Assembly: GCA_016217665.1 (NCBI GenBank)
Contig: JACRHF010000047.1
Span: 1-39,828, forward strand
Length of the DNA: 39,828 bases
From: Nitrospirota bacterium
Lineage (GTDB): Bacteria; Nitrospirota; 9FT-COMBO-42-15; HDB-SIOI813
Direction: 5' to 3'
In this document: piece by piece, positions 1 to 39,828 of the stretch
Numbering within the stretch: position 1 is the first letter of the stretch
Layout of the letters: each line of letters starts with the position of its first letter
Notes under the pieces: generated by a model
The model's database searches: none
The model's input: only the letters and a program-made list of their open reading frames with translations
What the model was told of the DNA's origin: nothing
Program-made: the position numbers and the translations under genes

Positions 1-1
1 G

Positions 2-31
2 GATCTGCTGAGGAACTTTATAGGGCTATAG
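2..31 (+). CDS. trpG: Probable 3' end of trpG (anthranilate synthase glutamine amidotransferase), partial
   Basis: Frame 2 from the window edge reads DLLRNFIGL and then a TAG stop at 29-31. The motif with a leucine pair followed by asparagine-phenylalanine is typical of the extreme C-terminus of TrpG/PabA amidotransferases. The next gene is trpD, the usual downstream neighbour of trpG. Only nine residues are visible, so the call rests on this short match plus context. A second open frame (frame 1, to a stop at 85-87) overlaps it but shows no recognisable protein features. Confidence 0.5.
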   Translation, partial: DLLRNFIGL

Positions 32-43
32 TTTTAATTAAGG

Positions 44-78
44 GTTCAAGGGTATTATTAAAAATCACTCGACCACTA
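44..78. repeat. Decayed copy of the GGGTTCAAGGG / TCACTYGACC palindromic repeat
   Basis: The stretch holds GGGTTCAAGGG followed about 10 bases later by TCACTCGACCACT. This is the same left-arm/right-arm arrangement as the longer copies after hslV, hslU, nadE and glnA. The arms here are short, so it looks like a truncated or eroded copy. It fills the gap between the probable trpG end and trpD. Confidence 0.5.
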
Positions 79-83
79 TACTT

Positions 84-1112
84 ATGATTAGAGAAGCCAT
101 AACCAAGCTTGTAGACAAAACAGACCTGACCGAGGGAGAGACTGAGGGGGTTATGGAGGAGATCATGAGCGGTCAGGCCACTCCGGCTCAGATAGCCGCT
201 TTCCTTATCGCCCTCAGGATAAAGGGGGAGACGGTAGAGGAGATTACCGGTGCGGCAAGGGTGATGCGTAACAAGGCGACCCGGATTAACGTGCAGGACC
301 CCCATGTGGTAGATACCTGTGGTACAGGCGGGGACCGCTCACACACCTTCAATATCTCGACGGTTTCTGCCTTTGTCGTGGCCGGGGCGGGCATCACCGT
401 GGCAAAGCATGGAAACCGTTCTGTCTCAAGCCTGTGCGGGAGTGCAGATGTCCTTAAGGCGCTGGGGGTGATGATAGATATACCGCCTGAAAGGGTAGAA
501 CGGTGTGTCAACGAGATAGGGATAGGGTTTCTCTTTGCCCCGATGCATCATCCTGCGATGCGGCACGCAATAGGACCAAGGCAGGAGATCGGCATAAGGA
601 CCCTATTCAATATCCTTGGTCCGCTGACCAACCCCGCAGGCGCCGCCTGTCAGGTGGTCGGGGTATACTCATCGCACCTGACAGAGACATTGGCCAGGGT
701 ATTGCTGAACCTCGGGGCCTCTCACTGTTTTGTGGTGCATGGGAGCGACGGACTGGATGAGATAACCATCACCGGCGAGACAATGGTTAGTGAGGGGATT
801 AGCGAGGGGTACAGGGAGAAGGTGAAGACCTATAAAATCCGGCCGGGGGATTTCGGGATAAAGACCGGGACCCTTGAGGATATCCGGGGAGGCCGCGCAG
901 AGGATAATGCCCGGATTGTCCTGAAAATCCTGGAGGGGGAGAGGGGACCGAGGCGGGATATAGTCCTCCTTAACGCATCTGCAGGGATTATGGCAGGCGG
1001 AAGGGCCTCTGATTTTCCGGCGGCTATCAAGGCGTCAGAGGAATCTATAGATTCCGGAAAGGCCTTGGCAAAATTGGAGGCATTAAAGAGGGCTACGACT
1101 CAGCTATCCTAA
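84..1112 (+). CDS. trpD: Anthranilate phosphoribosyltransferase
   Basis: TrpD transfers the phosphoribosyl group of PRPP to anthranilate, the second step of tryptophan synthesis in the cytoplasm. The 342-residue product has normal family length. It shows the PRPP-binding GTGGD loop near residue 79, the NISTVS segment, the KHGNRSVSS motif near residue 108 and the acidic [11 protein letters not shown] region near residue 232. The ATG at 84 has no convincing ribosome-binding site because a repeat remnant lies directly upstream; translation may be coupled to the preceding gene. It begins the visible trp cluster, and trpC follows after 17 bases. The identification is secure; the start is less certain. 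Confidence 0.97.
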
Positions 1113-1129
1113 GGAGAGTAAGAGAAGAG

Positions 1130-1936
1130 GTGATCAGGGAGGTGACCGTAGGAGGAATTTTATCGAAGATCATTGAGGGCAAAAGGGAAGAGCTGATTGA
1201 ATGCCGGACAAGGCTCCCGCTGAAGGAGATCAAGTCGCACATTCGTGGCGTTGATCCCCCGCGGGATTTTTGTGCAGCGATATCCTCAAACACAGACGAC
1301 AGGGGTATCCGCCTGATTGCGGAGATTAAGAAGAGTTCTCCGTCAAAAGGTCTCCTGATCTCAGACCTGAAGGTTGATGACCTTGCAAAAAGGTATGAAG
1401 AGGCAGGGGCATCGGCGATATCCGTACTGACCGAGAGGCGGTTTTTCTCAGGAGGTCCTGAGAATATCGGCATTGCGAAAGAGAATGCGAAGCTCCCGGT
1501 ACTGAGAAAGGACTTCCTCTTTGAGGAGTATCAGATATACGAATCAAGATATATAGGCGCTGACGCACTCCTCCTGATCACCGCCGTATTAGAACCATCA
1601 GCCCTCTCTGATTTTATTTTACTCGCAGAAGGACTGGGCATGTCCAGTCTGGTGGAGGTCCATGATGAGAGAGAGCTTGAAAAGGCGCTGAAGGCCGATG
1701 CACGGATCATTGGCATTAATAACAGGGACCTGACGACCTTTAAGGTAGATATAGAGACCACCTTCAGGGTTATCAGAGAGATTCCAAAAGGGAAAGTAGT
1801 CGTCAGTGAGAGCGGGATAAACAGCAGGAAGGATGTTGAGAAGTTGAAAAACATCGGTGTCCACGCCATTCTGGTGGGTGAGTCGATCGTGACATCTAAG
1901 GACGTGGGTGAGAAGATAAGGGAGCTGATAGGGTAG
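1130..1936 (+). CDS. trpC: Indole-3-glycerol phosphate synthase
   Basis: TrpC closes the indole ring from carboxyphenylamino-deoxyribulose phosphate, the fourth step of tryptophan synthesis. The protein is 268 residues, a single-domain TrpC not fused to TrpF. It shows the conserved AEIKKSSPSKG segment near residue 65, LRKDFLFEEYQI near residue 125, the GINNRDL motif near residue 196 and VVSESGI near residue 224, all active-site elements of this TIM barrel. A GTG start at 1130 is used here, with AAGGAG about 14 bases upstream; a second GTG lies four codons downstream. It follows trpD by 17 bases, so co-transcription is likely. Confidence 0.96.
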   Translation: MIREVTVGGILSKIIEGKREELIECRTRLPLKEIKSHIRGVDPPRDFCAAISSNTDDRGIRLIAEIKKSSPSKGLLISDLKVDDLAKRYEEAGASAISVLTERRFFSGGPENIGIAKENAKLPVLRKDFLFEEYQIYESRYIGADALLLITAVLEPSALSDFILLAEGLGMSSLVEVHDERELEKALKADARIIGINNRDLTTFKVDIETTFRVIREIPKGKVVVSESGINSRKDVEKLKNIGVHAILVGESIVTSKDVGEKIRELIG

Positions 1937-1944
1937 CCGGTAGT

Positions 1945-1991
1945 TGCCCAATTTATTGGGCAGGGAGGCAGCGCCGGCCTTAATGGCCGGC
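1945..1991. repeat. Two adjacent short palindromes between trpC and trpF
   Basis: TGCCCAA-TTTA-TTGGGCA (1945-1962) and GCCGGCC-TTAAT-GGCCGGC (1973-1991) form two perfect 7-bp stems with tiny loops, eight bases past the trpC stop. The second hairpin, including its flanking AGCGCCGG, recurs almost exactly at 21746-21764 after xerC, so this is a dispersed element. It lacks a T-tract and lies inside an operon, so it is not a classical terminator. Confidence 0.75.
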
Positions 1992-2019
1992 ATCTCTAAG
2001 AGAAAGGGGTTGGAGTCAG

Positions 2020-2640
2020 ATGATCAAGGTCAAGATCTGTGGGATAACAAACCTGGAAGATGCCATGGCAGCGGCAGAAGCGGGTGCAGATGCTGTGGGA
2101 TTTGTATTTTATCCGGAAAGCCCCCGTTTTATTGAACCGGGGAATGCCCGCAACATCATAGCAAAATTGCCGGCATTTATTACGGCGGTAGGCGTCATTG
2201 TGGATGAGAGTGAAGATATGGTCCGGCGCATCCTGCGGGAAAGCGGTGTGCAGGTGCTGCAATTTCACGGTTCAGAGTCCCCTCTTCTTTGCACACGGTT
2301 CAGAGAAAAGATCATCAAGGCTATCAGGGTAAAAGATGCGGAGAGTGTCCATAGCATGAAGATGTATCCGGTAGACACCTTTCTTCTCGATACACATCAT
2401 GAAAAGATCAAGGGCGGGACAGGAAGGACCTTTGACTGGAAGCTTGCGGAGCAGGCAAAGGTGTATGGCCATATCATCCTCTCAGGAGGGTTAACCCCTT
2501 CCAATGTGGGAGAGGCGATTAAAAAGGTGAAACCTTATGGAGTCGATGTATCCAGCGGTGTTGAGAGGAGTCTGCGGAAAAAGGACCCTTCAAAGATCAG
2601 GAATTTTATAAAAGAGGTAAGGAGTCATCATGTTGCCTGA
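2020..2640 (+). CDS. trpF: Phosphoribosylanthranilate isomerase
   Basis: TrpF carries out the Amadori rearrangement of phosphoribosylanthranilate, the third step of tryptophan synthesis. The 206-residue TIM-barrel protein begins with KVKICGIT, which holds the catalytic cysteine, and contains DAVGFVF near residue 25. It ends with the phosphate-binding SGGLTPSNV (near residue 155) and GVDVSSGVE (near residue 174) segments. The ATG at 2020 is preceded by GGAG at 2012-2015. Its end overlaps trpB by 11 bases, which suggests translational coupling. All key motifs are intact. Confidence 0.97.
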
Positions 2641-3814
2641 CAGCAGCGGCCACTTTGGCATCTATGGCGGGAAGTTTGTTCCGGAAACCCTCATGCCTGC
2701 ATTAGCAGAATTGGAAGAGGTCTATTCAAAGGCAAAGGCCGACCCTTCCTTTAAAGAAGAATTTGAATACTATCTCACAAAATATGTAGGCCGTCCCACG
2801 CCCTTATATTTTGCCGGGAGACTGACAAAGCACCTCAAAGGGGCCAGGATATACCTCAAACGCGAGGATCTGTGTCATACCGGGGCCCACAAGATCAACA
2901 ATACGATAGGCCAGGCCATCCTTACAAAGCGCATGGGAAAACACCGGGTGATTGCCGAGACCGGCGCCGGCCAGCATGGAGTGGCGACCGCAACCGTGGC
3001 GGCCATGTTCGGGCTTGAGTGCGAGATTTACATGGGGACAGAGGATATGGCGCGGCAATCTCTGAATGTCTTCCGGATGAAGCTGCTTGGCGCCAGGGTG
3101 ACCCCGGTGGATCATGGGAGCAGGACACTGAAAGATGCCATCAATGAGGCGATGAGGGACTGGACTACCCATGTCCGTACCACACATTATGTGCTGGGTT
3201 CTGTCCTGGGGGCGCACCCCTATCCTATGATGGTCAGGGATTTCCAGTCTGTCATAGGGAGAGAGGCGCGGGGGCAGATCTTTGAGGCAGAGGGAAGGCT
3301 CCCCGACTGCCTGGTTGCCTGTGTCGGAGGAGGGAGTAATGCTATCGGGCTTTTCTACCCTTTTATGGATGACCCTGGTGTCAGGATGGTCGGCGTGGAG
3401 GCTGGAGGATTAGGGATCCGGACAGGAAGGCATGCCGCAAGATTTGCCACAGGATCCGCAGGCATTTTTCAGGGGACAAAGACCTATCTCTTGCAGGACA
3501 GGGATGGGCAGGTCATGGTGACTCACTCGGTCTCTGCCGGACTCGATTATTCTGCAGTAGGGCCTGAGCATAGTTATTATAAGGACTTAAAAAGGGTTGA
3601 TTATACCTATGTGACAGATAAAGAGGCGCTGAAGGCATTCTCTCTTTTGAGTGAGATCGAAGGGATCATGCCGGCATTGGAGAGCGCCCATGCCATAGCC
3701 TATACCATGAAGTTGGCACCCTCCCTTCCGGGAGATCGTGTTATAATAGTCAATCTCTCCGGCAGGGGAGACAAGGATGTACAGCATGTTTCAGAGATTA
3801 TAGGGGACCGGTAA
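2630..3814 (+). CDS. trpB: Tryptophan synthase beta chain
   Basis: TrpB is the PLP-dependent beta subunit that condenses indole with serine in the TrpA2B2 complex. The 394-residue length is standard. [13 protein letters not shown] near residue 85 carries the PLP lysine, the [10 protein letters not shown] loop near residue 233 binds the cofactor phosphate, and [11 protein letters not shown] near residue 306 is the conserved C-terminal region. The ATG at 2630 has AAGGAG at 2619-2624 and lies inside the end of trpF. The stop codon overlaps the first bases of a palindromic repeat, so the repeat abuts the gene exactly. This is the TrpB1 type that normally pairs with TrpA, which follows. Confidence 0.98.
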
Positions 3815-3849
3815 TCCCCCCCCTTTTTTTAAGGGGGGATGGGGGGATT
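3813..3849. repeat. AATCCCCC...GGGGGATT palindromic repeat between trpB and trpA
   Basis: The element runs from AATCCCCCCCC through a T-run to AAGGGGGGATGGGGGGATT. It is one of four copies of the same family here; the others lie inside lptD (9103-9148), inside xerC (about 21356-21396) and before hslV (21779-21857). The first two bases belong to the trpB TAA stop codon. The hairpin could influence trpA expression relative to trpB, but this is inference. Confidence 0.8.
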
Positions 3850-3872
3850 AAGACGGGGAAAGCGGATTGAGG

Positions 3873-4670
3873 ATGGGAAGAATCGGGGAGACATTCAAAA
3901 GACTCAGGAATCAGGGTAAGAAGGCCCTGATTACCTATATCATGGCAGGGGATCCTGATCTCTCTGCAACAGAGGCCCTCATATCCACGATAGAACAGGC
4001 AGGCGGTGACATCCTCGAGCTTGGCGTCCCATTCTCAGACCCTGTCGCTGACGGTCCTGCAATCCAGAGGGCCTCTGAGCGCGCCCTTCAGTCTAAGACC
4101 ACCCTGAGAAAGGTCCTGGCCCTTGTCAAAAAGGCCCGGAAGGATGGCGCGGCAATCCCTGTCATTATCATGACCTACTACAATATCATCTTTCAGTACG
4201 GAATCGCCAGATTTTCAAAGGATGCCGCCTCCTCAGGGGTTGATGGAGCGATCATCCCTGACCTCCCCCCTGAAGAGGCAGCCGATTTCATTAAATACGC
4301 AAGGTCCTCAGGGCTTGATACCATCTTTCTATTAGCCCCGACCAGTACCGGGGAGAGGATCAAGAGGATCGCATCGTCCTCAACCGGGTTTATCTATTAT
4401 GTCTCGATGACCGGGATCACCGGGGCAAGGCTTCGTAACCTTTCAGAGATCAGGGAGAAGATACCGGGGATACGACAGCATACGGATCTTCCGGTTGCCG
4501 TTGGCTTCGGCATATCCAATGAGGATGATGCTAAGAGGATCGCGAAATGGGCGGATGGTGTTATCATTGGGAGCGCCCTTGTCAAACTGATCGAGGCAAA
4601 CCGCGGAAGGCGGCTCCTCCTGCCCAAGGTTGCAGGATTTATCAGGGCGATGAAAGGGGCTATTGGCTGA
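3873..4670 (+). CDS. trpA: Tryptophan synthase alpha chain
   Basis: TrpA cleaves indole-3-glycerol phosphate and channels indole to TrpB. The protein is 265 residues from the ATG at 3873; an in-frame TTG two codons upstream (3867) is the alternative start. Visible are YIMAGDPD near residue 25, ELGVPFSDPVADGP near residue 50 with the catalytic acidic residues, the IIPDLPPEE loop and the C-terminal phosphate-binding VGFGIS and GVIIGSALV motifs. It is the last trp gene of the cluster. A downstream gene of unrelated family starts three bases after its stop, so the transcript probably continues. Confidence 0.97.
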   Translation: MGRIGETFKRLRNQGKKALITYIMAGDPDLSATEALISTIEQAGGDILELGVPFSDPVADGPAIQRASERALQSKTTLRKVLALVKKARKDGAAIPVIIMTYYNIIFQYGIARFSKDAASSGVDGAIIPDLPPEEAADFIKYARSSGLDTIFLLAPTSTGERIKRIASSSTGFIYYVSMTGITGARLRNLSEIREKIPGIRQHTDLPVAVGFGISNEDDAKRIAKWADGVIIGSALVKLIEANRGRRLLLPKVAGFIRAMKGAIG

Positions 4671-4673
4671 TCG

Positions 4674-5438
4674 ATGAGGCTCAGGGTCTTAGGTTGTTAT
4701 GGGGGGGAACTGCTTGGGCATCAGAGCACGGCCTTCTTGATCAACGGCCATCTGCTCATAGACGCCGGGAGTGTGAACTCCCTGGGGGGGGTGGATGAGA
4801 TCTCAAAGATACGCCACGTAGTCCTGAGTCACATCCATCTGGATCATATAAAGGCCCTCCCCTTCATAGCGGAACTACTGGCCGAGGGGGGGAGAGGGGT
4901 AGAGGTATTCGGCACAGAGGAGACGATAGGATTTCTCAAACAACATATATTCAATGGTTCTGTGTGGCCTGACCTCTCAAGGCTTCCAACCCCTGAGAAC
5001 CCCGCTGTCCGGTACAGCACCATGCGGGAGGGGGGCACGGTCATTGTGAACGGGCTTTTAGTGAAGGCCATCCCTGTCAACCATACGGTACCCACGACGG
5101 GGTTTTTAATCAGTGACAGTCTGGCTTCAATGCTCTACTCAGGAGATACAGGAACGACAGACAGGATATGGTCAGAGGCGAACAATGCGCAAAATTTAAG
5201 GGCACTCATGGTAGAGGTCTCTTATCCAAACAGACTCAAAGACCGGGCGGTAATTACGAAGCATCTGACCCCGCACCTTTTGACCGAAGAGCTCAAAAAG
5301 GCCGGGTTGAAAAGGGAGACATGGATAGGGGTCTATCATCTGAAGCCACCCTTTGTAGATGAGATCAGGAAGGAGATCTGCGGGTTGAGGATGGATAATC
5401 TCATCCTCCTTGAAGATGGCGATACATTTGAGACATGA
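4674..5438 (+). CDS. Metallo-beta-lactamase-fold protein, class II cyclic-nucleotide-phosphodiesterase-like
   Basis: The 254-residue cytoplasmic protein has the metal-binding HxHxDH motif at residues 53-58 (SHIHLDHI), a later NHT histidine (near residue 131) and SGDTGTTD, whose aspartate fits the bridging ligand. The SHIHLDHIKAL context resembles class II (PDE1-type) cAMP phosphodiesterases more than RNase Z or glyoxalase II, but the substrate cannot be read from sequence. It starts three bases after trpA and probably shares its transcript. A palindromic insertion follows its stop. The fold call is firm; activity on cyclic nucleotides is only a family-level suggestion. Confidence 0.8.
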   Translation: MRLRVLGCYGGELLGHQSTAFLINGHLLIDAGSVNSLGGVDEISKIRHVVLSHIHLDHIKALPFIAELLAEGGRGVEVFGTEETIGFLKQHIFNGSVWPDLSRLPTPENPAVRYSTMREGGTVIVNGLLVKAIPVNHTVPTTGFLISDSLASMLYSGDTGTTDRIWSEANNAQNLRALMVEVSYPNRLKDRAVITKHLTPHLLTEELKKAGLKRETWIGVYHLKPPFVDEIRKEICGLRMDNLILLEDGDTFET

Positions 5439-5449
5439 GGTAGAAAAAG

Positions 5450-5530
5450 GGGACGAAAAAGGGGACAGATTTATTTTGCATCCCAAAATAAATCTGCGAT
5501 GCAAAATAAATCTGTCCCCTTTTTCGTCCC
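5450..5530. repeat. Perfect 32-bp inverted repeat upstream of accD
   Basis: The left arm 5450-5481 (beginning GGGACGAAAAAGGGGACAG) is exactly complementary to the right arm 5499-5530, around a 17-base loop at 5482-5498. The loop contains AAAATAAATCTG, which also occurs in the right arm. It begins 11 bases after the previous stop and ends 19 bases before the accD start. It resembles REP/MITE-type elements with GGGGACAGATTTATTTT arms. In RNA it would form a very stable hairpin. Confidence 0.93.
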
Positions 5531-5549
5531 TAAATTTGAAAGATATTCT

Positions 5550-6368
5550 ATGTCCTGGTTTAAGAGAGAAGATAGAAAGATAAAGATCCCGGAAGGGCTC
5601 TGGATCAAATGCAACTACTGTAGGGAGATTATCTACAGAAAGGAGGTAGAGAAGAGCTCTATGGTCTGCCCAAAATGCAGATACCACTTCTATATCTCTG
5701 TTGAAGATCGAATCACCCTGATGCTTGATGAGGGAAGTTTTAAAGAGTATGACAGGGAGATCTATCCGCTCGATCCCTTAGGCTTCAAGGATTCCATGAA
5801 ATACAAGGACAGGCTCAAAAGCTATCAGAAGTCTGCCGGTTGCGCAGATGCGTTCATCTATGGAGAGGGGAGGATCAACAGCCACCCCGTAGTTCTGGGT
5901 GTCTTTAATTTTAAATTTATGGGCGGAAGCATGGGATCTGTTGTCGGAGAAAAGATACTGCGGGCAGCGGAGGCCTCTTTTAATAGCAGGGTTCCGCTTA
6001 TCATTGTCTCGGCATCGGGCGGGGCAAGGATGCAGGAAGGGATACTGTCCCTGATGCAGATGGCCAAGACCAGCGCGGCCATAGCCCGCCTCTCAGAGGC
6101 CGGGGTCCCGTACATCTCCATACTGACAGACCCCACATTCGGTGGGGTGACCGCAAGTTTTGCCATGTTAGGGGATATCATCATGGCCGAACCCAAGGCC
6201 TTGATAGGTTTTGCAGGACCCCGTGTCGTGGAGCAGACCATCAAGCAGCAGCTTCCCGAGGGCTTTCAGCGCGCCGAGTTTCTCCTGGAGCACGGCATGA
6301 TTGATATGATCGTTGAACGGAAGATGCTCAAAGAAACCCTGATGCAGGTCATACGGTTTTTTGGATAA
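5550..6368 (+). CDS. accD: Acetyl-CoA carboxylase carboxyltransferase subunit beta
   Basis: AccD is the beta subunit of the carboxyltransferase that makes malonyl-CoA for fatty-acid synthesis. The ATG at 5550 gives MSWFKRE, the normal AccD N-terminus. An in-frame ATG at 5499 lies inside the palindromic repeat and would add 17 unrelated residues, so it is rejected. The four-cysteine zinc ribbon is at residues 21, 24, 40 and 43 (CNYC...CPKC). The crotonase-fold core shows [13 protein letters not shown] and [11 protein letters not shown]. The length of 272 residues fits the family. No clear ribosome-binding site precedes 5550. folC follows after five bases. Confidence 0.96.
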
Positions 6369-6373
6369 GGTCC

Positions 6374-7678
6374 ATGTCCTATCAAGATGAGCTGGAATAT
6401 CTCTACTCCCTCCATCAATTCGGCATAAAATTAGGCCTTTCGAATATCAGGGACTTATGCGCTCTCTCAGGCAATCCCCAGGAAAGGATAAAGACCGTCC
6501 ATGTAGGAGGGACGAATGGCAAGGGGTCTACTGCGGCGGTCCTGTCCTCCATATTACAGGCGGCCGGCTATAAAGTAGGACTCTATACCTCTCCCCACCT
6601 CACAGACTTTACTGAGAGGATCAGGATCCATAATATCCCCATCCCGAAAGAGAGAGTCGCCGGCCTTGTCAAGAATGTCAGGAAATGTGTGGGAGACCGG
6701 GATATTATGCCCACATTCTTTGAATTGACAACGGCCCTTGCCCTGTCATACTTTGCCGAAGAGTTGGTCGATATTGCGGTCATGGAAGTAGGGATGGGGG
6801 GGAGACTGGATGCTACCAATATCATCAATCCCCTGGTATCGGTCATCACCCATGTCGGGTATGATCATATGGAACATCTGGGCGCCTCATTGGAAGAGAT
6901 AGCCATAGAGAAGTGCGGGATCATCAAGAGGGGGGTCCCTGTCATTACCTCAGAGTCAAAGGGGCACATTCTCTCTATCATAGAGGAGAGCGCCGGAGAG
7001 GCGGATGCCATGCCCCACGTTTATGGGAGAGAGTTCTATGCGGAACCTGTCAGGATGACTCCATACTACAGCGAGTTCTGGTATCACGGTCTTCAATGGG
7101 GAGGGCTCCTGCTCAAGACTCCCCTTGCAGGCAGGCACCAGATGTTTAATATGGGGGCTGCCCTGTGCGCGGCTGAGCTTTTAACAGGAATGGGTTTTGA
7201 TATCACGGAAAGACAGGCGGCAGAGGGTGTGAGGAATGTGTCCTGGCCCGGCAGGCTTGAGATGGTATCAGACAGGCCGCAGATATTTCTGGACGGGGCA
7301 CACAATCATGACGGCGCTGTTTCACTGCGGAGGTTTATAGAGGATGTGTTGATGACCCAAAGGGCCCATGGAAAGATCGTCCTCCTGTTTGGGGTATTAA
7401 AGGATAAAGATGCCGGCGCTATGATCGGGGAGCTAATCCCCTGTTCCACAGAGGTCATCATTACGAGTCCCAATACAGAGAGGGGCCTGCCTGTGGAGGC
7501 GCTGAGAGAGATCGTGGAAAAACAGGGTATTAAACCCCATGTGACCCGGACGATATCCGGGGCATTATCCCTGGCACATGACATCGCCTCTTCTTCGGAT
7601 ACTATTATTGTGACCGGTTCATTATATGTTGTGGGGGAGGCCAGGGCATTGATAGCCGCCAAGCTGGTGAACGGATGA
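6374..7678 (+). CDS. folC: Bifunctional folylpolyglutamate synthase / dihydrofolate synthase
   Basis: FolC joins glutamate to dihydropteroate and then extends the polyglutamate tail of folates, in the cytoplasm using ATP. The 434-residue protein has the P-loop VGGTNGKGST near residue 45, the Mur-ligase-family EVGMGGRLDATN near residue 138, HVGYDHMEHLG near residue 156 and a C-terminal ligase domain with FLDGAHN near residue 309. Length and motif order are standard. It sits five bases after accD, and its stop overlaps the lptD start (ATGA), so these genes are probably one translationally coupled unit. Confidence 0.95.
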   Translation: MSYQDELEYLYSLHQFGIKLGLSNIRDLCALSGNPQERIKTVHVGGTNGKGSTAAVLSSILQAAGYKVGLYTSPHLTDFTERIRIHNIPIPKERVAGLVKNVRKCVGDRDIMPTFFELTTALALSYFAEELVDIAVMEVGMGGRLDATNIINPLVSVITHVGYDHMEHLGASLEEIAIEKCGIIKRGVPVITSESKGHILSIIEESAGEADAMPHVYGREFYAEPVRMTPYYSEFWYHGLQWGGLLLKTPLAGRHQMFNMGAALCAAELLTGMGFDITERQAAEGVRNVSWPGRLEMVSDRPQIFLDGAHNHDGAVSLRRFIEDVLMTQRAHGKIVLLFGVLKDKDAGAMIGELIPCSTEVIITSPNTERGLPVEALREIVEKQGIKPHVTRTISGALSLAHDIASSSDTIIVTGSLYVVGEARALIAAKLVNG

Positions 7679-9696
7679 GCAGAGGGTCCCCCCGCATCAT
7701 TATCCTCTTCCTGCTTCTCTTCCTGATATCGTCCTATTCCTTTGCAGAGACCCCGGTGGTCAGGATAAAGAGTGATGTCCTTGAGTACAGCGCCGGGATT
7801 TATACGGCCAAAGGGGACGTTACCATTCTTCAGGAGGATAGGAGGCTTACCGCATCCACCGTTATCTTAGACAACAACACCGGGGAGGCCACTGCCTACG
7901 GTCATGTAGAGTTTGTCGACGGCAATAACACCCTATCATCGGAGGGTCTTAAGATCAACCTCCACACCAACTATGCCAGGATTGATCAGGGAAGGATCTT
8001 TATCAAAGAGGATAACTATCATATCGAAGGGGATACGATAGAGCGGTTATCCGGAGACAGGTTCAAGATCAGGAAGGCGGCCTTTACCACCTGCGATGGC
8101 GAGCGGCCCTGCTGGAGGTTTAAGGGGGAGAACATCAATATACACCTCAATCATATCCTGACTGCAGAAAGCGTTTCTTTTGCCGTAAAGAACATCCCTA
8201 TATTTTACCTGCCTTATATAGCCCTTCCGATCCTGCAGGAAAGGCAGACCGGGCTTCTGATACCCCGTGTAGGATATAACACAGGGGAGGGATTAAAGAT
8301 AAACAACGCCTTCTTCTGGGCGATTGCGGAGAATCAGGATGCGACCCTCTATGCGGATTACTATGGCAAGAAGGGGTGGGGGTCCGGGTTAGAGTACCGG
8401 TATCTGTTCAGTCACGATACACGGGGACAGTTTAACGGTTATTATATCCGGGACGTCCAGATAGACAAGTCACGGTGGGATATAAAATATAATCATAGAC
8501 AGGCCCTTTCTGAGGATGCATCCGCCAGATTACGGATCAACTACCTTAATGATAAGACATTATATAAGGATATCAGCGAAGATATCGGGGAGCGTCTCCA
8601 GCGGGCCCAGGATTCGGATCTCTATGTGAATAAGAGATGGGATGCCCTGTCAATGCATCTATGGGGACAGTATACACAGAATCTCTCCGGGAATAACGAG
8701 GGGATCTTTCAACGGGTTCCTGAGGCAGGGATCAGGGTAATGGACAGGCAGGCCAGCAGACTCCCTGTCTACTGGGGCCTGATCTCCTCTGTATCACGAT
8801 GGGAGGAGACCCATACGGGTCTAACGCGATTGCATTTGGCGCCCCAGATATCGGCCCGTTTCTTTGAGACCAAAGGTGTTATGCTGATCCCCGAGGCCGG
8901 TACAGAACAGGTCTTCTACTATATTGATGGAGATAAAGAGACGGTTCAAACAAGCCGCTACAACCTCGCCGCCACCCTATCTACTAAGATTTATAAACCC
9001 TTTGCCACTGCCTCAGGTCATGTGGAACACTTTATAGAACCTGCCCTGAGGTATGAATATGCAGAAGGTTCTTTAAAAGGGACTCTGCCTTTTCCAGACC
9101 TCAATCCCCCCTCCCCCCCCTTTACAAAAGGGGGGAAAAGGGGGGATTCTCTTACAGAGAGAAATCTCCTCTCTCTCTCATTGATTAACAGGGTCGTGTC
9201 TATAGCTAACGATGAGAGCTATGAGCCGCTTTACTTGAGGCTAAGCCAGATGTACAAGATAGATTCTACTACTCCAGTATCCTCTGATTCCGGTTTTTCT
9301 GACCTGAGGGTAGAGGCTATTATAAGGCTGAAAAAGATGGTCTCCATTGATACCGATGCCACCTATAATTACAGCGATCATGCGGTAAGGTCTGTGGGTG
9401 CAGACGTAAATTTTAGAGGCGACAGCGCCCATTTGACCCTTGGGCAGAGATATACCCGGGAGGCCCCCTCCATAAGATTTCTGACGGCCTCAGCCGGTGC
9501 AAGGTTATATAAGATGGATCTCTCTATGGACCTTTGGTATGATGGTAAAGACCATGTGTTGAGAGAGGCAGACTATGCCCTGAAATATGGTTTTCAGTGC
9601 TGGGGGGTAACGTTCACGTACCGGTATAAGCCTGAAGAAGAGCAATTTAATGTTCTTCTGACGTTAAAGGGGATCGGCTCTGTGGGAGGGAGTTAA
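7675..9696 (+). CDS. lptD: LPS-assembly protein LptD, carrying an in-frame palindromic repeat
   Basis: LptD is the outer-membrane barrel that, with LptE, places lipopolysaccharide in the outer leaflet. The 673-residue protein has a signal peptide (about residues 1-24, ending YSFA), an OstA-like jelly roll rich in short beta repeats, the conserved FTTCDGERPCWRFKG segment near residue 140, and the barrel beginning around QERQTGLLIPRVGYNTGEG. Residues about 477-492 (NPPSPPFTKGGKRGD) are encoded by a palindromic repeat at 9103-9148, in frame inside the barrel, probably in a loop. The start overlaps folC by four bases. Its presence indicates a diderm, LPS-type envelope. Confidence 0.93.
   Translation: MSRGSPRIIILFLLLFLISSYSFAETPVVRIKSDVLEYSAGIYTAKGDVTILQEDRRLTASTVILDNNTGEATAYGHVEFVDGNNTLSSEGLKINLHTNYARIDQGRIFIKEDNYHIEGDTIERLSGDRFKIRKAAFTTCDGERPCWRFKGENINIHLNHILTAESVSFAVKNIPIFYLPYIALPILQERQTGLLIPRVGYNTGEGLKINNAFFWAIAENQDATLYADYYGKKGWGSGLEYRYLFSHDTRGQFNGYYIRDVQIDKSRWDIKYNHRQALSEDASARLRINYLNDKTLYKDISEDIGERLQRAQDSDLYVNKRWDALSMHLWGQYTQNLSGNNEGIFQRVPEAGIRVMDRQASRLPVYWGLISSVSRWEETHTGLTRLHLAPQISARFFETKGVMLIPEAGTEQVFYYIDGDKETVQTSRYNLAATLSTKIYKPFATASGHVEHFIEPALRYEYAEGSLKGTLPFPDLNPPSPPFTKGGKRGDSLTERNLLSLSLINRVVSIANDESYEPLYLRLSQMYKIDSTTPVSSDSGFSDLRVEAIIRLKKMVSIDTDATYNYSDHAVRSVGADVNFRGDSAHLTLGQRYTREAPSIRFLTASAGARLYKMDLSMDLWYDGKDHVLREADYALKYGFQCWGVTFTYRYKPEEEQFNVLLTLKGIGSVGGS
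9103..9148. repeat. AATCCCCC...GGGGGATT palindromic repeat inside the lptD coding sequence
   Basis: A 46-base element begins AATCCCCCCT and ends GGGGGGATT, with an internal stem of C8TTT facing AAAAGGGGGG. It is translated in frame within lptD. The bases match the intergenic copies at 3813-3849 and 21779-21857, so it is a mobile or formerly mobile element and not native lptD sequence. The reading frame stays open on both sides. Confidence 0.9.
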
Positions 9697-9704
9697 TTTA
9701 ATCC

Positions 9705-10067
9705 TTAGTCCTGTCTCTTCCGCGTGATCTCTACCTCAAAATGACCCTTGATCGCTTCTACGGGGGCAGGACACTTTCTTAATCGCACAGTAACCTCTGA
9801 GACCTTAAAACTCTGCAGGATTTCTCTTGCGACCCTCTCTGCAAGGGTTTCTAAGAGGTGATAGGACTCACCCCTTCCTATGGAGACCACCTTATCACAC
9901 AGGCTGACATAATCAACCGTATCCTCCAACCTGTCAGAGGCGGCTACCTTTGACAGATCCAGGGTTATTTGGATATCTGCAGATATCCTCTGGCCCACAT
10001 GCCGTTCTTCCTCTGTGATGCCGCAGTGCCCTATGAATTCTATATCTGTGATAATAATCCGATCCAT
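9705..10067 (-). CDS. folB: Dihydroneopterin aldolase
   Basis: FolB converts 7,8-dihydroneopterin to 6-hydroxymethyl-7,8-dihydropterin in folate synthesis. The 120-residue protein has family-typical length and motifs: an N-terminal HCGITEEER segment with the conserved glutamate, DTVDYVSL in the middle, LLETLAERVA and the C-terminal RLRKCPAPVEAIKGHFEVEI with the catalytic lysine region. It is transcribed toward lptD, and only eight bases separate the two stop codons. No other folate gene is adjacent on this strand, although folC lies just beyond lptD. Confidence 0.93.
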   Translation of the reverse strand: MDRIIITDIEFIGHCGITEEERHVGQRISADIQITLDLSKVAASDRLEDTVDYVSLCDKVVSIGRGESYHLLETLAERVAREILQSFKVSEVTVRLRKCPAPVEAIKGHFEVEITRKRQD

Positions 10068-10101
10068 TTTATCTATTCCAATCCCCCTTTGAACCCTAAC
10101 T

Positions 10102-10176
10102 TGTCACCCTGAACTTGTTTCAGGGTCTCTTAATTATTTGGGTCTTGTTAGATGCTGAAACAAGTTCAGCATGACA
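10102..10176. repeat. Inverted-repeat element with TGTCA ends (GAACTTGTTTCAG type)
   Basis: The left half TGTCACCCTGAACTTGTTTC (10102-10121) is answered by GCTGAAACAAGTTCAGCATG and ACA at 10154-10176, an imperfect inverted repeat about 75 bases long. Its TGTCA/TGACA ends match the elements at 11104-11167 and 34768-34837, which suggests a related MITE-like family. It occupies the gap upstream of folB. Confidence 0.75.
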
Positions 10177-10210
10177 GGGCATGCTGTTATGCAATTTGTA
10201 CAACAGTCTC

Positions 10211-10636
10211 TTACGTCCTTCCAAACACTGTCTTCCCTAAATTATAAACGAAGATATAGGCAGATACTGCATACAACAGTGCAGAACCTGTGAGCATAAA
10301 CTGCAACAGGGCGACCCCGTAGTAGGTCTTTGATAAGGGCCAGGAGATGATCAGGCCGATCAGGCCTGCATTCGAAAGGATGAGGTGCAGACCCGCCAGC
10401 CTGTCGCTGTAAAGAGGCCTCCCGCTAAACCGGGGCAATACGTGATAGGACACACCAAAAATCATCATAGAGACCCATCCTAACAGATTGGTGTGGGCGT
10501 GCATCGCCAAAAGCCATCCAATAGCATCCGGGAAGACCGTAAATAGCACCCCTATGGTCACGCCAATACAGAGATATATCAAGCCTGCCAGGATAAAAAG
10601 CCTTGTAACCTTGCTCAAATCATACCTCCAAAACAT
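10211..10636 (-). CDS. Small four-helix membrane protein related to haem-copper oxidase subunit I
   Basis: The 141-residue protein is hydrophobic, with four likely transmembrane helices (about residues 10-33, 39-62, 72-95 and 105-130). Helix two carries HAHTNLLGW (His46 and His48) followed by YHVLPRFSG. This resembles helix II of cbb3-type oxidase/NO-reductase subunit I, where a histidine binds low-spin haem. The other eight helices and the copper-site histidines are absent, so it cannot be a full oxidase. The listed ATG at 10636 directly abuts a terminator hairpin; a TTG at 10618 with GGAGG six bases upstream may be the real start. Haem binding is inference. Confidence 0.65.
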   Translation of the reverse strand: MFWRYDLSKVTRLFILAGLIYLCIGVTIGVLFTVFPDAIGWLLAMHAHTNLLGWVSMMIFGVSYHVLPRFSGRPLYSDRLAGLHLILSNAGLIGLIISWPLSKTYYGVALLQFMLTGSALLYAVSAYIFVYNLGKTVFGRT

Positions 10637-10666
10637 AAAAGCCCCGGGCTGTCACCCGGGGCTTTT
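10637..10666 (-). terminator. Strong hairpin terminator between cytochrome c and oxidase-like genes
   Basis: AAAAGCCCCGGG (10637-10648) and CCCGGGGCTTTT (10655-10666) form a perfect 12-bp stem with a six-base loop, and the stem itself supplies the T-run. It lies 39 bases past the cytochrome c stop and ends immediately before the ATG of the next minus-strand gene, so it should limit read-through into that gene. Confidence 0.88.
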
Positions 10667-10705
10667 ATGCATTTCCATTTTAACGTCCTTTTTAACCCTA
10701 CGGAC

Positions 10706-11062
10706 CTATTTCTTCAGAAGGGTCTTAAGGTATGCAATCACATCTTCAATATCGCCGGCGCTTAAGGTCTTGGCAAAACTGACCATAGCGGTTCCAGGCC
10801 TGCCTTCCAGAATAGACTTGTGAAGTCTGGCGTCATCGATACCCTTCATCTCATTCGCATCCGTGAAGTTCCTGGGTTTTGGGGTTAGTGGAGCTGCTGC
10901 CGGGCCCTTTCCATCCCCCTTGTCTCCATGGCATACGACACAGTTGGCCTTGAAGACCTTTTCACCCTTTGCGGCATCCCCTGCCCAGCTCTGGGAAGCA
11001 ACGAGTACGAAACCGAAGGCTACAGTCAGTGCAAGAATCGTAAATTTTCCCCCTTTTGACAT
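10706..11062 (-). CDS. Periplasmic monohaem cytochrome c (class I)
   Basis: The 118-residue protein starts with a signal peptide ending near SQSWA (residue 27). It has one haem-attachment motif, CVVCH at residues 41-45, and Met93 in GTAMVSF as the probable sixth ligand, so the mature protein is a small soluble electron carrier of about 91 residues. GDKGDGKGPAA after the haem site and the C-terminal helix IEDVIAYLKTLL are typical of small class I cytochromes. GGAG ends a few bases before the ATG. A strong promoter lies upstream at 11277-11305 and a terminator downstream, so it is probably a single-gene transcript. Partners are unknown. Confidence 0.9.
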   Translation of the reverse strand: MSKGGKFTILALTVAFGFVLVASQSWAGDAAKGEKVFKANCVVCHGDKGDGKGPAAAPLTPKPRNFTDANEMKGIDDARLHKSILEGRPGTAMVSFAKTLSAGDIEDVIAYLKTLLKK

Positions 11063-11103
11063 CTCTCCATCCTCCTTGTTTGGTTGTTAGGTTTTATATA
11101 TTT

Positions 11104-11167
11104 GTCATTCCGGGCTTGACCCGGAATCCAGTTTTTCTTCTGGATTCCCGCTTTCGCGGGAATGACG
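11104..11167. repeat. TGTCATTCC...GGAATGAC inverted-repeat element (dRS3-like)
   Basis: Two small palindromes, ATTCCGGGCTTGACCCGGAAT split at 11107-11127 and ATTCCCGCTTTCGCGGGAAT at 11144-11163, are flanked by GTC and GAC and joined by CCAG...CTGG. The same design occurs at 34768-34837. It resembles the dRS3 ATTCCC-N8-GGGAAT repeats known from Neisseria. It lies in the long leader of the cytochrome c gene. Confidence 0.82.
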
Positions 11168-11276
11168 GAATGTCATTATCCTTCTGATCTTCTTCGTAAT
11201 TTCTGTTTTACTCTCCCACCCCCTTCACAGCATCAGTAGATTGCCTGTCCCCATTGTGAGTAAGAAGTAGTAAAAC

Positions 11277-11305
11277 AATATATCTTCCCGTAAGTTTAAA
11301 GTCAA
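11277..11305 (-). promoter_or_regulatory. Sigma-70-type promoter for the cytochrome c gene
   Basis: On the minus strand TTGACT (11305-11300) and TATATT (11282-11277) are separated by exactly 17 bases. The predicted transcript would have a leader of about 200 bases containing the inverted-repeat element at 11104-11167. The promoter sits immediately beyond the terminator of the upstream porin gene. Confidence 0.7.
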
Positions 11306-11308
11306 GTA

Positions 11309-11346
11309 AAAAATAGGGCAGGGAAACTTTCCCCTGCCCTATTTTT
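11309..11346 (-). terminator. Rho-independent terminator after the porin-like gene
   Basis: AAAAATAGGGCAGGG (11309-11323) pairs perfectly with CCCTGCCCTATTTTT (11332-11346), a 15-bp stem with an eight-base loop. It lies 23 bases past the stop of the minus-strand gene at 11370 and supplies a T-run in that direction. Confidence 0.9.
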
Positions 11347-11369
11347 GTAACTCACAGAGTGCCTATCAC

Positions 11370-12710
11370 TTAAAAGTGAAACGTCAATGAGGCCTCAAGC
11401 TTGAGCTGGTCGTCAGGAGAAATGAAATTTCCAGAAGTATCTTCGCTTCCTAAAGCATCACCAGCGGCCAAATAGGCTACGCCAATGTTAGCTGAAAGGT
11501 TCTTGTCGACAACGCAGTTCGTGTTAGCATAGACCTCAACACCCAGGTCACTGGATTTTTTGGAAGTAAACACAACATCTTCAGAGGTTTGTGCCCAGAC
11601 CAGGCCGACCTCTGGGGTATGGGTCATTCCCGCACCCTTCATGGATGGCAGGGTTACAGCCGCTTTTATAGCCTGGAGGCCTTTACCACCGACCACATAT
11701 GAGGAAACCATGCTACCGCCTCCTATGCTTGTTACACCCTCATGGTTGTTAAAATCATCACGTACCAGGATGTTACTTGCCCGGAAGTCCCCATCTATCG
11801 TGTTGATGTTAACATCCTTACTGGTTGGACTTGTATCCTGGCCAGAAGCATAAAGGATAGCTGCATTTAGCCCAACGGGCCCTGCAGGCATGCTCCCAGA
11901 TAGAAGGAAATTGGAGCCCTTAAAGTTACCTGACTGAGTTGCTGAGAGTCCTACATCACCCCTAAAAATATCTACTTCAGCGGCTACATCTGCAGGTCCT
12001 ACTTTTCCATTACCTGTAAGCCCTATGACCTGCAACTTGGTATCATTTTGGGTGTTAGTGGGGTCCAGAGCGACACTAACACTATTTAATGCAGCAGCTA
12101 CCACAAAGAGGTCAGCACCAAAACCCGATCCGGCGATATCCTTTATACCTGCATTTACGGCAAAGGCTGTATCATCGCCTGCACCACGAGGTCCCGAGTT
12201 GGTAGCCGGTGCATCGTCTTCACCTAAGAGTAGATATCCCACCAACAGGTTTACAGGCCCTATCGGTGCAGCTACAGCAACAAGGTCAGCCGTATCATTC
12301 ATTACAAGTCCATTTCCAAGTTTTACCTCATAACGGCCGCCGATTACTGTTGCTGCAGGAAAATTGACCGCCAGATAAGCCTGACGTACCCCGACCAAGG
12401 CATAAGAATGTCCTGTATCATTTCCCAGCACAAGATTCCCAGTAGTATCCCCATCATTAGCCATTGAAGCGTTCAGAAAATCCACCTGCAATACCCCTGT
12501 GGTCATCCCCTGGCTGACTTTAGCATCCAGCCGGAACCTTGCATCCAGCCAGTTGGCATCACCGGTCTTGGTAAAATCTTGTGACTGGACATAATAGGCC
12601 CTTGCCCTCAGATCCCCGCCCACATCTATCTTGGCTGCAAAGGCTGGCATGGCATGCCAGACTGTGACTGCTATCGCTACTGCGATAATCGAATATATCC
12701 GCTTCTTCAT
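11370..12710 (-). CDS. Outer-membrane porin-like protein
   Basis: The 446-residue protein has a signal peptide (cleavage near AMPAFA, residue 25), no internal hydrophobic helices, many short alternating strands rich in glycine, aspartate and asparagine, and a C-terminal aromatic residue in LKLEASLTFHF, as expected for BAM-assembled barrels. The N-terminal GGDLRARAYYVQSQ and NWLDARFRLDAKV segments resemble alginate-export/porin-type families. No substrate can be assigned. AGGAGGAGAGG precedes the ATG. It has its own promoter (12894-12922) and terminator (11309-11346), so it is probably monocistronic and strongly expressed. Confidence 0.8.
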   Translation of the reverse strand: MKKRIYSIIAVAIAVTVWHAMPAFAAKIDVGGDLRARAYYVQSQDFTKTGDANWLDARFRLDAKVSQGMTTGVLQVDFLNASMANDGDTTGNLVLGNDTGHSYALVGVRQAYLAVNFPAATVIGGRYEVKLGNGLVMNDTADLVAVAAPIGPVNLLVGYLLLGEDDAPATNSGPRGAGDDTAFAVNAGIKDIAGSGFGADLFVVAAALNSVSVALDPTNTQNDTKLQVIGLTGNGKVGPADVAAEVDIFRGDVGLSATQSGNFKGSNFLLSGSMPAGPVGLNAAILYASGQDTSPTSKDVNINTIDGDFRASNILVRDDFNNHEGVTSIGGGSMVSSYVVGGKGLQAIKAAVTLPSMKGAGMTHTPEVGLVWAQTSEDVVFTSKKSSDLGVEVYANTNCVVDKNLSANIGVAYLAAGDALGSEDTSGNFISPDDQLKLEASLTFHF

Positions 12711-12893
12711 CCTCTCCTCCTTTAGTAGTTTGTTTAGCAGTTAGAACTAAACCCTTCCTTAAATTTCCTGCAATTGTCAGCAAATTCCGAGCGTCAATCA
12801 CCTCCTTTTTCATGAAATTTTATCAACAGTAATATCCTGTGGTTTTAGAAACGTAGTTGTAAGCTCTGATGAAGGATAGTCTTCCGGGGTTGT

Positions 12894-12922
12894 AAGATAG
12901 CAAGTTGTATAATTTCTGTCAA
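12894..12922 (-). promoter_or_regulatory. Strong sigma-70-type promoter for the porin-like gene
   Basis: On the minus strand TTGACA (12922-12917) and TATCTT (12899-12894) are separated by 17 bases, placing the transcript start near 12887. The resulting leader of about 175 bases contains a second strong ribosome-binding-like sequence, AAAGGAGGTGATT, around 12797-12809. No gene is called in 12711-12943 apart from this promoter and leader. Confidence 0.72.
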
Positions 12923-12943
12923 CAAAAATTTTTACCTGAAGTT

Positions 12944-14113
12944 TTAAAAGACCAGTTGTATACCGAGCTGGAGTTTGTCTTCGTCCTTTTGAGACCCTTT
13001 GCCATCCTGCTTCACATATTCACCTATGAGACCTATATTGGGCGCTATATAGTAGTTTGCATCAAAGACATATTTATTGTCTTTCCTGGCGAACGTATCT
13101 TTATCCTCTATCTCATGGCGGATAGTGCATATCAGTTGAGGCCCGGCCGCAATCATCAATTCTGTTAAGAGATTGGCCTGGTTGATCCCGTCCACTCCAT
13201 CCACATTGGACTGGGTATAGTAGGCTAGGGTGAGGGTCACCGGACCAAAATTGAGATTAAGGTTTATATCGAGTTGCGTATGGTCTTCTTCCACCCCGAA
13301 ACCGGCCCCTGCCTTTGAGGTATAACCCCGAATCCCCAGGGTCTGCCCGGCGATACTATAGGTCCCCCATCCATAATAGGCATTGATATCATTACTGTTA
13401 TCTTTAAAAGACGGTGTCGTCTCCCCGGGTTTATCTTTTGTCAGCTCGTCATTGGCCACGCCGAAGGCATATCTGATGGCCGCAGATGGGGACTCCCCGT
13501 TAAACTCAAGACCATATTGAGTCCGTGTCACAGGGGATAAATAAGGTTCCAGGGTAAGCCTTCGCTTGTTGGCGAGATATAAAAATTCATTATAAAACTT
13601 TCCGATCCGGATATTGGCCCTCCCTTCGGAGAGGAGGTCATCAATGATGATGAAGGCAACCCCTGGCTCAATGCTGCCTTCCTCTTCTGACCCAAGGCTT
13701 ATGAAATAGGAAACCCGTGGCGCAAGGGTCCCGGAGCTGAAAAATTCCAGCTCATCCAGGAGAAAGATACTCTGACTTCCCTCTTCCCCCAACCATCCGT
13801 CACCTTTCCGGTCAACCATTTTATACTTAAAAACAGCCATTCCGGAGAGTGGAAAGGCCTTGTCCTGCCATATATAATCCCCCTCTTCCCCTTTAAGCCT
13901 GTACCCGTTTTGTTTGAAGGTCATGCCTGTAGGGTTGAGCCGCGGGAACTGGGCATGGCACATGGCGCAGGGGGTATTGTATTTTCTGGAAAAGTAGGGG
14001 ATGGCATCCGCCTTATCAGGCCAGAGATACCCCACGACAGTACACAAGAAGAAGACGATATAAAAACCGGTATGAATCTTCCAATTTCGCACTCTGCACT
14101 CCAGAATCCACAT
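12944..14113 (-). CDS. Fused monohaem cytochrome / outer-membrane beta-barrel protein (Cyc2-like architecture)
   Basis: The 389-residue product has a signal-peptide-like N-terminus ending near KADA (residue 37), one haem motif CAMCH at 49-53, and then about 320 residues of amphipathic strands ending in phenylalanine (LGIQLVF). The haem region follows the pattern A-x-P-x-F-S-R-K-Y...CxxCH..FP-x-LN-x-x-G..FK-x-x-GY, close to that of Cyc2-type cytochrome-porins, which move electrons across the outer membrane, as in Fe(II) oxidation. Function here is inferred from architecture. The ATG at 14113 lies four bases after rplI; a GTG at 14092 behind GGAG is an attractive alternative start. It probably shares the rplI transcript. 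Confidence 0.72.
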   Translation of the reverse strand: MWILECRVRNWKIHTGFYIVFFLCTVVGYLWPDKADAIPYFSRKYNTPCAMCHAQFPRLNPTGMTFKQNGYRLKGEEGDYIWQDKAFPLSGMAVFKYKMVDRKGDGWLGEEGSQSIFLLDELEFFSSGTLAPRVSYFISLGSEEEGSIEPGVAFIIIDDLLSEGRANIRIGKFYNEFLYLANKRRLTLEPYLSPVTRTQYGLEFNGESPSAAIRYAFGVANDELTKDKPGETTPSFKDNSNDINAYYGWGTYSIAGQTLGIRGYTSKAGAGFGVEEDHTQLDINLNLNFGPVTLTLAYYTQSNVDGVDGINQANLLTELMIAAGPQLICTIRHEIEDKDTFARKDNKYVFDANYYIAPNIGLIGEYVKQDGKGSQKDEDKLQLGIQLVF

Positions 14114-14117
14114 TCTT

Positions 14118-14561
14118 TTACGCCTTTACCACCCATACCTTGAGATCTGCGGTGACCTCCGGGTGTAATCTTACAGGCACATGAAACAGGCCAAGCTCTT
14201 TGATCGGTTTTTCAAGATGGATCTGTTTCTTATCTATGTTGAGACCCTCCGTCGCAAAGGCCTCAGCAATATCGGCAGAGGTGACAGAACCAAACATCTT
14301 TTCCCCTTCTCCTACCTGTCTGGAGATGGTGAGGGAGATCTCAGCAACCCTCTTTGAGAGTTCTTCTGCCTCGTGCAGACCCTGTTTCAGGACTTCGTCG
14401 GCCTTCTTTTTTTCCCGTTCCACCATCCGGATATTTTCTGTGGTGGTTTCTACGGCCTTTTTCGATGGGATGAGATAGTTCCTGCCATACCCATCCGCCA
14501 CATTTACGATGTCTCCCATCTTCCCCAACCCCTTGATCTCTTCTTTTAAGATGACCTTCAT
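14118..14561 (-). CDS. rplI: 50S ribosomal protein bL9
   Basis: The 147-residue protein has the standard bL9 two-domain layout. The N-terminal rRNA-binding domain starts MKVILKEEIKGLGKMG and has DGYGRNYLIPSKKA near residue 23; a long charged connecting helix follows; the C-terminal domain contains FGSVTSADIAEA and ends ADLKVWVV. GAAAGGATC precedes the ATG. The usual neighbours rpsF, ssb, rpsR and dnaB are not present; the gene instead precedes the cytochrome-porin. A strong promoter at 14592-14621 drives it. Confidence 0.97.
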   Translation of the reverse strand: MKVILKEEIKGLGKMGDIVNVADGYGRNYLIPSKKAVETTTENIRMVEREKKKADEVLKQGLHEAEELSKRVAEISLTISRQVGEGEKMFGSVTSADIAEAFATEGLNIDKKQIHLEKPIKELGLFHVPVRLHPEVTADLKVWVVKA

Positions 14562-14591
14562 AATGATCCTTTCGTAGTGAATTCCCTAACT

Positions 14592-14621
14592 GTTATATCC
14601 AACATAGGATACCCTTGTCAA
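14592..14621 (-). promoter_or_regulatory. Sigma-70-type promoter for rplI
   Basis: On the minus strand TTGACA (14621-14616) and TATAAC (14597-14592) are separated by 18 bases; a 17-base spacing to ATATAA is equally possible. The start codon lies about 30 bases downstream of the -10 box. The divergent tRNA promoter begins 11 bases away, so the two may compete or be regulated together. Confidence 0.7.
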
Positions 14622-14631
14622 TAAAAAATAT

Positions 14632-14660
14632 TTGACACCCCCCATATCCTTCTGTAACAT
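14632..14660 (+). promoter_or_regulatory. Promoter for tRNA-Leu
   Basis: A perfect TTGACA (14632-14637) is followed after 17 bases by TAACAT (14655-14660), placing the start near 14667, about 11 bases before the tRNA. The position and the perfect -35 fit a stable-RNA promoter. Confidence 0.72.
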
Positions 14661-14677
14661 TATGAGGGATTAGGGAT

Positions 14678-14764
14678 GCCGAAGTGGTGGAACTGGTAGA
14701 CACGCTAGGTTCAGGGTCTAGTGCTCGCAAGGGCATGGGGGTTCGACTCCCCCCTTCGGCACCA
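14678..14764 (+). tRNA. tRNA-Leu (anticodon CAG)
   Basis: The acceptor stem GCCGAAG pairs with CTTCGGC, followed by an A and an encoded CCA. The D-arm contains GGTAGACAC, and the anticodon arm CTAGG-TTCAGGG-TCTAG places CAG at 14712-14714, which reads CUG. A long variable arm (GTGCTCGCAAGGGCAT) marks it as class II, and GGTTCGACTCC forms the T-arm. All stems are intact. Confidence 0.95.
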
Positions 14765-14796
14765 TTAAAGAAAGGATAGGCAAAGAAAGGACAGGT

Positions 14797-16011
14797 ATGA
14801 AGATTACCCATATGAAGATTAGAAGAAGAGTAAGATTTTTTTCTCTGATAGCGGCGCTTGTTATCTTTTTAAATCTTGCGAACAATGTCCTGGCAGAGGA
14901 GAATAGCCCGGACAACAGTGAGAAGACCCCCTATACCATCAGGAAGGGCGACACCCTGTGGGATATCTCAGAAGGGCATCTTAAAAATCCATTTCTGTGG
15001 CCCTCCATCTGGGAGAAAAACAGGTATATCAAGAATCCGGACCTGATATATCCAGGGCGCCTGCTGGTAATGCCCTACGGGCCTTTTCTTAAGGCCCCTG
15101 AAAGTGGGGAGACGGAGGTGCCGCAGGGGCCTCCTGAGTCCGAAGTTGAGTCCGAGGTATGGTCCCTTGTTTCAGCTCCCGCTCCTGCTTCTCAGGAGGA
15201 GAGCTCAACCCCTGCGCCCCCGCCTGCACCTCTGGAGCCCATTTCACCCCCTGTGCCAGTTTCCCCGCCTTCTCCTTCCGTACATCGGGCCGTACCTCAG
15301 GCCGTATCTCCGGAGCCAAAGGCGGAAGCAAAGGCCTCCATGGCGCCGGCATCGTTCTCAATAATTTCTCAGAGAGGCAGGATGACTCTGACAGCGCTGG
15401 CAGATGCGAGTGGTTATATTACCGACAGTATTGAGAATTCCGGGATGATCACGGCTTCCCCGGAAGAGAAGGTCCTGTTTGCCGATGGCGATAATGTCAC
15501 GCTCCTTTTAAAGGACAAGGCCTCTGTCGGGGACCGGTTTACGATCTTTCAGCCGCCGGCGCCTGTCTCCCATCCGAAGACAGGAAAGAGGGTGGGTATG
15601 CTGTTTGTCCCTGTTGGGGAGATAGAGATTACCGGGGTTCAGGGAAGGGACGCCGAGGGCAGGATCATAAAATCCTACACCTATTCATCCCAGGGAGATT
15701 ATATACAACCCTACAGACCATCCGCCCCTGCTGCCAAGTCGGGGAAGACAGTCCCTGACCTTTCCGGGTATATTATAGAATCTCACGAAGGTAAGATGTT
15801 GAATGCGGAATACAGCATTGTGTATCTGGACAGAGGCGCATCGGATGGTGTCATTCCAGGGACAACCTTCTATGTTATTGAAGAAGAGCGTCATGATGTT
15901 GTCGGTGAGTTAAGGGTAATCTCGGTGCAGGCCGCAACATCGACTGCCCTGGTGACAAAGAGTGTGGAACCCTTTGACATCGGCAGTAAGATTGTAACCT
16001 TGGCAAAGTAA
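14797..16011 (+). CDS. Secreted LysM-domain envelope protein
   Basis: The 404-residue protein has an N-terminal signal segment (arginine-rich start, hydrophobic to about residue 31, ending VLAEE). A LysM domain at about 46-92 reads YTIRKGDTLWDIS...NPDLIYPGRLLVMP, so it should bind peptidoglycan. A proline/alanine/serine-rich linker spans about 103-185, and a C-terminal region of about 210 residues with repeated beta-rich segments matches no family I can name. AAAGGACAGG precedes the ATG at 14797; a second ATG at 14812 is possible. It starts 32 bases after the tRNA and may be read from the same promoter. Confidence 0.82.
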   Translation: MKITHMKIRRRVRFFSLIAALVIFLNLANNVLAEENSPDNSEKTPYTIRKGDTLWDISEGHLKNPFLWPSIWEKNRYIKNPDLIYPGRLLVMPYGPFLKAPESGETEVPQGPPESEVESEVWSLVSAPAPASQEESSTPAPPPAPLEPISPPVPVSPPSPSVHRAVPQAVSPEPKAEAKASMAPASFSIISQRGRMTLTALADASGYITDSIENSGMITASPEEKVLFADGDNVTLLLKDKASVGDRFTIFQPPAPVSHPKTGKRVGMLFVPVGEIEITGVQGRDAEGRIIKSYTYSSQGDYIQPYRPSAPAAKSGKTVPDLSGYIIESHEGKMLNAEYSIVYLDRGASDGVIPGTTFYVIEEERHDVVGELRVISVQAATSTALVTKSVEPFDIGSKIVTLAK

Positions 16012-16057
16012 GAGAACCCATCTAAGGGCTATTCAATCTCTCAATTCAACAATACTG

Positions 16058-17170
16058 ATGACTATGGAAAAGCATTACTTATGGCTAATGCTCGCCCGTA
16101 TCCTTAAGAACAGGGGGGTGCTATCCAGGAGACTGATAGAACGATTCTCTGACCCGGAGACGATATTTTCGGCGTCTATGGAGGAGTTGTGCCATATTGA
16201 GGGGGTTACTGAAGATGTGGCTGCGGAGATCAAATCCACCAGGCCTCCCGGAGGGGATATCCGGGATGAGATAAAAAAGATAGAGGATAGCGGCTGCCGG
16301 TTTATACCTATGAACCATCCTGACTATCCGGACCGGCTGAAGGATATTCATGATCCGCCCCTCTTTTTATACCTGAAGGGCCGCCTGGACCCGCAGGATT
16401 CTTATGCCATAGCCATGGTAGGCACCCGGAGGCCTACCACCTATGGAAGGAGGGTGGCAGAGATGCTCGCAGGCGAGCTCTCCTCAGCAGGCTTCACGAT
16501 CGTCAGCGGCATGGCACGGGGTATAGACAGCGTTGCCCATAGGGCGGCACTCAAGGCTGGTGGACGGAGTATCGGGGTCTTAGGGTGCGGGATTGACATT
16601 GTATATCCGGGAGAAAACACCCCGCTCTTTACAGAGATGGCGGAGAGAGGGGCCATTATTTCAGAATTTCCTGTAGGGACCGGACCTGAGAAGAAGAACT
16701 TTCCACAGAGAAACCGGGTCATCAGCGGTCTGTCCCTTGGGACCGTTGTGATCGAGGCGGCAGAGAGGAGCGGTTCTCTCATTACAACAAGGTTTGCACT
16801 GGAACAGGGGCGTGAGGTCTTTGCCGTGCCCGGGGATATCAATTCTGAGATGAGCATGGGGGCGAATAACCTGATCAAGCAGGGGGCCAAACTGGTCACA
16901 AATACCGGGGATATTTTGGAAGAGTTTGCGCAACTGTTGACGCATCCGTTAAAACATGATATCAGAAATAGCTCAACAGACGACAGGTCTCTTTCCGGCG
17001 ATGAAGGGGGTATATATGAAAGGATCACGCTGCAGCCTAAGCATGTGGATCAGATCATCGTCGAGAGCGGTGTTGCGCCCCAAAAGGTGATGCAGCTTCT
17101 GCTCGGTCTTGAGATAAAGGGGTTCGTAGAACAGTTGCCCGGGAATTGTTATGTAAAGGCCGTCTTGTAA
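16058..17170 (+). CDS. dprA: DNA-processing protein DprA
   Basis: DprA binds single-stranded DNA and loads RecA during natural transformation, and is also common in non-transformable bacteria. The 370-residue protein has an N-terminal helix-hairpin-helix/SAM-like region, then the Rossmann-like core with MVGTRRPTTYGR near residue 123, SGMARGIDSVAHRAAL near residue 150, VLGCGIDIVYPGEN and FPQRNRVISGLS. A C-terminal winged-helix-like domain (about 315-370) contains VAPQKVMQLLLGLEIKG. The ATG at 16058 is followed two codons later by another; neither has a clear ribosome-binding site. topA lies 64 bases downstream, the usual dprA-topA order. Confidence 0.95.
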   Translation: MTMEKHYLWLMLARILKNRGVLSRRLIERFSDPETIFSASMEELCHIEGVTEDVAAEIKSTRPPGGDIRDEIKKIEDSGCRFIPMNHPDYPDRLKDIHDPPLFLYLKGRLDPQDSYAIAMVGTRRPTTYGRRVAEMLAGELSSAGFTIVSGMARGIDSVAHRAALKAGGRSIGVLGCGIDIVYPGENTPLFTEMAERGAIISEFPVGTGPEKKNFPQRNRVISGLSLGTVVIEAAERSGSLITTRFALEQGREVFAVPGDINSEMSMGANNLIKQGAKLVTNTGDILEEFAQLLTHPLKHDIRNSSTDDRSLSGDEGGIYERITLQPKHVDQIIVESGVAPQKVMQLLLGLEIKGFVEQLPGNCYVKAVL

Positions 17171-17234
17171 CTTGTAAAAAGGCATTCAGGGAAAAATTGC
17201 TGATATGAACAATATAAGAGAGGATCAATAAAAC

Positions 17235-19478
17235 ATGGCAAAATCGCTAATCATAGTCGAATCTCCTTCCAAGGCCAGGACCATTACCAAATACCTGGGG
17301 AAAAAATATAATGTCATTGCCTCGGTCGGTCATGTAAAGGACCTCCCCGCAAGCAAGCTTGGAGTGGACATCGAGAATAATTTTGAACCGGACTATACCA
17401 CCATCAAGGGAAAGGCGAAGGTCCTGACAGAGATCAAAAAGGCGGCAAAATCAGCGGATGCTATATTCCTGGGACCGGACCCTGACCGGGAAGGGGAGGC
17501 CATCGCCTGGCATATTGCCCGCGAGTTAAGCGGGGACAGGGAAAATGTCTACCGGGTCCTCTTCCATGAGATCACAGAAAAGGCCATTAAAGAGGCATTG
17601 AAAAGCCCGTCCAGAATTGATATGCACAAGGTGAATGCCCAGCAGGCGCGCCGCATCCTTGACCGCATTGTCGGATACAAGTTAAGCCCGCTCCTTTGGG
17701 ATAAGGTACGCCGCGGACTCAGCGCGGGCCGGGTGCAATCCGTAGCCGTACGCCTCATCTGTGATCTGGAGCGGGAGATTGAGCAGTTCGTATCTGAGGA
17801 GTACTGGTCTGTTCATGCGAAGGTGAAGGGGGAGGTCCCGCCCCCTTTTGAGATAAAATTGATCAAGTGCCGCAATGAAGAGATCCAGATCCCGAATCAG
17901 GCCGAGGCAGAGAGGATAAAGACGGCCCTCTCCGGCTGTGATTATATTGTCAAATCGATTGAGAGGAAGGAGAGAAAGAAGAATCCCCTCCCGCCCTTTA
18001 CGACCAGTAAACTTCAGCAAGAGGCGGCACGAAGGCTGCGATTTACAGCGAAGAAGACCATGGTCATAGCCCAGCAGCTCTATGAAGGATTGGAGATAGG
18101 GGAGGAAGGGCCTGCTGGGCTGATCACCTATATGAGAACGGATTCGGTGCGGGTATCTAAGGATGCGCAGGCAGAGGCCAGGGGCTACATCAAACGCAAT
18201 ATCGGCTCTGAGTATCTTCCGGACAGGGCGGTTGAATATAAGAACAAAAAGGGGATACAGGATGCCCATGAGGCTATCCGGCCAACGTCTGCCTCCCGCA
18301 CCCCCGAAATGATAAAGAACCATGTCGACAAAGATACCTATAATCTGTACAAACTTATCTGGAACAGATTCATTGCCTGTCAGATGAGTCCCGCGATCCT
18401 GGATACAACAACTGTTGACATTGAGGCCGGCGACTATCTCCTCCGCGCCGCCGGGTCTGTCATAAAGTTTGCCGGTTTCATGAAACTCTATGAAGAGGCC
18501 CGGGATGAGTCTGAACCGGTGCCGGAAGGAGAGGAGGGGATCATCCCTGCCCTGAGAGAGGGAGAGCGCCTCGGCCTGTTAGGCATCGAACCACGTCAGC
18601 ACTTCACCCAGCCGCCGGCGCGCTATACCGAGGCGACCCTGATCAAGGAGCTTGAGGAAAAGGGGATCGGCCGCCCCAGCACCTATGCGGCGATCCTGTC
18701 TACTATCCAGGATCGCAAGTATGCGGAGAAGAGGGAGGGGAAGTTTTATCCTACCGAACTCGGTATCCTGGTGAATGACCTGCTGGTAAAACACTTTCAG
18801 GAGCTTATTGATGTTACGTTTACGGCAAAGATGGAAGAGGAGCTTGATGAGATAGAAGAGGGGAGGCATGAGTGGACAGAGGCCGTAGGAGATTTTTACC
18901 GGCCTTTTAGCCAGCACCTGGAGAAGGCGCAGAAAGAGATGCGCAATGTCAAGAAGGAAGAGACCCCCACGGATATTACGTGTGAGAAGTGCGGGGGCAA
19001 GATGGTGATCAAGTGGGGGAAATTGGGATATTTCCTTGCCTGTTCTGCCTACCCGGAGTGTAAGAACACGACGGAATTTAAGAGGAGGGAAGACGGGAGC
19101 ATTGAGGTCGTCCGTGAAGAGGGGACCGGTGAGAGCTGTCCGGCGTGTGGTTCCCCCATGGTCATCAAGAGCGGCCGATTCGGAAAGTTTCTTGCATGTT
19201 CCGGTTACCCGGCCTGTAAGACGACAAAACCTCTGACAACTGGTGTCAAATGCCCTGAACCGGGCTGTACCGGGGAGATCACAGAGAAGAGGAGTAAAAG
19301 GGGGAAGGTCTTTTATTCCTGCACAAGGTATCCGGATTGCAAGTTTGCGACGTGGGATAAACCGCTTTCGCAACCCTGTCCACAATGCGGGGCCCCATTC
19401 CTCGTAGAAAAGAGGAGGCGGGGAGGAGAGAGCCAGAGGGCATGCGTCAGGAAAGGGTGTGGATATAAGGAAGAATGA
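17235..19478 (+). CDS. topA: DNA topoisomerase I (type IA)
   Basis: TopA relaxes negative supercoils by cutting one DNA strand. The 747-residue protein begins with the TOPRIM domain (SLIIVESPSKARTI, and DPDREGEAIAWH near residue 84). The catalytic tyrosine is Tyr299 in TYMRTDS, and GIGRPSTYA appears near residue 478. The C-terminus has four zinc-ribbon-type modules between about 580 and 745 (CEKC...CPAC...CPEPGC...CPQC), a common arrangement for bacterial TopA. Its stop overlaps the trmFO start (ATGA), so the two are translationally coupled. All essential motifs are intact. Confidence 0.98.
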   Translation: MAKSLIIVESPSKARTITKYLGKKYNVIASVGHVKDLPASKLGVDIENNFEPDYTTIKGKAKVLTEIKKAAKSADAIFLGPDPDREGEAIAWHIARELSGDRENVYRVLFHEITEKAIKEALKSPSRIDMHKVNAQQARRILDRIVGYKLSPLLWDKVRRGLSAGRVQSVAVRLICDLEREIEQFVSEEYWSVHAKVKGEVPPPFEIKLIKCRNEEIQIPNQAEAERIKTALSGCDYIVKSIERKERKKNPLPPFTTSKLQQEAARRLRFTAKKTMVIAQQLYEGLEIGEEGPAGLITYMRTDSVRVSKDAQAEARGYIKRNIGSEYLPDRAVEYKNKKGIQDAHEAIRPTSASRTPEMIKNHVDKDTYNLYKLIWNRFIACQMSPAILDTTTVDIEAGDYLLRAAGSVIKFAGFMKLYEEARDESEPVPEGEEGIIPALREGERLGLLGIEPRQHFTQPPARYTEATLIKELEEKGIGRPSTYAAILSTIQDRKYAEKREGKFYPTELGILVNDLLVKHFQELIDVTFTAKMEEELDEIEEGRHEWTEAVGDFYRPFSQHLEKAQKEMRNVKKEETPTDITCEKCGGKMVIKWGKLGYFLACSAYPECKNTTEFKRREDGSIEVVREEGTGESCPACGSPMVIKSGRFGKFLACSGYPACKTTKPLTTGVKCPEPGCTGEITEKRSKRGKVFYSCTRYPDCKFATWDKPLSQPCPQCGAPFLVEKRRRGGESQRACVRKGCGYKEE

Positions 19479-20791
19479 AACCTGAACTCGTAATTATAGG
19501 GGGCGGGCTTGCAGGCTCTGAGGCCGCATGGCAGGCGGCAACGAGGGGTGTCCGGGTGCTCCTCTATGAGATGCGTCCGGGGAGGATGACAGAGGCCCAC
19601 AAGACCGGGGACCTGGCAGAGCTCGTCTGCAGCAACTCCCTTAAATCCGCTGAGATCGTTAATGCCCACGGTCTCCTGAAAGAAGAGCTTAGGATGCTTG
19701 GCTCCCTGATCATCCGGATTGCGGATAAGACAAGGGTCCCGGCAGGCTCTGCCCTTGCTGTTGACCGTAACCAATTCTCAAGGAGGGTCACAGAGGCCAT
19801 AGCCTCCCATCCCAACATAAAGATTATCCGGGAAGAGGTCATCGAGCCCTCGTTTGAGGTCCCTGTGATCGTGGCCACCGGCCCCCTCACGTCAGACAGG
19901 CTGATAGCGGGCCTGCAAAGGATTATACAGGAGGAACTGATCTATTTCTATGATGCCATCGCACCGGTGATCAACGGCAGCAGTATCAATGAAGAGATCG
20001 CCTTCAGGGCCTCACGGTATGATAAGGGGGGTGCTGATTATATCAATTGTCCGATGGGCAAAGAAGAGTATGAACATTTTTATAACATGCTCATTGCCGC
20101 AGATAAGGCAACGTTGAGAGAGTTTGAGGCGATACCCTATTTTGAGGGGTGTATGCCTGTAGAGGCCATGGCAGAACGGGGCAGGGATACCTTAGTCTAC
20201 GGTCCCTTAAAACCTGTAGGGCTTAAAGACCCCCGGAGTGGAGAACCCCCCTATGCCGTGGTTCAGTTGCGGCAGGAAGACAGATTTGGGCAGGCCTATA
20301 ACATGGTTGGATTTCAGACGAGGCTGAAATGGCCTGAACAGAAAAGGGTCTTCAGGATGATCCCGGGGCTTGAGCACGCCGAGTTCCTCCGTTACGGGAG
20401 TCTGCACCGGAATACCTTTATTAATTCCCCCCTGCTCCTGGATCACTCCCTGAGGCTGAAGAGGGAGGGTAACATCTATATGGCCGGTCAGATCATCGGC
20501 GTGGAGGGATACACAGAGTCTGTTGCCATGGGACTTTTAGCCGGATTAGCGGCAACGGCACACCTGCGGGGAGAGGAATTTATACCCCCGCCGGACACGA
20601 CTGGTGTAGGCGGACTGCTGAATTACGTGACAACCGGCTCCCTCTCGGGATTCCAGCCTATGAATATAAACTGGGGGCTCTTCCCCCCCCTCCCCCTGAA
20701 GGCAAAGGATAAAGGGGCATACCGGGAGAAAGTGGCCGAAAGGGCTATGAAAGACATTGAGAAATGGAAGAGGCAATTGAAGGTTTTATAA
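19475..20791 (+). CDS. trmFO: Methylenetetrahydrofolate-tRNA-(uracil-5-)-methyltransferase
   Basis: TrmFO makes 5-methyluridine at position 54 of tRNA using methylenetetrahydrofolate and FAD. The 438-residue protein starts with the FAD-binding IIGGGLAGSEAAWQAA motif, continues with LYEMRPGRMTEAHKT, the CSNSLKS segment with its conserved cysteine, and ends with GQIIGVEGYTESVAMGLLAG, characteristic of the GidA/TrmFO family. The shorter length and the CSNSLKS motif separate it from MnmG. It overlaps topA by four bases and xerC by 28 bases, forming a tight topA-trmFO-xerC unit. Confidence 0.97.
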   Translation: MKPELVIIGGGLAGSEAAWQAATRGVRVLLYEMRPGRMTEAHKTGDLAELVCSNSLKSAEIVNAHGLLKEELRMLGSLIIRIADKTRVPAGSALAVDRNQFSRRVTEAIASHPNIKIIREEVIEPSFEVPVIVATGPLTSDRLIAGLQRIIQEELIYFYDAIAPVINGSSINEEIAFRASRYDKGGADYINCPMGKEEYEHFYNMLIAADKATLREFEAIPYFEGCMPVEAMAERGRDTLVYGPLKPVGLKDPRSGEPPYAVVQLRQEDRFGQAYNMVGFQTRLKWPEQKRVFRMIPGLEHAEFLRYGSLHRNTFINSPLLLDHSLRLKREGNIYMAGQIIGVEGYTESVAMGLLAGLAATAHLRGEEFIPPPDTTGVGGLLNYVTTGSLSGFQPMNINWGLFPPLPLKAKDKGAYREKVAERAMKDIEKWKRQLKVL

Positions 20792-21678
20792 GATATCTCT
20801 CTGCGGAGAGGAATATGTCCCCGCATACTGTGAGGAATTATCTCTCCGATCTTTCCCAATTTGGAGAATTTCTCAAAAGGGTGCTGAAAAGGGAGAGGCT
20901 CTCTGTAGAAGACCTTCACACGATTGACCACATCACCATCAGGGCCTTTCTGTCGAACCTCTCTGACAAAGGGACGGGCAAGACATCTTTGGCAAGAAAG
21001 GTCTCTGCGCTCAGGACGTTTTTTAACTACCTCTGCCGGGAGTCGAAGATGACTAGTAACCCCGGGAAGATGGTCTCGACCCCTAAGAAAGAAAGGCGCC
21101 TTCCCAGGTTTTTATCGGTGGATGAGATGGAGAGGCTGTTGAGCACGCTTTCTGATGAAGGGCCATTGAGGACGAGGGACAGGGCCATATTAGAGACGTT
21201 CTATTCCTCCGGGCTCAGGATTGGAGAAGTCGTCGCCCTCGACATCGGAGATGTAAACTTTACAGAGCACCTGATCCGGGTGAAGGGGAAAGGACGGAAG
21301 GAGAGGATTGTGCCAATCGTGGTAAGGGCCCTTGAGGCGATCCTGGAATGTCTGAAAATCCCCCTCACTCCCCCTTTATTAAAGGGGGAAAGAGGACAGC
21401 CGCTCTTTTTGAACAAGTACGGAAAGAGGATTACGACAAGAAGTGTTCATAGGATCGTGGAGAGGTATAAAAGACTTGGTGGGTTTTGGGATATTACCCC
21501 GCACTCTATCCGGCATTCTTTTGCCACCCATATCCTTGATGGCGGGGCCGACCTCCGTTCAGTCCAGGAGATGCTCGGACATGCGAACCTCTCCACCACG
21601 CAGCGGTACACGCATCTCAGCATGGATAAGCTGATGGAGGTCTATGACAAGGCCCATCCGAGAGGGAAGAAGCAATGA
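20764..21678 (+). CDS. xerC: Tyrosine recombinase XerC, carrying an in-frame palindromic repeat
   Basis: XerC/D recombinases resolve chromosome dimers at dif. The 304-residue protein has the N-terminal SAM-like core-binding domain (FIRYLSAERNMSPHTVRNY) and the catalytic domain with Arg in SGLRIGE, Lys in GKGRKER, HSIRHSFATH, LGHANLSTTQRYTH and the nucleophilic Tyr in that last motif. Between the helix before the PLFLN strand and that strand, residues about 198-212 (IPLTPPLLKGERG) are encoded by a palindromic repeat (about 21356-21396). The catalytic residues are intact, so the protein is probably active. It overlaps trmFO by 28 bases. XerC rather than XerD is chosen from the gene order. Confidence 0.92.
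   Translation: MEEAIEGFIRYLSAERNMSPHTVRNYLSDLSQFGEFLKRVLKRERLSVEDLHTIDHITIRAFLSNLSDKGTGKTSLARKVSALRTFFNYLCRESKMTSNPGKMVSTPKKERRLPRFLSVDEMERLLSTLSDEGPLRTRDRAILETFYSSGLRIGEVVALDIGDVNFTEHLIRVKGKGRKERIVPIVVRALEAILECLKIPLTPPLLKGERGQPLFLNKYGKRITTRSVHRIVERYKRLGGFWDITPHSIRHSFATHILDGGADLRSVQEMLGHANLSTTQRYTHLSMDKLMEVYDKAHPRGKKQ
21356..21396. repeat. AATCCCCC-type palindromic repeat inside the xerC coding sequence
   Basis: The core CCCCCTTT-ATT-AAAGGGGG (21370-21388) is preceded by AATCCCCCTCACT and followed by a degenerate GAAAGAGGA, the same family as the copies at 3813, 9103 and 21779. It is translated as part of the XerC catalytic domain with no frame disruption. The right flank is more eroded than in lptD, which suggests an older insertion. 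Confidence 0.82.
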
Positions 21679-21700
21679 GTGATGTGTGATGAGCCATGAG

Positions 21701-21764
21701 TAGCCGCAGGCTTTAAGCCTGCGGGCTATGCAAGAAGCAGGTAGCGCCGGCCTTTATGGCCGGC
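21701..21764. repeat. Two linked palindromes after xerC (GCAGGCTTTAAGCCTGC and GCCGGCC type)
   Basis: TAGCCGCAGGCTTTAAGCCTGCGGGCTA (given here as positions 21701-21728) is a hairpin, followed by GCCGGCC-TTTAT-GGCCGGC at 21746-21764. The second hairpin matches the one between trpC and trpF, and the first resembles the sequence at 30374-30396 before nadE. These appear to be parts of one dispersed family. Confidence 0.78.
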
Positions 21765-21778
21765 TTAGTGAAGAAAAT

Positions 21779-21857
21779 AATCCCCCTTATTCCCCCTTTA
21801 GAAAAGGGGGAGATTCGCTTGTCCCCCCCCTTTAGAAAAGGGGGGCAAGGGGGGATT
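21779..21857. repeat. Compound AATCCCCC...GGGGGATT repeat before hslV
   Basis: Two CCCCCTTTAGAAAAGGGGG hairpins in tandem are enclosed by AATCCCCC on the left and GGGGGGATT on the right. It looks like one palindromic element inserted in, or duplicated beside, another copy. It ends about 40 bases before the chosen hslV start. Confidence 0.82.
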
Positions 21858-21898
21858 TGATCGGGGATGTTCAGATGGAAGGCAGAAAGGGAGGGAAG

Positions 21899-22426
21899 AT
21901 GGTTCGTAGCACGACGGTTGTGTGTGTCAGGCGTCATGACAAGGTGGCGATAGCAGGGGATGGACAGGTCACCGTAGGCAGCACGGTCATGAAGCAGAAT
22001 GCAAAAAAGATCAGGAGGATGTATAATGGCGCACTCCTCGCCGGGTTTGCCGGCGGGGCCGCTGATGCCCTGACGCTGTTCGAGAGGTTTGAGGGGAAAC
22101 TGGAGCAGTATCATGGGAATCTGATGCGTGCCGCCGTAGAGCTTGCCAAGGACTGGAGGACGGATAGGATCCTGAGGAGGCTTGAGGCGCTGATGTGCGT
22201 TGCGGATAGAAATTCCTCTTTAATTATCTCAGGCACAGGTGATATAATCGAGCCCGAAGACGGCATCATGGCGATAGGTTCAGGCGGTCCTTATGCCCTT
22301 GCGGCGGCAAGGGCCCTTATCCGGAATACGGAAATGGACGCAAAGGGGATTGCGGAAGAGGCCATGAAGATAACAGCAGGGATCTGCATCTATACCAACA
22401 GTGAGATCTCGATAGAAGAGCTGTGA
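21899..22426 (+). CDS. hslV: ATP-dependent protease subunit HslV
   Basis: HslV is the threonine peptidase of the HslVU (ClpQY) protease. From the ATG at 21899 (GGGAGGG just upstream) the protein is 175 residues and begins [12 protein letters not shown], with the catalytic threonine exposed after removal of a short propeptide. A TTG at 21857 would add 14 residues, partly from the repeat, and is rejected. The motifs [35 protein letters not shown] and [15 protein letters not shown] match the family closely. hslU follows after a palindromic repeat. Confidence 0.96.
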
Positions 22427-22435
22427 TAAAGGAAC

Positions 22436-22502
22436 CAGGGGGTTCAAAGGTTTTTTAGAATTTCACTTGACCCCTCGGCCCCTTGACCCCTTGAACCCTT
22501 TG
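22436..22502. repeat. GGGTTCAAGG / TCACTTGACCCC palindromic repeat between hslV and hslU
   Basis: GGGGGTTCAAAGG is answered by CCCCTTGAACCCTTTG, with TCACTTGACCCCTCGGCCCC between them. It belongs to the same family as 23858-23947, 32172-32268 and 33718-33820. The left arm is shorter than in those copies. It begins within 10 bases of the hslV stop. Confidence 0.8.
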
Positions 22503-22514
22503 CAGGAGTAACTT

Positions 22515-23855
22515 GTGAGTGACTTTCTAACGCCAAGACAGATCGTAGAAGAACTCGACAAATATGTCATCGGACAGGCTAAGGCCAAGCGCGCGGTGGC
22601 GATTGCGCTCAGGACACGCTGGCGCCGGCAGAGGCTTTCAGAGGACCTCCGGGATGAGGTCATCCCGAAAAACATCATTATGATCGGTCCTACGGGCGTG
22701 GGTAAGACCGAGATATCGCGGCGCTTAGCCAGACTCTCACAGGCCCCTTTTATAAAGGTAGAGGCATCCAAGTTTACAGAGGTAGGATACGTGGGGAGGG
22801 ATGTCGAGTCTATCATACGGGACCTGACCCAGCTTGCCGTCAATATCGTTAAAGAAGACAAGACTCAGACAGTACAGGAAAAGGCGGGGCGCCAGGCGGA
22901 AGAGAGGATGCTCGACATTATGCTGCCCAGTCCCCCTCCACGACCGCCGCATGATTTTTCCACAGAGACCACAACCATAGATACCACGCGGGAGAAACTC
23001 CGGGCCCAGCTCAGGGAAGGGAGGCTCGATGACCGTTTAATAGAGCTGGATGTCAGAGAAAAGTCCGTCCCCTTCGGGGTTATATCCAATGTCGGGATGG
23101 AAGATCTGGAGATGAACCTGAAAGAGATGCTGGGCGGCCTCTTCCCCGGCAAGAGCAAGAAGAAGAGGGTTAAGGTCAAAGAGGCGCTGGGTATCCTGAC
23201 AGAGGAGGAGGTCCAAAAGTTAATAGACATGGATGAGGTGGTGAGGGAGGCGGTTACGAAGGTCGAGGAGTCAGGGATTGTGTTTCTCGACGAGATAGAC
23301 AAGATCGCAAACAGGGAGAGGGGCGCCGGCCCGGATGTGTCACGGGAAGGGGTCCAGCGCGACCTCCTGCCGGTCGTTGAGGGTTCTACCGTGACGACAA
23401 AATATGGTCCGGTACGGACGGATCATATCCTCTTTATTGCTGCAGGCGCATTTCATGTGACAAAGCCTTCGGATCTTATTCCGGAGCTTCAGGGCCGTTT
23501 TCCCATCAGGGTTGAGTTAGACTCTCTGGGAGAGAGGGACTTTATCCGTATCCTTACAGAACCGAGGGGTGCCCTGATTAAGCAGTACATTGCCCTGATG
23601 GGTGCGGAAGGGGTCGAACTCACATTCACAGAGGATGCGATCCGGGAGATCGCCGCTACCACGGTGGCGGTTAATGAGCGGATGGAGAATATAGGGGCGA
23701 GGAGGCTGTTTACCATCCTGGAGAAATTGCTGGATGAGATATCCTTTGATGCCTCCGATTTTCCGGAGAAAAGATTTATCATAGATGCCAAGTACGTACG
23801 GGAGCGGTTAGAGGGCATTGTGAAAGACCAGGACCTGAGCAGGTATATATTATAA
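22515..23855 (+). CDS. hslU: HslU ATPase subunit of the HslVU protease
   Basis: HslU is the AAA+ unfoldase that feeds substrates to HslV. The 446-residue protein starts at GTG 22515 with GCAGGAG upstream. It shows [16 protein letters not shown], Walker [10 protein letters not shown] near residue 58, the I-domain insertion, Walker B with [10 protein letters not shown] near residue 255, and the C-terminal sensor-2 region. It ends DLSRYIL, a hydrophobic tail that docks onto HslV. Length and motif order are standard. Confidence 0.97.
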
Positions 23856-23857
23856 AG

Positions 23858-23947
23858 GATTCGAGGGGCCGAGGGGTCAAGTGTCAAGGAATCAAGGGGT
23901 TTTAAGATTTTCACTTGACCCCTTGAACCCTTGACCCCTCGAACCCT
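23858..23947. repeat. GGGTCAAG...CTTGACCCC palindromic repeat between hslU and argB
   Basis: GGATTCGAGGGGCCGAGGGG and GTCAAG on the left face CTTGACCCCTTGAACCC and TTGACCCCTCGAACCCT on the right. The element spans about 90 bases starting three bases after the hslU stop. It is a full-length member of the family also found at 32172-32268 and 33718-33820. Confidence 0.85.
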
Positions 23948-23970
23948 ATTTTAAAAAGGAGATGGCTTAA

Positions 23971-24834
23971 TTGCGGCGTAACATTGAAAAGGCACAGATT
24001 CTTGTGGAGGCGCTCCCCTTTATACGAAACCTCTACGGAAAGACCATTGTGATCAAATTTGGCGGCAATGCCATGATTGATGAAAGGCTCAAAGAGATGT
24101 TTGCTGAAGATGTGGTGCTGACAAAGTACATCGGGATGAACCCGGTCGTGGTTCACGGAGGCGGGCCGCAGATCACAGAGGTTATGGACAAGATGGGGAA
24201 GAAGCCCGTGTTTATAGAGGGGATCCGGATCACAGACGGTGAGACCATGGATATCGTCGAGATGGTGCTTGGGGGGAAGATCAATAAGGAGATTGTAAAC
24301 AGGATTAATCAGCATGGGGGGAAGGCCGTCGGCCTGACCGGCAAAGACGGGGGATTGATACAGGCAAGGAAGCTCAGAATGTCGCGGAAGGGCCATGGGA
24401 TTGACCGGGGGCTTGTAGGGGAGGTGGAGTCCATATCCCCTCAGATCATCCGCTCCCTGGAAGAAAGCAGGTTCATCCCTGTGATCGCCCCGATAGGGGT
24501 GGACGGGAAGGGGAGGACGTATAATATCAATGCCGATACGGCGGCAGGGGCCATCGCCGCGACCCTGAAGGCGGAGAAATTGATCTTTCTGACGGATGTG
24601 GAGGGGATCCTGGACAAGAACAGAAAACTCCTTTCTACCTTGAACCGGAAAGAGGCACTGCGGCTTATCAAGAACGGCGTCATCACATCAGGGATGCTGC
24701 CCAAGGTCAAGGCCTGCCTGTCGGCGATTGAGGGAGGTGTGAAGAAGACGCACATCATTGATGGGAGAATCACCCATTCCATACTCCTTGAGATATTTAC
24801 AAAGAAGGGGATAGGGACTGAGATTGTGGCATGA
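23971..24834 (+). CDS. argB: Acetylglutamate kinase
   Basis: ArgB phosphorylates N-acetylglutamate, the second step of arginine synthesis. The 287-residue protein has [11 protein letters not shown] near residue 24, VVHGGGPQI near residue 60, [12 protein letters not shown] near residue 188 and the C-terminal [12 protein letters not shown] segment, all typical of the amino-acid kinase fold. The start is read as TTG at 23971 because the only nearby ATG (23962) runs into a stop; AAGGAG lies about 10 bases upstream. No other arginine gene is visible. Its stop overlaps the start of the PilZ gene. Confidence 0.95.
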
Positions 24835-25121
24835 AGAGTAAACGAAAGATCAGACGATTGACGATTGCCGGGATGGGCTTTCTTACGGTAGATCACGAGA
24901 AAAAAAGCCATGAGGTCTATTTGACTAACATCAGCAAAGGCGGGGTTGGGATCTATGCCCACAAGCCGCTCAAGGCGGGCACAAGCGTGTTGATTACCTT
25001 CACCTATAGAGACATCGAGGGGGAAAGAAGATATGAAGACCAGCCTGGAACGATTGTCTGGTGTTCACGGTGTGGTTCTGTTTATGCCGCAGGGATAAGA
25101 TTCATGTCACTGAAACCCTAA
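24831..25121 (+). CDS. PilZ-domain protein
   Basis: The 96-residue protein matches the minimal PilZ domain, which binds cyclic di-GMP. An R-x-x-x-R motif sits at the N-terminus (Arg5 to Arg9 in KRKIRRL), NISKGG fits the D/N-x-S-x-x-G motif near residue 34, and a beta-barrel follows with VLITFTYR and AAGIRFMSL. The ATG overlaps the argB stop by four bases. Its end overlaps the convergent uppP gene by 15 bases. It has no effector domain, so it presumably acts on a partner; the pilB-like gene at 37153 is a possible but distant candidate. Confidence 0.82.
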
Positions 25122-25904
25122 GATAAAGATCCCCAGCAATATCCTGTAATAGACGAATACATTGACCTTCTGCCTGCTCAGAAAGATCAGGAGATATTTG
25201 ATGGCCAGAAATCCTGATATTGCAGAGGCCATGAGCCCACCGATAGATGGCCAGAGCATCCCCTGAGGAAATCCTGCCTTATAGACATCTAAGAAACTTA
25301 GGAGTCCCCCGGCCAGGATGATCGGGGTGCTTAACAGAAAGGCAAAGCGCGCGGCTGTTGCCCGCTCAAGGTCTCTGAACAGTCCTGCGGTTATGGTGAT
25401 ACCGGAACGGGAGACACCAGGGATCAGGGCCAAGGCCTGGGCAAAGCCTATAATGAGGGTGTCTAAGATGTTCATATGGGTGAGGTCTCTCTTCTTTCTC
25501 CCCCTCCCCTCTGCCCACCACAGGAGCAGGGCGAACAGGATAAGGGCCAGGGCGATGATAGAGGGGGATCTGAGCACGGTCTCTATCCTGTCTTTAAACA
25601 GCAGACCTGCCAGACCGGCAGGCATTGTCCCGATAATAATGTACCAGCCTATTTTCCCGTCCACATTGAGATCATTCATGGTATTTTTACCGCGAAATAC
25701 CATCCCGCAAAACATCCTGTAAAAATCCCGCCAGAAGAAGGCGATGATGCCGGCGAGCGTCCCTAAGTGGAGGACGACGTCGAAGGCCAGCCCGGGGTCC
25801 TGCCATCCCAATAACCAGGGTATAAGGATAAGATGGGCGGTACTGCTGATGGGAAGGAACTCGGTAAGCCCCTGTACGATGCCAAGTATAATCGCCTGAA
25901 TCAT
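25107..25904 (-). CDS. uppP: Undecaprenyl-diphosphatase
   Basis: UppP (BacA) dephosphorylates undecaprenyl diphosphate to recycle the lipid carrier for cell-wall synthesis; it is an integral inner-membrane protein. The 265-residue form starts MIQAIILGIVQG at 25904, with GGAGG five bases upstream; an ATG five codons further upstream lacks such a site. Visible are GLTEFLPISSTAHLIL with the catalytic glutamate, the PGVSRSG motif and several hydrophobic helices ending ILLGIFILG. It runs convergently with the PilZ gene and divergently from the MarC gene. Confidence 0.95.
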   Translation of the reverse strand: MIQAIILGIVQGLTEFLPISSTAHLILIPWLLGWQDPGLAFDVVLHLGTLAGIIAFFWRDFYRMFCGMVFRGKNTMNDLNVDGKIGWYIIIGTMPAGLAGLLFKDRIETVLRSPSIIALALILFALLLWWAEGRGRKKRDLTHMNILDTLIIGFAQALALIPGVSRSGITITAGLFRDLERATAARFAFLLSTPIILAGGLLSFLDVYKAGFPQGMLWPSIGGLMASAISGFLAIKYLLIFLSRQKVNVFVYYRILLGIFILGFQ

Positions 25905-25936
25905 TGAGCCTCCAATCATAGCAATCCAAAAGCGGA

Positions 25937-25965
25937 TTGTCTATTGTTCTTATTTGTTGTAATAT
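25937..25965 (+). promoter_or_regulatory. Sigma-70-type promoter for the MarC-family gene
   Basis: TTGTCT (25937-25942) and TAATAT (25960-25965) are separated by 17 bases, with a predicted start near 25972. This places transcription 13 bases before the ATG at 25985 and argues against the longer TTG-started reading frame. Confidence 0.6.
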
Positions 25966-25984
25966 ATGCCACTCCTTAAACGCT

Positions 25985-26569
25985 ATGTTTACGAATTTTA
26001 TCATGACCTTTATCCCCTTATTTGTCGCCTTTGACGCGATAGGCGTCATCCCGATCTATATGTCTCTTACTCAGGATATGGAGGAGTCGGTAAAGAGTAA
26101 GGTACTCAGACATTCCATCATAACGGCCTCTGCTATTACCGTCTTGTTTTTGCTTGTAGGAAAAGGAATTTTTTTGATACTCGGCATTACGATCGCAGAC
26201 TTCCAGATAGCAGGGGGGCTCATCCTGCTGATCATAGCCATTACAGATATTATCTTTGCTGAACAGAGGAGCAGAAGGCCGCATCCTTCTATTGGGACTG
26301 TCCCTATTGGCACCCCCCTCATTGCTGGGCCTGCAACCCTTACGACATTGATCATGCTGAGTGATATCTTCGGTATCCCGGTGACCATGATCTCCTTAGT
26401 CGTGAATATTATCATCGTCTGGATTATCTTCTCGTCTGCCGGCCGCATCATCCTGTTTCTGGGAGAAGGGGGAGCGAGGGCTGCCTCTAAGGTGTTTTCC
26501 CTTTTTCTGGCCGCAATAGCCGTGATGATCATACGGAGAGGGATAGAGGGGGTACTGAAGATATACTGA
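25985..26569 (+). CDS. MarC family integral membrane protein
   Basis: The 194-residue protein has about six hydrophobic helices and family-typical elements: FIPLFVAFDAIGVIPIY at the N-terminus, GITIADFQIAGGLILL, and VPIGTPLIAGPATLTT in the middle. MarC proteins were once linked to multiple-antibiotic resistance in Escherichia coli, but their function is unresolved. The ATG at 25985 is preferred because the longer form from TTG 25937 would be translated from promoter sequence and adds a poorly hydrophobic cysteine-rich leader. It is divergent from uppP. Confidence 0.88.
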   Translation: MFTNFIMTFIPLFVAFDAIGVIPIYMSLTQDMEESVKSKVLRHSIITASAITVLFLLVGKGIFLILGITIADFQIAGGLILLIIAITDIIFAEQRSRRPHPSIGTVPIGTPLIAGPATLTTLIMLSDIFGIPVTMISLVVNIIIVWIIFSSAGRIILFLGEGGARAASKVFSLFLAAIAVMIIRRGIEGVLKIY

Positions 26570-26693
26570 AACCATACAAACTTGTTAAGTTTAACCTGTC
26601 TTTAGAACAATATTGTAACAACCTTCAAGAATCCTTAAAACCCCTTTCTATGTAAAATCCTTTAAAATCAGACTGTTATCTACATTAAGGATT

Positions 26694-26960
26694 ATGGCAT
26701 GTAACTTGTATTCTGTCATTGCCATGTCCATTGGCCATGACCCCCAAAGGGTGGTGCATTTAAAAGACGTAGTCGCATCGGTTGAAAAGATGTATATCCT
26801 CCAGGCGCTGGAGGAGACGAACTGGATTCAGGCAAGGGCCGCGAAAAGGCTCGGGATAACACAGAGGATGCTGGGGTACAAGATAAAGAAGTACAAAATC
26901 ATCGTAAAACAAAACCAAAAAGGAGGAAAGAAAGATGAAGAAGTTTACAAAAATTCTTAG
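26694..26960 (+). CDS. Orphan Fis/NtrC-type helix-turn-helix protein
   Basis: The 88-residue product contains only the C-terminal DNA-binding part typical of NtrC/NifA-family activators: LKDVVASVEKMYILQALEET, then the helix-turn-helix ARAAKRLGITQRMLGYKIKK (about residues 46-65). No AAA+ domain or remnant is visible upstream (26570-26693). It is therefore a stand-alone Fis-like regulator or the relic of a larger activator. The ATG at 26694 has AAGGA very close upstream; ATG 26724 is an alternative. Its end overlaps the outer-membrane protein gene by 26 bases. Position before amtB, PII and glnA genes suggests a nitrogen-control role, by inference. Confidence 0.72.
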   Translation: MACNLYSVIAMSIGHDPQRVVHLKDVVASVEKMYILQALEETNWIQARAAKRLGITQRMLGYKIKKYKIIVKQNQKGGKKDEEVYKNS

Positions 26961-27723
26961 TGCACTATCTGTGATCAGCATGTTGAGCGCTGCAACTGTC
27001 CATGCTACACCATCTACGACCTACTGGACGCCGGCTACAATGGATGTCCAGCCCTATGGCGTTTGGCACATCACCTATGACAGCTACTTTACCATTGCCC
27101 GGAATGCAACCAAGAGAGGGGATTTTCCAACGGATGTGGGGCTTACAGTAGGAGTTCTGCCGTACCAAAAGATAAATCTTGAGGTAGGTTTTGATTGGCT
27201 TGAGCCATCTGATGACCCACTATTATTAAACGCCAAGTTTGGTACCCCTGAGGGTTCCCTTTTCCCAGGTTCTCCTGCCCTGAATCTCGGTATATTCAAT
27301 GTAGGTACAGATACTGATAAGAATGACGGAGATGGCAGGACCGACCAGAATATAGTCCATGTCATGGTAGGAAAAACGATCCCGATGATTGGACGCCTCC
27401 ATGCAGGTTATTACATTGGGAATAAAAAGGCCCTAAATGAAGTTGTTGATGGAACTCTCGATACCGATGCCGGTGAGAATGATGGTTTTATGATAGGGTA
27501 TGACCGTGGATTTTTCCCTGCAAAGGATGCTGACGGAGAGTATAACAAATGGGTCTTTGCAGCAGACTATGCAAGTGGGAAAAATGCCCTCGGTGGCGGA
27601 GGTTTTGGTATCTATCATTACTTTACGAGGAATATAGACCTCCTGACCGGCCCGGTGTGGTTCAACGAGAAGGACATCAACGGTGTTTGGAAGTGGACCC
27701 TACAGTTGGATGTTAATTTTTAA
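26935..27723 (+). CDS. Small outer-membrane beta-barrel protein of unknown function
   Basis: The 262-residue protein has a signal peptide (MKKFTKILSALSVISMLSAA, cleavage near VHA at residue 24), glycine- and aromatic-rich alternating strands such as KINLEVGFDWLEP and GGGFGIYHYF, and ends WKWTLQLDVNF with the terminal phenylalanine of BAM substrates. I do not recognise a named family. AAAGGAGG lies before the ATG, inside the end of the helix-turn-helix gene, so the two are coupled. amtB follows 93 bases downstream after two hairpins. A role in outer-membrane passage of a nitrogen source is possible but only suggested by location. Confidence 0.72.
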   Translation: MKKFTKILSALSVISMLSAATVHATPSTTYWTPATMDVQPYGVWHITYDSYFTIARNATKRGDFPTDVGLTVGVLPYQKINLEVGFDWLEPSDDPLLLNAKFGTPEGSLFPGSPALNLGIFNVGTDTDKNDGDGRTDQNIVHVMVGKTIPMIGRLHAGYYIGNKKALNEVVDGTLDTDAGENDGFMIGYDRGFFPAKDADGEYNKWVFAADYASGKNALGGGGFGIYHYFTRNIDLLTGPVWFNEKDINGVWKWTLQLDVNF

Positions 27724-27727
27724 GGAT

Positions 27728-27780
27728 GGCGGGACAGGAATGTCCCGCCTATCGTGATAGACGGGGTTTTCTAACCCGTC
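27728..27780. repeat. Two hairpins between the outer-membrane protein gene and amtB
   Basis: GGCGGGACA-GGAA-TGTCCCGCC (27728-27749) has a perfect 9-bp stem, and GACGGG...CCCGTC (27760-27780) a 6-bp stem. The pair starts five bases after the stop codon. There is no T-tract, so it may act as a transcript-stability or attenuation element, or be another dispersed palindrome. Confidence 0.65.
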
Positions 27781-27816
27781 AAAAGGATTCTCAGACAAAA
27801 TGGAGGGATTTCTCAG

Positions 27817-29460
27817 ATGCAAAAATTTCTAAGGCTTATAATGATTATTTTCTCAATAGTTATCCTCTCAGCCACATGGACCCTGGCAGAGGAACCTGCT
27901 GCACCTGCCGGGGGGGCAGCAGTAGAACAGCCTGCCCCTCCCGCTCCTGCGACTGAGCAGGCACAGCCTGTCCCGGATCCGTCAGGCGCTAATACGGGCG
28001 GGGCTGCAGATGTGGTTGGGGCAAGCGCCAATGCCCCGACAGCCGATGACTTAAAAAATCTGGGTCCCAGAGAACCGCTTGCCTTAAAACTTGCGGATGT
28101 GATCGGTCACAACAGGATTGCCATCAATATCGTCTGGACGCTGGTTTGCGGCTTTTTGGTCATGTTTATGCAGGCCGGTTTCGCCCTTGCTGAAACAGGG
28201 TTTACGCGGGCCAAGAATGCAGGCCATACCATGGCAATGAATTTTATGATTTATGCCCTCGGCATGCTCGGCTACTGGATTTGCGGGTTTGCCCTGCAGA
28301 TGGGAGGCGTTGGCGGAGCGGCCACCCTTGGCGGCGGCGGCGCTCTTAACGGGGAGTTTGTAATCCACCTTTTCGGTAAAGACTTTGGCCTATTCGGGAC
28401 CCAGGGATTTTTTCTCTCTGGCGCCACCTATGATGCCGTCATCTTTACCCTCTTCCTCTTTCAGATGGTCTTTATGGATACTACCGCGACAATACCGACA
28501 GGTTCCATGGCTGAGCGCTGGACATTTAAGTCCTTTGTAATCTACGGGTTCTTTATCTCTATGTTCACGTATCCACTCTATGCAAACTGGGTATGGGGCG
28601 GCGGATGGCTCTCTCAACTCGGGAAAAATTTTGGGTTAGGACATGGGACCCTTGATTTTGCAGGATCCTCTGTCGTCCATATGACAGGCGGCGTTGCTGC
28701 ATTAGCAGGGGCAATAATCCTCGGACCCAGATTAGGGAAGTTTAAAGCGGATGGGAGACCTAATGCCTTGCCTGGTCACCATATCCCCATGGCCATCACA
28801 GGCTGCTTTATTCTTGCCTTTGGATGGTTCGGGTTCAATGCAGGTTCATCCCTCGCGGGAGGGGACCTGAGGATCGGCGTCATCGCAACAAATACCATGC
28901 TGGCCTCTGCTGCTGGAGCCTTTTTTGCATTGCTCTATATGTGGATATTCTATGGAAAGCCTGATATTTCCATGGCCGCCAACGGTCTTTTGGCCGGGCT
29001 TGTTGCGATCACTGCGCCCTGTGCCTTTGTGAATTCTGTATCAGCGGTTATGATCGGGGCAGTAGCCGGCATCCTCCTCTGCATGAGCGTGTTTTTTGTT
29101 GAACGGGTGATGAAGGTTGATGACCCTGTTGGTGCTATATCCGTTCATGGTGTCAATGGGGCATGGGGACTTTTATCATTGGGGCTCTTTGCAGATGGCA
29201 CCTATGGCGAGGGTTTCAATGGTGTCACTGGAACGGTCAAAGGACTGTTCTATGGGGATGCCTCGCAATTTATTGCCCAGCTTACCGGGGTTATAACCAA
29301 CTTTGTGTTTGTCTTTATCGTAATGTATGTCTTCTTTACAATACTGAATAAGATTGTCCCTCTCAGAGTCTCGGAAGAGATGGAGGTTGACGGCCTCGAC
29401 CAGCATGAGGTGGCTGTGACCGCTTATCCGGATTTCACCATACATAAAACCTCTATGTAA
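27817..29460 (+). CDS. amtB: Ammonium transporter AmtB with extended N-terminus
   Basis: AmtB moves ammonium across the inner membrane as a trimer. The 547-residue protein has a signal peptide (about residues 1-24), a low-complexity Ala/Pro/Gly-rich extracytoplasmic segment to about residue 75, and then an 11-helix core. GFALAETGFTRAKNA begins the core, and the twin pore histidines are His288 (SSVVHMTGG) and His444 (SVHGVNGAWG). The C-terminal cytoplasmic tail is the expected docking site for PII proteins, and two PII genes follow. The N-terminal extension is longer than in Escherichia coli AmtB. GGAGG precedes the ATG. Confidence 0.96.
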   Translation: MQKFLRLIMIIFSIVILSATWTLAEEPAAPAGGAAVEQPAPPAPATEQAQPVPDPSGANTGGAADVVGASANAPTADDLKNLGPREPLALKLADVIGHNRIAINIVWTLVCGFLVMFMQAGFALAETGFTRAKNAGHTMAMNFMIYALGMLGYWICGFALQMGGVGGAATLGGGGALNGEFVIHLFGKDFGLFGTQGFFLSGATYDAVIFTLFLFQMVFMDTTATIPTGSMAERWTFKSFVIYGFFISMFTYPLYANWVWGGGWLSQLGKNFGLGHGTLDFAGSSVVHMTGGVAALAGAIILGPRLGKFKADGRPNALPGHHIPMAITGCFILAFGWFGFNAGSSLAGGDLRIGVIATNTMLASAAGAFFALLYMWIFYGKPDISMAANGLLAGLVAITAPCAFVNSVSAVMIGAVAGILLCMSVFFVERVMKVDDPVGAISVHGVNGAWGLLSLGLFADGTYGEGFNGVTGTVKGLFYGDASQFIAQLTGVITNFVFVFIVMYVFFTILNKIVPLRVSEEMEVDGLDQHEVAVTAYPDFTIHKTSM

Positions 29461-29496
29461 GAGGTATAGGTTAGAAGTTAGAGGATCAGGAAATAG

Positions 29497-29856
<360 letters not shown>

Positions 29857-29992
29857 CAGGAGATATCACAGAAAATACTCCTTTACAATTTTTTTCCCTT
29901 TTGTTAATCTTGGTCGATCACTCGAACTTTGGACAGTCTTGTATAGCAGATGATTACATTACCTGAGTATCAACTCTAAGTGAGGGGGGTAG

Positions 29993-30334
<342 letters not shown>

Positions 30335-30373
30335 GGGAGCACCCGGGCATTTTTCAGCGCCACCGTAAACGTG

Positions 30374-30396
30374 TAGCCGCAGGCTTTAGTCTGCGT
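30374..30396. repeat. Short palindrome before nadE (GCCGCAGGCTTTAG type)
   Basis: TAGCCGCAGGCTTTAGTCTGCG forms an imperfect hairpin. It shares TAGCCGCAGGCTTTA with the element at 21701-21728 after xerC, followed in both by a related AAG-rich GCAGG tail, so it appears to be a degenerate copy. Confidence 0.6.
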
Positions 30397-30426
30397 AAGA
30401 AACGATGCAGGAAGTAAGATGACAAG

Positions 30427-32169
30427 ATGAATACTGTCCGTATCGGCATTGCCCAGATAAATGCAGGGGTAGGGGATCTGGAAGGAAATGTAGAAAAAAT
30501 CCTCCAATTTACAGAAGCGGCAAGCAGGCAGGGTGCTGATATCGTTGCATTTCCTGAGCTGGCAGTTACAGGGTATCCTCCGGAAGACCTCCTTTTGAAG
30601 CCCAAATTCGTAGAAGACAACTATGCCTCCCTGGTGAAGATAGCTAAAAAGACTTCGTTGCTGGAGATGGCCATTGTCGTCGGTTTTGTGGATAGGGGTG
30701 ATGATATTTACAATGCAGCGGCCGTCATTAGCAGGGGTAAGATTGCGGGGATATACCATAAGAATTATCTCCCCAACTATGGGGTCTTTGATGAGAAACG
30801 TTATTTTAAAACCGGTACCGGATGTCCCCTCTTTATCCTGTGGGGCATTCCTGTAGGTGTTAATATCTGTGAAGATATATGGTATCCGGACGGTCCCTGT
30901 ATGAATCAGGCATTGGGGGGGGCGCAGATCATCATCAATATCAATTCATCACCCTATCATGCAGGCAAGTGGCGGTTCAGAGAACGGATGGTATCCACCC
31001 GTGCCTCAGATAATGCGGTCTTTATCGCCTATGCGAATATGGTAGGGGGGCAGGATGAACTTGTATTCGATGGGCACAGTATGGTATTTAACCCGAGAGG
31101 TGAGTTAATCGCCAGGGGGAAACAGTTTGAGGAAGATCTCATTATGGCGGATGTAGACTTGCAGTTGGTTGGGTTGGCAAGGCTTCATGACCCCAGGAGA
31201 AGAGAAAAGATGGCCTCCCCCCAGGTCAGTCCACAGATAACAACGGTGAAGGTGTCTGACACGATTCCTAAAAAGAAGAGGGTACGGTTAGCCCCCCGGA
31301 CTGCAGAGCCCCTCTCTTCGGCAGAAGAGGTCTATCAGGCGCTTGTATTAGGGACGCGGGACTATGTCAGGAAGAACGGATTTAAGAAGGTGGTCATAGG
31401 GTTAAGCGGCGGTATTGATTCATCGCTTGTTGCGGTGATTGCGGTGGATGCCTTGGGGAAGAAGAATGTCGCGGGTGTATTTATGCCCTCTCAATATACC
31501 CTGTCAGAGAGCGGAGAGGATGTTCAGGGGCTGGTGAAGAACCTCGGCATAAGGCTTGATACAATCCCCATACGGGATATTTTTAAGGACTACATCAACA
31601 TGCTTTCTGAAGAATTCATCGGACTGAAACCGGATGTAACAGAGGAAAACATCCAGGCCAGGATCAGAGGAAATATCATGATGGCCCTGTCAAACAAGTT
31701 TGGCTGGCTTGTACTGACCACAGGGAACAAGAGTGAGATGAGTGTCGGGTATGCCACGCTTTATGGGGATATGGCGGGCGGCTTTGCGGTGATCAAGGAT
31801 GTCCCAAAGACCCTCGTCTATGAGCTTGCCAGGTATAGGAACATAAGGGGTAAAGAGGGGTTGTCTCCGATCCCTGAAAGGGTTTTTGTCAAAGAGCCGA
31901 CAGCAGAACTACGGCCAGGGCAGAAAGACACAGACTCCCTCCCTCCTTACGAGATATTGGATCCGATCCTCCACGCCTATGTAGAAGAGGACAGGTCCGT
32001 TAAAGAGATTGCGGCCATGGGGTATAGAGAAGAGACCATTACGAGGGTCATCTCTATGGTGGACCGGAGCGAATATAAAAGGAGACAGGCCCCTCCGGGG
32101 ATCAAGATAACCCCGAGGGCCTTTGGAAAGGACTGGAGGGTGCCTATAACAAACAAGTATAGAAGATAA
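30427..32169 (+). CDS. nadE: Glutamine-dependent NAD+ synthetase
   Basis: NadE amidates nicotinic acid adenine dinucleotide to NAD+. The 580-residue protein is the two-domain form. The N-terminal nitrilase-type glutaminase has the glutamate in [15 protein letters not shown], the lysine in [13 protein letters not shown] and nucleophile Cys148 in [11 protein letters not shown]. The C-terminal synthetase has the ATP-pyrophosphatase loop GLSGGIDSS near residue 325. It therefore uses glutamine as nitrogen donor, which fits its place between the PII genes and glnA. The start is ATG 30427, with GGAAG upstream. Confidence 0.96.
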
Positions 32170-32171
32170 TA

Positions 32172-32268
32172 ATTAGGGTCCAAGGGGCCGAGGGGTCAAG
32201 GGGTCAAGTGAAAACCTTCAGGAAATATTCACTCGACCCCTTGAATCCTCGGCCCCTCGACCCCTAAT
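32172..32268. repeat. Large GGGTCAAGTGA / TCACTCGACCCC palindromic repeat between nadE and glnA
   Basis: The left arm (ATTAGGGTCCAAGGGGCCGA at 32172-32191, continuing to GTCAAGTGAA) faces a right arm from TTCACTCGACCCC to CCCCTCGACCCCTAAT. The arms are about 40 bases each with few mismatches, beginning three bases after the nadE stop. It is the best-preserved copy of the family. Confidence 0.9.
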
Positions 32269-32306
32269 AATGTTAACACTTAACCAAAAAAGGAGGCAAG
32301 GCAAAG

Positions 32307-33719
32307 ATGACACCGCGTGAAGTATTAGAGTTTGCAAAAAAGAATAAGGCAGTAATGGTAGATCTGAAATTCATGGATTTTCCGGGGCTATGGCAGCATT
32401 TCTCGATCCCGATCAGTGCATTGGATGTGTCTTCATTTGAGGAGGGGGTAGGGTTTGATGGTTCGAGCATCCGGGGCTGGCAGGCGATAAACAACAGTGA
32501 TATGCTGATCATCCCGGACCCTGATTCAGTCTTTATGGACCCATTTACAGAACATCCTACATTATCGATGATCTGTAACGTGATAGATCCTATTACCAGG
32601 GAACATTACAGCAGAGACCCGCGTTATGTTGCTCAAAAGGCAGAGGCCTATCTTAAATCCACAAAGATTGCGGATACAGCCTATATGGGGCCTGAGGCAG
32701 AGTTCTTTGTCTTCGATGACATCCGGTATGATCAGAATGCATACTGCGGGTATTATTTTGTAGATTCCGTAGAAGGTCAGTGGAATACGGGACGGGAAGA
32801 GGGTCCCAACCTTGGCTACAAGACCAGATATAAGGAAGGGTATTTTCCTGTACCCCCTATGGACACCATGCAGGACCTCAGGTCGGAGATGGTACTTATC
32901 ATGCAACGGTGTGGAATTGAAATAGAGGCCCAGCATCATGAGGTGGCAACAGCAGGTCAGAACGAGATTGACATGAGGTTTGATACCCTCACCCGTGTTG
33001 CAGATAAGCTCTTGATATATAAATATGTCGTAAAAATGGTTGCCCGCAGGCATAACAAGACAGCGACCTTTATGCCGAAACCTATCTTCGGGGATAATGG
33101 GTCGGGGATGCATACTCACCAGAGTCTCTGGAAGAATGGGAAACCATTGTTTGCAGGGAACGAATACGCAGGCATAAGCCAGATGGCGCTTTATTATATC
33201 GGTGGGATACTCAAACATGCCCCTGCACTTGCGGCACTGACCTCTCCCACGACCAACTCTTACCGGAGGCTGGTGCCGGGCTTTGAGGCCCCGGTGAACC
33301 TTGCCTACTCCAGCAGAAACAGAAGCGCCTCAATCAGGATTCCGATGTATTCAGCCAGTCCAAAGGCAAAAAGGATAGAGGTCAGATTTCCTGACGCTTC
33401 CTGCAACCCCTACCTGGCCTTCTCTGCGATGCTGATGGCAGGGCTTGATGGTGTTGAGAACAAGATAGATCCAGGCGCCTCCCTTGATAAAGATATCTAT
33501 GATATGAAGCCGGAAGAATTGGCGGATATCCCTTCGCTTCCAGGGTCTCTGGATGAGGCCCTCTCCAACTTGGAGAATGATAAAGACTTCCTCCTCAAGG
33601 GCGGGGTATTCACAGAAGATGTCATAGAGACATGGATTACGTACAAGAGGGCAAAAGAGGTGGATGCTATAAGACTCAGGCCGCATCCATTCGAATTTAA
33701 CCTCTACTTTGATATTTAA
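32307..33719 (+). CDS. glnA: Glutamine synthetase, type I
   Basis: GlnA makes glutamine from glutamate and ammonia and is the end point of the ammonium uptake genes upstream. The 470-residue protein shows [10 protein letters not shown] near residue 51, the metal and substrate motifs EAEFFVFDD and [24 protein letters not shown] near residue 265, and [10 protein letters not shown]. Tyr398 in [10 protein letters not shown] corresponds to the adenylylation site, so it looks like a GSI-beta enzyme controlled by GlnE with the PII system; glnE is not in this window. AAAGGAGG precedes the ATG. Confidence 0.97.
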
Positions 33720-33820
33720 AGATAGGAAGGGGTCGAGGGTTCAAGGGTTCAAGGGTCCGAGTGAATAATTTTTAAATCACTTGACCCCTCGACCACTTGA
33801 CCCCTCGAACCCTATCTTTT
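33718..33820. repeat. Large palindromic repeat after glnA
   Basis: AAAGATAGG at the left edge pairs with CCTATCTTT at the right. Inside, GGTCGAGGGTTCAAGGG and GGGTCCGAGTGA face TCACTTGACCCC and TCGAACCC. It spans about 100 bases and begins inside the glnA stop codon, belonging to the same family as 32172-32268. Confidence 0.88.
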
Positions 33821-33865
33821 CCTCTTCCCATCCCCTGTCTGTAATGGTAGAATACATCCCCACAT

Positions 33866-34387
33866 ATGCGTTGCCCAAGATGCGGATATACGACATTTGA
33901 ATTTGAGGCCTGTCCCCAGTGTGAGGCTGGCTTGGAATCCGGACAAGGGACCGATATCTCTGCTGCTGCCAAGGGAGGGTTCTGGGTAAGGCTTGCGGCC
34001 TTTTTAATAGATAACATTTTTATACTTATTGCGGTAGTCTTTCTTTCCCGTGTTGCCGGTATTGCCGCAGGGATGGGAGGGGCCGAAGAGGACGATCCTC
34101 TGGTTGCTCAGTTTGGTTTTTTCATCGGTATATTTTTTGTGCCGTTTTATTTTACACTTTTTACAGGATGGGATGGCCGGACCTTAGGAAAGTGGTTGTT
34201 TGGTCTTAGGGTAATCAGGGTTACGGGGGAGCCAGTGGGGTATGGGCGGGCTTTTGTAAGATACCTCGGATATATCGTGTCACTGTTGTTCTTTGGGCTT
34301 GGTTTTATCATGATCGCTGTGGACAGGAACAAGCGGGGGCTCCATGACCTTATTGCCGGGACCTGTGTTATCAAGGTAAGGGATTAG
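33866..34387 (+). CDS. RDD-family membrane protein with N-terminal zinc ribbon
   Basis: The 173-residue protein starts with a zinc ribbon, CPRCGYTTFEFEACPQC, and then an RDD domain: FWVRLAAFLIDNIFIL (the Arg/Asp pair), a second helix pair, GRTLGKWLFGLRVI and DRNKRGLHDLIAGT. Three or four transmembrane helices are likely, with the zinc ribbon facing the cytoplasm. RDD proteins have no established general function; some are thought to be transporters or assembly factors. No strong ribosome-binding site is seen. It overlaps the convergent downstream gene by four bases. Confidence 0.87.
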   Translation: MRCPRCGYTTFEFEACPQCEAGLESGQGTDISAAAKGGFWVRLAAFLIDNIFILIAVVFLSRVAGIAAGMGGAEEDDPLVAQFGFFIGIFFVPFYFTLFTGWDGRTLGKWLFGLRVIRVTGEPVGYGRAFVRYLGYIVSLLFFGLGFIMIAVDRNKRGLHDLIAGTCVIKVRD

Positions 34388-34740
34388 GGTTTCAGGTCCC
34401 AGGCGGCCCTGGCAAGCATGTAGCCCGTCAGGACATGCATCACAGCGATTATTATATTGGTGTAGAAGGGTATCACCATCAAAGAGACTATAGTCCTTAT
34501 TAGATATACGCCGGCAAGGACCATGGTAAATCTCCTGTATTCCTTATAGATGAGATATGGGAAGACCATGATCATTACTAATCCTGCTAGTCCTCCTACT
34601 ATGTAAAATAGTAACTTTGCGTGTCTTCCAAGAATGTGAAATGGCATTTGAGAGGTCGCAACATATAAATAAAGAATTGTAATTAACGGAAAGGCAAAGG
34701 CTGCCTGGTGATATTTTTTGACCTGATCTCCCTGACGCAT
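34384..34740 (-). CDS. Unknown four-helix membrane protein
   Basis: The 118-residue protein has four predicted transmembrane segments (about residues 11-30, 42-65, 72-90 and 94-112), short polar loops and a positively charged start (MRQGDQVKKYH). I do not recognise a family. It has no cysteine pairs, signal peptide or known catalytic motif. It is transcribed from the side of a dRS3-like repeat and meets the RDD gene tail to tail. It could be a small membrane accessory protein, but nothing in the sequence shows of what. Confidence 0.55.
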   Translation of the reverse strand: MRQGDQVKKYHQAAFAFPLITILYLYVATSQMPFHILGRHAKLLFYIVGGLAGLVMIMVFPYLIYKEYRRFTMVLAGVYLIRTIVSLMVIPFYTNIIIAVMHVLTGYMLARAAWDLKP

Positions 34741-34767
34741 TTTAACTGAAAATCCCTCGAACTATTC

Positions 34768-34837
34768 GTCATTCCCACGAAAGTGGGAATCCAGACCTCT
34801 GCCTGCGTTCTGGATTCCCGCTTGCGCGGGAATGACA
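34768..34837. repeat. TCATTCCC...GGGAATGAC inverted-repeat element (dRS3-like)
   Basis: ATTCCCACGAAAGTGGGAAT (34771-34790) and ATTCCCGCTTGCGCGGGAAT (34814-34833) are joined by CCAGA...TCTGGA and flanked by GTC/GAC. The same architecture is found at 11104-11167. It fills most of the gap between the unknown membrane protein and glgB. Confidence 0.87.
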
Positions 34838-34934
34838 TGTCCATACTTTGTGCCCCGGAGGGGTATGGAAGTTTCATTATTCTATCAGAAAATTCTTCCT
34901 TGCAAAACAAATGTTAATTTAATACTATATTTCT

Positions 34935-37148
34935 ATGGCAAGAGGAGTTGTTACCATAAGCGAGGATGCAGAGTCCATAATCCGGGCAGAGCATCATGAC
35001 CCGTTCTCCTACCTTGGGATGCATCCGGTAGAGGTAGAGGGGAGAAAGGTCGTCATCGTACGGGCCTTTATCCCTGAGGTAGAAACGGCTGTCGTCATGG
35101 ATCTTGAAAGAAGGGGTGTTACCTCCCCCATGGAAAAGATTCACCCTGAGGGGCTCTTTGAAGGGGTCATAGAAGACCGGGAGAAGGTCTTCCCATACCG
35201 GTTCAAGGTGACCGACTCCTTTGGGAATGTCAGCGAGTTCCATGATCCTTATTCATTCCTCCCTATTATGAGCCAGTATGACCTCCACCTCTTTGCCGAG
35301 GGGAAAAACTACTTTGTATACCAGAAGATGGGGGTCCACCCCATGTCGGTCAATAATATCAGAGGGGTCTATTTTGCCGTATGGGCGCCCAATGCCAGAC
35401 GGGTGAGCCTTGTGGGTGATTTTAATGGTTGGGATGGGAGGAGGCATCCCATGCGCGTATTAGGGGGGTCAGGGGTATGGGAACTCTTTATTCCCGGCCT
35501 TTCTGAGGGTGAGGTATACAAATACGAACTAAAGACGACGGATGGACTTGTCTTATTAAAGAGTGACCCCTATGGTTATCTTTATGAAATGAGGCCAAAG
35601 AGCGCCTCGATCGTTTATAATCTGGAACACTACCAGTGGAGTGACACCAAGTGGATGTCTGATCGTCAGGGGAAAGACCCCCTCCACTCCCCGGTCTCTA
35701 TCTATGAGGTCCACCTGGGTTCATGGCGCAGAAGTCCTGAAGAGGGGAGCAGGTTTCTGTCATACCGGGAACTCGCCCACGAGCTGGTGGACTATGTGAA
35801 GGAGATGGGATTTACTCATATAGAACTCCTTCCGGTTGCAGAGCATCCATTCGATGCCTCATGGGGTTATCAGGTGACAGGGTATTTTGCCCCGACAAGC
35901 CGCCATGGGGAACCGGAGGATTTCATGTACCTGGTGGACCACTGCCACCAGAACGGCATAGGGGTGATACTGGACTGGGTCCCCGGACATTTCCCAAGGG
36001 ATGCCCACGGGCTTTCATGGTTTGACGGGACCGCCCTCTATGAGCATCTCGACCCGCGGAAGGGGGAGCACAAGGAGTGGGGGACGCTCATCTTTAACTA
36101 TGGACGGAATGAGGTGCGGAATTTTCTACTTTCCAACGCCCTGTTCTGGTTCGAAAAATATCATATTGACGGGGTTCGTGTAGATGCCGTGGCCTCAATG
36201 CTTTATTTAGACTATTCACGTCAGGAGGGTGAGTGGGTCCCTAATAAGTACGGCGGCAGGGAAAATCTTGAGGCCATTGATTTTATCAGGGAGTTTAATG
36301 AACTGGTCTATCAATATTTTCCAGGGATAATGACGATAGCAGAGGAATCCACGGCATGGCCATCTGTCTCAAGACCGACATACCTGGGGGGGCTTGGTTT
36401 CGGGCTGAAATGGAATATGGGATGGATGCACGATACGCTGGAATATATCTCCAAGGACCCGGTCCACAGGAAATATCATCAGGGCAACCTGACATTCTCT
36501 CTTCTTTACGCATTCCATGAAAATTTTGTCCTTCCCCTGTCTCATGACGAGGTTGTCCACGGGAAGAGGGCCCTCCTTGACAAGATGCCGGGAGACTTCT
36601 GGCAGAGGTTTTCAAACCTGAGGGCGCTCTATGGATATATGTACGGACATCCTGGGAAAAAACTCCTCTTTATGGGCGGGGAGATAGGGCAGTGGATTGA
36701 ATGGAACCATGCGGAGAGTCTTGACTGGCACCTCCTCCAGTATGAGCCGCACCAGAAGCTGCAGAGTTTTGTCAAAGACCTTAACGCCCTTTATAAAAGG
36801 GAGCCTTCTCTCTATGAGATTGATTTTGATTATACCGGATTTGAGTGGATAGACTTCCACGATTCAGACAATTGCATACTCTCCTTTCTGAGAAGAGGGC
36901 GGACTTATGATGATCTATTGATCTTTGTCTGCAATTTTACCCCTGTACCCCGCTATCCCTACAGGATTGGAGTGCCTAAGGATGGATTTTACAGGGAGTT
37001 AATGAATAGTGATTCTGAGATATACGGCGGCGGCAATATGGGAAATTCCGGAGGGGTATGTGCAGAGCCTACCCCCTGGCAGGGAAGACCCTATTCTATA
37101 GAACTTGTAGTCCCTCCCCTTAGCGTACTCATTTTAAAACCGGAATAG
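34935..37148 (+). CDS. glgB: 1,4-alpha-glucan branching enzyme
   Basis: GlgB introduces alpha-1,6 branches into glycogen. The 737-residue protein has two N-terminal CBM48-type modules ([10 protein letters not shown] near residue 24, and [20 protein letters not shown] near residue 147). The GH13 catalytic barrel shows [12 protein letters not shown], nucleophile Asp417 in [11 protein letters not shown], acid/base Glu470 in IAEESTAWP and [10 protein letters not shown], followed by the C-terminal all-beta domain. The length fits the long GlgB form. The ATG at 34935 has no evident ribosome-binding site. No other glycogen gene is present. It ends four bases from the convergent pilB-like gene. Confidence 0.96.
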
Positions 37149-37152
37149 AGGA

Positions 37153-39042
37153 CTACAGATCCTTCCTGCAATAGGGGCATATGAGCCACTCCGGCTGGAG
37201 CGGCTTATTGCAAGAGGAACAACTTGTCTGGACTTCATATTTGCAGTAGGGGCATGCCAGAAAATCCAAATGGAGCGGTCTCTCACATTGGGGGCAGAGT
37301 ATCCGGATCTCCTCCTCGACCTCTATGACCCTCAATACCTCCTCTATTGTGGTAAGACCCTCTTTGACCTTGCTTATGCCGTCTTCACCCATGGTTGACA
37401 TGCCCTGACTCTGCAGGGTCATCCGGATCTCCTCCTCTGACCCCCCGCTGGCTATAATCTCTTTGATCTTCGGCTTAAACGGAAGCACCTCAAAGATCCC
37501 TGCGCGTCCGTAGAACCCTGTAGATCTGCAATAACTGCAACCTTCTCCCCGGTAGAAATTAAGTCCTTCGAACGAGGATAGCTTTATGTTTATTTTTTTG
37601 ATACTCTCTTCAGAGAGCGAGGTCTTTACCTTGCATTTGGGACAGATCTGACGCACAAGCCGCTGGGCTACAATCCCTACTATAGAAGAGGAGATCATAT
37701 ACCTGGGGACCCCCATGTCTATAAGGCGCGTTACCGTGGATATCGCATCATTCGTGTGCAGTGTGCTGATGACAAGGTGACCTGTCATGGCCGCCCTGAA
37801 GGCAATCTCTGCCGTCTCAAGATCCCTGATCTCCCCCACAAGGATGACATTGGGGTCCTGCCTGAGGATGGAGCGAAGGCAGTTGGCAAAGGTGAGGCCT
37901 ATTTCAGGCTTTATCTGAATCTGATTGATCCCCTCGATATTGTACTCAATCGGGTCTTCCACAGTCATAATATTGATCTCTCGTGAACGCAACTCGGTGA
38001 TAATGGCGTAGAGTGTCGTTGTCTTGCCGCTCCCTGTGGGGCCTGTTACCAGGAGTATCCCCTTCCTCTTTTGAGACAGAGTCCTGACCATTTGGAGGTC
38101 TTTCTTCAACATCCCCAGACCCTCTAAATCAACTCCCACAGTGGAGGTGTCTAATATCCTGATGACCACCTTCTCCCCAAGGTGGGTGGGAATAGTTGAT
38201 ATCCTGAGGTCAATATCCCTGTTTTCTAATTTTACCCGGATGGCGCCATCCTGCGGGAGACGACGCTCTGCAATGTCAAGGGATGCGAGGATCTTGATCC
38301 TCGAAACGAGCGCACCCTGCACCCATTTGGGGAGGCTCATATCCTCTCTGAGGACTCCATCTATCCTTAATCTGACAGCTAAGCTGGTACGAAGCGCCTC
38401 GATGTGTATATCGCTCGCCCGTTCTTTAATCGCCTTGAGTAGAATAAGGTTAAATAGCTTTACGATGGGGGCCATCTGGCTCTTCTTTTCCAGATAAGCG
38501 GATGATGTCACCTCCGTTGCGGAGAGGGTTGGGATAATCTCAAGGCTGGAGTTCCTTAATACATCGGGGGCATCTCCAAGGATGGTTTCCACAGAGTCAT
38601 CTAACCGGTAGTGCTGTTCAATGGCCTCCAGCACCTCTTTCTGCGTCGAGATTAAGGGTTTGACTTCAAGCCCGCTGTGAAAGGCGATGTCCTTTATGGA
38701 CTCGTAGTCGAGGGGGTCCACCATAGCTAATGAAAGATACTTACGGTCAAAGTTAATCGGAATACAGAGATGTTTCTTCGCAAGGCTCTCAGGGATGAGG
38801 GCAGTTGCCTCAGGTTCAATCGGGCTTGAGGCAAGTGAGACATACGGGATACCCAACTGGCTGGCTAATACCTTTGCGATATCAAACTCAGCGGCGAGTT
38901 TGAGGCTGATAAGGGTCTCCCCCATTCGTTTTCCTGTTCGCTTTTGTTCTTCAAGGGCCTTCTTAAGGTCAGACTCTGTGATGAGACCCGCGTGATGGAG
39001 GAGTTCTCCAAGACGTTTTTTCATGATTGACGGTTGGTCCAT
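37153..39042 (-). CDS. PilB/GspE-type secretion ATPase with extra C-terminal zinc ribbons
   Basis: The 629-residue protein is a type IV pilus extension or type II secretion ATPase. An MshEN-type N-terminal domain (about residues 5-150) has LGELLHHAGLITESDLKKAL and LGIPYVSL. The ATPase core has Walker A GPTGSGKTTTLYA (Lys340), GEIRDLETAEIA and the CPKC...CSYC zinc site, and the usual domain ends near residue 575. It continues with two CxxC pairs of zinc ribbons in the last 45 residues (CPQC, CPYC, CSSC, CPYC), which most PilB/GspE proteins lack. No pilin, pilC or pilT gene is visible. The ATG at 39042 has a weak ribosome-binding site. Confidence 0.9.
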   Translation of the reverse strand: MDQPSIMKKRLGELLHHAGLITESDLKKALEEQKRTGKRMGETLISLKLAAEFDIAKVLASQLGIPYVSLASSPIEPEATALIPESLAKKHLCIPINFDRKYLSLAMVDPLDYESIKDIAFHSGLEVKPLISTQKEVLEAIEQHYRLDDSVETILGDAPDVLRNSSLEIIPTLSATEVTSSAYLEKKSQMAPIVKLFNLILLKAIKERASDIHIEALRTSLAVRLRIDGVLREDMSLPKWVQGALVSRIKILASLDIAERRLPQDGAIRVKLENRDIDLRISTIPTHLGEKVVIRILDTSTVGVDLEGLGMLKKDLQMVRTLSQKRKGILLVTGPTGSGKTTTLYAIITELRSREINIMTVEDPIEYNIEGINQIQIKPEIGLTFANCLRSILRQDPNVILVGEIRDLETAEIAFRAAMTGHLVISTLHTNDAISTVTRLIDMGVPRYMISSSIVGIVAQRLVRQICPKCKVKTSLSEESIKKINIKLSSFEGLNFYRGEGCSYCRSTGFYGRAGIFEVLPFKPKIKEIIASGGSEEEIRMTLQSQGMSTMGEDGISKVKEGLTTIEEVLRVIEVEEEIRILCPQCERPLHLDFLACPYCKYEVQTSCSSCNKPLQPEWLICPYCRKDL

Positions 39043-39098
39043 GACGGTTGCCCTATCGGTATTTTTTCAGAATAAATCTATCATCAGATAACTGTCTG

Positions 39099-39828
39099 TT
39101 AATTTAACGTCCCTGTTTCCTGATTAAGGATTTTTATAGTGCCATACTCCCCGTCATAACCAGGGGCGATGCTTACCCTTCCTTCCCTCACACCGTGAAT
39201 CGCCCCGGCCAGGAGCGGGGTGCTTACTCTCGCAATCTCTCTAATAGGAACATCCTGGAGTATCGAAAGCTCATCTCCAAGGGAGGTAAGGAGGTTATAA
39301 TAGGTATTTTCAACCCTTTTTGTCGTTGTGCCCACAGTATAGACCTCCGCTATTATTTCGGCAAGGGGTATCAGTCTCCGGTACGGACGGGCATTAGGAG
39401 GTGTGATATCTTCTTTCCTGTCTGCCAGCTCGTCCACACGGTGCATGACTCCAATGGTCACCTTCGCACCGCATTTAGGGCAGAGCCCATTAGTTTGTCG
39501 TGTCTCTACGGGCCGCATCCGTTGTTTGCAGGTCCTGTGACCGTCATAATGATATTTCCCCTCTTCAGGGAAGAATTCGATGGTTCCTTTAAACCTTGCT
39601 TTATCCTTTGCTATTATTGCACCGGTGATCCCTTTGTAGGAGAGTTCTGTATCAAATATATTGGCCTCGCGTGCAAGCTTTTTGGGAGAATGCGCATCAG
39701 AGTTTGAGATTAAAGCGATCTGATCGAGTCCTGATAACCTCCAGTTCATAGGAGGATCAGATGAAAGCCCTGTCTCGATGGCATATATATGAGGGGTGAG
39801 CTCTTCAAAGCACTCTTCTAACGAGTCA
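39099..39828 (-). CDS. Endonuclease Q-like PHP-domain protein, partial (5' end outside the window)
   Basis: The reading frame is open from the window edge (DSLEECFEELTPHIYAIETG near the edge) to the stop at 39099, giving about 243 residues of the C-terminal part. SNSDAHSPKKLAREAN is a PHP metal site. A zinc-binding region follows, with Cys in HRTCKQR and CPKCGAKVTIGVMHRVDEL. These match the family of archaeal endonuclease Q, which cuts DNA 5' of deaminated bases; relatives occur in bacteria and are often annotated as PHP-domain or helicase proteins. An internal ATG at 39749 is not the true start. It lies 56 bases from the pilB-like gene on the same strand. Confidence 0.85.
   Translation of the reverse strand, partial: DSLEECFEELTPHIYAIETGLSSDPPMNWRLSGLDQIALISNSDAHSPKKLAREANIFDTELSYKGITGAIIAKDKARFKGTIEFFPEEGKYHYDGHRTCKQRMRPVETRQTNGLCPKCGAKVTIGVMHRVDELADRKEDITPPNARPYRRLIPLAEIIAEVYTVGTTTKRVENTYYNLLTSLGDELSILQDVPIREIARVSTPLLAGAIHGVREGRVSIAPGYDGEYGTIKILNQETGTLN

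Follow-up and report, generated by a model that had tools for sequence, protein, structure and literature searches.

A Cyc2-like fused cytochrome-porin from a deep, uncharacterised branch of the family in a Nitrospirota genome

Our analysis of a 39,828-nucleotide stretch of DNA (hereafter, the window) from a 1.71-Mb, 77%-complete Nitrospirota MAG indicated that an open reading frame (ORF) on its minus strand encodes a fused cytochrome-porin (FCP) with the architecture of the Cyc2-like proteins, an assignment to which we give a probability of about 95%. The protein is a new member of a known family and belongs to a deep, uncharacterised branch of it. Pores of the FCP type with one haem are used by iron-oxidising bacteria for electron uptake from dissolved iron. 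The Cyc2 type has been defined by a signal peptide, one CXXCH, the motifs AXPXFAR[Q/K][T/Y] (upstream of the CXXCH) and PXL (downstream of it), a 16-strand porin, and a length of at least 365 aa (Keffer, PMC8406198). The window FCP spans 389 aa, or 382 aa when read from an alternative GTG start at codon 8, and it is the combination of motif, spacing, and predicted 16-strand barrel that identifies it as an FCP.

The sequence-only reading had placed the gene correctly, with the strand to be read as minus (Table 1). By inspection, the N-terminus shows a basic start and a hydrophobic stretch up to ADA/IP, with which the relatives align likewise, followed by AIPYFSRKYNTPCAMCHAQFPRLNPTGMTFKQNGYR and then by barrel-like sequence whose last residue is Phe. 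The first codons (window 14080-14113, minus strand) read MWILECRVRNWK, those of the sister genome G002 read MRIADCGLRNWR, and the gene of G003 begins otherwise, with MRKVIFIIF. Judging from these letters, the first codons look like a dispersed-repeat remnant joined to the signal peptide, and the real start may be internal.

Table 1. Positions in the window of the FCP, its parts, and its neighbours
Feature	Position	Strand	Basis
FCP ORF	12944..14113	-	homologues and predicted structure
N-terminal export signal, residues 1-37 (h-region FYIVFFLCTVVGYLW; ADA/IP)	14003..14113	-	sequence inspection
Haem-domain motif AIPYFSRKYNTPCAMCH (CXXCH, 13955-13969)	13955..14005	-	Cyc2 consensus (PMC8406198)
PXL motif (P57, L59); P is the 4th residue past the haem His	13937..13945	-	96 relatives
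16-strand beta-barrel, residues 89-388	12950..13849	-	AlphaFold2, Foldseek
rplI (ribosomal protein L9), 4 bases upstream of the FCP	14118..14561	-	TIGR00158, synteny
Haem-less porin, 446 aa, weak DESULF_POR1	11370..12710	-	profile match
Monohaem class I cytochrome c, candidate electron acceptor	10706..11062	-	PF00034
141-aa single-module COX1-like membrane protein	10211..10636	-	PF00115 positions 344-399

The haem domain, by far the best-conserved part of the protein among 96 relatives, carries a single CXXCH (residues 49-53). Three window ORFs of at least 90 aa contain a CXXCH, and the pattern A.P.F.R-(5)-C..CH-(3)-P.L occurs in the FCP only; neither a CXXCH nor the A.P.F.R...CH...P.L string arose in any of 2000 shuffles of the FCP protein. 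Six residues (R43, C49, C52, H53, P57, and G63) are invariant in the 96 relatives, P57 thus in 96/96, and L59 is found in 97% of them. Within the window clade, the alignment contains no His, Met, or Lys besides H53 that is invariant as a candidate for the sixth haem ligand. The resemblance of the haem region to Cyc2, as first noticed from the sequence, is borne out by the published consensus (PMC8406198): the window FCP reads AIPYFSRKY-NTP-CAMCH, with the spacing of both the ARQTG and the ARKY relatives, and its sole departure is the change of FAR to FSR. The same reading had taken the whole SR-KYN wording as a departure from AR-QTG, which is right for the Ser, whereas KY falls inside the consensus. 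Ser stands at the Ala position in 15 of the 96 aligned relatives (14/72 ARKY-side and 1/24 ARQTG-side rows), so FSR represents variation within the family rather than a boundary of it. The published sequence screen uses the Ala of FAR literally, and with its Ser the window FCP would not match it. Copies on the Leptospirillum side read FARKYN.

AlphaFold2, run on a 56-sequence alignment, modelled exactly 16 strands (mean pLDDT, 87.4; pTM, 0.86), with a small, partly helical domain holding the CXXCH ahead of the barrel. Foldseek matched this model in the PDB to the 16-strand porins Omp32, BpsOmp38, PorB, OmpF, and OprP (2o4v; TM, 0.61), the last being one of the structures used to model Cyc2 (PMC8406198). 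These results agree with the 16-strand barrel for which the sequence-only reading had proposed a structural check, and the assignment to a soluble or non-barrel family that it named as a possible refutation is countered by searches whose full-length FCP relatives come from Nitrospirota, Nitrospinota, and numerous further phyla. Its single CXXCH, barrel, and final Phe also stand; the barrel comprises about 300 residues rather than 320, and the CXXCH is not directly before it but about 35 residues ahead of the first strand, with the remaining haem domain in between. A sequence search of the PDB gave no match to the window FCP, nor did NCBIfam; in Pfam, Porin_4 alone matched, below the threshold and across the C-terminal part, and among 56 relatives the domain matches were confined to Porin_4 (5) and BBP2 (2), neither Pfam nor NCBIfam holding a model that detects the FCP family. 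Two haem-less porins of the same genome (L214:781-1842 and L215:522-1709) are matched by the FCP barrel profile and have no CXXCH; one of them scores slightly above the Porin_O_P cut-off, and a relationship of both to the barrel part of the FCP is possible.

A single-sequence search of a collection of genome contigs yielded no relative of the window FCP, whereas an alignment-based search found relatives. The source genome, which we covered through searches and individual stretches, has a second FCP on contig C44, which has the ARQTG wording and shares up to 50% identity with Gallionellaceae Cyc2. In a collection of plasmids, the window FCP had no match, and the C44 copy matched only distant Burkholderiales/Methylocystis FCPs. 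A 59-row tree placed the window clade on the side of Leptospirillum Cyt572, a branch with 100/99 support away from Gallionellaceae, with copies from Ca. Manganitrophus and Nitrospinota as its nearest neighbours (support, 95/71), and joined the C44 copy to Gallionellaceae. Gallionellaceae rows were treated as Cluster 1 (following PMC10734462), and the group f10 was labelled Leptospirillum from Cyt579 matches above the cut-off in 5/5 of its genomes and 0/14 controls. Approximately unbiased (AU) tests rejected joining the window clade to Cluster 1 (p=0.011) and to Leptospirillum Cyt572 alone (p=3.8e-8). Joining it to the ARKHN copies of the same family (L008, L009) was likewise rejected by AU test. 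Profile scores of the window FCP fell from 227.8 bits (Manganitrophus/Nitrospinota) to 150.5 (ARKY copies of other phyla) and 35.6 (Gallionellaceae), the last profile giving 478.5 bits to the C44 copy. Tree (100/99), AU test (p=0.011), and score (35.6 bits) thus rule out a Cluster 1 Cyc2, and the idea of a distinct branch, originally drawn from the SR-KYN wording, is upheld by the tree and the AU test rather than by that wording. From the position of Leptospirillum Cyt572, the Leptospirillum-side branch seems to correspond to "Cluster 3" of the literature; copies of that cluster have been called the most uncertain of the Cyc2 clusters in function, their difference from Cluster 1 being not known.

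By analogy with characterised relatives, we consider uptake of electrons from a soluble donor to be slightly better supported than its negation as the role of the window FCP, while Fe(II) specifically as that donor falls somewhat short of even odds. The exported 16-strand barrel would sit in the outer membrane, and its one covalent c-type haem, carried by the small N-terminal domain, should lie where the pore opens to the periplasm. A one-electron donor that is small and dissolved, probably Fe(II), would enter the pore and reduce the haem on the periplasmic side; electrons would then flow inward to a periplasmic monohaem cytochrome c, perhaps the product of the second gene downstream or a protein like it, and would end at an oxidase of the aa3 or cbb3 type or in the reduction of nitrite. 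We infer the outer-membrane location, haem position, inward direction, donor, and acceptor from known Cyc2 proteins. Fe(II) oxidation has been demonstrated for one member of each of three Cyc2 clusters (PMC8406198), and the Cyc2-type genes of Ca. Manganitrophus, the nearest relatives with a known context in the tree, have been proposed to serve metal lithotrophy (PMC9040806). The genome itself supports electron uptake from iron through its C44 Cyc2 and through contig C15, which encodes aa3-type CtaD/CoxB, cbb3-type CcoN/CcoO, and NirK, so that electrons leaving a cytochrome of the outer membrane would find an outlet. The oxidase genes of C15 (L189, L190) form a dense haem-copper oxidase cluster that also includes a fused cbb3-like protein of 973 aa, several divergent COX1s, b-type cytochromes, and NirK. 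Counting against electron uptake from iron, the window clade lies apart from Cluster 1 and is not the specific sister of Leptospirillum Cyt572, and many members of the FCP family occur in organisms without known iron oxidation (PMC7029218).

The distribution of the two FCP types bears on the foremost alternative, tentative in our estimation, that the window FCP is a functionally distinct paralogue: the C44 Cyc2 would serve dissolved Fe(II), and the window FCP, beside a Cluster 1-like copy in one cell, would serve another donor (Mn(II) or an organic Fe complex), potential, or direction. The source is a groundwater-type bacterium, and the nearest named relatives are groundwater Nitrospirota MAGs; close orthologues of the window FCP are present in G002 (67% identity) and G005 (62%, broken by Ns), G003 has the first residues of a window-type copy at a contig end, and more distant orthologues (40-41%) occur in a second Nitrospirota family (f2). 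Both types are found together in the source genome (G000), G002, and G003 (window type truncated at the contig end), which favours a division of roles, as do the grouping of the window copy with Ca. Manganitrophus (95/71) and the Zetaproteobacteria, which often pair Cluster 1 with Cluster 3 copies, their functional difference being not known (PMC7029218). However, Cyc2 homologues have already been reported to be widespread in the phylum, Manganitrophus included, and the Manganitrophaceae-specific candidate for Mn oxidation is PCC_1 rather than Cyc2 (PMC9040806). As further observations, two genes precede the Cluster 1-like Cyc2 gene on C44, one for a partial COX1-like protein of 460 aa and one for a probable DUF59/SufT-like protein of 99 aa, and this trio (L039:16688-19759) recurs in G001 and G002; in Ca. 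Manganitrophus GAC4 (L053, G062), FCP-type loci number at least three (1616960, 1599380, and 629065, the last with broken frames).

On the minus strand, the gene order is rplI, FCP, porin, cytochrome c, the 141-aa COX1-like gene, and folB. Three sister genera (G002, G005, and G003) share the junction of rplI and FCP, and the stop of one gene overlaps there with the start of the next as TAATG. Among ten genomes of the family, the 446-aa porin has an orthologue in G003 only (74%), and the monohaem cytochrome c is kept in eight. The COX1-like and cytochrome c pair lies near folB/lptD in most of these genomes, with or without an FCP. G004, G006, and G008 lack both FCP and porin, and there rplI is followed by cytochrome c, the COX1-like gene, and folB; the FCP has therefore been either gained at or lost from one fixed position, and its cytochrome c and COX1-like neighbours do not depend on it and are not its dedicated partners. 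A dedicated operon of the pair with the FCP was rejected for the same reason, as the pair sits identically without it. This weakens the proposal, made from the window's sequence, that cytochrome c and oxidase-like genes close to the FCP act as its partners; the "oxidase-like" gene is itself a 141-aa piece covering about 55 COX1 positions and not a full oxidase. Promoter-like sites lie between the neighbourhood genes at a frequency near chance, the f2 orthologues have no cytochrome gene within 2.5 kb, and linkage of FCP and cytochrome genes is weak overall (13/41 loci within 2.5 kb, judged against just 4 control windows). Taken together, the shared FCP-less interval, the promoter-like sites, and the f2 loci leave no dedicated acceptor shown.

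Linkage to rplI, which is not a respiratory operon, together with the match of the FCP barrel profile to the haem-less porins L214 and L215, could also be read as a porin plugged by haem that plays no part in energy metabolism, acting as a gated channel, a redox sensor, or a protection against metals or oxidants. We regard this as improbable, since conservation across 96 relatives is by far strongest in the haem domain and three members of the family are tested Fe(II) oxidases (PMC8406198). Poorest of all fares the reading that the protein is a cytochrome that is soluble or lacks a barrel, or else an ordinary porin in which a CXXCH arose by chance, to which the lone Porin_4 match, below threshold and limited to the C-terminal part, might point; it is contradicted by the 16-strand model and PDB porin matches, by haem residues invariant in 96 relatives, and by 0/2000 shuffles, and is highly improbable.

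As the FCP family has no Pfam or NCBIfam model, its members probably carry the label 'cytochrome C' or hypothetical in annotations, and electron uptake at the outer membrane through one haem is therefore likely under-recorded. For annotators, a Cyc2-like match of the window branch alone does not prove iron oxidation. The pairing of Cluster 1-like and window-type paralogues in one Nitrospirota lineage, some relatives of which have only one of them, offers a clean pair for comparing the two types; if the window clade is functionally separate, two single-haem outer-membrane conduits would divide labour in the same cells.

Compared with known systems, the FCPs of Ca. Manganitrophus (L053) and Nitrospinota (L054, L056) are closest, being alike in architecture, motif, and length, with about 30% full-length identity and the 95/71 grouping, but they have FAR where the window FCP has FSR, and their gene neighbourhood differs. 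Cyc2 of Cluster 1 (Gallionellaceae and Zetaproteobacteria, including the biochemically tested Cyc2PV-1) has in common the signal peptide, AxPxFxR...CXXCH...PxL, and the 16-strand barrel, although the Gallionellaceae copies mostly read ARQTG...CHxQHFP, unlike the window FCP. A potential of 208 mV is on record for Cyc2PV-1 (PMC8406198). Leptospirillum Cyt572, the Cluster 3 reference, shares the side of the tree (100/99), KYN, and haem-domain homology, yet it is about 550 aa long, long-branched, and not the sister of the window clade (p=3.8e-8). A porin-cytochrome complex of the MtrAB/MtoAB kind was rejected for the window FCP, given its 16 strands, one CXXCH, and single protein. MtrAB, MtoAB, and PioAB likewise pass electrons across the outer membrane by means of a barrel, but they do so as separate proteins, pairing a barrel of 26 strands with a decahaem cytochrome (PMC8406198), whereas the window FCP combines 16 strands and one haem in one protein.
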